From contig JABTUP010000007.1 of assembly GCA_015075325.1 (NCBI GenBank), positions 62,001 to 126,000 of the forward strand: 64,000 bases of DNA, written 5' to 3'. This document shows, one piece after another, positions 1 to 64,000 of the stretch. Made by a program: the position numbers and the translations under genes. The notes below the pieces were generated by a model. That model searched no databases. It had not been told where the DNA came from and was given only the letters and a program-made list of their open reading frames with translations. Within the stretch, counting starts at the first letter, position 1. Each line of letters begins with the position of its first letter. This stretch comes from Flavobacteriales bacterium (lineage in GTDB: Bacteria; Bacteroidota; Bacteroidia; Flavobacteriales_E; Vicingaceae).

Positions 1-222
1 TTGGTTAGAGGAAAAGGATTGTTAAACGCTATTGTAATTAACGATACCGAAGACAGCTCAACGGCTTGGGATATTTGTATTAAATTACGAGATAACGGTT
101 TGTTGGCAAAACCAACGCATGGTAACATCATCCGTTTTGCACCACCATTGGTAATGAACAAAGAACAGCTTTTGGATTGTGTTGCCATCATCAAAAAAAC
201 CATTTTAGAGTTTAAAAAATAA
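1..222 (+). CDS. rocD: Ornithine aminotransferase, C-terminal end (partial)
   Basis: Only the last 73 codons are present; the gene enters from the left window edge already in frame, so its start is not visible. The residues [12 protein letters not shown] near the beginning, and the later pattern of a degenerate glycine-rich turn followed by [10 protein letters not shown], are typical of the small domain of ornithine--oxo-acid transaminase (class III PLP aminotransferases). These enzymes convert ornithine to glutamate semialdehyde in the cytoplasm. The catalytic lysine and PLP pocket lie upstream of the window. A strong intrinsic terminator follows the stop codon. Another class III aminotransferase cannot be fully excluded from the tail alone. 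Confidence 0.82.
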
Positions 223-244
223 AAATAGTTTAATTGGATATTAT

Positions 245-287
245 AGAAGCCAAGCTTTTTTAAAAAGCTTGGCTTCTTATTTTTTTT
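245..287 (+). terminator. Intrinsic terminator after rocD
   Basis: Perfect 16-bp inverted repeat (arms 245-260 and 262-277, beginning AGAAGCCAAGC) around a single central T, followed by a T-rich run to 287. It sits 22 bp after the rocD stop. Confidence 0.9.
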
Positions 288-387
288 GATTCCTAAATAT
301 TCATCCTTCGTTCATGCAAAATTTATGTCTAATTCACGTTAATTAGTCTAATTTTACTTCTTTAACAGTTTTAAATTCATTTTTCGA

Positions 388-843
388 GTGGAAGAAAATA
401 TAAAATTAAAATTGCATCAACAGGCTATTGAAATGGCAAACAAACGAGTTGATGAATTGAAAGTAGCTTTAGTAGATGTGCAAGATGCTGCAAATAATGA
501 AACCAAAAGTACTGCTGGAGATAAGCACGAAACAGCTAAAGCAATGGCTCAGTTGGAAACTGAAAAGTTGAGCATTCAATTAAACGAAGCAATAAAAATA
601 ATTCAGACCTTGTCGCAAATAAACCCAATATTAAGGTTTAATAAAGCAAATTTGGGTAGTTTGGTTTTTACCAACAAAGGAAATTTTTATTTATCGGTAA
701 GCTTAGGTAAACTGTTGCTCGATAATGAAACTTATATTCTAATTTCAACATCATCACCAATTGGTAAATTGCTTCAAACAACAAAAGAGAAGGAAAACTT
801 CTCTTTTAATGGTATTGAATATGTGATTGAAAAAATATTATAA
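388..843 (+). CDS. Gre-like coiled-coil protein
   Basis: A 151-residue soluble protein that appears to start at GTG (388); no ATG lies nearby in frame before the conserved part. Residues about 1-75 are strongly helical and charged and hold the run ANNETKSTAGDKHETAKAMA. The C-terminal half (about 85-151) is beta-rich. This matches a Bacteroidota family resembling the coiled coil plus C-terminal domain of transcript-cleavage factors GreA/GreB. The family is often mis-annotated as 3-oxoacyl-ACP synthase, but no ketosynthase motif is present. A role at RNA polymerase is inference. A -7-like TAATTTTA lies at 349-356. The gene stands alone between the rocD terminator and a convergent gene. Confidence 0.6.
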   Translation: MEENIKLKLHQQAIEMANKRVDELKVALVDVQDAANNETKSTAGDKHETAKAMAQLETEKLSIQLNEAIKIIQTLSQINPILRFNKANLGSLVFTNKGNFYLSVSLGKLLLDNETYILISTSSPIGKLLQTTKEKENFSFNGIEYVIEKIL

Positions 844-879
844 TCTATATCAATGGTTCATTAATCAATCTATAACAAC

Positions 880-3030
880 TTATTTGCTCAAAATTTTAAA
901 TTCTGTTCTTCGGTTTTGTTGATGAGCATCTTCTTTTTCGTCTTCAAATTTCAATTTCGCAATTTCAGCATCAGTAATAATTAGTTTTTGCTCACCATAA
1001 CCTTTAGAAACCAAACGGTCGGTTGCGATACCAGCTTTTATCAAATAATCAACACACGATTGGGCTCTTTTTTGCGACAAATCTTCGTTGTATTTGTCAC
1101 CTCCACGAGAATCGGTATGTGCCGAAAGTTCAATTTTAATGGTTGGGTTTTCTAGTAACAATTTGGCTAAACGATCCAATTCATTTTTTGATGCATCACG
1201 TAAGGTTGCTTTGTTGTAATCGTAAAAAATGTTTTTTAATACAATGGTACTTCCAACTTCCACTTTTTGTAAGTCGATGTTTTTTTCAACTTCCTGGTAG
1301 GCAGCAGTTTCGGGTATATCGAAGTTTTCGGAATGGAATAAATAACCATCAGCACGAACAATTAAACCATAGTTTTTACCAGAAGGTAACGATACCAAAT
1401 ATTTACCTGTGGTAGCATTCGATTCAAATTTTGCCAGTGTTTTGTTTTCTTCCACATCAATCAATTCAATGTCAGAATATAAAGGTTTTAAGGTTTTTGC
1501 ATCACGTACAACTCCTTTTAAAATGGTAATTCGTTTGGTTGCAGCATCAACTTGTTTTTCAACTATTTTTTCGCGAACAGGCTCAGTAATATTTGCCAGT
1601 AAGTTATCTTCGGCACTCAACTGAACTGGTTTTTCTGGTCCTAAAAAAGTAATCATGTAAATATCTTTTTCACCAAAGCCATCTGCTTTAAATGATGAGT
1701 AGTAACCTCTTCTACCACTTGCATTAATTACAAAAAACACATCATCATCAACTGAGTTGATTGGGTACCCAATGTTTTCTGGTTTGCCCCAAGTAACGCC
1801 ATCATCTTGTAATTTCGACATAAAAATATCGTAACCACCCATGGTTTCGTGTCCTTGCGAACTAAAATACAATGTTTTACCGTCGGGGTGAATTACCACA
1901 CTTTCTTCATTGTATTTGGTATTTATAGTTGGACCAACATTTACAGCAACTCCCCATTCTTTTTTAACATCATCCCACTTGGTGAAGTAAATATCATGTT
2001 CGCCTAAACCACCTGGTTTGTTTGAAACAAAATACAGGGTTTTGCCATCGTTTGAATAACTAGCAGAAGATTCGTGGTATTTGGTGTTGATGTTTTTATT
2101 CATTTTTACTGGTTTCGACCATACAGCACCAACCAATTTTGTTTCATAAAGGTTTCCGTCACCTTTATCGTCTTTGTAAATAATCATGCTTTGAGCATCG
2201 GGAGCAACTGCAACTGTTGCATCGTGTTGTTCAGAGTTAACATTGGTTCCCATGTTTTGGGGGGTTGTCCATTTTCCATCTGCTTTAGTAGAAATGTAAA
2301 TGTCTTCATAGTATTCGTTTAAACCATCGGCTACAGCTCCTCCAGTTGTGGTGTTTCTTCTGGAAGTAAACATCATTACCGATTCATCGGCAGAAATAAT
2401 AGCTCCATATTCAGGGTATTTTGAGTTGATTACGTTTCCAAAGTTATCAATGAAAGCACGAACAGGTTTTGCTACTAATTTTTTACCCATTTCACATTCT
2501 CTAATACGTTTTTCGGTTTCTTCTACTTCAATGGGGTCTTTTCCTGTTAATATTGAACGATGAATTTTAAAAGCGGCTATTGCTTTATCGAATTGCATGG
2601 TTAATTGAAAACCAATTCCCAAATAATAATTGATATCGGGAGTAACATTTGGATTTAGTTTTTGGGCTTTTTGAAAGTGAGGTAAACATTCTTCTTTATA
2701 AATTGATGAAGCCAAATAGCATCGTCCTAATCGATAATTTAATTGAGCATTATCGGGGTTAAATTTGTTTGCTTCAAATAAAATTGGCAAGGCTTCTTTG
2801 TGGTAACTAGCTCTAATTCTGTAATCCTGATGATTTGCATCCATAAAAGATTCTGGATAGATTTCATAAATCTTATAACCTTCATCGAGTTTTTCTTTGG
2901 CTAATTTAAATTCTTCTTTTCTTTCCTTGAATAAATTCTTATCGAAAGGTACATCCTGAGCTAGAGAGGTAAAAGTTAAAAGTAGAAAGTTAAAAGTCAG
3001 CACTAATGCTATATATAATCTTGTATTCAT
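880..3030 (-). CDS. PorE-like OmpA-family protein (TPR, propeller, CRD, OmpA)
   Basis: 716 residues with a signal peptide ending about LAQ (residue 25). The order of parts is: TPR-like repeats (about 50-190), a WD40-like PD40 beta-propeller (about 200-470, blades such as SNDGKTLYFVSNKPGG and HPDGKTLYFSSQGHETMGG), a carboxypeptidase-regulatory-like beta domain (about 500-590) and a C-terminal OmpA peptidoglycan-binding domain (about 600-716, with HTDSRGGDKYNEDLSQKRA and NRRTEF). This is the architecture of PorE, which ties the type IX secretion machinery to peptidoglycan. No lipobox cysteine is visible, unlike PorE lipoproteins, so it may be a paralogue. It follows the TPR gene at 3070 after 39 bp, probably in one operon. 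Confidence 0.72.
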   Translation of the reverse strand: MNTRLYIALVLTFNFLLLTFTSLAQDVPFDKNLFKERKEEFKLAKEKLDEGYKIYEIYPESFMDANHQDYRIRASYHKEALPILFEANKFNPDNAQLNYRLGRCYLASSIYKEECLPHFQKAQKLNPNVTPDINYYLGIGFQLTMQFDKAIAAFKIHRSILTGKDPIEVEETEKRIRECEMGKKLVAKPVRAFIDNFGNVINSKYPEYGAIISADESVMMFTSRRNTTTGGAVADGLNEYYEDIYISTKADGKWTTPQNMGTNVNSEQHDATVAVAPDAQSMIIYKDDKGDGNLYETKLVGAVWSKPVKMNKNINTKYHESSASYSNDGKTLYFVSNKPGGLGEHDIYFTKWDDVKKEWGVAVNVGPTINTKYNEESVVIHPDGKTLYFSSQGHETMGGYDIFMSKLQDDGVTWGKPENIGYPINSVDDDVFFVINASGRRGYYSSFKADGFGEKDIYMITFLGPEKPVQLSAEDNLLANITEPVREKIVEKQVDAATKRITILKGVVRDAKTLKPLYSDIELIDVEENKTLAKFESNATTGKYLVSLPSGKNYGLIVRADGYLFHSENFDIPETAAYQEVEKNIDLQKVEVGSTIVLKNIFYDYNKATLRDASKNELDRLAKLLLENPTIKIELSAHTDSRGGDKYNEDLSQKRAQSCVDYLIKAGIATDRLVSKGYGEQKLIITDAEIAKLKFEDEKEDAHQQNRRTEFKILSK

Positions 3031-3069
3031 AAGTTGTCTTTTTATTGCTTTGAAAGTATTCTTCTTTTA

Positions 3070-4131
3070 TTAGTTACAGCTCTCTTGAGCAAATGTTTTT
3101 CCATTTTTCAACCCTAGTGATGCTGCTTTATTCCAATCTTCACATGCTTTATCTTCTTTGCGGAGCATTTCGTAAGCTATACCTCTGTTTAAGTATGCTG
3201 GACCAAAATCGTCTTGTAATAAAATGGCTTTATTGCAATCGTCAACTGCACCTTTGTAATCTTCTAGTTTATATTTTGAAGCGGCTCTGTTGTTATAAGC
3301 CTGAACATAACTTGCTTTTAAACGTAGTGCATTATTAAAATCTTCGATTGCTTCTTTGTAATCGCCTTTTTCGTGTTTAGTATATCCTCGGTTGTTATAG
3401 GCAATATAATAATCGTTTTTTAGCTCAATAGCTTTGGTGTAGTTTTTTATCGCTTCATCGTATTGTTTGTCTATTCGCAATACACTTCCTAAATTGTTGT
3501 AAGCAAAATACAATTTATCATCAGCCAACACTGCTTTTTTGTAATCGGCAATTGCTCCTTTTATATCGTTGGTTTGACGTTTTGCACTTCCTCTATCGTT
3601 AAAAGCATAAGCAAAGTTTGATTTGTTTTTTATAGCATTATCGTAATCGGCAATAGCTTCGGTGTATTTTTCTTCCAGAAAATATAAACCACCTCTGTAA
3701 TAATAAGCATCGGCATTGGTGTTTTCTTGTTCAATTGCTTTGGTAAAATCAACCATTGCTTGTTCCTTCTCGTTTCTTTCGTAGTGCGAACGTGCTTTTA
3801 AAAAATAAACACCAACATATTCGGGGTTAATTTGTATTAATGAATTTAAATCCATTATTGCACCAGCATAATCTTTCTTTTGAAATTTAACCGAACCTCT
3901 GTTAAAAATGGCTTTTTCGAAAGTAGGAACCAATGCAATAGCTTCATTAAAATCGGCCATAGCACCATCGTAATCTTTCGCATTAAATTTTTCTGTTCCG
4001 CTGTTGTAAAGTTCTTCGGCTTTAGCCACATTTAATGCCGACTCGTCGCCAACTTTTACATCTTGTGCAAAATAGTTTGTTGTGTTAAATAATATAACAA
4101 AACTCACCAGTGTAATTTTCCAATTTATCAT
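3070..4131 (-). CDS. Secreted TPR-repeat protein
   Basis: 353 residues: a signal peptide (cleavage near FAQ, about residue 22), then roughly nine tandem 34-residue tetratricopeptide repeats covering almost the whole mature chain. Typical repeat text is AIADYDNAIK and AYNNRGYTKHEKGDYKEAI. TPR arrays form a superhelical protein-binding surface; no catalytic domain is present. It precedes the PorE-like gene by 39 bp on the same strand, so the two are likely co-expressed and may act together in the periplasm; that partnership is inference. Translation starts at ATG 4131. TPR repeats alone do not define a function. Confidence 0.75.
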   Translation of the reverse strand: MINWKITLVSFVILFNTTNYFAQDVKVGDESALNVAKAEELYNSGTEKFNAKDYDGAMADFNEAIALVPTFEKAIFNRGSVKFQKKDYAGAIMDLNSLIQINPEYVGVYFLKARSHYERNEKEQAMVDFTKAIEQENTNADAYYYRGGLYFLEEKYTEAIADYDNAIKNKSNFAYAFNDRGSAKRQTNDIKGAIADYKKAVLADDKLYFAYNNLGSVLRIDKQYDEAIKNYTKAIELKNDYYIAYNNRGYTKHEKGDYKEAIEDFNNALRLKASYVQAYNNRAASKYKLEDYKGAVDDCNKAILLQDDFGPAYLNRGIAYEMLRKEDKACEDWNKAASLGLKNGKTFAQESCN

Positions 4132-4260
4132 AGTATTTTCAATTATAAAGAGCCAAGATAATAATAATGTTTAATTAATTCAATTTTATTAGGATTTGAT
4201 TTTTTAATAGTTAATAACAAAAAGCAGTGTTTATTTATCTAAATCAATAATTTTACCAAA

Positions 4261-5124
4261 GTGATGAAAATGCCAAATAACACCCTAACTGCTGTAATTT
4301 CTTACATTAAAACAGAGCTCTCTGATTTGTATGAAGATACGGAAATTAAAAGCATGACCCATATTATGCTCGACCATTTTTTTTCTATTTCAAAAAAAGA
4401 GTTGATTTTAGAGAAGAATAAACGGTTGTCGGAATCGGAATTACTTCAAATTATATATGTCGTTAAGGATTTAAAAAAACTTAAACCGTTGGCTTATATT
4501 TTTGGTGAGTGGGAATTTTATGGATTGCCTTTTAAAGTTAATCAACACACCTTAATTCCTCGTCCAGAAACCGAAGAATTGGTTCAACTTATTGTAAACG
4601 AAAATAAATTGGAAAAACTACATGTTTTAGACATTGGAACTGGTTCGGGTTGTATTGCCATTGCCATAAAAAAACAACTGCCCGAAAACACCATTACTGC
4701 ATTTGATGTTTCGGAAGAAGCATTAATTATTGCAAAACAAAACGCCTTGCTTAATGAAGTGGAAGTAAATTTTAAACAAATAAATATTTTAAAACCACTT
4801 AAAATAGTTGAGCAATTTGATGTGATAGTAAGTAATCCGCCATACATTCCGATAAAAGACAAAGAAATAATGAAAAAAAATGTGCTGGATTTTGAGCCAC
4901 ACCTTGCTTTGTTTGTTGAAAACGATAATACGTTATTATTTTACAAAGCCATTGCTCAATTTGCATTAACCAACCTTACTCCAAACGGAAAATTGTATGT
5001 TGAAATTCACGAAGAATTAGGACAAGAAGTGAAATCGTTATTCGAAAAAACGGGTTTTGATGCCGTAAAAATCATAAACGACATGAATAATAAAAATCGA
5101 ATAGTAAGCTGTATAAAAAAATAA
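4261..5124 (+). CDS. prmC: Release factor glutamine methyltransferase
   Basis: A 287-residue class I SAM-dependent methyltransferase that methylates the GGQ glutamine of peptide-chain release factors. A helical N-terminal substrate domain (about 1-90) is followed by the RPETEELV motif (about 101-108), SAM motif I DIGTGSGCIAIAI starting at Asp124, and the catalytic NPPY at 192-195, the PrmC/HemK signature for glutamine. The given start is GTG at 4261; an ATG at 4264 directly after it is equally possible. It reads in the same direction as the HD-domain gene 41 bp downstream. Confidence 0.93.
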   Translation: MMKMPNNTLTAVISYIKTELSDLYEDTEIKSMTHIMLDHFFSISKKELILEKNKRLSESELLQIIYVVKDLKKLKPLAYIFGEWEFYGLPFKVNQHTLIPRPETEELVQLIVNENKLEKLHVLDIGTGSGCIAIAIKKQLPENTITAFDVSEEALIIAKQNALLNEVEVNFKQINILKPLKIVEQFDVIVSNPPYIPIKDKEIMKKNVLDFEPHLALFVENDNTLLFYKAIAQFALTNLTPNGKLYVEIHEELGQEVKSLFEKTGFDAVKIINDMNNKNRIVSCIKK

Positions 5125-5165
5125 ATTCTGATTAATTTTATTCTTCAAAACTAAACTAGCATAAG

Positions 5166-5774
5166 TTGAGCGAAAAAAAACTTTTACTTACTATTGTTCA
5201 AGAACACGTTACTGAGGTTTTTTCAAAATCCAAACAACAATTGCTTTATCACAACATCAATCACACCATAGACGTGGTAAATTCGGCTCTAGAGCTTGGT
5301 GATAGACATCATTTGTCTGGGGAAAATTTAGAAATTTTGTTAATTGCTGCTTGGTTTCATGATATTGGTTACTTAAAAAATAGTATAAATCATGAAAAAC
5401 ATAGTGCGAATACTGCAGCCCGATTTTTAGAAAAAAATAAATTCCCCGAAAAAAGTACCAAAAAAGTACAACAATGTATTTTAGCTACCAAGCTAGATGC
5501 TAAGCCATTAACAATTTTAGAAAAAATATTGGTTGATGCCGATTTGTATGGTTTAAGTACCGAAAATCATTTTAAAAATGCTGCTCTGTTGCGACAGGAA
5601 TTGAGTATATTAAACAACAAAGTAATAGATGATATAGAGTGGTTGAAAACAGAAATACACTTTTTAAGCAACCACCATTACCACACCAATTATGCAATTG
5701 AGCACCTTGAACCACTTAAACAACAGCATTTAAGTCAGCGAATTAAAGAATTAGAAACTTTAATGAAAATATAA
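5166..5774 (+). CDS. HD-domain metal-dependent phosphohydrolase
   Basis: 202 residues of cytoplasmic, mostly helical protein. The HD signature is visible: an early His in the HNINHTIDVV stretch, the central His65-Asp66 pair in AAWFHDIGY, and a later Asp in VDADLYGLS. These residues bind the divalent metals used for phosphomonoester or phosphodiester hydrolysis in this superfamily. The substrate cannot be predicted. The start is TTG (5166); no ATG lies upstream in frame before the stop. It is 41 bp after prmC and probably shares its transcript. Confidence 0.7.
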   Translation: MSEKKLLLTIVQEHVTEVFSKSKQQLLYHNINHTIDVVNSALELGDRHHLSGENLEILLIAAWFHDIGYLKNSINHEKHSANTAARFLEKNKFPEKSTKKVQQCILATKLDAKPLTILEKILVDADLYGLSTENHFKNAALLRQELSILNNKVIDDIEWLKTEIHFLSNHHYHTNYAIEHLEPLKQQHLSQRIKELETLMKI

Positions 5775-5853
5775 TATTTTATTGAGCAATAAATACTTAG
5801 CATTATACAATTGGTTGAAGTAAAAAAAAACTACAACTAAAAAGTAAAAAAAG

Positions 5854-5883
5854 TTGGAGGAATTAAAAAAATATATACTTTTG
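5854..5883 (+). promoter_or_regulatory. Promoter of the tRNA pair
   Basis: TTG at 5854-5856 and TACTTTTG at 5876-5883, separated by 19 nt, match the Bacteroidota sigma-A consensus (TTG / TAnnTTTG). Transcription would start about 70 nt before tRNA-Gly. Confidence 0.75.
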
Positions 5884-5959
5884 CACACTCCTTTTTAAAG
5901 GAGAATGTTCTTAACAAGAAATTAGTCGGTAAAACGATATACCTTATAAGAAATTATAA

Positions 5960-6032
5960 GCGAGAGTAGCTCAGCTGGTAGAGCGCGACCTTGCCAAGGT
6001 CGAGGTCGCGGGTTCGAACCCCGTCTCTCGCT
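5960..6032 (+). tRNA. tRNA-Gly (GCC)
   Basis: A complete 73-nt cloverleaf. Acceptor arms GCGAGAG (5960-5966) and CTCTCGC (6025-6031) pair fully. The anticodon stem CGACC/GGTCG encloses the loop TTGCCAA with anticodon GCC at 5993-5995. The T-loop contains GGTTCGAACC. CCA is not encoded. Confidence 0.97.
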
Positions 6033-6054
6033 CTTCTTTTTTTATAAAAGAGAT

Positions 6055-6141
6055 GCTCGGGTGGTGGAATTGGTAGACACGCCGGACTTAAAATCCTGTG
6101 CTCGTAAGGGCGTGCGGGTTCAAGTCCCGCCCCGAGTACCA
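6055..6141 (+). tRNA. tRNA-Leu (TAA)
   Basis: A class II tRNA with a long variable arm. Acceptor arms GCTCGGG (6055-6061) and CCCGAGT (6131-6137) pair with one G-U; the discriminator A is followed by an encoded CCA at 6139-6141. The anticodon TAA is at 6089-6091. The anticodon stem has one C-U mismatch. It lies 22 nt after tRNA-Gly on the same transcript. Confidence 0.95.
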
Positions 6142-6189
6142 AAATCAGAGTGAGAATGAGAGCGAAAGCGAACATACTCCTCTGATTTT
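6141..6189 (+). terminator. Terminator of the tRNA pair
   Basis: Arms AAAATCAGAG (6141-6150) and CTCTGATTTT (6180-6189) are perfectly complementary across a 29-nt loop, and the second arm runs into an eight-T tract. It begins directly at the encoded CCA end. Confidence 0.65.
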
Positions 6190-6229
6190 TTTTCATTCTC
6201 ATTCTGTTTCTCACCTCAAAACTATCGGA

Positions 6230-6574
6230 ATGTTTGATTTTCAAAAACTAGAAGTTTACAAAAAAGCTAAAGGTTTTCATATTTCTTGCAAAAAGTTAAT
6301 TATTGAGAAAAAAGTTGATAGTTATGTCAGAGATCAGTTGGGACGTGCTTCCTTTAGCGTGCCACTAAATATTGCTGAAGGTTCTGGTAAATTTTCAAAG
6401 GCTGATAGAAAAAATTATTTTACCACTGCAAGAGCTTCGGTTTTTGAGTGTGTAGCTATTTTAGACATACTTTCAGATGAGGAAAAAATTACAAAAATAG
6501 AATTTGAAGTATATCAACAAAACGCTGACGAACTTTCAAGAATTCTTTATGCTATGATTAAGAATCTCTCTTAA
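6230..6574 (+). CDS. Four-helix-bundle protein (23S rRNA IVP family)
   Basis: 114 residues beginning MFDFQKLEVYKKAKGF. This start motif, the later FSVPLNIAEGSGKFS and the final helix are hallmarks of the S23/four-helix-bundle family, first found in 23S rRNA intervening sequences but widespread as free-standing genes in Bacteroidota. The family has no settled biochemical function; pentameric bundles that may bind nucleic acid have been proposed. The start at ATG 6230 gives the family's usual length and avoids reading through the tRNA. It lies just behind the tRNA-Leu terminator with no obvious promoter of its own. Confidence 0.85.
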   Translation: MFDFQKLEVYKKAKGFHISCKKLIIEKKVDSYVRDQLGRASFSVPLNIAEGSGKFSKADRKNYFTTARASVFECVAILDILSDEEKITKIEFEVYQQNADELSRILYAMIKNLS

Positions 6575-6766
6575 TTTAGCACACAACATATTCAAAACAC
6601 TTGTGAATGGGCTTCCACCTCTCACTTGTAAAGTTAAATCCCATTCGTCTTTTTGATGTTTGGGATTTTTCGTTTATAAAAGTGTTAAATGAAAAGTTTT
6701 AGCTTATAAAACCTAATTTGTTAACAGTTGTAATTTTTGATGAAATTGCTGGAAGAAAAATGAAAT

Positions 6767-8323
6767 TTAACTTTTAGCAACAATTGCTAAAGCACAGTTT
6801 TGTCCGTCGATTGCAGCAGAAACAATACCGCCTGCATAACCAGCACCCTCGCCACAAGGGTAAAGTCCTTTTAAATTGGGATGTTCAAAAAATTCGCGGT
6901 CGCGAGGTATTTTTACAGGAGAAGAAGTTCTGCTTTCTACAGCAACAATAATAGCATCTTTAGTTAAATAACCATTCATTTTTTTGCCAAAAGCTTTAAA
7001 TCCTTCTTGCAGTGCATAAACCATTTTTTTTGGTAAAATTTGATGTATTGGAGCTGAAACAACACCTGGTTTATAAGAGCATTTTGGTAGCGAATCGGAA
7101 GTTTTGTTGTTAATAAAATCAATTAATCGTTGGGCTGGAGCAATTTGTCCGAAGTTGTTTTTTACATCATTTTTTCCACCCACAAAAGTTGCTCTTTCTA
7201 CCGCTTCCTGAAATTTTAATCCTGCCAAAGGACCAAATTGTTTAAATTCTTCTAAATCTTCTTGCTCAACAGTTACCACTATTCCTGAATTAGCAAAAGG
7301 ATTGTTGCGTTTTGATGGCGACCAACCATTTGTTACAATTTCGCCTGGAGCAGTGGCACATGGAGCAATAACACCTCCAGGACACATACAAAACGAAAAT
7401 ACCCCCCGTTGTTTTACTTGATGAACCAATTTATAGGAAGCAGGAGGGAGGTAATCATTTTTTGTAGGGCAGTGGTATTGTACCTTATCAATTAATTCTT
7501 GAGGGTGTTCTACTCTAACACCTAAAGCAAAAGGTTTGGATTCAATCAACACTTTTTTATGGTGAAGCAAATAAAAAATATCGCGAGCCGAATGTCCGGT
7601 GGCTAAAATGGTATTTTCGGCAAAATACGTTTTGTTGTGTTGGTCTATTACTCCGTTAAGTTTATTATTTTCAATCACCAAATCAACCACTTGCGTATCG
7701 AAATGAATTTCTCCACCATATTTTAAAACCGTTTCGCGAATGGCAGTAACCACTTTGGGTAATTTGTTGGTACCAATGTGAGGGTGAGCATCAACCAAAA
7801 TACTTTCATCAGCACCATGCTCTACTAAAATGTTTAATATATCGGTTACATTTCCTCGCTTGGTAGAGCGGGTGTATAACTTTCCGTCGGAGTAAGTGCC
7901 TGCTCCACCTTCGCCAAAGCAGTAATTTGAATTGGGGTTTACGATTTGATTTTTTGTTAACGCTGCCAAATCTCTTCTTCGGCTTCTAACGTCTTTTCCT
8001 CGTTCCAACACAATGGGTTTAAAGCCTTGCTCTATAAGTTTAAGAGCAGCAAACATGCCAGCCGGACCAAAACCAATTACATTAACTGTTGGTTTGTTGG
8101 CTACGTTTTGGTAAGTGGTTTTGTTTATTCTGTTTGGAACAGTTTCGTTAATATAAACTTCTATTTTTAAGTTAATTTTTACTGGGTTTTTCCTTGCGTC
8201 AATCGAACGTTTTATAATTCGAAAATCAAAATCGGTTTTGCTAATTTGTTGTCCAATAAGTTGTTTCAACAGTAATTCGTTTGCTGCTTCTTCAGGTAAA
8301 ACGGATATTTCTATGGTTTGCAT
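6767..8323 (-). CDS. FAD-dependent dehydrogenase (COG2509-like)
   Basis: 518 residues of cytoplasmic oxidoreductase. A small N-terminal domain (about 1-75) precedes a Rossmann dinucleotide site with GFGPAGMFAALKL and the ribose-binding acidic residue in VLERG, starting near residue 84. The FAD-binding GEGGAGTYSDGKLYTRS and the C-terminal CGEGAGYAGGIVSAAIDG are also present. This matches the uncharacterised NAD(P)/FAD-dependent family related to geranylgeranyl-reductase and HI0933-like proteins; the substrate is unknown. The gene stands alone, 85 bp upstream of porT on the same strand. Confidence 0.8.
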   Translation of the reverse strand: MQTIEISVLPEEAANELLLKQLIGQQISKTDFDFRIIKRSIDARKNPVKINLKIEVYINETVPNRINKTTYQNVANKPTVNVIGFGPAGMFAALKLIEQGFKPIVLERGKDVRSRRRDLAALTKNQIVNPNSNYCFGEGGAGTYSDGKLYTRSTKRGNVTDILNILVEHGADESILVDAHPHIGTNKLPKVVTAIRETVLKYGGEIHFDTQVVDLVIENNKLNGVIDQHNKTYFAENTILATGHSARDIFYLLHHKKVLIESKPFALGVRVEHPQELIDKVQYHCPTKNDYLPPASYKLVHQVKQRGVFSFCMCPGGVIAPCATAPGEIVTNGWSPSKRNNPFANSGIVVTVEQEDLEEFKQFGPLAGLKFQEAVERATFVGGKNDVKNNFGQIAPAQRLIDFINNKTSDSLPKCSYKPGVVSAPIHQILPKKMVYALQEGFKAFGKKMNGYLTKDAIIVAVESRTSSPVKIPRDREFFEHPNLKGLYPCGEGAGYAGGIVSAAIDGQNCALAIVAKS

Positions 8324-8408
8324 AAAATTATCTATTACTGATTAGAGATTGGAGGTTATTGTTTGCTTTCATTTTCAAATTTTCAAATGGAAATATTTTC
8401 AAATTAAT

Positions 8409-9131
8409 TTATCCTTCAAAAGTTAATGAAAGTAAAAACATTTTGGTTTTCAGTTTGTCAATAGGGTTAGAGAATGCATTATCTTCACGATAGTGAATAT
8501 CTTTTAAACCGTACGACATTTTAAGCTCTAAACCGAATTTAAAGTATTCGAGATAAAAATCGGTGCCAACTCCAATTTCGCCCATAAAATCGTGTTTGCC
8601 TATTTTAATAAAAATATCGTTTAAGTTGGTTGATTTATTTTCCGCACTTTCGTTAGAAGCTAAATCTAAACTGTATGCTGCACCACCAATAATATAAGCA
8701 CTAAAATTGTTTAATCGTTTGGATTTAATTTTTAAGTTAAGCGGAAAATTTACAAGGGTTGATTCAATGGCTTTAATATATTGTTTTACACCATCTAAGG
8801 TTTGAAATGTATAGATAAGTTTACGCTGTGAAAAAGCTAAATTTGGGGTAAAACGTAAACCAAAATATTCGCCCAAATGCATTTCTGAAACAATTCCCAA
8901 GTTGAATCCGGTAGTGCTTTGAGGTTCTAAAATTAGTAAAGTATCTGCACCGTAAACATTTGGCGAAAATCTGTCGAGCCTGAAATTAGCGGAATTTAGT
9001 CCGAGTAAAAAACCAAAGTGCATAAATCGTTGCTCAAACTTAGGAAGATTAAGCGTTGTTTCTCGCTGACCAAAAACACTAACCGTTAAGGTTGAAAGGA
9101 TGAGTAACAGTATTATTTTTTGTTTAAACAT
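8409..9131 (-). CDS. porT: Type IX secretion protein PorT/SprT
   Basis: 240 residues from ATG 9131, chosen because MFKQKIILLLILSTLTVSVFG forms a proper signal peptide; a longer reading from 9194 would overlap ubiE and bury it. The mature part is an eight-stranded-type outer-membrane beta-barrel with alternating aromatic/polar strands and the PorT-like opening NLPKFEQRFMHFGFLLGLN. PorT is an essential outer-membrane part of the T9SS. It lies 28 bp downstream of ubiE; the ubiE-porT order is the common flavobacterial arrangement as I recall it. Its identity fits the two T9SS substrates in this window. Confidence 0.82.
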   Translation of the reverse strand: MFKQKIILLLILSTLTVSVFGQRETTLNLPKFEQRFMHFGFLLGLNSANFRLDRFSPNVYGADTLLILEPQSTTGFNLGIVSEMHLGEYFGLRFTPNLAFSQRKLIYTFQTLDGVKQYIKAIESTLVNFPLNLKIKSKRLNNFSAYIIGGAAYSLDLASNESAENKSTNLNDIFIKIGKHDFMGEIGVGTDFYLEYFKFGLELKMSYGLKDIHYREDNAFSNPIDKLKTKMFLLSLTFEG

Positions 9132-9159
9132 TATTCCTAAAAACGACCTTTTTTTAATT

Positions 9160-9882
9160 TTATTTGGTAGCCGTATAAATTGAAGCAATTCCAAACATTA
9201 AGGGAATAGCTTTTGCATTTTTATAGCCCAACTGGTTTAAAATTACTAAAAAATCATCGCCTTCGGGGAAAGCATTAACCGATTCGGGCAAATAAGTGTA
9301 TGCAGCATTGTCTTTTGAAACCAATTTGCCAATTCCTGGTAGTATGTTGTTAAAATAAAAATTGTACAACTGTTTTATTGGGAATTTTTTTGGCTTCGAA
9401 AATTCAAGAATTACAGCTTGTCCGTTAGGTTTAAGTACTCGTAGCATTTCGGCTAAACCTTTTTCTAAGTTTTCAAAGTTTCTAACTCCAAAACCAGCCG
9501 TGTAAGCATCGAAATAATCATTATCAAAAGGCAAATTTTCTGAATCGCCCAATTGAAGTGTAATGATGTTATCTACTTTGCGTTGTTTCATTTTTTCTTT
9601 ACCCACCGCCAACATTCCTTCAGAAATATCAATACCAATTACTTTTTCAGGATTTAAAGCCAATGCTTCTAGAGCAAAATCACCAGTTCCAGTTGCAATA
9701 TCGAGCATTACTTTTGGTTGATGAGGTTTTAGCAATTTAATGGCTTTTTTTCTCCACAAAATATCAATACCCAACGAAAGAAAATGATTTAGAAAATCGT
9801 ACTTTTTTGAGATGTTGTTAAACATCGTTGCAACTTGTTCTTTTTTTCCTGCTTGTTGTTCTTTGTAAGGGATAACCGTCAT
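9160..9882 (-). CDS. ubiE: Demethylmenaquinone methyltransferase
   Basis: 240 residues of class I methyltransferase. SAM motif I is DIATGTGDFALEAL, and the family signatures YDFLNHFLSLGID near the N-terminus and GFGVRNFENLEKGL in the middle are clear. The enzyme makes the last C-methylation in menaquinone synthesis (MenG). The presence of MqnE at 48358 suggests this organism makes menaquinone by the futalosine route, so the substrate is demethylmenaquinone and not the ubiquinone precursor. It is 32 bp after the heptose kinase gene with its own -7 box (9906-9913). Confidence 0.93.
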   Translation of the reverse strand: MTVIPYKEQQAGKKEQVATMFNNISKKYDFLNHFLSLGIDILWRKKAIKLLKPHQPKVMLDIATGTGDFALEALALNPEKVIGIDISEGMLAVGKEKMKQRKVDNIITLQLGDSENLPFDNDYFDAYTAGFGVRNFENLEKGLAEMLRVLKPNGQAVILEFSKPKKFPIKQLYNFYFNNILPGIGKLVSKDNAAYTYLPESVNAFPEGDDFLVILNQLGYKNAKAIPLMFGIASIYTATK

Positions 9883-9905
9883 GCTTTTTATTAATAAACT
9901 AGGTG

Positions 9906-9913
9906 CAAATTTA
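9906..9913 (-). promoter_or_regulatory. -7 box before ubiE
   Basis: Minus-strand TAAATTTG (TAnnTTTG) lies 23 nt before the ubiE ATG. A TTG at the expected -33 spacing is not seen, so support is partial. Confidence 0.45.
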
Positions 9914-9914
9914 G

Positions 9915-10910
9915 TTATATTAATTTTATTAAAGCCTCTGCCAATAGTTCGTCTTTGTTAATAGGAACAACACCCACTTTTTCGCAAACCAAACCACCAG
10001 CTAAATTAGCTAATGCAGCTACTTGCTGAATGGGTAATTGAAGAGCCAGGCACAACGAAGCAACACTAATAACCGTATCTCCAGCACCCGAAACATCAGA
10101 AATGTTTCTTACGTGTGCAGGTTCGTGGAAATTGTTTTGATGGTCGGTAATGTAAACACCGTTTTCCGACAAGGTAATAAATGTGTTTTTGTTTTTGAGC
10201 AATTGATTTAATTGAAAAACGGCAGCTTCAATTTCGCTTTTATTTTTTGGATTGATGTCAATGTTTAAGCCTTCTTTCAATTCTTTAAGGTTGGGTTTAA
10301 ACAACGATACATTTTTGTAGTGTAAAAAATTACGTTTTTTCGGGTCAACTGTGGTTGGAATGTTTTTGCTGTTGCAAATTTCTACTACCGATTTTATTAC
10401 ATCTTCCGATAAAATTCCTTTATCGTAATCTTCAAAAATAACCACATCAATTTTTTCGGAAGTTAATATGGAAGTAATTTTTTCAATCAGTAATTTTTTA
10501 TCCTCATCAATCAAATTATGGTCTATTTCGGCATCTACTCGAAGCATTTGATGGTTGTTGCCAATTACACGCGTTTTAACGGTTGTAATTCGATTAGTGC
10601 TTTTAATTATTCCTTTGTTGGAAAGTTGGGTTGTTTTTAGCAATTCGTCAAATAATATTGCTTCGGTATCGTTGCCAATAACCGAACAAAGTATGGGGTT
10701 TGCACCTAATGCTTGGATGTTTAAAGCTACGTTAGCAGCACCTCCCAAACGGTTTTCTTTTCGTTGAACAGAAACCACAGGAACAGGAGCTTCGGGAGAA
10801 ATACGATCAACTTTACCAAAAAAATAAGCGTCAATCATTACGTCGCCAACAATCAACACATTGAGTTGGTTAAAATTTTCAAAAAGAGATGTAATGTCTT
10901 GTTTATTCAT
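9915..10910 (-). CDS. rfaE1: D-glycero-beta-D-manno-heptose-7-phosphate kinase
   Basis: 331 residues of PfkB/ribokinase fold. The first signature is RKENRLGGAANVALNIQALG (about 50-69) and the second is DVSGAGDTVISVASL near the C-terminus, whose Asp is the catalytic base. The match is to the kinase half of HldE, which phosphorylates heptose-7-P at C1 for LPS core synthesis; the adenylyltransferase half is absent, as in organisms with separate HldA/HldC. This implies an LPS outer membrane. It follows the aminotransferase gene by 37 bp, a spacer holding short TAATCACTAATTAC-like repeats. Confidence 0.85.
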   Translation of the reverse strand: MNKQDITSLFENFNQLNVLIVGDVMIDAYFFGKVDRISPEAPVPVVSVQRKENRLGGAANVALNIQALGANPILCSVIGNDTEAILFDELLKTTQLSNKGIIKSTNRITTVKTRVIGNNHQMLRVDAEIDHNLIDEDKKLLIEKITSILTSEKIDVVIFEDYDKGILSEDVIKSVVEICNSKNIPTTVDPKKRNFLHYKNVSLFKPNLKELKEGLNIDINPKNKSEIEAAVFQLNQLLKNKNTFITLSENGVYITDHQNNFHEPAHVRNISDVSGAGDTVISVASLCLALQLPIQQVAALANLAGGLVCEKVGVVPINKDELLAEALIKLI

Positions 10911-10947
10911 TTTGTGTTTTTGCTAATCACTAATTACTAATCACTAG

Positions 10948-12144
10948 TTACTTAAGTGTAGCCAACGCATTTTTCATTCGTTTAATTGCTTCGATTAAAA
11001 TATCCTCAGAAGTTGCATACGATAAACGTAAACATTCTGGATTACCAAAGGCATCGCCCGAAACCAATGCAATTAAGCCCTTGTTTAATAAAAACATGGA
11101 TAAATCGTCGGCATTTTTAATGGTAGTTTCTCCATCAGATTTTCCAAAAAAGTACGATATATTTGGGAAAACATAAAAAGCACCTTTTGGTTCGTTGAGT
11201 ATTAATCCAGGAATATCACTCATTAATTTTAATACCAAATCTCTACGTTTTTTAAATGCTTCCTGCATAGGAATAATACTTGATGGGTCGGCTTCTAAAG
11301 CAGCTTGTGCAGCTTTTTGAGCTATGCTACAGGTTCCAGAAGTAAATTGCCCTTGCATTTTGGTACAAGCATCGGCAATCCATTTTGGAGCACCAATGTA
11401 TCCAATTCTCCAGCCCGTCATTGCAAATCCTTTAGAAACGCCATTTATAGTAACTACTTGTTCTTTAATAAAATCGAACTGGGCAATACTTTGGTGTTTG
11501 TCTAAAAAGTTAATGTGTTCGTAAATTTCGTCGGCAACAATAATAATATTAGGGTGTTTAGCTATAACTTGAGCAATAGCCAATAATTCATCTTTTGAAT
11601 AAACCGATCCGCTTGGGTTACAAGGCGAACTAAACCACAACATTCGTGTTTTTGGAGTAATGGCTTTTTCTAGTTGTGAAGCGGTAACTTTAAAATCGGC
11701 TTCAATACCCGAATTGATGATAACAGGTTTGCCTTCAGCAATTTTAATCATGTCGATGTAGCTTACCCAATATGGAGCTAATACAATTACTTCGTCGCCC
11801 GGATTTAAAATGGTTAAAGCCAAGTTGGTTAACGAATGTTTTGCACCTGTGCTTACCACAATTTGTTCAGGGCTGTAATCGAGGTTATTGTCGCGTTTAA
11901 ATTTTAATGAAATAGCTTTTCGTAACTCAGGATAACCTGGCACTGGTGTGTAGTGTGTATAGTTTTCGTCGATGGCTTTTTTTGCTGCATCTTTAATAAA
12001 TTGAGGAGTGTCAAAATCAGGCTCTCCAATGCTCAAACTAATAATGTCTTTTCCTTGAGCAATAAGTTCTCTACTCAATCTTGCCATAGCTAAAGTTTGT
12101 GATTCGCTTAGGCTGTTTATTCTGTCTGATAGAATGTGTTCCAT
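10948..12144 (-). CDS. aspC: Class I aspartate aminotransferase
   Basis: 398 residues of fold-type I PLP aminotransferase, subgroup I-gamma. Visible are ISLSIGEPDFDTP near residue 40, the conserved Asn in SPCNPSG, Asp in VADEIYEH, and the Schiff-base Lys in NGVSKGFAMTGWRIGY. The C-terminal LRLSYATS carries the carboxylate-binding Arg. It likely interconverts aspartate and oxaloacetate; related enzymes (prephenate or kynurenine transaminases) cannot be excluded. A -7 box TAGCTTTG lies at 12164-12171. Confidence 0.88.
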   Translation of the reverse strand: MEHILSDRINSLSESQTLAMARLSRELIAQGKDIISLSIGEPDFDTPQFIKDAAKKAIDENYTHYTPVPGYPELRKAISLKFKRDNNLDYSPEQIVVSTGAKHSLTNLALTILNPGDEVIVLAPYWVSYIDMIKIAEGKPVIINSGIEADFKVTASQLEKAITPKTRMLWFSSPCNPSGSVYSKDELLAIAQVIAKHPNIIIVADEIYEHINFLDKHQSIAQFDFIKEQVVTINGVSKGFAMTGWRIGYIGAPKWIADACTKMQGQFTSGTCSIAQKAAQAALEADPSSIIPMQEAFKKRRDLVLKLMSDIPGLILNEPKGAFYVFPNISYFFGKSDGETTIKNADDLSMFLLNKGLIALVSGDAFGNPECLRLSYATSEDILIEAIKRMKNALATLK

Positions 12145-12163
12145 ATTTTTTTACGATAAGCAA

Positions 12164-12171
12164 CAAAGCTA
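12164..12171 (-). promoter_or_regulatory. -7 box before aspC
   Basis: Minus-strand TAGCTTTG fits TAnnTTTG and lies 19 nt before the aspC ATG. The -33 region is AT-rich without a clear TTG. Confidence 0.5.
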
Positions 12172-12239
12172 ATAAAATTACCTTTTATTAAAGCTTGTTG
12201 AGCATTATTTATTGTTTTGTCAGTTTAGTTAGTATTCAA

Positions 12240-12247
12240 TACTTTTG
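12240..12247 (+). promoter_or_regulatory. -7 box of birA
   Basis: TACTTTTG matches TAnnTTTG exactly and ends only 6 nt before ATG 12254, so the mRNA may be leaderless or nearly so. The TTG at 12245 therefore lies in promoter DNA and is unlikely to be the start. Confidence 0.6.
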
Positions 12248-12253
12248 CTTTTA

Positions 12254-13000
12254 ATGGAAAGTTTAATCTTATTAGGAAATCGAATAATTGAGTTAGAAGA
12301 AACGCCTTCAACCAATACCCATTTGCAATCCATTGCTAATAATGAAGATAGTTTTGAGGGATTAGTGGTAATTACAAAAAATCAAACACAAGGAAAAGGA
12401 CAACGAGGCAATGTATGGCAAACCGAACAAGGAAAAAACCTTACGTTTTCGGTGTTGTTAAAACCCCATATTAAAATTGACGAACAGTTTTTGTTGAGTC
12501 AAATGGTGGCGTTGGGTGTTGCCGATTTTTTAAAAACCTTAACTTCATTAAAAGTTCAAGTAAAATGGCCCAACGATATTTTTTTTAACAACAAAAAAGT
12601 TGCGGGAATTTTAATTGAAAACACGCTAAAAGGACATTCAATTAGCAATTGTGTGGTAGGTATAGGCTTAAATGTTAACCAAGAACAGTTTGAAAATCTG
12701 CCTTTAGCTACTTCGCTAAAAAGAGAATTGAACACCATATTTGATTTAAATGACTTGCTCAGTAACCTATTAAAATGTATTGAAGTAAGGTATTTACAAT
12801 TAAAATCGGGTAAAACCGAACTACTTCAACAGCATTATTTAGACCATTTGTTGGGCTACCAACAACCGTTGCAATATCAAACTGCCAACCAGACTGTAAC
12901 TGGAGTAATTAAAGGGGTAAGTAAACAAGGCAAATTACAACTAGAAATTAACCTGCAAGTACACGAATTTGATTTGAAAGAGATTGGGTTGGTTTTATAG
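12254..13000 (+). CDS. birA: Biotin--[acetyl-CoA-carboxylase] ligase
   Basis: About 248 residues. The biotin-ligase core is complete: ETPSTNTHL (biotin pocket), the ATP/biotin-binding loop GKGQRGNVWQ, VKWPNDIF with the catalytic lysine, and KVAGILIEN, followed by a small SH3-like C-terminal domain. There is no N-terminal helix-turn-helix, so this is a class I ligase that biotinylates carrier protein without repressing the biotin operon. ATG 12254 was chosen because an upstream TTG overlaps the -7 box. The last 6 bp overlap the convergent lipoprotein gene. Confidence 0.9.
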   Translation: MESLILLGNRIIELEETPSTNTHLQSIANNEDSFEGLVVITKNQTQGKGQRGNVWQTEQGKNLTFSVLLKPHIKIDEQFLLSQMVALGVADFLKTLTSLKVQVKWPNDIFFNNKKVAGILIENTLKGHSISNCVVGIGLNVNQEQFENLPLATSLKRELNTIFDLNDLLSNLLKCIEVRYLQLKSGKTELLQQHYLDHLLGYQQPLQYQTANQTVTGVIKGVSKQGKLQLEINLQVHEFDLKEIGLVL

Positions 13001-13606
13001 CGAACTTAATTTGCTTAAGTCCATTTGCTTAGCAATTTCTTTTAGTAAATCAGTGTTTTCTTGGTTTTCGGCCTCAATTGTAAGTAAAAAACGATCATTA
13101 ATACCTAAAATTAAACTTGCGTCTTTCGATTTTTTTAGAATAGTTTCCCAACCAGTAATTTCATCGGTAAGTTTAACACTTTGCGATTTTTCTTTACTGT
13201 TGTCAATTTTAAAACCAGTGCTCCACATGGCTGTTGCCATCGAATACATTGATAGTGCGGCATTGTAATCTAAAAGGGTTATTTTTATTTCATCTTGTTG
13301 GTTTTTGAAACGTACTTCAGCAGAAGAAAACGACATTTCGCCCATTTCAACAGATTCTCCCTTAGGCTCATTTTTTTCGTAACCTTCGATAGATTCTGGT
13401 AAATACTTCATCAACTCTTCGTAATGCATGGCAGAAGCATTTTCTCTATTTTTTTGTTTCTCCTCTATTTTTTCAGCTTGTCTTTGCATGTTTTCACCCA
13501 TCTTTATCAGGGCTTCCATCGGATTCTTTTCTACATCAATGTTTTCGTTTTCGTCGCTTCCACAAGCAATTAGCAAAGCAATAAGTATATTTTTTGTATT
13601 CATCAT
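12995..13606 (-). CDS. Predicted lipoprotein of unknown function
   Basis: 203 residues with a short signal and a lipobox-like LLIAC (Cys15), then a charged helical stretch (about 30-60, rich in K, E, Q) that may form a coiled coil. The rest is mixed alpha/beta without recognised motifs. Lipid anchoring to a membrane, facing the periplasm, is likely from the lipobox; no function is apparent. It lies 11 bp after the SRPBCC gene on the same strand and overlaps birA by 6 bp tail to tail. The signal is unusually short, so anchoring is not certain. Confidence 0.6.
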   Translation of the reverse strand: MMNTKNILIALLIACGSDENENIDVEKNPMEALIKMGENMQRQAEKIEEKQKNRENASAMHYEELMKYLPESIEGYEKNEPKGESVEMGEMSFSSAEVRFKNQQDEIKITLLDYNAALSMYSMATAMWSTGFKIDNSKEKSQSVKLTDEITGWETILKKSKDASLILGINDRFLLTIEAENQENTDLLKEIAKQMDLSKLSSL

Positions 13607-13617
13607 TTTAGTTTTTT

Positions 13618-14019
13618 TTAATTAAATTTTTGTACCAATTTATCCGAAAGCATGTTAAAAAAGTTGGTAAGAGGAGTTTCTACCATCAGTTTTAAGAACG
13701 GATTTACTTCACCATCAAATTCGAGGTGAGCTTCGGTTTGGTTGTCGTTGATGGGGTTTAAAAAAATGTTTAGCGTAAATTTAAACGGCACTTTACCGTG
13801 CGAATCGAGGTAAATTAATGAGTTTGGAGTTGCAGCCACACGTTTTAATCCAATATCGGTCATTCCTTTAATCCTAAAGGTACAAAACTCATCGGTCGAG
13901 TTCCAATTTTCTACTTTATCTTCAGGAAAAAGTTCTTTAAAGTTGTTCATGTCGAACAAAAAGTTAAAAACATTTTCGGGAGTTTGGTTAACTGTTTTTG
14001 GTGTGGTGTTTATTTTCAT
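13618..14019 (-). CDS. SRPBCC-family (START-like) small protein
   Basis: 133 residues with the pattern of a helix-grip fold: an N-terminal strand, helix NVFNFLFDMNNFKELFP (about 17-33), several beta strands including EAHLEFDGEVNP, and a long C-terminal helix ending MLSDKLVQKF. This resembles the polyketide cyclase/dehydrase SRPBCC group whose cavity binds small hydrophobic ligands. No catalytic residue can be named. It precedes the 203-residue lipoprotein gene by 11 bp and probably shares its transcript. Confidence 0.65.
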   Translation of the reverse strand: MKINTTPKTVNQTPENVFNFLFDMNNFKELFPEDKVENWNSTDEFCTFRIKGMTDIGLKRVAATPNSLIYLDSHGKVPFKFTLNIFLNPINDNQTEAHLEFDGEVNPFLKLMVETPLTNFFNMLSDKLVQKFN

Positions 14020-14073
14020 AATTATTATAAATGCTGGTTGTAAATTTAGTTAAAAAATAGCTGATTTATTAAC

Positions 14074-15777
14074 CTAAAATTGGAAATAGATAAATGCTTG
14101 CAACTCTGACGACATGGCTTGATAAACACCAAAAACAGTAAGTACAGCTACAAGTATTTTAACCGGAATAGGCGAAAAAATAAACTTTTCTTTATACCAA
14201 GTTTTGGTTTTTGAAGGCAACCAGTGTATTGCAAAGCCAATAGCAGTAAGAAAAAATACCATTTTGTAATTCGAAATAATTTCGGGTATTAAATCTAATC
14301 TAAAGTTGGATTTAATTTGAGCAAGAATTTGCCAAGTAATTTCCATGTTTGAAGCTCTAAACCAAATTCGAGTAAAGGTGATGAATGTTAAAGTAACAAA
14401 TACTTTAAAGCCAATAGCTAAGAAGTTGTTATACTTTTCGTAAGGGCTAATTTTTTTCCATAGTTTATAAACCATTAATCCTAAACCGTTTAATCCGCCC
14501 CAAAATACAAAGTTCCAGCTTGCTCCGTGCCATAATCCACCAAGCAACATGGTAATTAAAAGGTTTATATTGGTTACTAACCATTCCTTAAACGATTTTA
14601 TCCAAAGAGCTAAAAAAATCATTAATAACGCTAACCAAATAAAAATATAAAGCACCATCATTTTTCCAGATAGCAGCACAACAAAAGCAATAATAATAAT
14701 AGCTGTTATCCAAGTTCCCCAGCTTCCACCTCGGTTTCCTCCAAGAGGAATGTATAAATAATCTCTTAACCAAGTAGATAAACTCATGTGCCAACGTTTC
14801 CAAAATTCACCAACATTTTTTGCTTTGTATGGCGAGTTAAAGTTTACAGGCAATGTAAATCCCATTAAAATTGCTAAACCTATTGCCATATCGGTATAAC
14901 CCGAAAAATCGGCATAAACTTGAAGTGAGTAGGCGTAAAGAGCCATTAAGTTTTCAAATCCAGTGTACATCATCGGATTTTGAAAAATTCGGTCGATAAA
15001 ATTAACAGCAATGTAATCGCCTATTACTACTTTTTTAATTAAACCATTTAAAATCCAAAAAAATGCTAATCCAAATTGGTAATGAGTTAATCGGTAGGGT
15101 TGGTACAATTGAGGAATAAATTCTGAAGCTCGAACAATTGGACCAGCAACCAATTGAGGAAAAAACGATACGAAAAAGCCAAAATCGACAATGTTTTTTA
15201 CAGGAGCTATTTGTTTGCGGTAAATATCAACCGAATAACTGATGGTTTGAAAAGTATAAAAGGAAATACCAACAGGGAGTAAAATTTTATCGACAGTAAA
15301 ATGAGTGCCAGCAATATTATTGGCAAATTGTGCAAAATGATTAAATACTTGAATATCGGTATTAAAAATGGTGTTGTAAGAATCGGTAAAGAAATAGGCA
15401 TATTTAAAGTAACAAAGCACAAATAGATTAACGAATATACTTGTTGCAACTAGTAGTTTACGTTTTAATTCGCTCTTGCTAGTATAAATACTTTTACCAA
15501 TAAAATAATCGAGAATAGTAGAAAAGATTAATATACTGATGAATAAACCACTGGTTTTGTAATAAAAGAATAAACTTACAAGAAATAAAAATGCGTTTCG
15601 TAGTGCATTTTTTTTGTAAACAATAGAATAAATAGAAAGAACAATTGCAAAAAATCCCCAGAAGAAAAACTGAGTAAAAATTAACGGTTGAGTTTCGTTG
15701 TAAAGGAAAATACCTTTTAGGTTTTCTAAACTAAAAAACCACGAAAACCAATTGATTATGTTAAAACTACTTTCCAA
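14074..15777 (-). CDS. MBOAT-family membrane O-acyltransferase (AlgI/PatA-like)
   Basis: 567 residues with about ten or more membrane helices. The MBOAT signatures are present: GEFWKRWHMSLSTWLRDYLY with IPLGGNRGG, and the invariant catalytic His417 in LLGGLWHGASWNF. Proteins of this type (AlgI, DltB, PatA) move acyl groups, usually acetyl, across the inner membrane to an extracytoplasmic acceptor. The start is TTG 15777, overlapping the upstream HAD stop by 11 bp. It is the last gene of a five-gene operon with two SGNH hydrolases, the usual periplasmic partners of MBOAT proteins, so envelope-polymer O-acetylation is the likely role; the polymer is unknown. Confidence 0.88.
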   Translation of the reverse strand: MESSFNIINWFSWFFSLENLKGIFLYNETQPLIFTQFFFWGFFAIVLSIYSIVYKKNALRNAFLFLVSLFFYYKTSGLFISILIFSTILDYFIGKSIYTSKSELKRKLLVATSIFVNLFVLCYFKYAYFFTDSYNTIFNTDIQVFNHFAQFANNIAGTHFTVDKILLPVGISFYTFQTISYSVDIYRKQIAPVKNIVDFGFFVSFFPQLVAGPIVRASEFIPQLYQPYRLTHYQFGLAFFWILNGLIKKVVIGDYIAVNFIDRIFQNPMMYTGFENLMALYAYSLQVYADFSGYTDMAIGLAILMGFTLPVNFNSPYKAKNVGEFWKRWHMSLSTWLRDYLYIPLGGNRGGSWGTWITAIIIIAFVVLLSGKMMVLYIFIWLALLMIFLALWIKSFKEWLVTNINLLITMLLGGLWHGASWNFVFWGGLNGLGLMVYKLWKKISPYEKYNNFLAIGFKVFVTLTFITFTRIWFRASNMEITWQILAQIKSNFRLDLIPEIISNYKMVFFLTAIGFAIHWLPSKTKTWYKEKFIFSPIPVKILVAVLTVFGVYQAMSSELQAFIYFQF

Positions 15778-16420
15778 AATTTAAACTATTTAGTTGAGTT
15801 AAACTTCTGATATTAAAATCGGCAATATTAAAATTTGGGTTATCCCAATTTTCGTTATCGGGTACAACAATTGTTTTCATAAGTGCAGCTTTTGCAGCGA
15901 TTAATCCGTTAAACGAATCTTCTATAACCAAACAGTTTACTGGTTTTGTATTTAAGTCTTGAGCTGTTTTAATAAACACCATTGGGTGAGGTTTACCAAA
16001 ATCTAAATGCTCGGCAGAATTAATTACATCAAAGTATTGTTTTAGCTGAAGTTTTTGCAGCACTGTTTCAATTAAACTCATTGCCGATGATGATGCTAAG
16101 GCTAATTTAACCCCTTTGTTTTTAAAATATTCTAGCGAACTGTAAACACCATCCATAGCTTCACCTTTTTCAATAATCAGTTGAGTAACTGTGGCAAGAA
16201 GCTCTTCTTCAATTTGTTTTAATGATTTTTCTTCCCAACCTAATTTGTCATACCAATATTCTACCACTTCGTACAAACGCATGCCCATGGTTTCTCTACA
16301 CATGTCGTCAGTAAAATGTAAACCAACGGTTTTAAATGTAATTTTTTCGGCTTCTCTCCACAAAGGTTCTGAGTCGATAATTACCCCATCCATATCATAT
16401 ATAACTGCATCAATTTTCAA
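15767..16420 (-). CDS. HAD-superfamily phosphatase (beta-phosphoglucomutase-like)
   Basis: About 217 residues. HAD motif I is DMDGVIIDSEP with both aspartates; motif II Ser is in LALASSSAM; the motif III Lys is in DFGKPHPMVF and motif IV is IEDSFNGLIAAKAA. The cap position matches subclass I enzymes such as 2-deoxyglucose-6-phosphatase (YniC) or beta-phosphoglucomutase. I chose TTG 16420 because it gives MKIDAVIYDMDG, the usual family start, and an 11-bp overlap like the other junctions of this operon; an ATG at 16453 would add 11 residues and overlap the upstream gene by 44 bp. Its link to envelope acylation is unclear. Confidence 0.82.
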   Translation of the reverse strand: MKIDAVIYDMDGVIIDSEPLWREAEKITFKTVGLHFTDDMCRETMGMRLYEVVEYWYDKLGWEEKSLKQIEEELLATVTQLIIEKGEAMDGVYSSLEYFKNKGVKLALASSSAMSLIETVLQKLQLKQYFDVINSAEHLDFGKPHPMVFIKTAQDLNTKPVNCLVIEDSFNGLIAAKAALMKTIVVPDNENWDNPNFNIADFNIRSLTQLNSLNFGK

Positions 16421-17660
16421 TGTTCTTTGTTTTAATAGATACAAATCTTGCATATTCTTTCATTAATGCAGAAAACATTAAATCTCCGATTAATTCGTAA
16501 CCTGCAGTTTTAAAATGAACACGGTCTTTTTGTGCTAATCCATTTTTTTCCCATGTTTTAATAGAGCCTAATCCTCCCATAATGGTAAACAAATCCCAAT
16601 AACCTGCTTTATGTTTTTTTGCAAGGTTTTGCATGGCTGTTTGAACCTCAAAAGCACGTTTGTTTAAGTATCGTTTTTTATAATAGCTATCGGTATTGGT
16701 AACAAATAAAAACTCACAGTTTGGGTTTGCTTCTTTAATTTTAGAAACTAACAAATTGTAATTGTTTTCAAAACATTTTGCACAAAATCCGGGTTCAAAC
16801 GCATCGTTTATTCCAATACAAAAAATGACCAAATCTGGTTTTATGGTTTTGATTTGTGGTGTAAAAAGTTGATTGCGAAGGTAGCTAGAAGTGCTTGCTC
16901 CATTTACTCCAATAGAATGATAAACAATACCGTTGTCATTGTTTTCAAGGCTTAAACCGTATAAATTAAAGTGAGTTTGAAGGAAGTCGGTTTTATAAAT
17001 TCTAAATGCTAATTTTTCGTGGTGTTTATTAAATTTAAACTCGGTATAACCTAATTCCTCATTTACATCAATTGATATTAGGGAAGTGTCTGAAACCAAT
17101 TCTAAACAAAAACTAGAAGAATCGGTATCGTGAAAAACTTTAATGGTGTTGAAATCATAAAAAGGAGTGTCATCGCCTTTAAACTCGAGTTGAAAAGTAG
17201 AAATGCTATCGGTTGTGGTGGCTGTAATTCCTGAAACGCCCCATGTACTTTGGTGTTTGGTAATGGCATTTCGGTAACCATTCCATTCGCCAGTGTAAGT
17301 TACATTATAATAATAAGGGTTATTGGTTTTTGCTAATTTAAATGGAAAGATAAAACCTCTTCCACCGTTTAAATTAAAATTATTATGGAAATTTTTACGC
17401 ATTCGATGCGACCATATATCAGCCTGAACGTGAGAACCACCAAACTGCATGATGTTGATTTTTCCTTTTCCTGAAGTAACCAACGAATCAAATTTTGAAT
17501 AGAAGTTAGAAAATGATAAATTGTTTTCAAAAAAATGAATCGAATTGGAATCGTAATTAACAAATGGATATTGCTTAATAACATGTGGGTTTGATTGTCC
17601 TTTAATCAAAGACAGAAAAAGAAATAGGTATATAAAAAGGTTTATATTTTTAATTTTCAT
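16410..17660 (-). CDS. Periplasmic SGNH/GDSL hydrolase 1
   Basis: 416 residues with a signal peptide (about 1-22). SGNH blocks: block I FGGSHVQADIW (Ser nucleophile, about 75), block II GVNGASTSS, block III FCIGINDAF with the catalytic-site Asn, and block V DRVHFKTAGY with the Asp-His pair. Between blocks I and II is a jelly-roll-like beta insert of about 150 residues, a layout shared with PatB/AlgX-type O-acetyltransferases. It starts at ATG 17660, overlapping SGNH 2 by 11 bp. It is likely the periplasmic acetyl acceptor or esterase working with the MBOAT protein; the direction of the reaction cannot be read from sequence. Confidence 0.83.
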   Translation of the reverse strand: MKIKNINLFIYLFLFLSLIKGQSNPHVIKQYPFVNYDSNSIHFFENNLSFSNFYSKFDSLVTSGKGKINIMQFGGSHVQADIWSHRMRKNFHNNFNLNGGRGFIFPFKLAKTNNPYYYNVTYTGEWNGYRNAITKHQSTWGVSGITATTTDSISTFQLEFKGDDTPFYDFNTIKVFHDTDSSSFCLELVSDTSLISIDVNEELGYTEFKFNKHHEKLAFRIYKTDFLQTHFNLYGLSLENNDNGIVYHSIGVNGASTSSYLRNQLFTPQIKTIKPDLVIFCIGINDAFEPGFCAKCFENNYNLLVSKIKEANPNCEFLFVTNTDSYYKKRYLNKRAFEVQTAMQNLAKKHKAGYWDLFTIMGGLGSIKTWEKNGLAQKDRVHFKTAGYELIGDLMFSALMKEYARFVSIKTKNIEN

Positions 17661-19137
17661 TTGTTAAAGAATTGGGTTGTGTGTTTCCTGTAATTTCTTT
17701 ATTGGGAGAAAGTTCCCCTCCTTCGGAGGGGCTAGGGGAGGCTTTTATGCCTTTATATTCTTTATACATATTCATTAGATTGAGATAAAACTCTTCACCA
17801 ATTTTTCGAGCACCAAGCGGACTAAAATGGATATAATCTGAGGCAGCCAATGGAGGTTGGGCATTAACCCATGTTGGCATGGAGTTTTTGCCTCCCATTA
17901 CCTCATACATGTCCCAAAACAAGCAATTGGTAGATAAAGCTGCATCTCTTAAAGCATCTCTAACATCTTCTAAATTTGGATAAGTTACGTATTCTGTTTT
18001 TTCTTTAATTGACATGTCGCCAGGGCCTATTACAATAAAAGCTGCATTAGGGTTTAATCGTTTTAAAAATGAAATTTGTGCTTTAAACCAATTGCCATAT
18101 TCTTTTGCTCCTTTTTCGTCTTTTATGTATGGCATTACGTTTCCGCCAAATTCAAGAATAATTAAATCGGGATTTAGGTTTGCATACATGTTGCTAAGCA
18201 TGGTGTGATCGAGCTGGCTAAATACTGTTCCTGAAGACCCTCGTAAAGCAATGTTGTCGGCAACAACCCCTGTATTTCCTTCTAACGATAAACCTAAAAT
18301 ATTTGGACTGTCTTTACCTTCAAAAGAAATGGTAATTTCTTCTGGAGTGGTATTAAAATGAGCTGTTATAACATCAAAAGGAGTATTGGCATCAATTGTT
18401 CCATTTTTTACAACAACATTATCGGCTAGTATTACATAGTTTACTGCAGCATGTGTATTACTTAAAAAAATATGTAATTGCTGATAACTTTTGGTTCTTC
18501 CAAAAGATGCGGTTGGTTTTCTTAATTTAATCCAGCCATGGTGATAAGAGGTGTCGCTAACAACAGTAGCATCCGAAATAGGAGCATAACGGCAAAAACT
18601 CAATAAAGCACCATATTTGTTGTGTTTCACTTCGGGCGATTTTTGTCCAAAACCCGAATACCTTTTCCAATTATCAGAATAAGAAATGTTTACGCTCATT
18701 TTGGGTGCTACATCAATAACCGAAAACAAACCAACGCCATATCCTCCAAATTTTAGTTGAAGTTCGTTTCTAAAATAAGAAGTAATTCGGTCGGCTTCTA
18801 TTTGCGAATCGCCATAATGCATAATTCGCACTTTTTTGTTTTGAGCATTATCTAAGGCATCAAAAAATCGATGAAGAGCAGGTTTGGCAACATTTGTTAT
18901 TTGTATGGTTTTTCTATATTCGTGTAGCGAATCGAGTTTGTGGTTTATTATTGCAGAATCAATTTCAGAAATTACAACAGTACTATCAAAAATTTCCGAT
19001 AAGTCTTTTTCGTTCACTTGGTTTTCTTCAACTTTTACGGCAAAAAAATCGCGGTAAGTTGGAAATTCAATAGTAGTAGCTCCAATTGAAATACCTTTTT
19101 CGGGGAAAACAACTAAAACAATACCTAAAATAGCCAT
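17650..19137 (-). CDS. Membrane-anchored SGNH/GDSL hydrolase 2
   Basis: At least 495 residues. Block I is MHYGDSQIEADRITS, block II LRGSSGTVFS, block III ILEFGGNVMPY, and block V SDYIHFSPLGARKIG; a beta-rich insert separates blocks I and II. It is a paralogue-like partner of SGNH 1. From ATG 19137 only about 12 hydrophobic residues form the N-terminal anchor. The open frame continues upstream with a full helix and a lysine-rich cytoplasmic tail to a possible ATT start at 19215 preceded by AGGA. The C-terminus carries an alien KASPSPSEGGELSP stretch encoded by an interspersed repeat. The next gene overlaps by 11 bp. Confidence 0.8.
   Translation of the reverse strand: MAILGIVLVVFPEKGISIGATTIEFPTYRDFFAVKVEENQVNEKDLSEIFDSTVVISEIDSAIINHKLDSLHEYRKTIQITNVAKPALHRFFDALDNAQNKKVRIMHYGDSQIEADRITSYFRNELQLKFGGYGVGLFSVIDVAPKMSVNISYSDNWKRYSGFGQKSPEVKHNKYGALLSFCRYAPISDATVVSDTSYHHGWIKLRKPTASFGRTKSYQQLHIFLSNTHAAVNYVILADNVVVKNGTIDANTPFDVITAHFNTTPEEITISFEGKDSPNILGLSLEGNTGVVADNIALRGSSGTVFSQLDHTMLSNMYANLNPDLIILEFGGNVMPYIKDEKGAKEYGNWFKAQISFLKRLNPNAAFIVIGPGDMSIKEKTEYVTYPNLEDVRDALRDAALSTNCLFWDMYEVMGGKNSMPTWVNAQPPLAASDYIHFSPLGARKIGEEFYLNLMNMYKEYKGIKASPSPSEGGELSPNKEITGNTQPNSLTNEN
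17715..17741 (+). repeat. Interspersed palindromic repeat inside a coding end
   Basis: CCCCTCC-TTC-GGAGGGG (17715-17731) followed by GCTAGGGGAGG. This GC-rich unit is of a type often scattered in Bacteroidota genomes (recollection, not searched). It encodes the odd C-terminal tail of SGNH 2. Confidence 0.6.
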
Positions 19138-19193
19138 TACACTTAGTAAAATACCAAGTGTTTTAGATGGTTTAATATCTGTTGGTTTTGATT

Positions 19194-20606
19194 CTATTTC
19201 TTCTTGATTTTTAATACTTGTCCTATTTTTATATTTTCGTCAATATTATTCAATTCCATGATGTCTTCGGCTGAAACACCAGGATAATTTTTAGCAATAT
19301 CCCATAAGTTATCACCCGATTTTACGGTATAAAGAATCATTTCTGATTGTTGGTTATTGGTAGCTGGTTTTTGGCTATTGGTTGCAGGTTTCTTGTTGCT
19401 GTATATTATTAATTGCTGACCAATGTTAATGGTTGTACCTTTTAACTTATTCCATTCTTGAATTTCGCTAATTTTTACACCATATTTTTCGGCAATTTTA
19501 CCCAGCACATCTCCCGATTTAACTTGATGAATAATTTCCTCATTTGTAGTTGAAATGGTTTCTACATCTTCTTTTTCTTCAATAGTTGAATCAATTTTAG
19601 GTTTATTAATTAAAGAATCTTGATAGAAATAAATGGAATCGCAAAATTGATTGATTTTACAGGCTGTATTTTTTGGAACAATAGCAATGTAATTTGAAGG
19701 AAATACCTCATCAATAATGCTAGGGTTAAGAAATTGCAGTTCTTTTTTGTTTAAATTAACTACATCTAAAATGGCTTTATAGCTAAGTTTATTTTCTACC
19801 AAAAAAGTATCGGCTTCAATAATTGGATTTAGCTCAATCATGTTGCTGTTGTTTTGTGTGTAGGAATAGAGTAACGCACTAAAAGCAGGAACAACATCTC
19901 TTGTTTTTGGATTTAAATAAGGGTAAAGCTTCCAATAATCGGTTGATTGGTTTCGCTGAATTAAATTGTTGATGTTGTTTGGCCCAGCAACAAATGCTGC
20001 AAGAGTTAAGTCCCAGTTTTGATAATTTAATTGTAAATGCTTTAAATAAGCAATTGCGGCTTTTGATGATTTAGAAAAATCTCGTCGTTCGTCAATGTAT
20101 TCGTTTATGTTTAAACCAAATTTAATGGCTTGAGGATAGTTTAAGTGCCAGTAACCTTCGCCTCCAGAGGTGTTAGATGAATACGGATTAAATCCTGATA
20201 ATATTGCAGGAAGTAATATTAATTCTTCTGGAAGTTGTTGTTTTTTTAATTCAGCACGAATTTCTGATGCACGAAAATTGATGATGTAGTTTAAAAAGTG
20301 CTGATTTATACTTTGGCTGTACAACTTTATAAATTCGTGTACTTCGGGTTTATAAGTTAGCGGAATTGTTATTTCAACTGATTTTAATAAACTATCGCCA
20401 AAGAGTGGGTTAAACGGTTTTGTTGACGAAACATGTTCTAAAATTGAATCGGTATTTAAGGTAGATTTTTGAAAAAGCATACGGGTATATTCATTTTCCA
20501 TTAGGTTTTCAAATTGCTTAACATAAACCGATTTTTCGATGTTTGGCTGTTGACCAAAAACGATGTAATAGCTTAGTGTAAACGTGATGAAAAATAAAAA
20601 TCGCAA
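19194..20606 (-). CDS. Degenerate MltD-like transglycosylase with two LysM domains
   Basis: 470 residues with a signal peptide (about 1-19). An SLT-like domain (about 115-240) follows the MltD pattern LPEELILLPAILSGFNP, then GYWHLNYPQAIKFGL and AAFVAGPNNI. Two LysM peptidoglycan-binding modules end the protein (about 350-395 and 425-470, with VKSGDVLGKIAEKYGV and VKSGDNLWDIAKNYPGV). At the position of the catalytic Glu (IES in active enzymes) there is Leu136, and the AYNxG motif is altered. It is probably a peptidoglycan-binding scaffold and not an enzyme. It is the first gene of the acyltransferase operon and overlaps the next reading frame. Confidence 0.82.
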   Translation of the reverse strand: MRFLFFITFTLSYYIVFGQQPNIEKSVYVKQFENLMENEYTRMLFQKSTLNTDSILEHVSSTKPFNPLFGDSLLKSVEITIPLTYKPEVHEFIKLYSQSINQHFLNYIINFRASEIRAELKKQQLPEELILLPAILSGFNPYSSNTSGGEGYWHLNYPQAIKFGLNINEYIDERRDFSKSSKAAIAYLKHLQLNYQNWDLTLAAFVAGPNNINNLIQRNQSTDYWKLYPYLNPKTRDVVPAFSALLYSYTQNNSNMIELNPIIEADTFLVENKLSYKAILDVVNLNKKELQFLNPSIIDEVFPSNYIAIVPKNTACKINQFCDSIYFYQDSLINKPKIDSTIEEKEDVETISTTNEEIIHQVKSGDVLGKIAEKYGVKISEIQEWNKLKGTTINIGQQLIIYSNKKPATNSQKPATNNQQSEMILYTVKSGDNLWDIAKNYPGVSAEDIMELNNIDENIKIGQVLKIKKK

Positions 20607-20723
20607 CGCAGCTCCGGTTAATTATAATGAAGTTAGTTTAACTAAGTACAAAGATGGTTGGTAAATTGGATATTTTATGTAATTGTTTATTTTGTTTTTA
20701 AACAATTTTATGTTAAGAGGGTC

Positions 20724-23700
20724 TTATTTTTTTCTTTTCTGAAAGGTAAGTTCGTAGGTTGTTCCTGTTTTATTGTCAAGAAGTTTAATTTCTCCATCGA
20801 GTTGTTCGGTAAATACTTTAATAAGCTCTATTCCTAAGCTTTCACTATCTCCTTCAAATCGATCTCTCGACATACCAATTCCATTATCGCCTATTTTAAG
20901 TACAAATTTGTCGTTCTCATTTTTGGATAAATAAACAGAAATAATTCCTTTGTCTTTTCCAATAAACCCATACTTTAATGTGTTGGAAATAATTTCATTA
21001 ATTAATAAACCTAATGGAATAATCGTGTCAATATCAAATTTAGTGTGGTCAACAATTTTAATGTCGAGGAAAATATCACAGTTTATGGAATAAGTTGCAA
21101 TTAAATCGTTGGTTAATGAAACAATGTAATCCTGAAAATCAATGTTTGCTAAATCGCCTGTTTGGTACATTTTTTCGTGAATAAGAGCCATGGAACGGAT
21201 TCTATTTTTTGCTTCATCAAAAAGAGCTAATGATTTTTCGTCATTGGTATAATTAGATTGTAAACTAAGCAAGCTATTAATTACTTGCATGTTGTTTTTA
21301 ACTCGATGATGAATTTCTTTAAGGAGAATTTCTTTTTCATCGCGTTGTTGTTCTATTAACATGGTTCTTTCTCGCACTTTTCGTTCGAGTTCGAGGCTAA
21401 TTTTACGTTGTCGTCTTTCTTTTATCGACGATAGTTGAATGAATAAATAAACCAAACCAATAAAAGCTACTAAATAAAACCACCAAGTTTGCCAAAATGG
21501 AGTTTCAATGGTAAAAGAATAGGAGATGGGTTCGTTGGTCCATATTCCGTCATTGTTTCGTGCTTTTAATAAAAATTTATATTCACCAGGAGGTAAGTTG
21601 GAGTAGGTTACCGATGTTTTTTGTGTGTTTTTATACCAATCTTTATCAAAAGGTTCTAGTTTAAAACTGTATTGAACATATTCGGGATTGGTTAGGTTAA
21701 TTGCAGAATATTCAAAAGTAACATGGTTTTGATTGTGTTTTAGAACCAGTTTTTTTGGCAAATTTGTCCAAGGTTCAAAGTCTTTGGTAACATTCCCCCA
21801 ATTTACATCTTCTAAAAAGAGTTTAATGTTGTCAATACGAGCTGTTGGCTGAAAAACATTGGTTCTATCTTCTTTTGGGTTGTATTTTATTAACCCTTTA
21901 ATGGTTCCAAACCAAATGTTGTTTTTCTCGTCTTTATAAACCGCTCGCGAATTACATTCGATGCCTTTAAAACCTTCGTATAAGCCATAGTTTTTGATTT
22001 GTTCAATTTGACCGTAACTGTTTAAACTAATTTTGTTAACTCCATTATTGGTTCCAACCCAAATGTTTTTATTTCCATCGTTTAAAAGTAAATATATGGT
22101 GTTTGAAGAAAGTCCTTGGTTGGTCGTAATTGATTTAAAATCAACTCCATCGTATTTTACAACGCATCGGTCTGTTCCAAACCAAATGTTACCAAAATCA
22201 TCTTCGGTAATAGAGCCAATGTAGGTATTGCAAATAGTAGTTGAACCAATGTAATTATGGAATTGACCGTTTGAAAATCTGTTTATTCCGTTTCCTGTTC
22301 CTAGCCAAATGTTTCCTTTTTTATCTTCCAAAATGGAATGGATATAATTATGTGTTAAACCATCTTTTTCGGTGTAATTAATAAATTTATTTTCTTTTAA
22401 AACACTTAATCCTCCTCCTGAAGTTCCAATCCAAAGGTTTTGGTTTTTATCAAACATTAACGAACGAATTTTATTGGTTGGCAATCCATTGGCTGTTGTG
22501 TAAGTTGAAAATTTATTGTTTTCGTATTTCGTTAAACCATTGTTGGTTGCAAACCAAATAGCATTGTTTTTATCTTTAACTATAGCTCTTACTTCGTTGC
22601 CACCCATTCCGTTTGATGCATTAAAGTGTGTCACCGTTTTTCCATCGTACCTAAAAACACCTTCATCTCCTGTGGCTACCCAAATATTGTTTTGGTCAAC
22701 AACAATTCCAAAAATGCTGGAGTTGTTTAATCCATTTACATTATCGAAGTAAGTAAATGCTTTGTTGCCAAGTTTAACCAATCCATGTCCATTGGTTCCA
22801 ATCCATAAGTTGCCCGATTTATCTTTAAACAGATGGGTTAAATTATTGGTTGGAAGTCCGTTTTCTTTGGTAATGTGTATAATCTCCCCGTCAACATCAA
22901 TAGCGTACAATCCATCATTAGCTGTTGCAATTAAAGTGTTTTTATCTCTATCGGTTTTTATTGAAGTAACAACAATATTGGGATTTATATTTATTGGGTT
23001 GAATACAAATTGACGTTTATTGTCAATACTTCCTCTTAATAATTTAACAACGCCACTTCGGTGTGTACCAATAATGTAATTTCCGTCAATATCTTCGTGA
23101 ACATAGGTAATAAAGTTTGAAGGAAGTCCGTCTTTTTCAGTAATTAAAAGCGTATCTGTTCCATTTATATAAAGTAAACCTTCAATGGTTGAAATCCATA
23201 AATTTCCTTTGCTATCTTCTAATAGTTGCGAAATAGATGCTTTTATGTGTTTACTGATGTTGGTTGATATTTTCTTGAAAATACCATTGCTGTAATAATA
23301 AAGGTTTTTATCGTTGGTAATGTAAATTGTACCTTTAGAGTCGGTATAAATTGATTCTTGACCGTTTATTTCAGTATTGTTTTCGTACTTGTTGTAAATG
23401 GTAAATTTTCGACCGTCAAATTTTGTAACTCCACCCCAGGTTGAGGTAAACCAAATGTTTGCATCTTTATCCTCGGTAATGTCGGTTACAATGTCTCCTG
23501 CAATTCCATCTTTTGAAGAATATTGAGTAAAATTTTTGCCATCGAATTTACAAATACCTCCACCAGCTGTAGCAATCCATAAAAAGCCACGAGAATCTTG
23601 AAAAATTGCATTTACTTTTGATTGTGGCAATCCTTCTTGAACATTAAAAAATTGAAAATTGAAAGTTTGGGCAATAGTTAAATTGCTTGTAATAGTCATG

Positions 23701-23756
23701 CAAAGCAGACCAAGCACCAAATAAAATAAACGAGTATGTAAGTAGTTAAAAATCAA
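20724..23756 (-). CDS. Propeller-type sensor histidine kinase
   Basis: 1010 residues. A signal segment (about 1-30) precedes about 14 two-component-regulator propeller repeats (30-640, with blades like GNLWIGTNGHGLVKL), then a Y_Y_Y immunoglobulin-like domain (about 690-760), one membrane helix (about 770-790), a short coiled coil, a HisKA_2-type dimerisation domain with phospho-His in EIHHRVKNNMQVINSLL, and an ATPase domain (NEIISNTLKYGF, GDNGIGMS). It is a periplasmic-sensing kinase like the hybrid polysaccharide sensors, but lacks receiver and AraC output domains, so it must signal to a separate regulator not found nearby. It follows SUI1 by 34 bp. Confidence 0.88.
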   Translation of the reverse strand: MIFNYLHTRLFYLVLGLLCMTITSNLTIAQTFNFQFFNVQEGLPQSKVNAIFQDSRGFLWIATAGGGICKFDGKNFTQYSSKDGIAGDIVTDITEDKDANIWFTSTWGGVTKFDGRKFTIYNKYENNTEINGQESIYTDSKGTIYITNDKNLYYYSNGIFKKISTNISKHIKASISQLLEDSKGNLWISTIEGLLYINGTDTLLITEKDGLPSNFITYVHEDIDGNYIIGTHRSGVVKLLRGSIDNKRQFVFNPININPNIVVTSIKTDRDKNTLIATANDGLYAIDVDGEIIHITKENGLPTNNLTHLFKDKSGNLWIGTNGHGLVKLGNKAFTYFDNVNGLNNSSIFGIVVDQNNIWVATGDEGVFRYDGKTVTHFNASNGMGGNEVRAIVKDKNNAIWFATNNGLTKYENNKFSTYTTANGLPTNKIRSLMFDKNQNLWIGTSGGGLSVLKENKFINYTEKDGLTHNYIHSILEDKKGNIWLGTGNGINRFSNGQFHNYIGSTTICNTYIGSITEDDFGNIWFGTDRCVVKYDGVDFKSITTNQGLSSNTIYLLLNDGNKNIWVGTNNGVNKISLNSYGQIEQIKNYGLYEGFKGIECNSRAVYKDEKNNIWFGTIKGLIKYNPKEDRTNVFQPTARIDNIKLFLEDVNWGNVTKDFEPWTNLPKKLVLKHNQNHVTFEYSAINLTNPEYVQYSFKLEPFDKDWYKNTQKTSVTYSNLPPGEYKFLLKARNNDGIWTNEPISYSFTIETPFWQTWWFYLVAFIGLVYLFIQLSSIKERRQRKISLELERKVRERTMLIEQQRDEKEILLKEIHHRVKNNMQVINSLLSLQSNYTNDEKSLALFDEAKNRIRSMALIHEKMYQTGDLANIDFQDYIVSLTNDLIATYSINCDIFLDIKIVDHTKFDIDTIIPLGLLINEIISNTLKYGFIGKDKGIISVYLSKNENDKFVLKIGDNGIGMSRDRFEGDSESLGIELIKVFTEQLDGEIKLLDNKTGTTYELTFQKRKK

Positions 23757-23790
23757 TTTTTTTTAATTCTGAAAAGTAGAAACTTTTATT

Positions 23791-24138
23791 TTATCCACCC
23801 ATTTTTTTTGTTTTAGAATACCCTAAACTTATTAACAAATCAAAAACTTTATCTTTCAACTCACCTTGAATTAATATTTCCCCATCTTTTGCATTTCCAC
23901 CAACACCGCATCTGGTTTTTAGTGTTTTTGCTAAATCAGTTAAATCATCATCATTACCAATAAAACCCGAAACTATTGTTACGGATTTTCCCTTACGTTG
24001 TTTCCTATCTATACTAACTTTTAGTTGTTGTTGCTGTTTATCAAGCGTTTCAATGTCATCATGTTCTTCTTCGTCGTAGCTAAAGTTTGGGTTGGTAGAA
24101 TACACAACATTAACTCTTTGTTTTTCTTTTTTACTCAT
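23791..24138 (-). CDS. SUI1/eIF1-like translation factor (YciH family)
   Basis: 115 residues. A charged N-terminal tail (about 1-40) is followed by the compact SUI1 fold: RKGKSVTIVSGFIGND, the helix LTDLAKTLKTRCGVGG with the conserved Cys-Gly, and GEILIQGELKDKVFDLLISLGY. Bacterial YciH proteins resemble eIF1 and can affect start-codon fidelity in vitro; their physiological role is not settled. Its ATG overlaps the end of the lipid-kinase gene by 8 bp. Confidence 0.88.
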   Translation of the reverse strand: MSKKEKQRVNVVYSTNPNFSYDEEEHDDIETLDKQQQQLKVSIDRKQRKGKSVTIVSGFIGNDDDLTDLAKTLKTRCGVGGNAKDGEILIQGELKDKVFDLLISLGYSKTKKMGG

Positions 24139-25009
24139 AAGTAATTACATTTAGCGAAAGTGGTAAAATTTCTAAATCGATGTTTTTATCAGTTAGAACA
24201 GGCTCTCCATCAACGTGCATGGTGTTTTCTGGAGACAAAATACGTGCTTTACTCACCCTTATTTCTTCTACAAATTTACTTGAAGTTATTTTCTTGGTAA
24301 ACAATTTAATAGCTAAAGGAATGGCATCGAGTAACGAAAATTTCTTTAAAATGACAATGCTAAACCAACCATCATCGATTATTGAATGAGGAGAAATAAA
24401 AGCGTTGTTTCCGTATTGATTGGAATTAGCAAATGTGATTAAGAAAGCTGTTTTATTTACTGTTTTTCCATCATAAGTAAGTTCGTAGGTTTTTTCTTTG
24501 TAGCTAAAAAATTCTTTTATCGAAATTTTTAGATAGGTCATAAATCCTCGTTTACTTGCATTTGCAAACAAATAACTGATGTGTGCATCAAAACCAATAC
24601 CTGCAGCACCTAAAAAATAAGTGTCGTTTAGTTTTACTGTGTCAATTTTTTTTGAGGTGAGTTTATTGAGGTTTAAAATGGCATTTTTGGTGTTCATCGG
24701 TATCAACAAATGTCGAGCTAAACCATTGCCTGAGCCCATTGGTATAATTCCTAAAATGGTGTTGGTGTTAATTAATCCTAAACCCACTTCGTGAACAGTT
24801 CCATCGCCACCCACAGCTACAATAACTTTAAAATTGGCAGATTCTTGTTTAGCAATTTCGGTGGCATGAAGCGGATATTCGGTGTGTTTTACAGTATAGT
24901 TGAATTTTGTTAAATCTAAATTTTCTTTAATGAGTTGTTCAACACCACTTTTTTTTACCGTTCCAGAAATGGGGTTGATGATGAATAATATGTTTGTTTT
25001 TTCAATCAT
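24131..25009 (-). CDS. Diacylglycerol kinase-family lipid kinase
   Basis: 292 residues with the DAGK catalytic fold: N-terminal INPISGT, the nucleotide loop VVAVGGDGTVHEVGLGL, and IPMGSGNGLARHL, with the C-terminal beta domain holding HVDGEPV. This is the soluble DgkB/YegS-type kinase that phosphorylates diacylglycerol or a related lipid. Its ATG shares a nucleotide with the stop of the LtaS-like gene (TAATG), a translational-coupling signature. In Gram-positives DgkB recycles the diacylglycerol released by LtaS, so the pairing is meaningful. Sphingosine or undecaprenol kinases are alternatives. Confidence 0.87.
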   Translation of the reverse strand: MIEKTNILFIINPISGTVKKSGVEQLIKENLDLTKFNYTVKHTEYPLHATEIAKQESANFKVIVAVGGDGTVHEVGLGLINTNTILGIIPMGSGNGLARHLLIPMNTKNAILNLNKLTSKKIDTVKLNDTYFLGAAGIGFDAHISYLFANASKRGFMTYLKISIKEFFSYKEKTYELTYDGKTVNKTAFLITFANSNQYGNNAFISPHSIIDDGWFSIVILKKFSLLDAIPLAIKLFTKKITSSKFVEEIRVSKARILSPENTMHVDGEPVLTDKNIDLEILPLSLNVITYE

Positions 25010-26934
25010 TATTTTGTTGTAGTTAATGAAGTTTTGTTGTTTATCAGTCGGTTGTTGTATTGTTGTAAAATGGCTTTTAGTTTTGTTTCGAGAGTATTTT
25101 TTTGGTTCACAAAATTTAGTGAATCTATTTTATTGTTGAGCATCAACGAATCGGTTGATAAATCAAACAATCCCGAACTTTTTTCGCCATCATACAATAA
25201 AATTAAGCTGTCTTGAGCTAAAAAGTAGGTGTTTCTGGCAAATCCAACAAAATGTTTTTTGTTATCAAAAAATGCATCGCTACCAAATGAAACGATGCTT
25301 GTATTAATTCCTAACAAACTTAAAACGGTTGGGGTAATGTCGGTATGTTGAAAATAGTTGTTGTTTTTACCTTTTAGTGTACCCGATGCATCATAAATAA
25401 AAATTGGAATAGCATTATTTCCAATAAAAGTTGAATACGTTGGATTTAAAGTAGTGGAAGAGTGGTCGGAAGTAAAAACAAAAATGGTGTTTTTAAACCA
25501 ATCCATTTTTTTAGAAATTTCAAAAAATTGCTTTAAAGCAAAATCGGTGTACGAAATGGTTTTGTGAATAGGAAGTTCGCCTTCAGCAAATGTATTTTTA
25601 TATTTTTCAGGAACTTGAAAAGGGTGGTGCGATGAAAGGGTGAAAATGGTACTAAAAAAAGGAGTTTTCTTTTTAGTTAATTCGGCAGAGAAATAATTTA
25701 AATAAGGTTCGTCGGCAATTCCCCATGCACCATCGTCGTCATTTTTGTGTGGATATTCATTTTTGCCATAATATTCATCAATTCCTGCAGTTGCAGTAAA
25801 TCCACTAAAACCCATGGTGCCATTATTTCCACCATGATAAAAAGAAGTGTTATAACCTGCTGTTTTTAATATTGCCGGAAGTGCATCAATTTTATTTGCC
25901 GAATAGTTTGATATGATATAAGGAGTGTTCATTAATGGCGGAATTCCAGCAAAAATAGATGGCAGCGATTCAATAGACCTGTTTCCGCTCGAATAAGCGT
26001 TGGTAAAAACATAACTTTCGTTCATCAACGAATCTAAAAATGGAGTATAGCCTTTGCCATTGTTAAAAAATCCGACATACTCTTTGGCAAAACTTTCTAA
26101 AATTACGATTACCACATTTTTTTTATTCGGTTTAATTGTGGGTTTTATAGTTGTTTCTGGATTATAAATGGAAACGAGTTGGCTTTCCTCAAAATAATTC
26201 AAAAGCTTAAGTTGGTCGTTTAAAACGGTTTTAATAATGCTAAAAGGCGTGTTTAATACAATGGGAATGTTTTTAGCCGTTGCATAATTGGCAGCATTAA
26301 TAATATCTATAGGTTTAAACTGAATTCCTCCTCTAAAACCAACCACTGTTAACGCACTAAACAAAAGCAAAAATAACAGCTGAATACCTCTCGTTTTTAA
26401 AGTAAATGGTTCTGTTTTTAGTTCGTGTTTGCTTTTGTTAAACAGCCATTCGCTAAACCCAATTAATGCAATTAAAATCAAAAATAAATACCAATAATCT
26501 ACCATGTATTGTGGCAATAATACAAGCACATCGTTTCCGGTGCCTAAAAATTGAAACAAATCGGCTGTACTTCTTTTTAACGAATATTGAAAATATCCAA
26601 CATCAATTAAATTGAGTACAATACCCAACGTATTGCCCAAATGAAAACTTGATTTTAACACTAATTGATAGCCTTTTTTGTACTTAAACGATACAGGAAG
26701 CAGAGCAAAAAAGGTAAAAGGAACAAAAAGATAAGCAACGGCTAAATAATCGAATCGAATACCGTAAATGAAAACAGCGAATGGTACAGGTTCGTTAAAA
26801 TTAGAGAGGTTAAACAAAAAAAAGAGTAACCGACAGATTGTAAAGACTAAAAAAGCAATTCCAATCTGTTTTAAATAGGAAATGAGGTATGAATAATTAA
26901 AATTCAACGTGCTTTTTAGTTTGACATTCCACAA
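25009..26934 (-). CDS. LtaS-like membrane sulfatase/phosphoglycerol transferase
   Basis: About 641 residues: five membrane helices (about 15-210) and a large periplasmic alkaline-phosphatase-fold domain. Metal-site features include VVIVILESFAKEYVG (first Glu), the nucleophile region SSGNRSIESLPSIFAG, and VFTSDHSS (Asp-His). In this family the enzyme transfers phosphoglycerol or phosphoethanolamine from a phospholipid to an envelope acceptor, releasing diacylglycerol. There is no ATG: TTG 26934 or TTG 26907 are the candidates; the first overlaps the small membrane-protein gene by 19 bp. Downstream it is coupled to a lipid kinase. Confidence 0.83.
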   Translation of the reverse strand: MWNVKLKSTLNFNYSYLISYLKQIGIAFLVFTICRLLFFLFNLSNFNEPVPFAVFIYGIRFDYLAVAYLFVPFTFFALLPVSFKYKKGYQLVLKSSFHLGNTLGIVLNLIDVGYFQYSLKRSTADLFQFLGTGNDVLVLLPQYMVDYWYLFLILIALIGFSEWLFNKSKHELKTEPFTLKTRGIQLLFLLLFSALTVVGFRGGIQFKPIDIINAANYATAKNIPIVLNTPFSIIKTVLNDQLKLLNYFEESQLVSIYNPETTIKPTIKPNKKNVVIVILESFAKEYVGFFNNGKGYTPFLDSLMNESYVFTNAYSSGNRSIESLPSIFAGIPPLMNTPYIISNYSANKIDALPAILKTAGYNTSFYHGGNNGTMGFSGFTATAGIDEYYGKNEYPHKNDDDGAWGIADEPYLNYFSAELTKKKTPFFSTIFTLSSHHPFQVPEKYKNTFAEGELPIHKTISYTDFALKQFFEISKKMDWFKNTIFVFTSDHSSTTLNPTYSTFIGNNAIPIFIYDASGTLKGKNNNYFQHTDITPTVLSLLGINTSIVSFGSDAFFDNKKHFVGFARNTYFLAQDSLILLYDGEKSSGLFDLSTDSLMLNNKIDSLNFVNQKNTLETKLKAILQQYNNRLINNKTSLTTTK

Positions 26935-27038
26935 TCATCACAGTTATGATTTTTACTTTTTTTTATCAACTTATAAACGAGGTAAATAAGCGACAACGAA
27001 ATTAAGATAATTAATATAACTTCTTGAATACCTATCAT
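26916..27038 (-). CDS. Small Cys-motif membrane protein (FeoB-associated type)
   Basis: 40 residues from ATG 27038: one membrane helix (about 5-22, VILIILISLSLIYLVYKLI), a lysine patch and the tail NHNCDDCGMSN. This is the plan of the FeoB-associated Cys-rich membrane proteins, whose CxxC tail is thought to handle iron during ferrous-iron uptake. No feoA or feoB is in the window, so the link to iron is weak. The longer reading upstream runs into group II intron debris. Its stop overlaps the start of the LtaS-like gene. Confidence 0.5.
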   Translation of the reverse strand: MIGIQEVILIILISLSLIYLVYKLIKKSKNHNCDDCGMSN

Positions 27039-27133
27039 GGTTTGTAAACGTGAATTTATAGCGATAAAATTAATTAATAAACATGAGCTCTTTGTAACAC
27101 TCATTAATTTTAACAAATACTCGTGCAGTGAAT

Positions 27134-27453
27134 GACCACGCCTACGCATGGAGTAGAACGAGGAAAGGCGGTTGGGCAGTTGCTCACCTGCGAAGCAAGC
27201 TTTCATTCCAAAAAAAAATAGACAAGCGATGAAAAAAGTCCTATTTTGGGAACAACGATAACACTTAAAAGGCTCTTACTACGAAAGTACCAAGCTATGT
27301 TGGATGTTTACCTAGAACTTAACCCATCATTTGGAGTTTATCCTGAGTTTATCGAAGGGAACCGCCGTATACGAGAACCTATCCCGAAAGCTTTCAGGAG
27401 TGGTGTGAGAGGTGCACTCCGTCAGTTTATCTGGCGGAGCCATCTACTCGATT
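27134..27453 (+). mobile_element. Decayed 3' fragment of the group II intron
   Basis: Near identical to 37231-37478: maturase C-terminus codons, then the domain V-VI region ending CTACTCGATT. Two point differences are seen (C at 27311 for T; A at 27396 for G). Two insertions break the match: 51 bp at 27187-27237 and 27 bp at 27333-27359. Flanking DNA differs from the intact copy on both sides, which fixes the intron's 3' edge at 27453. It is dead: no 5' ribozyme, no reverse-transcriptase core. The remaining bases to 27586 show no gene. Confidence 0.9.
27333..27359 (+). repeat. Short interspersed repeat inserted in intron remnant
   Basis: GGAGTTTATCCTGAGTTTAT followed by CGAAGGG, absent from the intact intron copy. 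The unit contains AGTTTATC twice. Similar TTTATCCTGAGTTTATCGAAGG-type sequences are, from memory, common repeats in flavobacteria. Confidence 0.6.
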
Positions 27454-27586
27454 GGCTGCTGCCCGTTTTGTCGTTTGTCGTGTCGGTTGTGTGTTTGCGG
27501 TTTTAAAAATTTTTCAAGGGAAGGGATTTAAAGAATAATTTCTCTGTCGGGAAAAGCGAAAGCTCTTTCCGTTTTTCGGAATGTGC

Positions 27587-30500
27587 TTACGCTTGTGCGT
27601 TGGCTTTTTTCTTTTCTCGCAAATGCAATGCTTTGTGATAAACAATAGGAAAAATCAACAACGTAAACAAAGTTGCTGTTACAAGTCCACCAATAATTAC
27701 GATTGCCAAAGGTTTTTGACTTTCAGAACCAATTCCCGTACTGATTGCCGCAGGAAGTAAACCGATTGCAGCCATTAACGCTGTCATTACAACTGGTCGT
27801 GTTCGCACTTTTACAGCGTTGATAATTGCTTGATTTAAGTCACTGATAGTTTTTGCTTGCTTATGAAATTCGGAAATGAGAATTACACCATTCTGTACGC
27901 AAATTCCAAACAAGGCAATAAAGCCTACGCCTGCCGAAATTCCAAAATTCATTCCTGTTACGTGCAACGCCAAAATACCGCCAATCAATGCAAACGGAAC
28001 GTTTATCAAAACGTAACTCGCATCTTTTGCATTGCCAAACATTATAAATAACAATACAAAAATTAAAATCAAACTTATCGGGACAACTTGCCCCAAACGC
28101 TGACTTGCCCGAACTTGATTTTCAAATTCGCCTGTCCAACCAATGCGGTAGCCTTCATCTAACTTGATGTTCTTTTCTACATTCTTTTGTGCTTCTGTAA
28201 TGGTGCTACCCAAATCGCGTTCACGCACCGAAAATTTTACTCCGATAAAACGCTTGGTGTTATCACGATAAATAAAAGCTGGCCCTGTAATTTGCTTTAT
28301 GGTTGCAATTTCTTTTAATGGAATACGATTACCTGTAATAGTCGGTATCATCAACATCAAAATATCGTTTTCGGTTTGGCGATAATCTTTGTCGTAACGA
28401 ATACGAATGTCAAATTTCTTTTCGCCCTCGTATTTTTGTGTGGCTGTTTTACCGCCAATTGCCATTTCAATTACGGCTTGTGCTTCGGCTTTGGTAATAC
28501 CGTAAATCGCCATTTTTTCCTCATCCAATAAAATGCTTATTTCCGGCTGACCGATATTTCTTAATATTCCAACATCCTTAATACCCGCAACATTTTTTAT
28601 TTGCTCTATCACCTGGTTGGCATATTCATCTAATTTATCTAAGTCATCACCGTAAATTTTTACAGCGTTGGAAGCGTTCATACCTGCTACTGCTTCTGCA
28701 ACATTGTCAATAATCGGTTGCGAATAATTGTAATTGATACCTTGATATTTTTTCAACTGAACGTCCATTTCTTCTACCAAATCATCAAGAGAAATTTTGC
28801 GTTTCCATTCTTCTTTCGGTTTTAAATTCACTTGCATTTGTACATAATAAAAACCGCTTGGGTCTGTTCCGTCATTGCTTCTTCCTGTTTGCGAAAGCAC
28901 TCCGTTTACTTCGGGAAATTGTTGCAATTCCTTTCTCAACACACTAACCATTTCAACGGTTTTGGGCAAGGAATAACTCATCGGCATTTTGGCTTCTACC
29001 CACAAAGCACCTTCGTTTAATTGAGGTAAAAATTCCGTTCCCAACCAACGTGTAGAAAAAATTGTGATTGCAAAACAAACACCTGCAATAATCAACGAAA
29101 GTTTTTTATTGGCGAATGTCCAACCGAAACCTTTTGCAACGGTTTTGTTTACAAAGCGTGTAAAGAAATTTTCTTTTTCTTTTACGTTCTTTTTGAGCAA
29201 CAACGAACACAAAAGCGGAACTAACGTCAATGTAAACAGCAACGCACCAAGCAAAGCAAAACCCAATGTCCACGCCAAAGGCGAAAACATTTTTCCTTCA
29301 ACTTTTTCAAAAGAAAAAATTGGAAGCAATGCAGAAATGATAATGAGTTTTGAAAAGAAAATGGCTTTCCCCATTTGTATTCCTGAGGTTTTTATTAAGC
29401 CCATTTTTGCCAAATTGTTGAAACGCTTCATTCCAACTTGATGTGCTTTGTGGTCTAAGGCAACAAAAATTCCTTCCACCATAACGACTGCACCGTCAAT
29501 GATAATTCCGAAGTCAATAGCACCCAACGAAAGCAAATTGGCACTCATTCCTTTTAACTTTAACATCAAAAACGAAAACAACAAAGCCAACGGAATAACA
29601 ACGGCAACAATTACGGTTGTTCGCCAATCTGCCATAAACAAAAACACAATAACCGTTACCAAAATGATTCCCTCAACTAAGTTGTGCATTACGGTTTTGG
29701 TGCAATACGCCATTAAATTATCACGGTCATAAAAAGTTTCCATTTTTACATCGCTTGGTAAAATGGAAGTATTGAGTTCGTTTATTTTTTCTTTTACTCT
29801 TGCCAAAACTTCGCTTGGATTTTCGCCTTTTCGCATTACGATAATTCCCTCAACAACATCATCGTTTTCGTTTAAACCAACTTGTCCAACTCGTGGTTTA
29901 CTTGCTTCGTTTATATTGGCTACATCTTTTACCAATAGCGGATTTCCGTTGAAAATATCTACAATCGTGTTTTCAATATCTTGTTTGTTATCCAACAGTC
30001 CGATGCCTCGCACAACATACGCTTGTCCGTTTTTTTCAATTACATCACCACCTACGTTTAAGTTGGATTTGCTAACTGCTTCGTACAATTCTAAAGGTGT
30101 TAAATCGTATTGTTGCAATTTTAATGGATCTACAGATATTTCATAAATTTTTTCTTGTCCGCCAAAAGCAACTACATCTGCAACGCCAGAAACTCGCCTT
30201 AATTCACGGTCTATCGTCCAATTTTGAATAGTGAGTAAATCTCTTGTATCTCGTTTGTCGCTTTTTAAAACATAGCGAAAAATTTCGCCTGTCGGACCAT
30301 AAGGCGGTTGTACATCGGGATCTGCTCCTTCGGGCAAAGACACATTTCGCAACTGATTATTTACTTGTTGCCGTGCGAAAAAATCTTCTACATCATCTTC
30401 AAAAATAATTTTGATGATTGACAATCCGAACATTGTAATGCTTCGCACATTGGTTTTGCGTTGCACACTGTTCATTGAAATTTCAATTGGTGTCGTTACA

Positions 30501-30700
30501 AAGCGTTCAACTTCTTCGGCACTTCTTCCGTTCCATTCGGTTACGATAATTATTTGCGTATTGGTAACATCGGGAAACGCTTCAATGGGAATTTTAAGAA
30601 AACTGAAAATGCCCGAAACAGCTATTATTCCAACTAAAAAGAACGTGAAGAATTTATTCTTCAACGAAAACGAAATGATATTTTTGATAAACTTGTTCAT
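27587..30700 (-). CDS. czcA: Heavy-metal RND efflux pump, inner-membrane subunit (CzcA/CusA)
   Basis: 1037 residues, the usual length of the heavy-metal-efflux RND family. Twelve membrane helices in the standard 1+6+5 layout, with porter domains carrying WNGRSAEEVERFVTTPIE near the N-terminus and the signature DFGIIIDGAVVMVEG (about 395-409), whose acidic residue serves proton relay in helix IV. These pumps export Co, Zn, Cd, Ni or Cu/Ag using proton motive force; the metal cannot be decided here. It is the last gene of a czcC-B-A order (gap of 11 bp from the adaptor), all on the minus strand. Confidence 0.93.
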   Translation of the reverse strand: MNKFIKNIISFSLKNKFFTFFLVGIIAVSGIFSFLKIPIEAFPDVTNTQIIIVTEWNGRSAEEVERFVTTPIEISMNSVQRKTNVRSITMFGLSIIKIIFEDDVEDFFARQQVNNQLRNVSLPEGADPDVQPPYGPTGEIFRYVLKSDKRDTRDLLTIQNWTIDRELRRVSGVADVVAFGGQEKIYEISVDPLKLQQYDLTPLELYEAVSKSNLNVGGDVIEKNGQAYVVRGIGLLDNKQDIENTIVDIFNGNPLLVKDVANINEASKPRVGQVGLNENDDVVEGIIVMRKGENPSEVLARVKEKINELNTSILPSDVKMETFYDRDNLMAYCTKTVMHNLVEGIILVTVIVFLFMADWRTTVIVAVVIPLALLFSFLMLKLKGMSANLLSLGAIDFGIIIDGAVVMVEGIFVALDHKAHQVGMKRFNNLAKMGLIKTSGIQMGKAIFFSKLIIISALLPIFSFEKVEGKMFSPLAWTLGFALLGALLFTLTLVPLLCSLLLKKNVKEKENFFTRFVNKTVAKGFGWTFANKKLSLIIAGVCFAITIFSTRWLGTEFLPQLNEGALWVEAKMPMSYSLPKTVEMVSVLRKELQQFPEVNGVLSQTGRSNDGTDPSGFYYVQMQVNLKPKEEWKRKISLDDLVEEMDVQLKKYQGINYNYSQPIIDNVAEAVAGMNASNAVKIYGDDLDKLDEYANQVIEQIKNVAGIKDVGILRNIGQPEISILLDEEKMAIYGITKAEAQAVIEMAIGGKTATQKYEGEKKFDIRIRYDKDYRQTENDILMLMIPTITGNRIPLKEIATIKQITGPAFIYRDNTKRFIGVKFSVRERDLGSTITEAQKNVEKNIKLDEGYRIGWTGEFENQVRASQRLGQVVPISLILIFVLLFIMFGNAKDASYVLINVPFALIGGILALHVTGMNFGISAGVGFIALFGICVQNGVILISEFHKQAKTISDLNQAIINAVKVRTRPVVMTALMAAIGLLPAAISTGIGSESQKPLAIVIIGGLVTATLFTLLIFPIVYHKALHLREKKKANAQA

Positions 30701-30711
30701 TGAATATTTTT

Positions 30712-31803
30712 TTAATCGTTCAACGCATCGTAAACCAAAATTCCATTTTCGGAAATCACCGTTTCATTTTCGTTTAAGCCCGATTGTATGTAAGTTTTAT
30801 CGCCCAACTGTCTGTAAATTTCAACTTGTCGGGTTTCAATGTTGTTGCGGTCTTTGAATATCATTATCCAATATTTGCTCTTATCAAAAATGACAGCCGA
30901 AGAAGGCACGGCAATTAGTCTTTTGTTTTCAGAATAATGAACGCTAACCGTACAATTCATATCGGGTTTTAGTTTGAAATCGTTATTTGCCAAACGAACA
31001 CGGAATTTCATTGACTTGGTGTTGGCATCAATCACGTTGTAAATTTTTTCAATAGTGCCTTTGTAGTTTATGTCGGGAAAAGCAAGTGTATTTACAATTA
31101 CTTCGTAACCCTCTTTTATTTGCGAAATGTTGCTTTCGTTTACATACGCCACGGCCCATATTTCGTTGGTGTTGGCTATGGAAAATAAAGGCTCCTCTTC
31201 ATCGGGTCGAAGCAATTCGTTGATATAAATCTGTTTGGACAATACAAAGCCGCTGATAGGCGCACGAACGTTAAAAACAGAACCTTTTTTCAGATTGTAA
31301 ATACCGTAAACTTCATTTACTCTTGTCAGTTCGGCTTGGGCCTTTTCCAACTCTATTTCTGCAGCGGTTACATCTTTTTCAGAATTAAGTTTTCCCTGAA
31401 ATAAATCTTTTGCCACTTGTAAATTCTTCTCGGCAATAGCCACATCGTTCTGCGCAGTGAGCTTTTCCTTTTGAAAAGAGGCCACTTCCGTACTTTTAAC
31501 AGTAGCTAAAATGTCGCCCTGCTTTACGTAATCTCCAAGTCCGATATTGATGGATGTGACTAATCCACCAACAGAAGAGAATATTTGTGCGACATGATTA
31601 TTGTCGGCTTCTATTTTTCCGAACAAGCGGATTTCATTTTTTACCTCTTCGTTCTTTACTTCGTAAAATTTACATTTTTTGAGCATTGTGTCGCTCATTG
31701 AAAATGCTGTTGCGTTTTCTTCTAACGGTTTGTTTTTGCAACCGCTTGTCATTGCTAAAAATCCCGCAAAAAGTAAAATGATATTTGCTGTTCTGTTTTT
31801 CAT
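30712..31803 (-). CDS. czcB: RND efflux periplasmic adaptor (CzcB-like)
   Basis: 363 residues, a lipoprotein by its signal GFLAMTSGCKNKP (Cys22). A barrel-sandwich/lipoyl half with GGLVTSINIGLGDYVKQGD, an alpha-helical hairpin (about 105-150), the second lipoyl half RAPISGFVLSKQ, a beta-barrel and a membrane-proximal domain are visible in order. It links CzcA to the TolC-like channel. Only 2 bp separate it from the TolC-family gene upstream and 11 bp from czcA downstream, so the three are one transcript. No extra histidine-rich metal-binding region is seen. Confidence 0.9.
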   Translation of the reverse strand: MKNRTANIILLFAGFLAMTSGCKNKPLEENATAFSMSDTMLKKCKFYEVKNEEVKNEIRLFGKIEADNNHVAQIFSSVGGLVTSINIGLGDYVKQGDILATVKSTEVASFQKEKLTAQNDVAIAEKNLQVAKDLFQGKLNSEKDVTAAEIELEKAQAELTRVNEVYGIYNLKKGSVFNVRAPISGFVLSKQIYINELLRPDEEEPLFSIANTNEIWAVAYVNESNISQIKEGYEVIVNTLAFPDINYKGTIEKIYNVIDANTKSMKFRVRLANNDFKLKPDMNCTVSVHYSENKRLIAVPSSAVIFDKSKYWIMIFKDRNNIETRQVEIYRQLGDKTYIQSGLNENETVISENGILVYDALND

Positions 31804-31805
31804 TT

Positions 31806-33056
31806 CTAATAAATGTCTTTTCCTGTTAAAAGATTGATTTGTTCTGCTGAAATAACTAACTGCGTTTTGATGCGTGTCAGTTCATTCAACACTTCGTTGT
31901 ATGCTTCAAAAAAGTCAATAAACTCTATGATGTTCACGTTTCGTTTTTGAAAATTGTCGGTCATTCCGCTTACGGTAGTTTCAAAATCAGAATTGTAAAG
32001 CGAAGTTGCTTTTTGGTATTCTGAAACGGTTTGTGTGTAAAGCATAAACGCATTTTGCAATTCGCTTATCATTTCGTTTTGCATTGCCTGTAAATTGTAA
32101 TCGGCTTCTTTTATTTTGAATTGCGAAGTTTTGATATTGCCTTGATTTCTGTTCCAAAACGGCAAGGGAATAGAAAATCCTGCGTTGATTTGATTATTGA
32201 ACGCACCGCCACGCTGGTCGTAAGAAGTAAATAAGTTGATGTCGGGAACGGCAAGGCGTTTTTGATAGTTCAAATACTGTTCTGCAAGCGTTTTATTTTG
32301 TTGAATTATCAGCAATTCGGGGCGATTAGCAAAGGCTTCCGATTTTATTTCATCAATCGTTTTTAGTTGAATGTATTTTGTAATGTCTGTTTCTGAAAAT
32401 TGAAAAACGACAACTGATGTAGTTTGCAAAAGCGTTTGTAACGAACTTTGTGTTTCAAAATACGACTTCAATAATTCTGCACGTTCGTTGTTTAGTTTAA
32501 GGTAAGCACCTTTTAAACGCACAACATCTTTTAAAGGAATATTGCCTTTTTCGGCTTGTGTTTCGTAAGAAGAAAGCAAGGTTTCCAACAAACTTAATTG
32601 CTGATTGTAACGCTGTAATAAACCTTGTATTTGTCCAATTGAAAACAAATCGCTGTGCAAACGAAATTTGAGTTGTTGCAAAAGCTGTTGAAATTCTAAT
32701 TCAGCAATGTTGGCGTTAGTTTTAGCCATTTCAATTTCTGCTTTTCGTTTGCCACCAAGCAAAATAAGTTGCTCTAATTGAAATGTTTTTTGTCCTGTTT
32801 GTCCAATGTGAAAAACCTTGTTGTTATCGGGGTCGTAAGTGTTTAAATCTGCCGAAAAAACAGGGTTGGGATAAACTTTAGCCTGAATGATTTGTGCTTT
32901 TTGTGCTTCAATGTTCATTGAAGAAGCCAACAAATAGAAGTTGTTTTTTAGGAAAAGACTGTCGGCAGTTTGAAGATTTATTTTGAGTGTGTCTTGTGCA
33001 TTTGCAGTAGAAACAGAAAGAACTAAAACTAAAAAAACTATCTTCTTGAAATACAT
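31806..33056 (-). CDS. czcC: TolC-family outer-membrane efflux channel (CzcC-like)
   Basis: 416 residues with a signal peptide (cleavage near ANA, about 20). Two long helical repeats characteristic of outer-membrane efflux proteins are present; each holds the pattern of A/N-rich helices and short strands, e.g. VYPNPVFSADLN and PDINLFTSYDQRGGAFNNQINAG followed by SIPLPFWNRNQG. It forms the trimeric exit duct for the CzcA/B pump. It is the first structural gene of the efflux operon; the 75-bp space to the sensor gene contains phased CTTAAA repeats that could be the regulator's operator. Confidence 0.9.
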   Translation of the reverse strand: MYFKKIVFLVLVLSVSTANAQDTLKINLQTADSLFLKNNFYLLASSMNIEAQKAQIIQAKVYPNPVFSADLNTYDPDNNKVFHIGQTGQKTFQLEQLILLGGKRKAEIEMAKTNANIAELEFQQLLQQLKFRLHSDLFSIGQIQGLLQRYNQQLSLLETLLSSYETQAEKGNIPLKDVVRLKGAYLKLNNERAELLKSYFETQSSLQTLLQTTSVVVFQFSETDITKYIQLKTIDEIKSEAFANRPELLIIQQNKTLAEQYLNYQKRLAVPDINLFTSYDQRGGAFNNQINAGFSIPLPFWNRNQGNIKTSQFKIKEADYNLQAMQNEMISELQNAFMLYTQTVSEYQKATSLYNSDFETTVSGMTDNFQKRNVNIIEFIDFFEAYNEVLNELTRIKTQLVISAEQINLLTGKDIY

Positions 33057-33096
33057 TTATGCCTCATTTTTTAAAGGCATAAAGATTTTTAGAATG

Positions 33097-33137
33097 ACCT
33101 TAAAAACACCTTAAAACGAATAAAATTTGGCTTAAAG
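33097..33137 (-). promoter_or_regulatory. Candidate operator: phased CTTAAA direct repeats
   Basis: CTTAAA begins at 33099, 33110 and 33131, spacings of 11 and 21 bp, i.e. on one DNA face. The first two are part of ACCTTAAAA repeats. OmpR-type regulators bind such direct repeats. Adjacent inverted TTATGCCT/AAAGGCATAA lies at 33058-33082 by the operon start. Confidence 0.5.
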
Positions 33138-34499
33138 AGTAGAAAAAATAACATCAAAAACATTCACGTTTTCGGCAGGATTGGAATAATTGATTTTCCC
33201 GTTGTGTAACCCGATGATGTTTTTTGTAAGTACCAAACCAAGCCCAAAACCTACTTTGCTAAGGCTGTTTTCGCCTCTGAAAAAGTGTGTAAACAGAAAT
33301 TTTTGTTCGTCTTCCGAAACTGATTTTCCAAAATTTAAAACAGAAATTTTTAGTTGGTTGTTTTGCGAAACATCAATTTTTATTTCTGCTTTTTTGTTGT
33401 TGCTGTAAGCAATGCAGTTGTTTAAAAGGTTTTGAAACGCTTGTCGGATAAGCATTTCGTTCCCTTTTACAAAAATCAATTCTTCTTTGGGTTCAGTTGG
33501 CAAATAATTTATTTCAAAAATAAAATCGGGATAAAGTGTATTTAATTCGCTAATGCAATCAAAAATCAATTCGTCTATTCGTATATTCTTTTGATCAAAG
33601 CCTTGTCCCGCTTCAATTTTAGAAATTTCGAGCAATGTATTTATGATTTCTGCCAACGATTTTGTTTTGGAAATTTGATTGTCAATGTCGTTTTTCAAAG
33701 CGGTGTTTTCAGCACTTTTTTTGATTCGTTCCAATTCCGAAATCAGCACCGCAATAGGCGTTTTTAGTTGGTGAGAAATGTGATGAATTGCGTTTTTCTG
33801 AAAAGCGTAAGCATTGTTGGTTCGGTTTACCAATTCATTGAATTTGGTGTTCAAATAATCCATTTCAAAAGTATCGGTTGAAAGATTGGTTGTCTTGGGT
33901 TTTTCTCCAATTTGATATTTTTCTAAAAGCGTTGCAAGTTCTGAAATTGGTTTTGAAATACGATTGGCAATGTAAACAGAAATTACGATTACAAGAACTG
34001 TAAAAACTATAAACGCAACAATTAGAATAATGCCTAATTTATACAATTTGGTGTAGCCAAATTGGTCATATGCCTTGCTAATACCGTAATAATTTTTGTT
34101 GTTTGCTGTAAAATAAATAGCAACAACATCATAAACTCCGTCTTTTTGTTCTATCCAAACATCTTGTTCGTTGAGTTCTGCCAATAATTTTTTTGAATAG
34201 CTTATCGGTACATCATCAAGGTTAGAATAAATAAGGTGTTTTGTGCTGTCAAAAATGAGCAATTTTTCATTCAACATTGAATTGATTGAAAGTCGGTCAA
34301 TGGCTTCTGCCAATTCGTGTTCGTCTTTTTCAATTTCTGAAATGAAACGAAGTGTTGTAATGATTTTTTCTTTTTGTCGTTGTTGAAAATCTTCTTCTCT
34401 GTATTCTGAAAACAACCAATACACAATAACAAACATTACTCCAACAAGCAAAATACTTGTTACGGAAAAATAGAGCAATATTTTGTTTCTGATTTTCAT
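33132..34499 (-). CDS. Metal-responsive sensor histidine kinase (CzcS/CusS-like)
   Basis: 455 residues. Two membrane helices (about 8-30 and 150-175) bracket a periplasmic sensor of about 120 residues; then a HAMP linker, the HisKA domain with phospho-His in HHISHQLKTPIAVL, and the ATPase domain with N-box QNLLNNCIAYS and GFGLGLVLTK. It autophosphorylates and passes phosphate to the adjacent response regulator, whose stop overlaps its start by 4 bp. Position beside the RND genes indicates metal sensing, though no obvious metal ligands stand out in the sensor part. Confidence 0.88.
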   Translation of the reverse strand: MKIRNKILLYFSVTSILLVGVMFVIVYWLFSEYREEDFQQRQKEKIITTLRFISEIEKDEHELAEAIDRLSINSMLNEKLLIFDSTKHLIYSNLDDVPISYSKKLLAELNEQDVWIEQKDGVYDVVAIYFTANNKNYYGISKAYDQFGYTKLYKLGIILIVAFIVFTVLVIVISVYIANRISKPISELATLLEKYQIGEKPKTTNLSTDTFEMDYLNTKFNELVNRTNNAYAFQKNAIHHISHQLKTPIAVLISELERIKKSAENTALKNDIDNQISKTKSLAEIINTLLEISKIEAGQGFDQKNIRIDELIFDCISELNTLYPDFIFEINYLPTEPKEELIFVKGNEMLIRQAFQNLLNNCIAYSNNKKAEIKIDVSQNNQLKISVLNFGKSVSEDEQKFLFTHFFRGENSLSKVGFGLGLVLTKNIIGLHNGKINYSNPAENVNVFDVIFSTL

Positions 34500-35173
34500 T
34501 CGGTGTCTAAATAGTAGCCGTAGCCCACTTTGGTTTTAATGCTGTTTTTGCCGAATGGTTTGTCAATTTTGTTTCGCAAAAAGTTGATGTAAACTTCAAT
34601 GGTGTTTGTGTTTGCTTCAAATGTTTTTCCCCATATTTCGTTTATCAAATCGTTTTTAGAAATAATGTCGCCTTTGTTTTCGGATAGTTTCATCAAAATT
34701 TGATATTCTCTCGGTGTAAGCGTTATTTCTTGATTTTGTCGGGTTACTTTTTTTGTGTTTGGATAAATTACAATATCGTCTGCTACAATTACGGTGTTTT
34801 GTGTGGTGGTTGTATTTGAGCGTTTAATAAGCGAATTGATACGAAGCAACAATTCTCGCATATAAAACGGTTTTGTCAAATAGTCGTCAGCACCGCAATT
34901 AAAACCTTGCACTTTGTCGTCTAATTCAGAAAAAGCCGTGAGCATTATTACCGGTGTTTGCGTGTTGTATTGACGAAAATCTTTGCACAGGTCAAAGCCG
35001 TTTTTGCCAGGCAAGTTGATGTCCATAATTACACAGTCGTAATTTTCTCGTTTCAACAATCGTTCAGCTAACAATCCATCATACAGCGAAGTTGTATTGA
35101 TAGCTTCGGCTTTCAATGTGTCGCTGATGTTTTTGTTTAGCGTTTGGTCGTCTTCTATTAAAAGAATATTCAT
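34496..35173 (-). CDS. OmpR-family response regulator of the efflux operon
   Basis: 225 residues. The receiver domain has acidic EDD (7-9), phospho-acceptor Asp51 in VIMDINLPGKNG, Thr in MLTAFSE and Lys in DDYLTKPF. The C-terminal winged helix holds LTPREYQILMKLSENKGDIIS and the recognition helix near NTIEVYINFLRNKI. It would switch on the czcCBA genes in response to metal through the partner kinase. A TAACTTTG -7 box ends 4 nt before its ATG, which suggests a leaderless message. Confidence 0.9.
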   Translation of the reverse strand: MNILLIEDDQTLNKNISDTLKAEAINTTSLYDGLLAERLLKRENYDCVIMDINLPGKNGFDLCKDFRQYNTQTPVIMLTAFSELDDKVQGFNCGADDYLTKPFYMRELLLRINSLIKRSNTTTTQNTVIVADDIVIYPNTKKVTRQNQEITLTPREYQILMKLSENKGDIISKNDLINEIWGKTFEANTNTIEVYINFLRNKIDKPFGKNSIKTKVGYGYYLDTE

Positions 35174-35177
35174 TTTA

Positions 35178-35185
35178 CAAAGTTA
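35178..35185 (-). promoter_or_regulatory. -7 box of the response-regulator gene
   Basis: Minus-strand TAACTTTG ends 4 nt from the ATG at 35173. Transcription would begin at or just before the start codon. Confidence 0.5.
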
Positions 35186-35374
35186 CAAATTCATTCATTG
35201 GTTGTTATGTCGTGCGTTTGCAAATGTGCCAATGTGTGTCGGCTGAAATTATTTTTTTAAGTGTGGTGGGAAAATTTTTAAACCCTTTCTTGTTATGTCC
35301 GATTTACGTGTCGGTTTTGTCGTGTCTGTTGATGTTAGCACTGTCACCTCACCTACGGTTGCAGCCAACGGCTC

Positions 35375-35541
35375 GGCTATGCGTAGTGCGGGATTTGAAC
35401 TGCAAACATTCAGTTTAGCACCAACGTAAGCTAAAGCTAAGTTTTGTGTTTTAATTTGATTATAAAAATACTAAACTTAGCTTTGGCGTAATATGAACTA
35501 CAAAGTTTAATTTTAAACTGCACCCCGCATTACGTATAGCC
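35375..35541. repeat. Large imperfect inverted repeat, non-coding
   Basis: Outer arms GGCTATGCGTAGTGCGGG (35375-35392) and CCCGCATTACGTATAGCC (35524-35541) pair at 16 of 18 positions. Nested inside are TAAGCTAAAGCTAAGTTT (35427-35444) and AAACTTAGCTTTGGCGTA (35473-35490). The rest of 35186-35640 is gene-free; a GTGTGC/GCACAC hairpin follows near 35545-35571. The folded unit could be a MITE, a structured RNA or an integration site; none is proven. Confidence 0.75.
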
Positions 35542-35643
35542 ATTGTGTGTGCCCTGCATGAGCAAAGCACACCTATCCGAAGCTTTATAAAAACATCAAA
35601 TATGCAAATAAAAGATGAAAAAGCAAAAGATAGGGAGTTTAAT

Positions 35644-37478
35644 TTTTTCTAGAGGGTGAAAGTCCCTTGCGTGCGGGACTAACAATCCGAAACGCTAGCA
35701 AGTTGCAAGGTGGTTAACTGTGAAGTTAGCACTGAAGGAAGCAAGACTGCAAAAGTTAGTACCGACGAACAGGAAGTACATAAGAGGCTATTAAAAGGGG
35801 ATAAGCAAGCACACCATTGCAACGTCCAAAGCGAACAAAAACCTTTTACTAGTAGATGTACCGGGCATTAACCGAAAGAAAAAGCTCTTACCAGGGGAGG
35901 TCTTCGCAGTTACGAGTTAACAGAGCGAAGAAGTCAGCAGAAGTCATAGTACTTTGCAGCAACGAGCTAACTGAAAACGTGAACAAAAGGTTGGAGGACT
36001 CACAAGCAAAGGAAGGACAGAACGTAAAATGGTTTTCAATTCGGAATGGAATTTAAAAGATAGCCACCCGAAACGAAAACAAGTTAAAACAAAAGTAAAC
36101 CGAGTATGATTGAACAAGTAGTACACCCTTACAATTTGCAAAAAGCATTACAACAAGTAATAGCTAACAAAGGTAGTGCAGGAGTAGATGGCATGCAAAC
36201 CTCACAACTAGAGGCACATTTTCGAGAACACAAACCAACACTATTGCAAGCAGTAAAGGAAAACCACTACAAGCCACAAGCCATACTTGGCGTGGAAATT
36301 CCAAAGAGCAATGGCAAAGTCCGACTACTAGGAGTACCCACCGTAACCGATAGGTTACTACAACAAGCAGTATCACAAGTGTTGATGCCTAAGTACGAAC
36401 AAGAATTTAGTGAAAACAGTTACGGATTTAGACCCCGAAAAAATGCACGCCAAGCAGTTGGCAAAGCATTGGAACACATCCACGAAGGGTTTACCTACAT
36501 TGTAGATACCGACCTAAAGAACTTTTTCGACGAAGTAGACCACTGCCTGCTTTTAAACTTACTGTATCAAAAAGTAAAATGCCCCATTACCCTACAACTT
36601 ATCCGTAAATGGTTACGAACACCAATACGAATAAACGGCAAGCTACAAAAACGCAGAAAAGGAGTACCGCAAGGAAGTCCACTAAGCCCACTGTTGTCAA
36701 ACATCCTGCTCAACGAGTTGGATAAAGAACTAACACGGCGAAAACTTCGTTTTGTACGTTATGCCGATGATTTTAGTATCTACACCAAATCCAAAAACCA
36801 AGCGTTGATGATAGAAAAAGTGGTATTCAAGTTCCTGAAAACCAAACTAAAACTAAGCATCAACACCGAAAAGAGTGGGATAAGAAAACCCGTTCAATTC
36901 GAGATTTTGGGGTTTGGGTTTGTACCCACGTATAAGAAAGGCGACAAAGGGCAGTACCAATTGGTAGTAAGCGAAAAAGCATGGCAGCGATTAAAAATGC
37001 GAGTAAAATCGATAACCCGAAAAACAACACCAGCAAGTTTTGAAGAACGAATAGCCAAAATAAACGAAGTACAACGAGGATGGTTAAACTATTTTAGAGG
37101 TACGAGTATATACGGTAAACTTCGCGATTTAGACGGATGGTTGCGTAACCGTTTACGCTACTGTATATGGCACGACTGGAAAAAACCCGAACGCAAGAGG
37201 AAAAACCTTATACGATTAGGAGTTGACCAAGACCACGCCTACGCATGGAGTAGAACGAGGAAAGGCGGTTGGGCAGTTGCTCAGAGTCCTATTTTGGGAA
37301 CAACGATAACACTTAAAAGGCTCTTACTACGAAAGTACCAAGCTATGTTGGATGTTTACTTAGAACTTAACCCATCATTTTGCGAACCGCCGTATACGAG
37401 AACCTATCCCGAAAGCTTTCGGGAGTGGTGTGAGAGGTGCACTCCGTCAGTTTATCTGGCGGAGCCATCTACTCGATT
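35644..37478 (+). mobile_element. Group II intron with maturase
   Basis: The 5' ribozyme domain is marked by AGAGGGTGAAAGTCCC (35651 on) and the following GTGAAGTTAGCACTGAAGGA region; the reverse-transcriptase/maturase gene sits inside; the 3' part ends with GGTGTGAGAGG and CTACTCGATT (37469-37478), the domain V-VI end. The 3' edge is exact because the partial copy at 27453 diverges at the same base. The 5' edge is approximate, as no clear GTGCG start is seen. It lacks an endonuclease domain. Insertion lies just behind the stop of a convergent secreted-protein gene. Confidence 0.87.
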
Positions 37479-37521
37479 ATGCATAGTTTTTTATATTCCA
37501 CCGTTTTCAGTTTTTTTATAA
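36106..37521 (+). CDS. ltrA: Group II intron reverse transcriptase/maturase
   Basis: 471 residues as open frame. RT blocks are intact: GSAGVDGM, VRLLGVPTVTDRLLQQAV, NSYGFRPRKNARQAV, DTDLKNFFDEVDH, GVPQGSPLSPLLSNI and the catalytic RYADDFSIY, then the maturase X domain (about 290-400, including GWLNYFRG). No HNH endonuclease follows, so mobility would rely on target priming by other means. The true protein probably ends near YLELNPSF (residue 425); the frame continues without a stop through domains V and VI and 43 nt past the intron edge, overlapping the convergent gene at 37491. Confidence 0.88.
   Translation: MIEQVVHPYNLQKALQQVIANKGSAGVDGMQTSQLEAHFREHKPTLLQAVKENHYKPQAILGVEIPKSNGKVRLLGVPTVTDRLLQQAVSQVLMPKYEQEFSENSYGFRPRKNARQAVGKALEHIHEGFTYIVDTDLKNFFDEVDHCLLLNLLYQKVKCPITLQLIRKWLRTPIRINGKLQKRRKGVPQGSPLSPLLSNILLNELDKELTRRKLRFVRYADDFSIYTKSKNQALMIEKVVFKFLKTKLKLSINTEKSGIRKPVQFEILGFGFVPTYKKGDKGQYQLVVSEKAWQRLKMRVKSITRKTTPASFEERIAKINEVQRGWLNYFRGTSIYGKLRDLDGWLRNRLRYCIWHDWKKPERKRKNLIRLGVDQDHAYAWSRTRKGGWAVAQSPILGTTITLKRLLLRKYQAMLDVYLELNPSFCEPPYTRTYPESFREWCERCTPSVYLAEPSTRLCIVFYIPPFSVFL
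37231..37478 (+). repeat. Direct repeat shared with the left intron fragment
   Basis: Same orientation as 27134-27453 and nearly identical outside two insertions in the left copy. The pair brackets the RND efflux genes about 10 kb apart. An 18-bp palindrome TCCCGAAAGCTTTCGGGA (37407-37424) lies in the domain V region of both. Confidence 0.9.
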
Positions 37522-37988
37522 ATCAGTCGTCCATTTTTAAATTCAAAAAAGACTCTAGTCCAGTCGCTCAAACTTAAAAACAAATGGTTTTTTCCTTTTA
37601 ATTCGGCAAAGTAGGGAGTCAGAGTTATGCTAAATTCTCCATTTCTTATTGTCAACGGTGAAACTTTTACATACCGCAGTTTGTTTTTGTTTTCCCGAAA
37701 TATTTTTTTCCTATTTCCCAATCCGATTTTTTGAATCCGAAATCCATTAATTGAATCTGGTATTTTTGAAACGTATTCTTGGTTTTCTATAAAAATTGTT
37801 GTCGGTTGTTTTGTTTGAGAGTATTTGTTATAAAACGAGTCAATTTCTATTGTATATTTTTCAATTGCGGTCAAATACAAAGAATCCGTCTCCGACATTT
37901 TTAATAATTCTGAACTCCAATTTTTATTTTGTCCGAACCCACCGAATGACATAAAAAGGAGGAAAAATATGTTTAGAAATCTGTTCAT
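37491..37988 (-). CDS. Small secreted protein, unknown
   Basis: 165 residues with a signal peptide ending near FGQ (residue 20). The mature chain starts with an amphipathic helix and continues into several beta strands, ending in WTRVFFEFKNGRLIYKKTE; no recognised domain. It is flanked on its 3' side by the group II intron, whose open frame overlaps the last codons, and upstream by a 229-bp region with strong hairpins. Codon choice is similar to the rest of the window. Possibly part of the accessory segment. Function unknown. Confidence 0.6.
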   Translation of the reverse strand: MNRFLNIFFLLFMSFGGFGQNKNWSSELLKMSETDSLYLTAIEKYTIEIDSFYNKYSQTKQPTTIFIENQEYVSKIPDSINGFRIQKIGLGNRKKIFRENKNKLRYVKVSPLTIRNGEFSITLTPYFAELKGKNHLFLSLSDWTRVFFEFKNGRLIYKKTENGGI

Positions 37989-38009
37989 TTAAATTATGCA
38001 CAACTTGTT

Positions 38010-38080
38010 TATATATACACCTTAAGTATACCAATACACCCAAAAACAGGTATATATGTACACCTTTTGGTGTATATATC
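38010..38080. repeat. TATATACACC repeat cluster
   Basis: TATATATACACCTT (38010-38023) and TATATATGTACACCTT (38051-38066) are near-direct repeats; the second forms a palindrome with GGTGTATATATC (38069-38080) around TTTT. TACACC also occurs at 38035-38040. It lies just upstream of the secreted-protein gene (minus strand) and could be its operator. Confidence 0.5.
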
Positions 38081-38112
38081 TAATTTCAAAAATATTAATT
38101 TAATTTGTTATA

Positions 38113-38138
38113 AACCATTAAAAGGGCTTTTAATGGTT
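38113..38138. terminator. Hairpin 1 downstream of panB
   Basis: Perfect palindromic arms AACCATTAAAAG and CTTTTAATGGTT with central GG. It is paired with a second hairpin at 38143-38170, and the two together are the likely panB transcript end. Confidence 0.5.
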
Positions 38139-38142
38139 AGCA

Positions 38143-38170
38143 AACTTAGGGTATTGTTGTACCCTAAGTT
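38143..38170. terminator. Hairpin 2 downstream of panB
   Basis: Perfect 11-bp stem AACTTAGGGTA / TACCCTAAGTT with a 6-nt loop. No T tract follows on the minus strand, so it may stabilise or block transcripts instead of classic termination. Confidence 0.5.
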
Positions 38171-38217
38171 GTTATATTATGCTTTTAAATAAAAGTTGAA
38201 ATGTAAAAACTGCTTTG

Positions 38218-39033
38218 TTAATACTGTTCGTCTTTATTCGGGAAATCTAAGCTTTTAACATCTTCAATATAGTTTTCAACGGCACCTTTAATTTCATCAT
38301 ACAAATTTGCATAACGGCGTAAAAATCGAGGGCTAAATTCGTGCGTTATGCCTAGCATGTCGTGTACAACTAATACTTGTCCATCAACACCATTGCCAGC
38401 TCCAATACCTATTACTGGTATTTTAACCTCTTGAGCAACTTTTGTAGCCAATTTAGCTGGAATTTTTTCCAAAACCAAAGCAAAACAACCTGCTTGTTCG
38501 AGCAATTTGGCGTCAGCAATTAGTTTTTTTGCTTCTTCGTCTTCTTTAGCCCGAACCACATAAGTTCCAAATTTATAAATAGATTGAGGAGTTAAACCCA
38601 AATGTCCCATAACGGGTATTCCTGCAGAAAGTATTCGTTTTACAGATTCTAAAATTTCTTCACCACCTTCTAATTTTACCGCATGAGCACCAGATTCTTT
38701 CATAATTCTAATTGCAGAAGAGAGTGCTTCTTTTGAATTTCCTTGGTAGGTTCCAAAAGGTAAATCAACAACTACTAAACAACGATTAATTGCTCTAATT
38801 ACTGATGAAGCATGATAAATCATTTGGTCAAGCGTAATTGGTAAGGTGGTTTCATGTCCTGCCATTACATTAGATGCTGAATCGCCAACCAGTATAATAT
38901 CTATACCAGCATTATCAATAATTTTTGCTAATGAAAAATCATAGCCAGTTAACATGGCAATTTTTTCGCCTCTATGTTTCATTTCTTGCAACACGTGAGT
39001 AGTTACTCTTTTAACGTCTTTATGTACCGACAT
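38218..39033 (-). CDS. panB: 3-methyl-2-oxobutanoate hydroxymethyltransferase
   Basis: 271 residues of TIM-barrel enzyme, the first step of pantothenate synthesis (ketovalerate to ketopantoate using methylene-THF). Typical strings are [37 protein letters not shown] with metal-binding Asp, PFGTYQG, the KLEGG segment, GHLGLTPQS and [21 protein letters not shown]. Length and motifs are those of a complete enzyme. It is monocistronic, with a -7 box TAGTTTTG 69 nt upstream and two hairpins downstream. No panC or panD is in the window. Confidence 0.95.
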
Positions 39034-39102
39034 GGTTTCCTTTGGTTTGATTAATACTGCCGTTTATTATTAATATTTACCTTTTGTAAAATATATAGTT
39101 GG

Positions 39103-39110
39103 CAAAACTA
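39103..39110 (-). promoter_or_regulatory. -7 box of panB
   Basis: Minus-strand TAGTTTTG (TAnnTTTG), about 69 nt before the panB ATG. Nothing else definite is visible in the 232-bp divergent spacer. Confidence 0.5.
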
Positions 39111-39265
39111 CAAAATATGTTTGTTTTAATTATAAATGATAAATTTGTAGTTCGGTTAATAAAAAAAAATATGAAATAGCCACTAACAACTTGTTTGTTG
39201 CACACAAACATCAATGAAGTTAAGGCTATTCCATATGACAACTAAAAAATAATATATATCTACAT

Positions 39266-40414
39266 ATGAAAAAAAATTTATCTTATTTGTTAGCAATTGT
39301 TGGAGCTTTTACTTTGTACTCTTGCGAAACAGAAATAAAAACCAATGCTGAGTATAAAGATATTACGGTGATTTATGGTTTGTTAAATCCAAACGAATCA
39401 AACCATTACATTAAAATTACCAAAGCATTTTTAGGCGAAGGCAATGCTAATGATTTGGCTAATAATTCAGCCAATTTTAATTATGCTGATGGTGAATTAG
39501 ATGTTAGAATTGATGAGTATAATGCTAACAGTACTTTTGTTCGTTCATTTTCTTTATCAAGAACAGTAAATGAAATACCAAAAGATGATGGTGTTTTTTC
39601 AAATACCGATAATGTGTTGTATAAGTTTGTTGAACCATCGCTTAAAAAAGATTATTCATATAAATTAAACATTGTAAATAAAACTTTAGGCAAAGAAATT
39701 ACTTCTGAAACTAAAATTGCAAACGACCCTAGTTTAACTAACTTAAACCAAATAACTAAACTAAAATTAGTTAACTCATCGGGTTCGTATTTAAACCACG
39801 ATTTTAACATACGAACAGGTGCTAATTCTGGAAAAGTAAAAGTTAACTTAATTTTTAGTTATGCCAATCACTTTACTGATACGGCTATACAACCAGAGGT
39901 AAAAACAGTAAAAATTTCATTAGGCGAACAAAAAACAACCACCACAGAAGGTGGAGATATTTTAGTTTTTACGCTTAATGGAGCTAACTTCTTTTCTGCG
40001 TTAACCAATTCTATTAGTGCTAGTGTACCTAATTTAAACTACAGAAGAATTAACAACTGTGTTTTAGAGGTAATTTCAGCAGGAGTTGATTTAGCTACAT
40101 ACATTTCAGTTAATGAGCCATCAACATCAATTACTCAAAACAAACCAGAGTTTACCAATTTAACTAATGCGTTAGGTGTTTTTTCATCACGAAACATTAA
40201 AAATATTTACACCGCATCATCGGGTTTTAATGCAACCAATCCTTCTACCGAAAACCTTAATGGTTTTGATAACGATGGACAAACAAATTTTGATAATGAT
40301 ACAAAGGAAAAAATATTAACCATGGGATTAAATTTTTGTGACCCATTTAATACCAGTACTTACGCTCCTCGATGTGTTGATGTAATTTCAAATTGGAATA
40401 CATTTAATCCTTAA
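39266..40414 (+). CDS. Predicted outer lipoprotein, DUF4249-like
   Basis: 382 residues with the lipobox GAFTLYSC (Cys20) and a beta-rich mature part without catalytic motifs. An early stretch, DITVIYGLLNPNESNHYIKI, resembles the opening of DUF4249-type Bacteroidota lipoproteins often found near TonB-dependent systems; that assignment is tentative and no SusC-like gene is adjacent. A C-terminal segment contains the Cys pair in LNFCDPFNTSTYAPRCVD, possibly a disulfide. It stands alone, followed by an intrinsic terminator. Confidence 0.62.
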   Translation: MKKNLSYLLAIVGAFTLYSCETEIKTNAEYKDITVIYGLLNPNESNHYIKITKAFLGEGNANDLANNSANFNYADGELDVRIDEYNANSTFVRSFSLSRTVNEIPKDDGVFSNTDNVLYKFVEPSLKKDYSYKLNIVNKTLGKEITSETKIANDPSLTNLNQITKLKLVNSSGSYLNHDFNIRTGANSGKVKVNLIFSYANHFTDTAIQPEVKTVKISLGEQKTTTTEGGDILVFTLNGANFFSALTNSISASVPNLNYRRINNCVLEVISAGVDLATYISVNEPSTSITQNKPEFTNLTNALGVFSSRNIKNIYTASSGFNATNPSTENLNGFDNDGQTNFDNDTKEKILTMGLNFCDPFNTSTYAPRCVDVISNWNTFNP

Positions 40415-40435
40415 TATAAAAATTAAATCAGTGAT

Positions 40436-40469
40436 AAAAGCCGCAAACTACTAGTTGCGGCTTTTTTTT
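40436..40469 (+). terminator. Terminator after the lipoprotein gene
   Basis: Stem AAAAGCCGCAA / TTGCGGCTTTT followed by eight T residues, 22 bp after the stop codon. Confidence 0.9.
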
Positions 40470-40613
40470 CTGCCTAAATGTCAGTTGTTTTGTCATAAAT
40501 TATCGCAATCATTTTCTTTAGTCTGTCAAAGTTTCTTTAAAACAGGGTTGTTTTTCAATGGCATATCATTTGAATAAAAGCTAATCGTAAAAAAAAAACT
40601 AAAACTAAATATT

Positions 40614-42524
40614 ATGAGTAAAATAATTGGAATAGACTTAGGAACAACCAACTCTTGTGTATCTGTAATGGAAGGAAACGAGCCAGTAGTAATTCCTAAT
40701 GCTGAAGGTAAAAGAACAACTCCATCAATCGTAGCATTCTTAGAAGGTGGCGAAAGAGCAGTTGGTGACCCAGCAAAAAGACAAGCAATAACAAACCCTA
40801 AAAAAACAATTGCCTCTATCAAACGTTTTATGGGTAACTCTTTTGATCAAGTAAGTGAAGAAATTAAGCGATCGGCTTACGAAGTAGTAAAAGGAGATAA
40901 CAATACACCTAGAGTTAAAATTGATGATAGACTTTATACTCCTCAAGAAATTTCAGCAATGGTACTTCAAAAAATGAAGAAAACTGCTGAAGACTATTTA
41001 GGACAAACTGTTACAGAAGCTGTTATTACTGTACCAGCATACTTTAATGACGCTCAACGTCAAGCAACAAAAGAAGCTGGAGAAATTGCAGGTTTAAAAG
41101 TAAAAAGAATTATTAACGAACCAACAGCAGCTGCTTTAGCTTATGGTTTAGACAAAAAAAATCAAGACCTTAAAATTATTGTGTTTGACTGTGGTGGTGG
41201 AACACACGACGTTTCAGTTCTTGAATTAGGTGATGGAGTATTTGAAGTTAAATCTACTGACGGAGATACTCACTTAGGAGGAGATGACTTTGACCAAGTA
41301 ATTATCGATTGGTTAGCAGATGAATTCAAAAAAGAAGAAAATGTTGACTTGAGATTAGACGCAATGGCACTTCAACGATTAAAAGAAGCTGCCGAAAAAG
41401 CAAAAATAGAATTATCAAGTACTACTCAAACAGAAATTAACTTGCCTTATGTTACGGTAACAGCTAGTGGACCAAAACACTTGGTTAGATCTTTAAACAG
41501 AGCACAATTCGAACAGTTGGCTGATAGTTTAATAAAACGAACCATTGAGCCATGTAAAACAGCTCTTAAAAATGCTGGTTACTCTACTTCAGATATTAAC
41601 GAAGTAATTTTAGTTGGAGGTTCTACTAGAATACCTGCAATACAAGATGCAGTAAAAAAATTCTTTGGTAAAGAGCCAAGCAAAGGAGTTAACCCTGATG
41701 AAGTTGTTGCTATTGGAGCAGCTATTCAAGGTGGCGTGTTAACTGGTGAAGTTAAAGATGTGTTGTTGTTAGATGTTACACCTTTATCATTAGGTATTGA
41801 AACCATGGGTGGAGTAATGACTAAATTAATTGAAGCAAATACAACCATTCCAACAAAAAAATCAGAAACCTTCTCAACAGCCTCTGATAATCAACCAGCA
41901 GTAGATATTCATGTGTTGCAGGGAGAAAGATCAATGGCAAAAGACAACAAGTCGTTAGGAAGATTTCAATTAACAGATATTCCACCAGCACCAAGAGGAG
42001 TTCCTCAAATTGAAGTAACTTTTGATATTGATGCAAACGGAATTATGCAAATTTCTGCTAAAGATAAAGCTACAGGAAAACAACAAAGTATTCGAATTGA
42101 AGCTTCTTCAGGATTAAGTGACGATGAAATAGCTAGAATGAAACGTGAAGCTGAAGAAAATGCTGAAGCGGATAAATTAGCTAAAGAAAATGCTGATACT
42201 GTAAATCAAGCTGATGGGTTGATTTTCCAAACAGAAAAACAATTGAAAGAGTACGGAGATAAAATTCCTGCTGATAAAAAACAACCAATTGAAGATGCTT
42301 TAGCTGAACTGAAAAAAGCTCACGAAGCTAAAGATGTTGCAGCAATGAAAGCAGGTATTGAAAAATTAAATACAGTTTTCCAAGCAGCTTCACAAGAAAT
42401 GTACAATGCACAACAACAAGCTGATGCAACAAACCAAGGTGGTGGAGCAGGGCAGGGAAGTGCATCAGGTAATGATGAAGTTACTGATGTAGATTTCGAA
42501 GAAGTTTCTGATGAGAAAAAATAA
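40614..42524 (+). CDS. dnaK: Molecular chaperone DnaK (Hsp70)
   Basis: 636 residues, full family length. ATPase domain: [19 protein letters not shown] (phosphate 1), [35 protein letters not shown] and [12 protein letters not shown]. The substrate-binding domain starts with [19 protein letters not shown], followed by the helical lid and the C-terminal DVDFEEVSD motif. The chaperone folds and protects proteins with DnaJ and GrpE, neither of which is adjacent. The G in FDCGGGT has a Cys before it, as in many homologues. No CIRCE element was recognised upstream. An intrinsic terminator follows. Confidence 0.98.
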
Positions 42525-42541
42525 TCGAAAATAGTTTCAAC

Positions 42542-42570
42542 AAAAAAGCCGAGTTTATCTCGGCTTTTTT
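42542..42570. terminator. Bidirectional terminator between dnaK and DUF3820 gene
   Basis: AAAAAAGCCGAG / CTCGGCTTTTTT, 12-bp stem with a 5-nt loop; T tracts on both strands. The last codons of the convergent gene lie inside the stem. Confidence 0.92.
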
Positions 42571-42806
42571 GTTGTTTTAATTTTCTCCTTTAAAGGAATT
42601 AATAATTCTTCCAATCCATTTATTCTTATTTCCATCATCGTTTCAAGTAAAATTCCCAATTTCCCTTTTGGAAAACCTTTTTGTTTAAACCAAACCAAAT
42701 AAAACTCTGGTAAATTACAAATAAGCCAACCTTTGTATTTTCCAAATGGCATTTGAGTAGTAATCAACTCAAGCAATATTTTGGGGTCGCCAGATAAATT
42801 ATTCAT
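42555..42806 (-). CDS. DUF3820-family small protein
   Basis: 83 residues. The conserved core is MPFGKYKGWLICNLPEFYLVWF followed by KGFPKGKLG, which defines DUF3820 (a family with the fold of the putative quorum-sensing-regulated virulence factor). It is soluble and has no signal peptide; the function is unknown. Its stop codon (42555-42557) lies inside the dnaK terminator hairpin, so the two convergent genes share a termination signal and part of its coding end. Confidence 0.85.
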   Translation of the reverse strand: MNNLSGDPKILLELITTQMPFGKYKGWLICNLPEFYLVWFKQKGFPKGKLGILLETMMEIRINGLEELLIPLKEKIKTTKKPR

Positions 42807-42820
42807 GTTGTAAATATCAT

Positions 42821-42851
42821 AAAAAAAAGAGCCGCAATATTGCGACTCTTT
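42821..42851 (-). terminator. Terminator of the M4 peptidase gene
   Basis: Near-perfect stem AAAGAGCCGCAAT / ATTGCGACTCTTT (42826-42851) with a run of U on the minus-strand transcript (eight A at 42821-42828). Confidence 0.85.
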
Positions 42852-42875
42852 AAAACTAAAAATTAATTAAAAATA

Positions 42876-45800
42876 TTATTTTATAAACTTATTGGTAAAT
42901 GAAGTTTTGTTATTGGTTATTCTAATTAAATAAACCCCGTTCGAAGCATTTGATAAATCAATTGATTTTCTGTATTGATCAGAAGTAACTTGAGCTTTTT
43001 CATCAATAACCAATTGACCAACAGCATTAAATACTGAAATGGAATAATTTCCTTTTTCAATACCATTTAACAACAATTCTAGTTGGTTGCTTGATGAATT
43101 AAAGTAAGTAACTACATTGTTTTGATTTAGAGCATCTTCAATACCAGTACACATGTTTACTAATGCAGTAACAGGTTCTCTGGTGCTTTTGCAGTCAACT
43201 CCTTTTACATCCCAATCGTAAAAATAATAGTAATACGATAATCCTGCACTACTATTTTTTACTGAACCAATACCGTTTAAAGTATAAGGGTAAGAAACAC
43301 CTGCATTATTTCGGTATAAATCCTTAACAGTAGAGGCATCAGCTAAAACCAATCGATAATCTTCACCAGGAGGAATATTGAAATAAAGATTTGCTGTTCT
43401 AGTACCAGCTGTTATGTGGGCATTTCTAGTTTCCAACACAGTACCGAAACTATTTTGAAGTTGAATTGTTCGATATCCAGTAGTGTTGGCATAAACGGTT
43501 ACTGATTGTAAAAACATGGGTTGGTAAACATCAAATACCAAGTAATGTTCATTGTTTAAGTAACCACCGCCACCTGAATTATCAGGTTTACCTAAGTTTT
43601 GTATTGTTGCAGCAATAAAATCTTCAACATAATAAGTTGTTGTACTTGTTAAAACTGGCGTGGTAAAATTGGTTCCTGAATACAATGAGCTACCTCCGGT
43701 TGCATTTGCATACCATCTTAAAACGCCAACACCAGTAGCAGATAAGTTAGCAACATTATTGGTGCAAATACTATCACCTAAAACAGCTGGAGCTTCGGGC
43801 ATGTTTACATAAATAAAGTTGGTTTTTGTTTGAGAATCAGAACCAATAATATTTGATGCTGTAAGTTGAACGGTATATGTTCCAGGTTGTGAATAAGTAT
43901 GGTTTGGATTTTGGTCAGTAGACGTATTTCCATCACCAAAATTCCAGCTCCATGATGAAGCACCGTTAATAGATAAATCAGTAAACTTAACTACTCCAGT
44001 GCAGGTTGTATCCATATCAACAGCGAAGTCAACCACTGGTGCTAAAGTTGGTAGTTCACAAGTCCAGTCAATTTGAAAACCAGATTCCTCTAAACCAGGG
44101 TCTGATAAAAACAAAATGGTTATTGAACCACCTGAAGATGAAATGGTTGAAGGAGGAAGGTTGTTGTTGCAATAAGTTCCAATAAGAGTTGAAGATGTTG
44201 ATGGTCCATCATAAATTTTTAAATTATCGTAGTTACAAATCGTTCCACCTTGGTCACCAGATTCAACATCAAAAAATGTAAAGTTTAAATTAACTTTTCC
44301 TGCACCAGTAGGAGCAATAGTTACCTGAGCTGTTTGATTTGCACCATAAATAGAACATGGTCCTCCGCTATCATACAAAGTTCCAGAACAGCTAGTTAGT
44401 GTTGATGAACCTGAGTTAGGCATAATAGTATTGCAGGCTAAAGTAGAGTCAATAGTAATGTATCCAACTTTAGTTTCGGTGTCAGAGCCACACGATGCTC
44501 CACCATCAATAAAAAGTTCTACCGTATAAGTTCCATAAGAAGTATAAGTATGAGAAGGATTCATTACTGAACTTGAATTTCCATCACCAAAATCCCAATC
44601 GAAAGTGCCTCCATTAACACTTGTATTATTAAAATCAACTGTAAAAGGAACAGAACATGAAGTTGTAATACAAGATTCGAAATCGCTTACAGCAAATGGT
44701 TGATAAGCAGAACCAACACCTACAGCATACCACGCATTGGTTACCGATTCCACTTCAGGGGTACATGCACCAAATAAATCAGCTGCTGATTGAATTGCAT
44801 AAAAGCGAGCATCAACATAACCAGAACTTGTGGTTAAGTAAACAGTTAAATTTCTAAATGCAATTTCACCAGCTTTATCTAAACCTAAACCAGAAACATT
44901 ATACGAATCACCATTGTCATTTGTGCCAGTACCACCTATTGTTAATAAATAATACCAAAAATTTTGCACTCCGCTGTTGGTATGAACACCACCGTTGTCG
45001 CCACCGCCAAGAGCAGCCCAATTTGTTCCAAAATAGGTGTCGGGGTCGCCATTTGCATTTGGGTTAGACATGTTTCGAATAGTAAAACCTAAATCTTCAC
45101 CCATTAACCAGTTAGCATTGCCTGGGCGACTAATAAACTCAACTGAAACTCCAAAAATATCACTAAATGATTCGTTTAAAGCACCCGATTCATCTTGGTA
45201 AACTAAATCGGCAGTAAATGTTGTTAAACCGTGAGTTATTTCATGTCCAGCAATATCTAAAGCAGTAAAAGGTCTGTTTCCTGAACTTCCATCTCCATAA
45301 GTCATTCGTTGTCCGTCCCAAAATGCATTTCCATAATTAACATCGTAATGTACGTAACTGTCTAATCTAAAACCTGCTCCATCAATACTGTTTCTTCCGT
45401 GTTTGTTTAAAAAATAGTCGTAAGTCATTTCAGAGCCCCAATGTGCATCGGTAGCATATTTATCAACTCCAGCTAAATTCCAACTGCTAGAACTGTTGGT
45501 AAAATTAGTGTTGGTATAATTAGTAGTATTGTTACAATTAAAGGTTCTAATACCATTTCCACGTCCTGTTTCTTGTAAATTATAAACACCTCCACCAGCA
45601 TTGTTAGATGTCATGGTTTGAGTTCCGCTATAACCGGTTACTGCAGAACCAACTTCATCAACATGATGTATTTTATTTTCTGACCAAATAATTTCGCCAT
45701 TAGCAGCATCTACATATACTTCTTGTCGAGACAAGGGCTCTTGAGCGTATATATTAAATACAAAAGCTAATTTTAATTCATTAGAAGGTTTTCCATTTTT

Positions 45801-46370
45801 ATTGATGTAAATTAATTTGCCAGTAGGGTAGTAAGTAGCATTGGCATTGTTTTGTTCCCATTTTAAATGATTTTCTTCAGCTGCAATTTCCCATTTGTAT
45901 TTGGTTGCACCAACAAAATCTAATGCTTTTGATAAAGCTTTTGATTCAGAAATATTTACCGAATTACTGTTGATGTTTTGACTAAACAATTCGCCATTCA
46001 TTGAAATCACCATTCCATTTTTAACATGGGCAATGTACATTCCTAATTTCACAGGAATGTTATTGATGATTTGTTGGTAGCGATAATGTGTAAAACCTAA
46101 ACGGTCGGTTTCAGTACTTAGTAGAGTTAATCCAAATTTTACATCGGAGTTGTAGTAACTAGCTAACCAATTTTCTATTTTATTCAATGGTAATTCGTTA
46201 CCCGATTTAAATTTAACATAATTTGGTATGTTAGTAAAATCTTTGTAGCGAACTACTTCGCTTCCAGGTATTTTTTCATCGGCTTTTTTACCATAAAGCT
46301 CATGAGTAGCCGAATTTGCTGAAAACACTACTAAGCAAAATGCAGTTATTGTAATTAGTTTTTTAATCAT
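42876..46370 (-). CDS. Secreted M4 (thermolysin) metallopeptidase with T9SS tail
   Basis: 1164 residues. Signal peptide (about 1-20); FTP/PepSY propeptide (about 40-230); M4 catalytic domain with zinc site GHEITHGL, the third ligand in ALNESFSDIFG and the active His in GGVHTNSGVQNFWYY. Then a PKD domain (FDWDFGDGNSS), a CUB-like domain (ICNYDNLKIYDGPS), a second PKD (WSWNFGDGNTSTDQNPNHTY), an Ig-like domain and a C-terminal type A T9SS sorting domain (GNYSISVFNAVGQLV, GVYLIRI). It is an extracellular protease exported by the T9SS and processed from a zymogen. The gene is divergent from another T9SS substrate. Confidence 0.94.
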   Translation of the reverse strand: MIKKLITITAFCLVVFSANSATHELYGKKADEKIPGSEVVRYKDFTNIPNYVKFKSGNELPLNKIENWLASYYNSDVKFGLTLLSTETDRLGFTHYRYQQIINNIPVKLGMYIAHVKNGMVISMNGELFSQNINSNSVNISESKALSKALDFVGATKYKWEIAAEENHLKWEQNNANATYYPTGKLIYINKNGKPSNELKLAFVFNIYAQEPLSRQEVYVDAANGEIIWSENKIHHVDEVGSAVTGYSGTQTMTSNNAGGGVYNLQETGRGNGIRTFNCNNTTNYTNTNFTNSSSSWNLAGVDKYATDAHWGSEMTYDYFLNKHGRNSIDGAGFRLDSYVHYDVNYGNAFWDGQRMTYGDGSSGNRPFTALDIAGHEITHGLTTFTADLVYQDESGALNESFSDIFGVSVEFISRPGNANWLMGEDLGFTIRNMSNPNANGDPDTYFGTNWAALGGGDNGGVHTNSGVQNFWYYLLTIGGTGTNDNGDSYNVSGLGLDKAGEIAFRNLTVYLTTSSGYVDARFYAIQSAADLFGACTPEVESVTNAWYAVGVGSAYQPFAVSDFESCITTSCSVPFTVDFNNTSVNGGTFDWDFGDGNSSSVMNPSHTYTSYGTYTVELFIDGGASCGSDTETKVGYITIDSTLACNTIMPNSGSSTLTSCSGTLYDSGGPCSIYGANQTAQVTIAPTGAGKVNLNFTFFDVESGDQGGTICNYDNLKIYDGPSTSSTLIGTYCNNNLPPSTISSSGGSITILFLSDPGLEESGFQIDWTCELPTLAPVVDFAVDMDTTCTGVVKFTDLSINGASSWSWNFGDGNTSTDQNPNHTYSQPGTYTVQLTASNIIGSDSQTKTNFIYVNMPEAPAVLGDSICTNNVANLSATGVGVLRWYANATGGSSLYSGTNFTTPVLTSTTTYYVEDFIAATIQNLGKPDNSGGGGYLNNEHYLVFDVYQPMFLQSVTVYANTTGYRTIQLQNSFGTVLETRNAHITAGTRTANLYFNIPPGEDYRLVLADASTVKDLYRNNAGVSYPYTLNGIGSVKNSSAGLSYYYYFYDWDVKGVDCKSTREPVTALVNMCTGIEDALNQNNVVTYFNSSSNQLELLLNGIEKGNYSISVFNAVGQLVIDEKAQVTSDQYRKSIDLSNASNGVYLIRITNNKTSFTNKFIK

Positions 46371-46522
46371 TTTTTTTGAATGTTTAGTTAGTTTCTAAAG
46401 CCTAAAAGTAAGTTTTAAACTTAATAAATTAGTGCTCGAAAATTTATATTATTGGAAAGTAAAACTAATTCAATTGTTAATAAATGATGTTTTTAAAATA
46501 ACTGATGTTAAATTTATATGAG

Positions 46523-46530
46523 TAGATTTG
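46523..46530 (+). promoter_or_regulatory. -7 box before the adhesin-like gene
   Basis: TAGATTTG (TAnnTTTG), 27 nt before ATG 46558. The -33 position has no clear TTG. Confidence 0.5.
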
Positions 46531-46557
46531 TTGATTATTAATTTAAAATTAAAGATT

Positions 46558-48261
46558 ATGAAAAAAAATTACATTTTTATGGCTTTGATTACATTGAGTA
46601 GTTTAACATTTGCTCAATCCTCATCAAAGAAAGTGATAGCAAGCGACCTATCATCAGTGCCAGTTGCTAAAGGAATTAGCATTATAAACAATTCATCAAC
46701 AGCAAAAGCAATAGTTGATTCTTTACATTATGATGGTAATGATTTTACAAATGCTATTGGAACGAATTCTGCGAATACTTTTGAAGCACACGCTTTTTTC
46801 TCGGCATCTCAACTTGCTGGACACAACGCTAATGGAAACACAATATCTTCTGTTAAAGTTTTTATAAATGGTGCAGCTGATGTTTCTTCAACGCAATTAA
46901 AGTTTTATTCAGACCAATCAACAGTAGTTTATAGTCAGTCTTTTATTCCAGTAGATGGATGGAATGATGTGGTTTTAACAACTCCTTTTGCAATTCCAAC
47001 AACGGACTTGTATATTGGTTATGAGTGTGTTGCAGATACAGGTTATCCTTTAGGTTGTGATGCTGGACCTACCAATCCAAATGGAGATTGGGTTGTTTTT
47101 GGTGGAACATGGTACCATTTACCTGCTTTATCAGCTTCTTTAACTTATAACTGGCACATTAGAGCAATGGTTGATGGAACACCTCTATCTACCCCACTTG
47201 CTGCTTGTACACCACTTTCATGGAACGCAGGTTCAGTTGAGGTTTCTCAAAGTGCAACATCGGGTACTTTTACATTGACAAATACAGGTGGAGGTACGTT
47301 AACAGCTTCTTCAATTACGGGAATTAGTGCTCCTTTTACTACTAACTTTGTTCCTGGCTCAATTAATTTAGGAGCTGGTCAATCAGCTACTTTTACTTTT
47401 AGTTTTGATCCAACTGTTGCTGGACCTGTAAGTCAAACAGCTGTAATTAATACAAATGGTGGAAACATTTCTATTTCTTTAAATGGAACTGGAATTATAT
47501 GTAATACTGTTACCTCATTCCCTTTTTCAGAAGGTTTTGAAGGAACTACTTTTGCACCAGATTGTTGGACTTTAAATGATGTTGATGGTGATACTTATAA
47601 CTGGAGAATAAGTACTGTTACTCCACATTCAGGTTTAAATTCAGCAGCTTCAGATTCATATATTAATAGTGTTGGTGCTTTAACACCTGATAACTATTTA
47701 ATAACTCCTCAGTTTGGTATTAGTGCAAGTAATTTAGAGTTGACCTATTGGGTGGCAACACAAGACCCTTCTTGGCCATCAGAGAAATACTCAGTAATGG
47801 TTTCTACAACAGGTAAAAATCCTGCTGATTTTACAGCTGTATTTACTGAAACTTTAATTGCTGCAACTTCTACATGGGTTCAAAGAACAGTTCCATTATC
47901 GTCGTATAATGGTGAAAATATCTATATTGCTTTCAGACATTGGGGATCAACAGACTTTTTTAATTTTAAAATTGATGATATTTTGATTGATTTCACAACT
48001 GGTATAAATACTGTAAATGAAGATGCCAATATTGGAGTATTCCCAAATCCATCAACTGGGTTAATTAATGTATTGATGCCAAAAAATACAACTAATTTTA
48101 ATGTTGCTGTATTTAATGTTGTTGGAGAAGAAGTTTCTTCAATGAATGTAAGTTCAAATAAAACTGTAGTTGATTTAACTAATCAATCAAATGGTATTTA
48201 TTTTGTAAAAGTAACTTCAAATGGAGAGGTAACTACTAAAAAAGTTCTTTTATCTAAATAA
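46558..48261 (+). CDS. Adhesin-like T9SS cargo (choice-of-anchor D and J)
   Basis: 567 residues from ATG 46558, which begins a clean signal peptide (MKKNYIFMALITLSSLTFAQ). After an N-terminal beta domain (about 60-200) comes a choice-of-anchor D/ASH-type repeat (LTNTGGGTLTASSITG, about 225-320), a choice-of-anchor J/cleaved-adhesin domain (EGFEGTTFAPDCWTLND to FKIDDILID, about 325-480), and the type A sorting domain starting IGVFPNPSTG (about 495-567). It is predicted to be displayed or released on the cell surface; ligand unknown. A longer TTG start 30 bp upstream sits in the promoter and is unlikely. Confidence 0.88.
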   Translation: MKKNYIFMALITLSSLTFAQSSSKKVIASDLSSVPVAKGISIINNSSTAKAIVDSLHYDGNDFTNAIGTNSANTFEAHAFFSASQLAGHNANGNTISSVKVFINGAADVSSTQLKFYSDQSTVVYSQSFIPVDGWNDVVLTTPFAIPTTDLYIGYECVADTGYPLGCDAGPTNPNGDWVVFGGTWYHLPALSASLTYNWHIRAMVDGTPLSTPLAACTPLSWNAGSVEVSQSATSGTFTLTNTGGGTLTASSITGISAPFTTNFVPGSINLGAGQSATFTFSFDPTVAGPVSQTAVINTNGGNISISLNGTGIICNTVTSFPFSEGFEGTTFAPDCWTLNDVDGDTYNWRISTVTPHSGLNSAASDSYINSVGALTPDNYLITPQFGISASNLELTYWVATQDPSWPSEKYSVMVSTTGKNPADFTAVFTETLIAATSTWVQRTVPLSSYNGENIYIAFRHWGSTDFFNFKIDDILIDFTTGINTVNEDANIGVFPNPSTGLINVLMPKNTTNFNVAVFNVVGEEVSSMNVSSNKTVVDLTNQSNGIYFVKVTSNGEVTTKKVLLSK

Positions 48262-48282
48262 TAAATTTGTATTTTTTAAATT

Positions 48283-48314
48283 AAGAGTCTCGAATTTTTC
48301 GAGACTCTTTTTTT
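48283..48314 (+). terminator. Terminator after the adhesin-like gene
   Basis: AAGAGTCTCGAA (48283-48294) pairs with TTCGAGACTCTT (48298-48309), followed by a T tract. The mqnE -7 box lies only 13 bp further on. Confidence 0.9.
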
Positions 48315-48326
48315 ATATATTAACCT

Positions 48327-48334
48327 TATCTTTG
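48327..48334 (+). promoter_or_regulatory. -7 box of mqnE
   Basis: TATCTTTG fits TAnnTTTG and lies 23 nt before ATG 48358. The -33 region coincides with the upstream terminator. Confidence 0.55.
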
Positions 48335-48357
48335 TAAAAAAAAATATTTTGATAGCA

Positions 48358-49503
48358 ATGCAAGTAACTTCTTTATTAAAACAAACCATTAAAAACGAAC
48401 AATTACTCAACTTATCACAAAAAGTAATTGACGAAAAACGCCTAACTCCAGCCGAAGGTTTGTATTTATATACCCATGCTGAATTAAGCTTGTTGGCTTT
48501 ATTAGCAAATTATATTAGAGAAAAACGACATGGTAATAAAACTTATTTCAATAAAAATTTTCATATAGAGCCTACCAACATTTGTGTGTACGATTGCAAA
48601 TTTTGTTCATACTCTCGAAAGTTGAGAGAAAAAGACGACTACGAAGCTTGGGAATTATCTGAAGAACAAATTTACGATGCTATAAAATCATACAACAATC
48701 AAGATATTACAGAGGTTCATATTGTAGGTGGAGTTCATCCAAAAATGGGTTTAGAATATTTTAAAAACCTTATTAAAAACATTAAGCAAATAAGACCCGA
48801 TTTACATGTTAAAGCCTTTACAGCTGTTGAACTCGAATACATGTGCAGAAAAGCCAATGTATCGTACAAAGAGGGATTACAAATTTTAAAAGATGCTGGT
48901 CAAGGTTCTTTGCCTGGTGGAGGTGCTGAAATTTTTGATGAAACAATTAGAGAACAAATTTGTAAAGATAAATGTACTTCTGCACAATGGTTAGAAATGC
49001 ACGAAGCGGCTCATGCTGTAGGAATGCCTTCTAATGCTACAATGCTTTATGGTCACCTTGAAAACTATGAGCATTTAATCGACCACATGACCCGTTTAAG
49101 AGACTTGCAAGATAAAACTGGAGGTTTTAATGCCTTTATTCCTCTAAAATTTAGAAACAAAAACAATCAGATGTCTGAAATAGAGGAGGTTAGTATTATT
49201 GAGGATTTAAAAGTGTTTGCCATGAGTAGAATTTATCTCGATAATTTTAATCACATCAAAGCCTACTGGCCAATGATTGGAAGAAAAACAACCCAATTAT
49301 TACTTTCGTTTGGAGTAAATGATATTGATGGAACTGTAGATGATTCAACCAAAATATACTCAATGGCTGGTTCGGAAGAACAAAAACCTGTAATGACATC
49401 TCAACAAATGATTGATTTAATTAAACAAGTTGGCAGACAACCAATAGAAAGAGATAGTGTTTATAACGAATTAAACGATTATTCGGTACTTGAACTTAAT
49501 TAA
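48358..49503 (+). CDS. mqnE: Aminofutalosine synthase (radical SAM)
   Basis: 381 residues from ATG 48358 (an upstream TTG at 48349 is less likely). The radical-SAM cluster CVYDCKFC has Cys76, Cys80 and Cys83. The surrounding HIEPTNICVYDCKFCSYSRK, the HIVGGVHPKMGLEYF strand and GGGAEIFDETIR are typical of MqnE/MqnC/CofH-like enzymes; the sequence fits MqnE best, which joins chorismate-derived 3-enolpyruvyl-benzoate to the SAM radical in the futalosine menaquinone pathway. UbiE in this window would finish menaquinone. The related dehypoxanthine futalosine cyclase MqnC is the main alternative. The GDPD gene follows with no gap. Confidence 0.85.
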   Translation: MQVTSLLKQTIKNEQLLNLSQKVIDEKRLTPAEGLYLYTHAELSLLALLANYIREKRHGNKTYFNKNFHIEPTNICVYDCKFCSYSRKLREKDDYEAWELSEEQIYDAIKSYNNQDITEVHIVGGVHPKMGLEYFKNLIKNIKQIRPDLHVKAFTAVELEYMCRKANVSYKEGLQILKDAGQGSLPGGGAEIFDETIREQICKDKCTSAQWLEMHEAAHAVGMPSNATMLYGHLENYEHLIDHMTRLRDLQDKTGGFNAFIPLKFRNKNNQMSEIEEVSIIEDLKVFAMSRIYLDNFNHIKAYWPMIGRKTTQLLLSFGVNDIDGTVDDSTKIYSMAGSEEQKPVMTSQQMIDLIKQVGRQPIERDSVYNELNDYSVLELN

Positions 49504-50256
49504 ATGAGAAATCCATTAATTATTACAGGACATAGAGGTGCTGGTGGACTTGCTCCTGAAAATACTTTAGCATCAATTCAATTAGCTCTTGATTTGGGAG
49601 TTGATAGAATTGAAATTGACGTTCAGCAAACCAAAGATAACGTAATTATTGTGTTGCACGACAGAACTTTAAGAAGAACTACTGATGGTTTTGGTTTTGT
49701 TAAAAACATCGATTATGCCGATTTGCTAAAATATAGTGCAGGAATAAAATTTAATAAAGTTTATGCCGACGAAAAAATTCCAACCTTGGAACAAGTTATT
49801 GATTTAATTAATGGAAGAGTTGAATTGGTGATTGAAACCAAATACAGCTATCTTTATTACCCCAATATTGAACGCCACATACTAAACGTATTGAAAAATA
49901 AAAATGCGTTTGATTGGTGTAAAATTATTTCGTTTAACGATAGAGCGTTGTTTAGAATTCATAATTTAAATAAACAAATTAGAACAGGAAAATTGTTTGT
50001 TGGTAAATCGCCAAACCTACCATTGTCGTACGATACAACCATAAATTTTAAACCGTTAGAACGATACCATTTTGTTGATGAAATTATTGTTCAGCACAAA
50101 TACGCTTCGCAAGCTTTGATTGATAAAGTACATGATTTTGGTAAACAATTACACGTTTGGACAGTTAACGACCCCGAAACCATTGAAAAATTAATAAATA
50201 GGGGAGTCGACGGTATTATTTCTGATTATCCGAATTTACTTTTAAAATACAAATAG
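49504..50256 (+). CDS. Glycerophosphodiester phosphodiesterase
   Basis: 250 residues. Catalytic His and Glu motifs of the GDPD TIM barrel are intact: TGHRGAGGLAPENT, EIDVQQTKDNVIIVLHDRTLRRTT and the later ELVIETK with metal-binding Glu. It lacks a signal peptide, so it is cytoplasmic, releasing glycerol-3-phosphate from glycerophosphodiesters of turned-over phospholipids. Its ATG directly abuts the mqnE TAA (TAAATG), so the two are co-translated although no metabolic link is obvious. Confidence 0.93.
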   Translation: MRNPLIITGHRGAGGLAPENTLASIQLALDLGVDRIEIDVQQTKDNVIIVLHDRTLRRTTDGFGFVKNIDYADLLKYSAGIKFNKVYADEKIPTLEQVIDLINGRVELVIETKYSYLYYPNIERHILNVLKNKNAFDWCKIISFNDRALFRIHNLNKQIRTGKLFVGKSPNLPLSYDTTINFKPLERYHFVDEIIVQHKYASQALIDKVHDFGKQLHVWTVNDPETIEKLINRGVDGIISDYPNLLLKYK

Positions 50257-50263
50257 GAAACCT

Positions 50264-50271
50264 TACATTTG
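50264..50271 (+). promoter_or_regulatory. -7 box of the YceI-like gene
   Basis: TACATTTG (TAnnTTTG) lies 28 nt before the ATG at 50300. Confidence 0.5.
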
Positions 50272-50299
50272 CAAAAACATTTTATAAAACATAAAAATC

Positions 50300-50941
50300 A
50301 TGAAAAAAATATTTTTTCCAATAGCAATTATTACAACAGTATTTATCACATCTTGTGGCAATAATAATGCTTCTAAAACTGAAGAAACAACAGGAAATAC
50401 ATGTTTTTATGAATATGAAGATACTAATACTGTTAGCTTAAAATGGACAGCTTTTAAAACATCTGAAAAAGTAGGAGTAAGTGGTACTTTTAATTCCATT
50501 TTTGTTACTGGTGGTGAGAAATCAACCAAATTACCAGAGGTTCTTCAAGAAATTAAATTTTCAATTCAAACAAATTCAACCAATACAACAAATCCAGATA
50601 GAGATTCAAAAATTGTTAATTCATTTTTTGGAGCAATGCTTAATACCGATTTAATTATTGGTCAAGTTAAAAATGTGGATGGTAACAACGAGTCAGGCAA
50701 ATGCTCTTTTCTGATTACACTTAACGATATAGAAAAAGAAGTTGTATTTGATTATACCGTTAGCGATAATATAGTGAAACTAGCAGGAGAACTTGATTTA
50801 AATCAATTTGATGGCAAAACAGCTATTGAATCACTTAACAAAGTTTGCGAAGATTTACATAAAGGAGCTGATGGAGTAAGTGTTTTATGGCCAAATGTGG
50901 GTATCGAAATAGAAGTAGCTTTATCGAAAAGATGCCATTAA
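50300..50941 (+). CDS. YceI-family lipoprotein
   Basis: 213 residues with the lipobox FITSC (Cys19). The mature part, after a short polar linker, is a beta-rich domain with SLKWTAFKTSEKVGVSGTF near the start and FSIQTNSTNTTNPDRDSKIVNSF, the layout of YceI-like lipocalin barrels that bind isoprenoid or amphiphilic ligands in the periplasm. Exact ligand and role are unknown. It ends just before the convergent YggS gene (1 bp apart). Confidence 0.78.
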   Translation: MKKIFFPIAIITTVFITSCGNNNASKTEETTGNTCFYEYEDTNTVSLKWTAFKTSEKVGVSGTFNSIFVTGGEKSTKLPEVLQEIKFSIQTNSTNTTNPDRDSKIVNSFFGAMLNTDLIIGQVKNVDGNNESGKCSFLITLNDIEKEVVFDYTVSDNIVKLAGELDLNQFDGKTAIESLNKVCEDLHKGADGVSVLWPNVGIEIEVALSKRCH

Positions 50942-50942
50942 A

Positions 50943-51602
50943 TTAATGGTAATTTCTGCTTCCAAAAATTGAACTGCCAACTCGTATCATTGTAGAACCT
51001 TCTTCGATGGCTATTTTGTAGTCGTTACTCATGCCCATACTTAGAGTTGAAAGTTGAAGGTTGAAAGCTGCAAGTTTATCGAAGAGTTGTTTTAAATTTT
51101 TGAATTCATTTCTAACCAAGGTTTCATTCTCGGTATTTGTTGCCATTCCCATTAATCCAATTACATTAATGTTTTTTAATGTTTTTATTTCATCGCTTTT
51201 GAGCAATTCAATAACTTCATTTTCATCAAAACCAAATTTAGTTTCTTCTTGAGCAATATGTACCTGCAGTAAACAATCAATTATTCGATGGTTTTGTTCG
51301 GCTCGTTTGTTTATTTCTTGCAGCAGTTTTAAACTATCAACACCATGAATTAGCTTCACAAACGGGGCAATGTATTTTACTTTATTCGATTGTAAATGAC
51401 CAATCATATGCCACTCAATGTCTTTTGGTAAACTTTCATATTTTTCAACCAATTCTTGTACTTTGTTTTCGCCAAAAACGCGTTGCCCAACTTCGTATGC
51501 TTGCAAAATTGATGTATTTGGATACGTTTTAGAAACCGCTACTAAAGTAACTTTAGCAGGAATAGTGGATTTTATTTGTTGAAGGTTTGCTGTAATGTTC
51601 AT
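50943..51602 (-). CDS. yggS: PLP homeostasis protein YggS/PLPBP
   Basis: 219 residues forming an alanine-racemase-like TIM barrel. The PLP lysine is Lys25 in LVAVSKTYP; GENKVQELVEK and GHLQSNKVKYI follow; the C-terminal SMGMSNDYKIAIEEGSTMIRVG is the family signature. It carries PLP for delivery and has no known catalytic activity. Between the helix before and the SMGMS motif, three tandem 7-bp units (GTTGAA at 51047-51067) encode an extra FNLQLST loop. The -7 box (51607-51614) ends 4 nt before the ATG. Confidence 0.93.
   Translation of the reverse strand: MNITANLQQIKSTIPAKVTLVAVSKTYPNTSILQAYEVGQRVFGENKVQELVEKYESLPKDIEWHMIGHLQSNKVKYIAPFVKLIHGVDSLKLLQEINKRAEQNHRIIDCLLQVHIAQEETKFGFDENEVIELLKSDEIKTLKNINVIGLMGMATNTENETLVRNEFKNLKQLFDKLAAFNLQLSTLSMGMSNDYKIAIEEGSTMIRVGSSIFGSRNYH
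51047..51067 (+). repeat. Tandem heptanucleotide in yggS
   Basis: GTTGAAA, GTTGAAG, GTTGAAA in direct tandem. The three units total 21 bp, so the reading frame is kept and seven codons are added. Confidence 0.7.
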
Positions 51603-51606
51603 GGAA

Positions 51607-51614
51607 CAAAGTTA
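51607..51614 (-). promoter_or_regulatory. -7 box of yggS
   Basis: Minus-strand TAACTTTG ends 4 nt before the ATG at 51602, so the transcript is predicted leaderless. Confidence 0.5.
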
Positions 51615-51660
51615 GTTTTTTAGCTGATGTTTTAAAAGATTGAAATAGCCAATATATATT

Positions 51661-53925
51661 TTACTGAATAACAATTTCAATAGCTTTTTCTAAAAATTCA
51701 TCTCTACCTTGTTTAACTCCTTCAATGGTTTTGTTAACATAAATATTTGGTAATATACCAATTCCATGATGTTGAGAACCATCATGTTTTAGAACTTTCA
51801 TACCTGTCCAACTTACTGTATATCCTCCATGTAATCGAAATGGATTTACATTTCCATTTGTTCCAGCTGTTGGTTGTCCTATAATAGTCGCTAATTTATA
51901 ATGTTCAATAAAGCTCATATAGCTTTCGGCATAACTAATGGCACTTCCATCAATAATAAATACAATTTTTTTATTACCTAAATAAGGTTGCTTTGCTTTT
52001 ATTTCCCAACCATGTTTTTCATAATCAATTATTTTTTCTTGGTCGGGATAAATTATTTGAGGAATTTGCATCCAAGCTTTTGAGGTATCATCATTTTTTA
52101 GCAGATAAGAAATTAATTTATCATTACCATTGGGATAACCTCTTAAATCACATATTATGGCGGCACTTTTTTCTAGTTTTGGCAAAAGTAAATTGATGGC
52201 GTCCATTTCGATTAAATCTAAATTTAGATAATAAATGGTATCATAAATTACTTTGTAAGATTCTTTTAGAATTTCTTTTTGAAAGTATTCTTGCCTTGTT
52301 AAGTATCTTTTTATAGTAAATGTGTTTGATTCTGTGGTGAATGTGATTTCAGAATCTTTTTCTCCATACAAACTTTCAGTACTTGCTCTATATTCTAGCC
52401 AACCTTGTGTTCCAGCAGATATTTGTGAGTTAATTTCATTGAAATACTCATTAGGGGCTATACCATCAATTGTTGTAATAACGTCTCCCACTTTTAAATT
52501 TAACTCATTACCAAAAATTTCAGTAATAACTAATTTGCCTTCAATCCATTCCCAACTAAAAGGAGGTAAATAACTGTTTTTATTAGGGGCTTTATTTACC
52601 CAAATATGCCCATCTTTCAGTTTAGCAGTAAATTTTTTTAAGGTAATTAAAAAATCGTAAGGGTCATTATCATTATAGGCTGACTTTAAAGCAGTTTCCA
52701 GTTCTTTTTCCCAATTTACATCAACCACATCAAAATAGGGATAAAAGTGTTGGAATACATTGTATATATTGATGATATTCCCTAACCGTAAATAAAGGTT
52801 ATTGTCTGTTGTAACGATGTTACTCAATGATTTTTCTAGATTTGTAAGACTTTTATTATTAGCGGTTGGATACGTTCCATTTTTATCATTGGTGTAAAGA
52901 GTTATTGGAATTTGACAAAATATTCCGTTACCAATTTCTTTTTCAATCAATTCTTTGGATTTGGGATGGTGTTCAAATAATTTTTTATTGGGTGTGTTAG
53001 TTGTTTTTTGTTGTATATACCCAATAACCGAAGATTTTTTTCCTTCATAAACTACAGAGCTTGTTAAGCCTATATCATATCCAGCACCTCTTTTAACCCA
53101 ACTGTCATTACTCCATTTTTCGGAAATTTCACCATTTTCAAAATCATTATTTTTTAGAGGAACTTCAATCCATTCACCATTTTCTTTATAAAAGAATTGG
53201 GCTTTATCAAAATATAAAGCCCCTTTACCTTGTAAAAAACATCCGAATACAATTTGTTTAGCAATTGAATCTACATTTCCAATAATTTCATATTGCTGCC
53301 ATTCATTTTTTTTTATGGGATTGTTCCCCATGTTATCAAAAAATCCCATTGATTTGTCTTTGTTATCAACTCGTAACCAAAGATGTCCTGTTCCTGTACT
53401 ACCTTCTTTTATTTTTACAAACCCTGTGTATTTTATTTCTTTGCCAATGTATTTATCCGCATCTAGCCCTGACATTATATTCCCGAAACCCGATGATTTT
53501 ATAGTTATATCTTTACTGTTAACTCTAACGCTTGTATAGGTTTCTCCACTACTATTCATATCAGTACCTAAGCCGTTATGTTGCCAATAAATGGGTTTGT
53601 ATTTTTTTAGATTGGATGGTGTTATAGTTTTATAATCAAATTCGCTTTTTGTATTAGAAAAAACAACAGAGGGTGCAATTGGAAGAAATAATTGATTCAA
53701 GGTATTAATTAAATCTTCTTGTGATGTACATCTTTCTATTTGCTCTGCACCATAAATTGCAAAACTATTCCAGTCTATATGAGCAGCTTCATCACTTGGA
53801 TGGAAATATTTTACATAACCATAAGCTTTAGCGAATACTTTTTGGTTATCTATTTGTTGTTGTGATTGTGCATTTATTTTGAAAAAACAAATAAAAGAAA
53901 CAATGATTAGAATTAACTTTTTCAT
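51661..53925 (-). CDS. Secreted S41-family (tail-specific) peptidase
   Basis: 754 residues with a signal peptide ending INAQ (about 19). A long beta-rich N-terminal region (20-330) precedes a PDZ-like segment (VGDVITTIDGIAPNEYF) and the S41 core (DLRGYPNGNDKLISYLL, the catalytic Ser in IIDGSAISYAESYM, and IGQPTAGTNGNVN). Such enzymes cut unfolded or peptide substrates at C-termini outside the cytoplasm. The catalytic Lys partner is not certain by eye. No T9SS tail is present, so it is probably periplasmic or outer-membrane associated. It is a stand-alone gene with no clear promoter. Confidence 0.85.
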   Translation of the reverse strand: MKKLILIIVSFICFFKINAQSQQQIDNQKVFAKAYGYVKYFHPSDEAAHIDWNSFAIYGAEQIERCTSQEDLINTLNQLFLPIAPSVVFSNTKSEFDYKTITPSNLKKYKPIYWQHNGLGTDMNSSGETYTSVRVNSKDITIKSSGFGNIMSGLDADKYIGKEIKYTGFVKIKEGSTGTGHLWLRVDNKDKSMGFFDNMGNNPIKKNEWQQYEIIGNVDSIAKQIVFGCFLQGKGALYFDKAQFFYKENGEWIEVPLKNNDFENGEISEKWSNDSWVKRGAGYDIGLTSSVVYEGKKSSVIGYIQQKTTNTPNKKLFEHHPKSKELIEKEIGNGIFCQIPITLYTNDKNGTYPTANNKSLTNLEKSLSNIVTTDNNLYLRLGNIINIYNVFQHFYPYFDVVDVNWEKELETALKSAYNDNDPYDFLITLKKFTAKLKDGHIWVNKAPNKNSYLPPFSWEWIEGKLVITEIFGNELNLKVGDVITTIDGIAPNEYFNEINSQISAGTQGWLEYRASTESLYGEKDSEITFTTESNTFTIKRYLTRQEYFQKEILKESYKVIYDTIYYLNLDLIEMDAINLLLPKLEKSAAIICDLRGYPNGNDKLISYLLKNDDTSKAWMQIPQIIYPDQEKIIDYEKHGWEIKAKQPYLGNKKIVFIIDGSAISYAESYMSFIEHYKLATIIGQPTAGTNGNVNPFRLHGGYTVSWTGMKVLKHDGSQHHGIGILPNIYVNKTIEGVKQGRDEFLEKAIEIVIQ

Positions 53926-54089
53926 ATAACCAATTTAAGTAAGATTGTTTAATGAAACTTTTAAATGTGATTTTTATTTTAGAATCTTCATATCATTTTT
54001 CTATTCTTCATGCTTTGGAATGAAAAATATCGTTCAGAATAATAGTCCTGATAAGTTTTTTACTGTAAGAAAAGTCCACCTTCGTGGAT

Positions 54090-55334
54090 TTAGGGGGTCA
54101 AACTATAAATTGTTAGTCCACTACGCATTTTAGGCTCAATCCAAGTGCTTTTAGGTGGCATAATTTCGTTGGCATCCGCAACAGCTTTTAGTTGTTCGAT
54201 AGAAACTGGGAATAAACCAAAAGCCACCTTAGCTTTTCCTGAATCAACTACTTTTTTCAAACCTTCAACCCCTTTGGTTCCTTCAATAAAAGAGATGCTA
54301 TCGTCTGTTTTTAAATCCCTAATATTTAAAATAGGATTTAATACGTGGTCAGATAATATTTTACTATCTAAATTCTGAATGATATTTTTACTCGAAACTA
54401 ACTCTTTTTTTGTTTTAAGCAAATACCATTTTTTATTTAAATACATTGAAAAATGATGGATTTGAGTTGGCTTAAAGCTTGATTTTTTTAATTCAATATC
54501 AAACGATATAGACAGTTTGTTTAGAAACTCATCTTCAGTTAATCCGTTGATATGATTTACTACTCTATTATACTCAACTATATTGAGTTTGCTTTCGGCA
54601 ATAAAGTAAGCTAAAAAATAATTGAATTTATCGTCAGGATTGTAATTTGGATTAGAGTCTCTTCTTGTTTTAGCATATAAAACAGATGAAGATGAACGAT
54701 GGTGTCCATCAGCAATATAGATTTCGTTTATATTACTAAATGCAACAGTTAAATTTTTAATATCTTCTGTACTATCAATTAACCATAAATCTTGCTTGAT
54801 TAAATGGGTGGTGCAGAATTCATATTCAGATCGTTTTGATAAGTATTTATCAATAATGGTTTCAACTGCTGGGTTGTCTTTATATGTTAATAGGACAGGT
54901 TCTGCATTAAACTGACAAACATCCAAATACATTTTAAATGTTTCTTCACGCTGAGTTAGTGTTTGTTCATGAATTTTTATTGTCCCATTTAAGTAATCGT
55001 CAACAGAAATACCAGCAATAATTCCTATATAAGTGTTGGTAGGTGTTATTTGTCGATACAAATAAAAAATGTCTTTTTTATCTTGGATAAAAACACCATT
55101 ACGTCTAAATTCATCAAACTTTTCCTTTACCTTTTCAAATCTTTCAATTGAGTTTGGTTTGGTTTTGTTATCTTTTCTAAACTCTGGGTTAATTACATGT
55201 AAAAAAGTAAATGGGTTGCTTTCTAATTTTGCTGTTAAAATGTTTTTTTTGTAAACGTAAGAAGGCAACGATGAAACCAAATAGGCTTTATCTCTTGTTG
55301 GACGAATAGCTTTAAATGGGATTATTTTAGCCAT
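54090..55334 (-). CDS. DUF1015 protein in serine operon (possible serine kinase)
   Basis: 414 residues, full DUF1015 length. The opening IPFKAIRPTRDKAYLV and the central YIADGHHRSSSSVLYA are family hallmarks; the DGHHR string resembles the ParB/sulfiredoxin-fold motif used by free-serine kinases. Its ATG overlaps the serA stop by one nucleotide (TAATG), so it is coupled to serine synthesis. Serine kinase activity for DUF1015 members is something I recall being reported but could not verify here. The protein is soluble, with no signal peptide. It is the last gene of serC-serA-DUF1015. Confidence 0.85.
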   Translation of the reverse strand: MAKIIPFKAIRPTRDKAYLVSSLPSYVYKKNILTAKLESNPFTFLHVINPEFRKDNKTKPNSIERFEKVKEKFDEFRRNGVFIQDKKDIFYLYRQITPTNTYIGIIAGISVDDYLNGTIKIHEQTLTQREETFKMYLDVCQFNAEPVLLTYKDNPAVETIIDKYLSKRSEYEFCTTHLIKQDLWLIDSTEDIKNLTVAFSNINEIYIADGHHRSSSSVLYAKTRRDSNPNYNPDDKFNYFLAYFIAESKLNIVEYNRVVNHINGLTEDEFLNKLSISFDIELKKSSFKPTQIHHFSMYLNKKWYLLKTKKELVSSKNIIQNLDSKILSDHVLNPILNIRDLKTDDSISFIEGTKGVEGLKKVVDSGKAKVAFGLFPVSIEQLKAVADANEIMPPKSTWIEPKMRSGLTIYSLTP

Positions 55335-56287
55335 TACTTTAACAACTCAATAATTTGTGTAGCCAATTCTTCTCCAATTCTGTCTTGAGCTTCTTCAGTT
55401 GCAGCACCAGTATGTGGTGTTAGCGAAATTTTTGGATGTGATAACAAATCTTGACGTGGAGTAGGTTCATTAACAAAAACATCTAAACAAGCATGAGCTA
55501 CTTTTCCAGAGTCTAAATTAGCAATTAGAACATCTTCATCAATAACCCCGCCACGAGCAGCGTTAGCAATAACAACACCTTTTTTCATTTTAGTAAACTC
55601 GGATGCACCTAAAACAGCACTTCCATCTTTTGGAGCAGGTACGTGAAGCGAAATAAAATCAGATTGAGCTAATAAATCATCTAACGAGATGGTTTTAATA
55701 TCAACTTTTACCGTTTGGTTTGCTACTTCAACTAAAACAGTTGCGTTAGCTAAAAATGGATCGAAAGCAACTACATTCATTCCGCAACCTAAAGCATATT
55801 TTGCAACTGCTTGACCGATTCTTCCAAATCCAATAATACCAATTGTTTTACCTCTTAATTCGTAACCTTTTCCGTATTTCTTTTTTAAACCATTAAAGTC
55901 ACTTAATCCATTCACAGGCATTTGACGGTTTGAGTCGTATAAAAAACGAACAGCACCAAATAAGTGAGCCATTACCAATTCAGCAACCGATTGTGATGAA
56001 GATGCTGGAGTATTGATTACATGTAAGCCTTTTTCTTTTGCATAAGCAACATCAATATTATCCATTCCAACACCACCTCTTCCAATTAATTTTAGGTTAG
56101 GACAGGCATCAATAATATCTTTTCGAACCTGAGTAGCACTTCTAACAACTATGCCAACATAATTTTGTTCGTTAATTACTTTTATTAAGTCAGCTTGAGG
56201 AACAGTTTCGGTTACTACCGTAAATCCAGCTTTTTCTAAATTTATTTTTCCAATTGGAGCAATTCCGTCGTTTGCTAATATTTTCAT
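55334..56287 (-). CDS. serA: D-3-phosphoglycerate dehydrogenase
   Basis: 317 residues of D-2-hydroxyacid dehydrogenase. The NAD-binding GIIGFGRIGQAVAKYALG, GRGGVGMDNIDV, catalytic Arg in NAARGGVIDEDVL, Glu in FVNEPTP and His in LTPHTGAAT are all seen. It oxidises 3-phosphoglycerate in the first step of serine synthesis. It lacks the C-terminal ACT domain, so serine feedback through it is not expected. It is 17 bp after serC and shares a nucleotide with the next gene's start. Confidence 0.9.
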   Translation of the reverse strand: MKILANDGIAPIGKINLEKAGFTVVTETVPQADLIKVINEQNYVGIVVRSATQVRKDIIDACPNLKLIGRGGVGMDNIDVAYAKEKGLHVINTPASSSQSVAELVMAHLFGAVRFLYDSNRQMPVNGLSDFNGLKKKYGKGYELRGKTIGIIGFGRIGQAVAKYALGCGMNVVAFDPFLANATVLVEVANQTVKVDIKTISLDDLLAQSDFISLHVPAPKDGSAVLGASEFTKMKKGVVIANAARGGVIDEDVLIANLDSGKVAHACLDVFVNEPTPRQDLLSHPKISLTPHTGAATEEAQDRIGEELATQIIELLK

Positions 56288-56304
56288 TTTTTTATTTTAT
56301 TTAT

Positions 56305-57378
56305 TTACCCAAATTTTACAGCAAAAGCTTTCATTACATCAACTAAAGCTTGAACGCTTTCTAAAGGTAAAGCATTGTACATTGAAGCTCTGTAACCACC
56401 AACATCTCTATGTCCAACAATTCCACTTATTCCAGCAGCTTTCCACATTTTATCAAATTCATCTTTAAGGTTTTCGTTTTTAAGAACAAATGTTGCATTC
56501 ATGTTTGAGCGATCAGCTTTGTTTGCAGTTCCTTCAAAAAGTGGATTGTTATCAATTTCGCTATACATTAAATCGGCTTTTTGTTGGTTAATGCCTTCAA
56601 TCCATTCAACACCACCATTGTCTTTTAACCATTGTAAAGTCAACATCGATACGTAGATTGGGAATACAGGAGGGGTGTTAAACATTGATTCTCCTTTAAT
56701 ATGAACTGCTAAATCTAGCATAGTAGGAATTTTTCTTCCAGTTTTTCCTAACAAACTATCTTTTACAATGTACAATGTTGTTCCAGCTGGCCCCATATTT
56801 TTTTGAGCTCCTGCATAAATCATATCAAATTTGCTAACGTCAATTTTTTTACTGAAAATATCTGACGACATATCGGCAATTAAAGGAATTCTACTGATTG
56901 GAATATTTTTAAATTGAGTTCCAAAAATTGTATTGTTGGTGGTAATGTGTAAATAATCAGCATCACCAGGTATTTGATAATTTTTTGGTATATAATTAAA
57001 GTTTTTATCTTTTGATGATGCAATTTCTAGAACTTCACCAAGTTGCTGAGCTTCTTTTAATGCTTTTGAAGCCCAAACTCCAGTATTAACATAAGCAGCT
57101 TTTCCATCTACTTTTAAGTAGTTTAATGGAACTTTTAAAAATCCTAAACTAGCACCACCTTGTAAAAAAAGAATGGAGTATCCATCAGGAACATTCAATA
57201 ATTCTTTTACCAACGATTGAGCTTTTTCCATCACCGCAATAAAATCTTTGCTTCGATGCGAAATTTCAATTAACGATAGGTTTAAATTATTAAAATTAAT
57301 TACTGCTTCTGAAGCTTTTTGTAATACCTCTTGAGGTAAAATACATGGACCTGCACTAAAATTGTGAACTTTTGACAT
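56305..57378 (-). CDS. serC: Phosphoserine aminotransferase
   Basis: 357 residues of class V PLP aminotransferase. Visible are HNFSAGPCILPQEVL at the start, SHRSKDF, LFLQGGASLGF, the PLP-Lys in YAGAQKNMGPAG and the C-terminal GHRDVGGYRASMYNALP. It makes phosphoserine (and possibly phosphohydroxythreonine for PLP synthesis). It is the first gene of the serine operon and has a good promoter (57404-57437). The phosphatase serB is absent from the window. Confidence 0.95.
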   Translation of the reverse strand: MSKVHNFSAGPCILPQEVLQKASEAVINFNNLNLSLIEISHRSKDFIAVMEKAQSLVKELLNVPDGYSILFLQGGASLGFLKVPLNYLKVDGKAAYVNTGVWASKALKEAQQLGEVLEIASSKDKNFNYIPKNYQIPGDADYLHITTNNTIFGTQFKNIPISRIPLIADMSSDIFSKKIDVSKFDMIYAGAQKNMGPAGTTLYIVKDSLLGKTGRKIPTMLDLAVHIKGESMFNTPPVFPIYVSMLTLQWLKDNGGVEWIEGINQQKADLMYSEIDNNPLFEGTANKADRSNMNATFVLKNENLKDEFDKMWKAAGISGIVGHRDVGGYRASMYNALPLESVQALVDVMKAFAVKFG

Positions 57379-57403
57379 GGTTTATTTTTATTAATTTTTT
57401 GAG

Positions 57404-57437
57404 CAAAAGTAAGTTATATAAGTTCTCTAAAACAAAA
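57404..57437 (-). promoter_or_regulatory. Promoter of the serC-serA-DUF1015 operon
   Basis: Minus strand: TTTTG at -33 (57437-57433) and TACTTTTG at -7 (57411-57404), 21 nt apart; 25 nt then lead to the serC ATG. Confidence 0.7.
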
Positions 57438-57446
57438 CAAATTATA

Positions 57447-59021
57447 TTATTTTTCTATTATTTTTTCCACATAACGACTTCCAATAATGTAGCTATCATT
57501 TACCGATATTTTATAATCAATATATTTATTTTTGGTAATGTCCATCACAGCTATTATGTCTTTATACGAAACGTCTTTTGAAGAAAAAATGACTTCGTTT
57601 GCAAAATATATTTCAGCAATATCAGGCAACTGATATTGTTTTGCTATATAAAATTGTTCATCGTGTTTATTGTAAATATTATTCGATTTAATTGTTAAGA
57701 TTTGAATGTCAGGATGCTTTGCTTTGAGTTGATTTCCAATTTTTTCTATAAAATTTATTGTTCCATTTATTAACAAAATTTTTCTATTACTTTTTTTAAT
57801 TTTTAGTTTGTTAAAATAATTAAGTAAAAATCTACTTGTTGGAATTAAACAAAATACGCCTATTAATATGGTAATTAAAAATTTGTTGGAAAAAGATGAA
57901 TGATCAGGAAAGATAGTGTTTAGTGAAAATAAAATAACTGAACCAATAGTTAAACCAAGTAATGTTTTAGATATGCTAACGGTTTGAGCAAATGATTTTG
58001 TAAGGGTTAATCCAATTAAAAAAGAAATAAAAACAGTGAGCACGTTTAAAAGTCCGTATTCGTTAGTAATTTCAATTCTGTTTGGAAATCCAATAAAAGG
58101 TTTTAAAAAATTTAGAACTCCTAATATAAACGACATAATTAAAATATCGATAATAGGTAGTTTTATAAGATTAATAAATCGAATAATGATGGCTATAAAA
58201 GCCCTTAAATAAATTGCTATATTGATAAAAAATGAAAAAGCTTTTGCTTTTTGTGCAAAATGTTTTTTAGAAAAAATAATCATAGCGTTGTAGAATACAA
58301 ACACATAATTAATACTTCCTTTTTTAGTGCTTTCACCTTTGTAATGTATAATTTTTGTTTCGGGGAAATAAAAGTTTTGATAACCAGCTTTTATTATTCG
58401 ATAAGATAAATCAATGTCTTCGCCATACATAAAAAAATTCTCGTCGAGGTATCCAACTTCATCTAAAACCGACTTTCTCATCCACATATAAGCACCCGAC
58501 AATATTTCTATTTCGTTAATTTCATTGTTATTCAAATAACCTAAATGGTATTTAGAGAAAGTTTTAGATGTTGGAAATAAACTCGATAATCCAAAAATTT
58601 TATAAAATGAAACGGATGGAGTAGGTAGTCCTCTTTTTGACTCAGGGAGAAAAATACCATTGCCATCAATCATTTTAACACCCAAACCTCCTGCTTTTGG
58701 ATGTTTATCCATAAAATCAATACACTTTTCAAATGAGTCTTCTTCAACAACAGTATCGGGGTTTAGCAATAGAATATATTCACCTTTTGCTATAGCAATT
58801 GCTTGGTTGTTTGCTTTAGAAAATCCAACATTTTTTTTGTTGGCAATTATTTTAACTTCAGGAAATAGGTTGCTAACCATTTCAACAGAGTCATCTTTTG
58901 AGTCGTTATCTACAACGAAAATTTCAGCATCAATATGGGTGGTAGCTTTTAAAACAGAGGTTAAACATTGTTCTAAAAAATACCTTACATTAAAATTAAC
59001 TATGATAATGGATAATTTCAT
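57447..59021 (-). CDS. Family 2 glycosyltransferase with membrane domain and C-terminal fusion
   Basis: 524 residues. The N-terminal GT-A domain (1-240) has IIIVNFNVRYFLEQCL, FVVDNDSKDDSVEMV, LLLNPDTVVEEDSF and the later MYGEDIDLSYRI (D-x-D-like and ED catalytic region), as in rhamnosyl- or similar transferases. About five membrane helices follow (250-400). The last 110 residues (about 415-524) look like the CoA-binding-like Rossmann domain found before bacterial sugar transferases, here without the transferase. It acts at the inner-membrane face on an envelope glycan; sugar unknown. It lies directly before recR, with no gap between the genes. Confidence 0.83.
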   Translation of the reverse strand: MKLSIIIVNFNVRYFLEQCLTSVLKATTHIDAEIFVVDNDSKDDSVEMVSNLFPEVKIIANKKNVGFSKANNQAIAIAKGEYILLLNPDTVVEEDSFEKCIDFMDKHPKAGGLGVKMIDGNGIFLPESKRGLPTPSVSFYKIFGLSSLFPTSKTFSKYHLGYLNNNEINEIEILSGAYMWMRKSVLDEVGYLDENFFMYGEDIDLSYRIIKAGYQNFYFPETKIIHYKGESTKKGSINYVFVFYNAMIIFSKKHFAQKAKAFSFFINIAIYLRAFIAIIIRFINLIKLPIIDILIMSFILGVLNFLKPFIGFPNRIEITNEYGLLNVLTVFISFLIGLTLTKSFAQTVSISKTLLGLTIGSVILFSLNTIFPDHSSFSNKFLITILIGVFCLIPTSRFLLNYFNKLKIKKSNRKILLINGTINFIEKIGNQLKAKHPDIQILTIKSNNIYNKHDEQFYIAKQYQLPDIAEIYFANEVIFSSKDVSYKDIIAVMDITKNKYIDYKISVNDSYIIGSRYVEKIIEK

Positions 59022-59639
59022 TTATATAGATAAGGTATTTTCAAAAGGAATTCGATTTAAAATGGATCGTCCAAGGGTTAATTCATCAGTATATTCCAAT
59101 TCATCACCAATGCCAATACCTCTTGCAATTGTAGTAATTTTTACATCAAACTCTTTCAGTTTTTTGTAAATATAAAAGTTTGTGGCATCACCTTCCATAG
59201 TGGTACTTAAGGCCATAATTAATTCGTTAATATTTTCGGTTTGCACGCGTTGTATTAGTTCATTAACTTTTATATCGTTTGGTCCAATTCCTTCCATTGG
59301 AGAAATAATTCCTCCTAAAACATGGTATTTTCCTTTGTATTGGTTGGTGTTTTCAATAGCAATAACATCTAAAACATTTTCAACTACACAAATAACTTGA
59401 TTGTTGCGGTTTAAATTGGAGCAAATAGAGCAGGTATGATTTTCGGAAATATTAAAGCAGGTGTTGCAATAATTAATGTCTTCCGACAATTCTATAAATA
59501 CATTTCCAAAATACCTTAAATCTTCTTTACTTCTGTTGAGTAATTTTAAAACCAAGCGTAAAGCAGTTTTTTTACCTATTCCTGGTAAAGAAGATAATTG
59601 CTCAACAGCTTGATTAAAAGAAGATGAGGAGATTTGCAT
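59022..59639 (-). CDS. recR: Recombination mediator RecR
   Basis: 205 residues. A helix-hairpin-helix LSSLPGIGKKTALRLVLKLL near the N-terminus is followed by the zinc finger CNTCFNISENHTCSIC, the Toprim domain (CVVENVLDVIAIENT, GGIISPMEGIGP) and the C-terminal ARGIGIGDELEYTDELTLGRS. It forms the RecFOR ring that loads RecA on gapped DNA. The start, MQISSSSFNQ, is usual for the family. A -7 box TATTTTTG is at 59673-59680. Confidence 0.96.
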   Translation of the reverse strand: MQISSSSFNQAVEQLSSLPGIGKKTALRLVLKLLNRSKEDLRYFGNVFIELSEDINYCNTCFNISENHTCSICSNLNRNNQVICVVENVLDVIAIENTNQYKGKYHVLGGIISPMEGIGPNDIKVNELIQRVQTENINELIMALSTTMEGDATNFYIYKKLKEFDVKITTIARGIGIGDELEYTDELTLGRSILNRIPFENTLSI

Positions 59640-59672
59640 AAGTGTATTAATCTTTCAACATTTAATTGTTAT

Positions 59673-59680
59673 CAAAAATA
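59673..59680 (-). promoter_or_regulatory. -7 box of recR
   Basis: Minus-strand TATTTTTG fits TAnnTTTG, 33 nt before the recR ATG. The -33 is weak. Confidence 0.4.
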
Positions 59681-59746
59681 CGTTCTTAGTGCATAATAAA
59701 GCTAAAAATAAATCACTTTTGTTTTAACAATCTTATAAACAAAACA

Positions 59747-61207
59747 ATGAGTCCATTAATTATAAGTGCATTTATTCTTGGTTATTTCTTTTTGCTGATT
59801 TTAATTTCAGTTTTTACGTCAAAAGGTGCAAATAACGACGATTTTTTTTCAGGAAAAAAACAGTCGCCATGGTTTTTGGTAGCATTTGGTATGATAGGAG
59901 CATCTCTATCAGGAGTTACGTTTATTTCTGTTCCAGGTTGGGTGGGCGATAGTCAGTTTTCATATATGCAAGTAGTTTTTGGTTACTTTTTTGGGTATAT
60001 GGTTATCGCTATGGTATTGATGCCATTGTATTATCGGTTAAATTTAGTTTCCATTTACACCTATTTAAATGATAGGTTTGGATATTATTCATACAAAACG
60101 GGAGCCTCATTTTTTATTTTGTCGCGTACAATAGGTTCAGCTTTTCGGTTGTTTTTAGTAGCAAACGTGTTGCAGTTGTTGGTTTTTGATAGTTGGAATG
60201 TACCTTTTTTTGTAACCGTAGCTATTACCATTGTGCTTATTTGGCTATATACTTTTAAAGGAGGAATTAAAACCATTGTTTGGACAGATACGCTACAAAC
60301 CCTTTTTATGTTATTATCGGTTGGTATAACCATTTTTGTGATTAGCGATAAATTAGGTTTGAGTTTGTCAAACATGTTTACAGAAGTTAAAAACAGTAGT
60401 TATTCTCAAATTTTCTTTTTTGATGATTGGAACGATAAACGCCATTTCTTTAAAAATTTTTTTAGCGGAATGTTTATCACTATTGTAATGACAGGATTAG
60501 ATCAGGATATGATGCAAAAAAATTTAACCTGTAAAAATATTGGTGATGCAAAAAAGAACATGTTTACTTTTAGTATTATTCTTATTGTTGTAAACTTAGC
60601 TTTTTTGGTTTTGGGAGCTTTATTGTTTATATATGCCGATAAAATGGGAGTAGCAATTCCAGAACGAACAGATAATTTGTTTCCACTAATTGCTTCGGAA
60701 CATTTACCTGCTTTTGCTGGAATCTTATTTATTATAGGTTTAATTGCTTCAGCCTATTCGAGTGCCGATTCGGCTTTAACAGCGTTAACAACTTCTATTT
60801 GCATCGATTTCTTCTCTATTGAAGGAAAAACAAACGATAAAAAAGAATCGCTCAGAAAAAAAGTTCATTTATTGGTATCATTTGCAATGTTCTTAACAAT
60901 TTTATTGTTTAGTTTAATTAGTAATGAAAGTGTGATTAGCTCAGTATTTAAAGCTGCTGGATACACTTATGGACCATTATTAGGTTTGTATGCTTTTGGG
61001 TTATTTACCAAGAAAAATGTAAAAGATAAATGGGTGCCTTTGGTTTGTATTTTAGCTCCAATTCTTAGCTATTTGTTAAATGAATTTTCGGTTGAGTTAC
61101 TTAATGGGTATAAATTTAATTTCGAGATACTAATTGTTAACGGATTGCTAACATTTATAGGATTATTAATTATTTCTAAGACAGAAAAAGCAACTAATTT
61201 AGATTAA
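59747..61207 (+). CDS. Sodium:solute symporter family protein
   Basis: 486 residues with about 13 membrane helices and the SSS (LeuT-fold) pattern: FFSGKKQSPWFLVAFGMIG early, then GASLSGVTFISVPGW, SRTIGSAFRLFLVANVL, and GLIASAYSSADSALTALTTS containing the sodium-site residues. The substrate may be a sugar, proline, pantothenate or sialic-acid-like solute; sequence alone cannot say. It is transcribed away from recR, with CACTTTTG at about 59726 as a poor -7. No co-operonic partner is seen. Confidence 0.88.
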   Translation: MSPLIISAFILGYFFLLILISVFTSKGANNDDFFSGKKQSPWFLVAFGMIGASLSGVTFISVPGWVGDSQFSYMQVVFGYFFGYMVIAMVLMPLYYRLNLVSIYTYLNDRFGYYSYKTGASFFILSRTIGSAFRLFLVANVLQLLVFDSWNVPFFVTVAITIVLIWLYTFKGGIKTIVWTDTLQTLFMLLSVGITIFVISDKLGLSLSNMFTEVKNSSYSQIFFFDDWNDKRHFFKNFFSGMFITIVMTGLDQDMMQKNLTCKNIGDAKKNMFTFSIILIVVNLAFLVLGALLFIYADKMGVAIPERTDNLFPLIASEHLPAFAGILFIIGLIASAYSSADSALTALTTSICIDFFSIEGKTNDKKESLRKKVHLLVSFAMFLTILLFSLISNESVISSVFKAAGYTYGPLLGLYAFGLFTKKNVKDKWVPLVCILAPILSYLLNEFSVELLNGYKFNFEILIVNGLLTFIGLLIISKTEKATNLD

Positions 61208-61232
61208 TTTATATCTTTATCGAATAATTTTA

Positions 61233-61263
61233 TTGAGTATAAACTAAAATATTTATACATTTG
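61233..61263 (+). promoter_or_regulatory. Promoter of the lipoprotein/secreted-protein pair
   Basis: TTG at 61233-61235, 20-nt spacer, TACATTTG at 61256-61263: a full match to the Bacteroidota sigma-A pattern. The ATG follows 22 nt on. Confidence 0.75.
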
Positions 61264-61285
61264 ACGAGAGTAAATTTATTTAAAT

Positions 61286-62188
61286 ATGAATAAGACATCA
61301 AAAATAGCATTAACAGCACTAGTTGCTTTTCCTTTAGTATTTTTAACTTCATGTGGTGGCGATGAACCAGTAGATGAAATCAATGAAGATATCATTGAAG
61401 AAGTTATTGAAGAAGTAAAAAACGAAAGTTATTATCAAATTCCATCTCCTGATGAAATGTTTGGTTTTATCAAAGAAAGTGGTTTAAAATACAATAAAAG
61501 TGCTTTAAATCCAATTCAAAATGTTAGTTCATATACCGACCCAAAACAACAAGCATTGAACTTCGGTATTTATTCTGCTGATTTAGCTTATACAGCTGCT
61601 TTCGAAGAATATCAAGAATCAATTAAATATTTTGGAAGCATACAAAAATTGGCTGACCAAATTGGTTTATCTTCAGCTTTTGATAAAATGTTGATTGAGA
61701 GAGTTCAAAACAACTTAAACAATGCAGATTCATTAGTTTCTATTACAAATACTTCCTATTTCTCTGTAGTAGATTATTTAGAGCAAAACGAACAAGGTGG
61801 TAAATTGGGGTTAATAGCTTCTGCTGGTTGGTTAGAAACAGTATATATTGTTTCTAATACTGCAAAATATGGCAAAGATAAAGCAGCAATTGAGCGTTTA
61901 GCTGACCAAAAACTTACCTTGGATAACTTATTAGCATATTTAGAAAAATATGCAGAAAGTGATGCCGATGTTAAAGAAGTACACGGTTGGTTTAAAGAAT
62001 TGGAAGCAACTTTTGCAGGTTTAGAAGAAAAATCAACTGGCTCAGGTATTACATTAAAGAAAAAAGAAGGAGCTAAAAAAATGGTGTTAGGTGGTGGAGA
62101 AACTATTGGAATATCAGAAGCTCAATTCAATGCTATTAAAGATAAAATATCAGAAATTAGAAATAACATTGTAAAAGTTCAAGCTTAA
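61286..62188 (+). CDS. Lipoprotein of unknown function
   Basis: 300 residues with lipobox FLTSC (Cys23) and an acidic linker after it (about 28-50, rich in E and D). The rest is strongly helical, with repeated leucine/alanine-rich segments such as YTDPKQQALNFGIYSADLAY and a C-terminal positively charged patch. No enzymatic motif is seen. A conserved helical lipoprotein family in Bacteroidota is plausible but I cannot name it. It forms a pair with the secreted gene 36 bp downstream under one clear promoter. Confidence 0.65.
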   Translation: MNKTSKIALTALVAFPLVFLTSCGGDEPVDEINEDIIEEVIEEVKNESYYQIPSPDEMFGFIKESGLKYNKSALNPIQNVSSYTDPKQQALNFGIYSADLAYTAAFEEYQESIKYFGSIQKLADQIGLSSAFDKMLIERVQNNLNNADSLVSITNTSYFSVVDYLEQNEQGGKLGLIASAGWLETVYIVSNTAKYGKDKAAIERLADQKLTLDNLLAYLEKYAESDADVKEVHGWFKELEATFAGLEEKSTGSGITLKKKEGAKKMVLGGGETIGISEAQFNAIKDKISEIRNNIVKVQA

Positions 62189-62224
62189 TAAAAATAAGTT
62201 TTAGAAAAAAATAAATAAACAAAA

Positions 62225-62869
62225 ATGAAAGGTTTCACAAAAATATATTTAGTTGCAATATCAATTTTAATATTGCCAGTAGTTGCTAAAGCTCAATATT
62301 GTAATTATTTCCACACTAGTTATTGTACTCCTTCAGAAGATGAAATGTACAAACCTAATGGGCAGTCTAAAAGTGCTTTATTTAGTAAAGGACAAACTTC
62401 TGAACTAAGTGTTATTGTTTATAAAGGACAGGATTATAGATTTTCACTTTGTATGGATGAAAACTTGGGTTCGCAAATCACTTTTAAAGTGTACGAAACA
62501 AAAAAAGTTAAAGTAGAGAAAGTTGTAGAAAGCAAAGTAATGGAAGATATTTATGATGAAGATGGAAATCCAACAGGAGAACAAAAAGAAGTAGTTACAA
62601 AAGAAACAAAAGTTGTAGAAGAATCGAGAAAAGAATTGTTGTACGATAATTCTGCTGATAACTATGCTACAGAATTAGAATTTACCGTAGAAACTACACG
62701 TCGATTAACATTAGAAATATCAATTCCTGATGCTGGTGGTTCGGGAAAAGCAAAAGGTGTTTCACAAGGAAAAGGTAAATTAATGAAATCGAGCGAAATG
62801 GGTTGTGTTGGAATTTTAATTGAACACATGACAACTCCTAAACAAGGGTTTTACGGAACAGGTTTTTAA
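62225..62869 (+). CDS. Secreted protein of unknown function
   Basis: 214 residues with a signal peptide (cleavage near KAQ, about 23). The mature start has YCNYFHTSYCTPSEDEMY, with a Cys pair likely in disulfide. The central region (about 98-140) is a lysine/glutamate/valine-rich hairpin with YDEDGNPTGEQKE, a calcium-loop-like turn. Beta strands flank it. No known domain is recognised. It follows the lipoprotein gene, and a terminator follows it, so the pair forms a complete unit. Confidence 0.65.
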   Translation: MKGFTKIYLVAISILILPVVAKAQYCNYFHTSYCTPSEDEMYKPNGQSKSALFSKGQTSELSVIVYKGQDYRFSLCMDENLGSQITFKVYETKKVKVEKVVESKVMEDIYDEDGNPTGEQKEVVTKETKVVEESRKELLYDNSADNYATELEFTVETTRRLTLEISIPDAGGSGKAKGVSQGKGKLMKSSEMGCVGILIEHMTTPKQGFYGTGF

Positions 62870-62891
62870 TCGACCAAATAATATTAATTTA

Positions 62892-62916
62892 GCCTCGCAA
62901 TTTGCGGGGCTTTTTA
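62892..62916 (+). terminator. Terminator after the secreted-protein gene
   Basis: GCCTCGCA (62892-62899) pairs with TGCGGGGC (62903-62910), one G-U pair, followed by five T. Confidence 0.85.
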
Positions 62917-62934
62917 ATTTTAATAAACACATTA

Positions 62935-63918
62935 ATGCAACATTTAAAACAACTCATATCTACATCAAAAGGTATTGTAATTACCACACACAAATCTCCT
63001 GATGGTGATGCAATTGGCTCTTCGCTAGGTTTATACAACTTTTTAAAACAATTTAATGCGAATGTGTCAGTTGTTGTACCCGATGCTTTTCCCGATTTTT
63101 TAAATTGGATGCCATTGAGTAATGAGATTATATATTACGATACTGCAACCGAAAAAGCGAAAGAATTGATTTCAAAAAGTGATTTGATTTTTTCGTTAGA
63201 CTACAATGCATTAAATAGAATAGGAGAGATGGGCGAGTTTATTAGTACAACCAATTCATTTAAAGTGGTTATCGACCATCATCAAAATCCACAACCTTTT
63301 GCCGACCATTATTTTGTAGATACAAATTGCTGTTCAACCGCCCAACTGATTTACGAATTTATCGAAGAGTTAGGTGAACTTGACAAAATGAATAAAGCCA
63401 TTGCAGAATGTTTGTATTGTGGAATAATGACAGATACTGGCTCATTCCGTTATCCATCTACAACCGCTCGAACTCACGAAATAATAGCAGCATTTCTAAA
63501 ATTAGGTGCCGATGGTTCAAAAATTCATCAAGAGGTTTATGATACTTACTCCGAACAACGATTACGTTTGCTAGGCTTTGCGTTAACCAATAAAATGAAA
63601 GTGTTTAAAGAAATTGGAGCAGCATATATCTCACTTTCTCAAGAAGAATTAAAACATTTTAACTTTAAGAAAGGAGATACTGAAGGGTTGGTAAATTTTC
63701 CACTTTCCATAAATGGAATAAAGTTTTCAGCATTAATTACCGAAAAAGAAAATGAAATTTCGTTATCGTTTCGATCAAAAGATGATGTGTACGTTAACGA
63801 GTTTGCAAATAAACACTTTAACGGTGGAGGACACATTTATGCAGCTGGGGGCAGAACTACTATTTCGTTAAGCGAAACCATTGAAAAACTTGAATCACTT
63901 TTAAAAGAAATTCATTAG
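62935..63918 (+). CDS. nrnA: DHH-family oligoribonuclease/pAp phosphatase (NrnA-like)
   Basis: 327 residues from ATG 62935; a longer frame upstream would cross the terminator. The DHH domain has HKSPDGDAIGSSLGLYNFL and the DHH motif in VIDHHQNP; the DHHA1 half ends with the substrate-binding GGGHIYAAGGRT. Members degrade nanoRNA and/or 3'-phosphoadenosine-5'-phosphate with manganese. It is 2 bp before the next lipoprotein gene and likely co-transcribed with it. Confidence 0.92.
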   Translation: MQHLKQLISTSKGIVITTHKSPDGDAIGSSLGLYNFLKQFNANVSVVVPDAFPDFLNWMPLSNEIIYYDTATEKAKELISKSDLIFSLDYNALNRIGEMGEFISTTNSFKVVIDHHQNPQPFADHYFVDTNCCSTAQLIYEFIEELGELDKMNKAIAECLYCGIMTDTGSFRYPSTTARTHEIIAAFLKLGADGSKIHQEVYDTYSEQRLRLLGFALTNKMKVFKEIGAAYISLSQEELKHFNFKKGDTEGLVNFPLSINGIKFSALITEKENEISLSFRSKDDVYVNEFANKHFNGGGHIYAAGGRTTISLSETIEKLESLLKEIH

Positions 63919-63920
63919 CA

Positions 63921-64000
63921 ATGCGAATATTAGTTGGTGTTATCGTTTTATTTGGTTGTATTTCTTGTGGTAATTCTGGCAATGAACAGACAGAAATGAA
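63921..64000 (+). CDS. Start of a lipoprotein gene (partial)
   Basis: The first 26 codons run off the right edge: MRILVGVIVLFGCISCGNSG with a lipobox (ISC, Cys16). Only the signal is visible. In related genomes, as I recall, an FKBP-type peptidyl-prolyl isomerase lipoprotein (GldI) often follows this DHH gene, but nothing here confirms that. Confidence 0.6.
   Translation, partial: MRILVGVIVLFGCISCGNSGNEQTEM

Follow-up and report, generated by a model that had tools for sequence, protein, structure and literature searches.

The window, the 64,000-nucleotide stretch of Vicingaceae DNA analysed here, encodes on its reverse strand an MltD-like SLT-LysM-LysM protein that has no catalytic Glu (19194..20606). 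Our analysis suggests that this protein, a member of the MltD lineage that appears to be dead for catalysis, probably serves as a non-catalytic, peptidoglycan-binding partner of the adjoining Ape1-like protein, SGNH2, within a cluster for O-acetylation and de-O-acetylation of the wall. Behind this reading stand a conserved loss of the Glu, selection on the Glu-less gene, its linkage to SGNH2, an Ape1-like model of SGNH2, and a shuttle motif in the MBOAT of the same cluster. The partner may act as an adaptor or as an activator.

The protein is 470 aa long, counted from a TTG start, and its N-terminus is hydrophobic and signal-like, without a lipobox Cys. Pfam places an SLT domain (PF01464, 50.1 bits against a cut-off of 21.3) at residues 116-226 (19929..20261, reverse strand) and finds a LysM pair (100.2 bits, in two stretches), with the first LysM domain at about residues 358-402 (19401..19535, reverse strand) and the second at residues 426-468 (19203..19331, reverse strand). 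The same scan found no LytM (peptidase M23) domain in this protein. P. aeruginosa MltD is the top PDB match of the structure model (pLDDT 79.5), with a Z score of 19.4 over 245 residues, and both this match and the Pfam score indicate an SLT fold. What sets the protein apart from MltD enzymes is the IES motif, from which the catalytic Glu is missing. In alignments, Leu136, encoded by TTA at 20199..20201 (reverse strand), lines up with Glu125 of E. coli K-12 MltD and, in the P. aeruginosa enzyme (PDB 8rhe), with the Glu of VIESAYNP. The E125A and E125K mutants of E. coli MltD have been described as catalytically inactive (PMC10931528). Both groove motifs are lost as well, with AFVAG in place of AYNxG and YWHL (20142..20153, reverse strand) where the LWQF of GLWQF is expected. 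The original prediction had read the Leu at the Glu site, the two altered groove motifs and the two LysM domains from the letters of the window, and the domain scan and the alignments, including that to the MltD structure, bear it out on each point. These comparisons strongly support the assignment of the window protein as a catalysis-dead member of the MltD lineage.

The gene next to it, SGNH2 (17650..19137, reverse strand), occupies the Ape1b position and carries GDSQ, GGN and DxxH motifs; its frame is open to 19239, and the true start may lie upstream of 19137. Besides its sequence matches, the structure model of SGNH2 (pLDDT 80) matches Ape1 of C. jejuni (8gkd, 8gld) and the O-acetylesterase 4k3u, which we take to be Ape1 of N. 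meningitidis, with E values of about 1e-20 and TM scores of 0.76-0.83 on the target, and these Ape1 entries lie far ahead of the next structure match. SGNH2 could be a transferase instead of an esterase. SGNH1 (16410..17660, reverse strand), in the Ape1c position, likewise matches Ape1 structures by sequence. It is fused to MBOAT in family f12, and we propose that it is a PatB-like partner of MBOAT. Family match and motifs identify the MBOAT itself (14074..15777, reverse strand) as PatA/DltB-like, with the His of GGLWHG and a C-terminal FIYFQF that matches the FXYXXF acyl-Tyr shuttle motif. Among 108 MBOAT ORFs, the WHG motif is present in 105 and the FIYFQF ending in 92. Having the MBOAT His, FXYXXF and Ape1-like SGNH proteins upstream of pat, the SLT, SGNH2, SGNH1 and MBOAT set is, judged by its sequences, an O-acetyl-peptidoglycan (OAP) type cluster, and the wall of the window organism would be O-acetylated.

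The same arrangement of two Ape1-like SGNH genes followed by MBOAT is seen in the OAP clusters of Bacteroides and Porphyromonas, where SGNH2-SGNH1-MBOAT corresponds to ape1b-ape1c-pat; in Bacteroides, which has this gene order, O-acetylated peptidoglycan has been measured (PMC1199599). The upstream gene there, however, encodes a putative cation-efflux transporter (PMC1199599), whereas the window has the dead SLT-LysM protein. The PatA/PatB acyltransferases (PMC12148441) also combine an MBOAT that has a C-terminal FXYXXF with an SGNH partner, but in the window there are two SGNH proteins, both of which best match Ape1 structures in the searches run.

Two further features of these neighbours can be recorded. 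A HAD-family hydrolase ORF (15767..16453, reverse strand, identified by Pfam) lies between SGNH1 and MBOAT and overlaps both; it is a conserved neighbour in many Vicingaceae and is kept in that family save at L057 and L058 and in genus g6. Block I of SGNH1 reads GGSH, with the Asp of GDS changed to Gly, in the readable clusters with a Glu-less SLT, apart from one with GASH; where the SLT is Glu+, GDSH is mostly retained. We asked whether this GDS-to-GGS change is paired with the loss of the Glu and rejected the idea, as GGSH is also found in most SLT-less clusters (26 loci).

Homologues were gathered by a class-wide profile search and by a separate SGNH2-seeded search, from which 60 clusters were read, and the Glu was scored. 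Glu-less SLT genes adjoin SGNH2 at 63 loci (62 and the window, duplicates included), with one more at a contig end and none elsewhere, and wherever the flanks could be read the Glu-less gene immediately precedes SGNH2 and runs in the same direction. Glu+ SLT-LysM genes are distributed differently: 32 are adjacent to SGNH2, 8 are near it and 50 are elsewhere, and all 50 of these unlinked genes keep the Glu. The difference in adjacency between Glu-less and Glu+ genes gives a Fisher p of 1e-12 on dereplicated rows, which are not phylogenetically independent. At the 60 SGNH2-seeded loci, a Glu-less SLT stands beside SGNH2 in 19 and a Glu+ SLT in 4, and none was detected in 37, the last figure being an upper bound that includes contig-end cases. 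Ten upstream ORFs of SLT-less clusters, most of them unrelated genes, contained no SLT or LysM domain by Pfam, which argues against divergent SLTs having been overlooked. Related clusters thus often contain a Glu+ SLT (at 32 loci) or have none detected (37 of the 60), and the dead SLT is not required by the cluster everywhere.

Which member of the cluster is the partner? The original prediction was that the protein binds peptidoglycan and positions the acyltransferase, that is, that it is a scaffold by which the acetyltransferase in its entirety (MBOAT, SGNH1 and SGNH2) is anchored to peptidoglycan and acetylation is directed to the wall. Glu-less homologues do occur beside MBOAT genes, as the four-gene order is conserved in most loci, and PatB has no wall-binding domain (PMC12148441), a lack for which a LysM subunit could compensate. 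The genomes of genus g6 and of family f53 are arranged differently, however: MBOAT, and in most of them SGNH1 as well, is found on a separate contig or at a distance of tens of kilobases, yet the SLT gene and SGNH2 are still adjacent. Conversely, SGNH1 and MBOAT form a single ORF of about 940-970 aa in eight loci of family f12 (L243, L246, L254, L262, L263, L265, L268 and L269). Together, the relocations and the fusions point to two modules, SLT-SGNH2 and SGNH1-MBOAT. Because the SLT-SGNH2 pairing survives the loss of MBOAT from the locus, and the fusions tie SGNH1 to MBOAT, we take SGNH2 and not the acyltransferase to be the likely partner. Furthermore, the model of SGNH2 is Ape1-like, and Ape1 has a CBM35 of its own with which to recognise peptidoglycan; this too sits poorly with a scaffold for the acetyltransferase. 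The original prediction therefore needs correction here, in that the invariant neighbour is SGNH2; we regard the scaffold as unlikely and partnership with SGNH2 as the more likely of the two.

A precedent for partnership with SGNH2 comes from Neisseria, in which LtgA binds Ape1 in a complex and raises its activity on a substrate that LtgA does not use (PMC7083599). In both cases an LT-fold protein is paired with an Ape1 esterase, but LtgA is active and a different SLT protein, whereas the LT of the window is dead and its gene is linked to SGNH2, from which a complex is proposed. By analogy, the SLT-LysM protein would be exported and held on glycan strands by its two LysM domains, and perhaps by the dead groove too, and would bind SGNH2, stabilising it or placing it on the strands. 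SGNH2 so placed would remove (or move) MurNAc acetyl groups at chosen sites, and SGNH1 and MBOAT, being PatB- and PatA-like, would add them. Loss of the Glu would permit the strand to be bound without being cut, and the LT-Ape1 partnership known from Neisseria would here be separated from cutting. More tentatively, we put forward the possibility that dead LTs form a family across the class Bacteroidia whose members serve specifically as one subunit of an Ape1-like complex, in which the ex-catalytic groove may serve as a strand reader that chooses the sites of de-O-acetylation, with the LT-Ape1 link uncoupled from cutting.

Alternatively, the protein could be a reader of glycan or an inhibitor, its dead domain competing with active LTs for strand ends and shielding acetylated wall without direct contact with SGNH2. 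That the SLT and LysM modules are retained and selected would suit such a role, as would the active-type paralogues that coexist in the same genomes. However, it leaves the constant adjacency to SGNH2 unexplained, and we consider it improbable.

The Glu is missing from all Vicingaceae orthologues found (about two dozen genomes), in which L or C occupies the site and G[YF]WHL is kept in most; the orthologues at L026 and L027 differ in having VLS with GLWQL. In the distant family members at L189, L191 and L194, the site holds A or L. The source genome, which named relatives with the same locus place in the Vicingaceae (Flavobacteriales), has four SLT genes, and the paralogue on contig C34 retains the Glu. 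The original prediction had already discounted a single sequencing error; a sequencing or assembly error is ruled out by the loss of Glu in all family orthologues found, alongside the Glu of the C34 paralogue in the same genome. On a wider scale, all 41 dereplicated Glu-less proteins have L, C, A, I or M at the Glu site and keep the Ser that follows, and 71 of 71 Glu+ relatives carry Glu at the catalytic position. The dN/dS of the SLT domain is 0.05-0.18 in the measurable pairs, and the Glu-less gene is under purifying selection. The motif region reaches the same degree of conservation, 0.69, in Vicingaceae and in active relatives.

If another acid had taken over from the Glu, for example residue 199 near the AYN helix, then the protein could be a still-active or altered enzyme. 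The SLT core is strongly conserved, and acids are enriched, albeit not invariant, at positions 199, 237 and 271 of the Glu-less proteins; at residue 199 an acid is present in 63% of them, against 7% of Glu+ proteins. Yet no replacement acid is fixed in the motif of the Glu-less branch, the invariant acids of which are only those common to active enzymes, and the groove Gln and Asn are likewise lost in most Glu-less proteins. With the inactivity of the E125A and E125K mutants of E. coli MltD (PMC10931528), this makes an altered enzyme very unlikely. The conserved loss of Glu, Gln and Asn, the purifying selection, the separate branch and the lack of a conserved substitute acid in the motif instead favour the pseudoenzyme that was first predicted. 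Loss of catalytic residues might also be expected of a decaying pseudogene or an assembly error, but ORFs that are intact in many genomes, low dN/dS and conserved synteny leave that explanation a negligible chance.

Glu-less proteins occur in 11 Bacteroidia family codes (f1, f5, f9, f13, f15, f24, f29, f31, f51, f52 and f53). In a tree of 112 rows with the motif columns excluded, they make up one side of a branch with an SH-aLRT of 98; after long rows were dropped, again with the motif columns excluded, the branch had support of 94/90 and was present in 93% of bootstrap trees. Repeated independent losses of the Glu are therefore not favoured, although the apparent single-branch origin rests partly on long branches, which limit the inference. 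We also considered whether the dead SLT derives from the Glu+ SLTs now beside OAP clusters; this is unsupported, since the cluster-linked Glu+ SLTs do not group together but are interspersed with unlinked ones (10 changes). A plasmid search returned only distant relatives, with 27-32% identity among the matches listed.

The window protein shares the SLT fold and LysM domains with the MltD family (E. coli; P. aeruginosa, PDB 8rhe, 8rhf and 8rhi), but it lacks the catalytic Glu, the motif Gln, the AYN Asn and the lipobox Cys, and its gene is tied to an Ape1-like cluster. A dead hydrolase domain that regulates wall enzymes is the principle of the degenerate LytM factors, such as DipM of Caulobacter (PMC10336132), although the fold (LytM versus SLT) and the partners differ. 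In a limited search of the openly licensed literature, we found no report of inactive or pseudo lytic transglycosylases beside Ape1 or OAP genes, nor of any branch of lytic transglycosylases conserved as pseudoenzymes. The finding bears on how the enzymes of O-acetylation and de-O-acetylation find their sites on the wall, PatB being without a wall-binding domain (PMC12148441). A natural, selected and apparently catalysis-free LT fold that is locked to an Ape1-like gene allows a test of whether the LT-Ape1 link is structural or catalytic.

Two minor observations concern related sequences and the wider locus. One relative has a second MltD-like match (G044:C15:207804-209084) with one in-frame TAA inside. 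Upstream of the cluster and on the same strand, the genes at 20724-26934, which presumably encode a sensor-like protein, a small conserved protein, a diacylglycerol-kinase-like protein and an LTA-synthase-like protein, are arranged in the same order next to the cluster in many genomes of the Vicingaceae.
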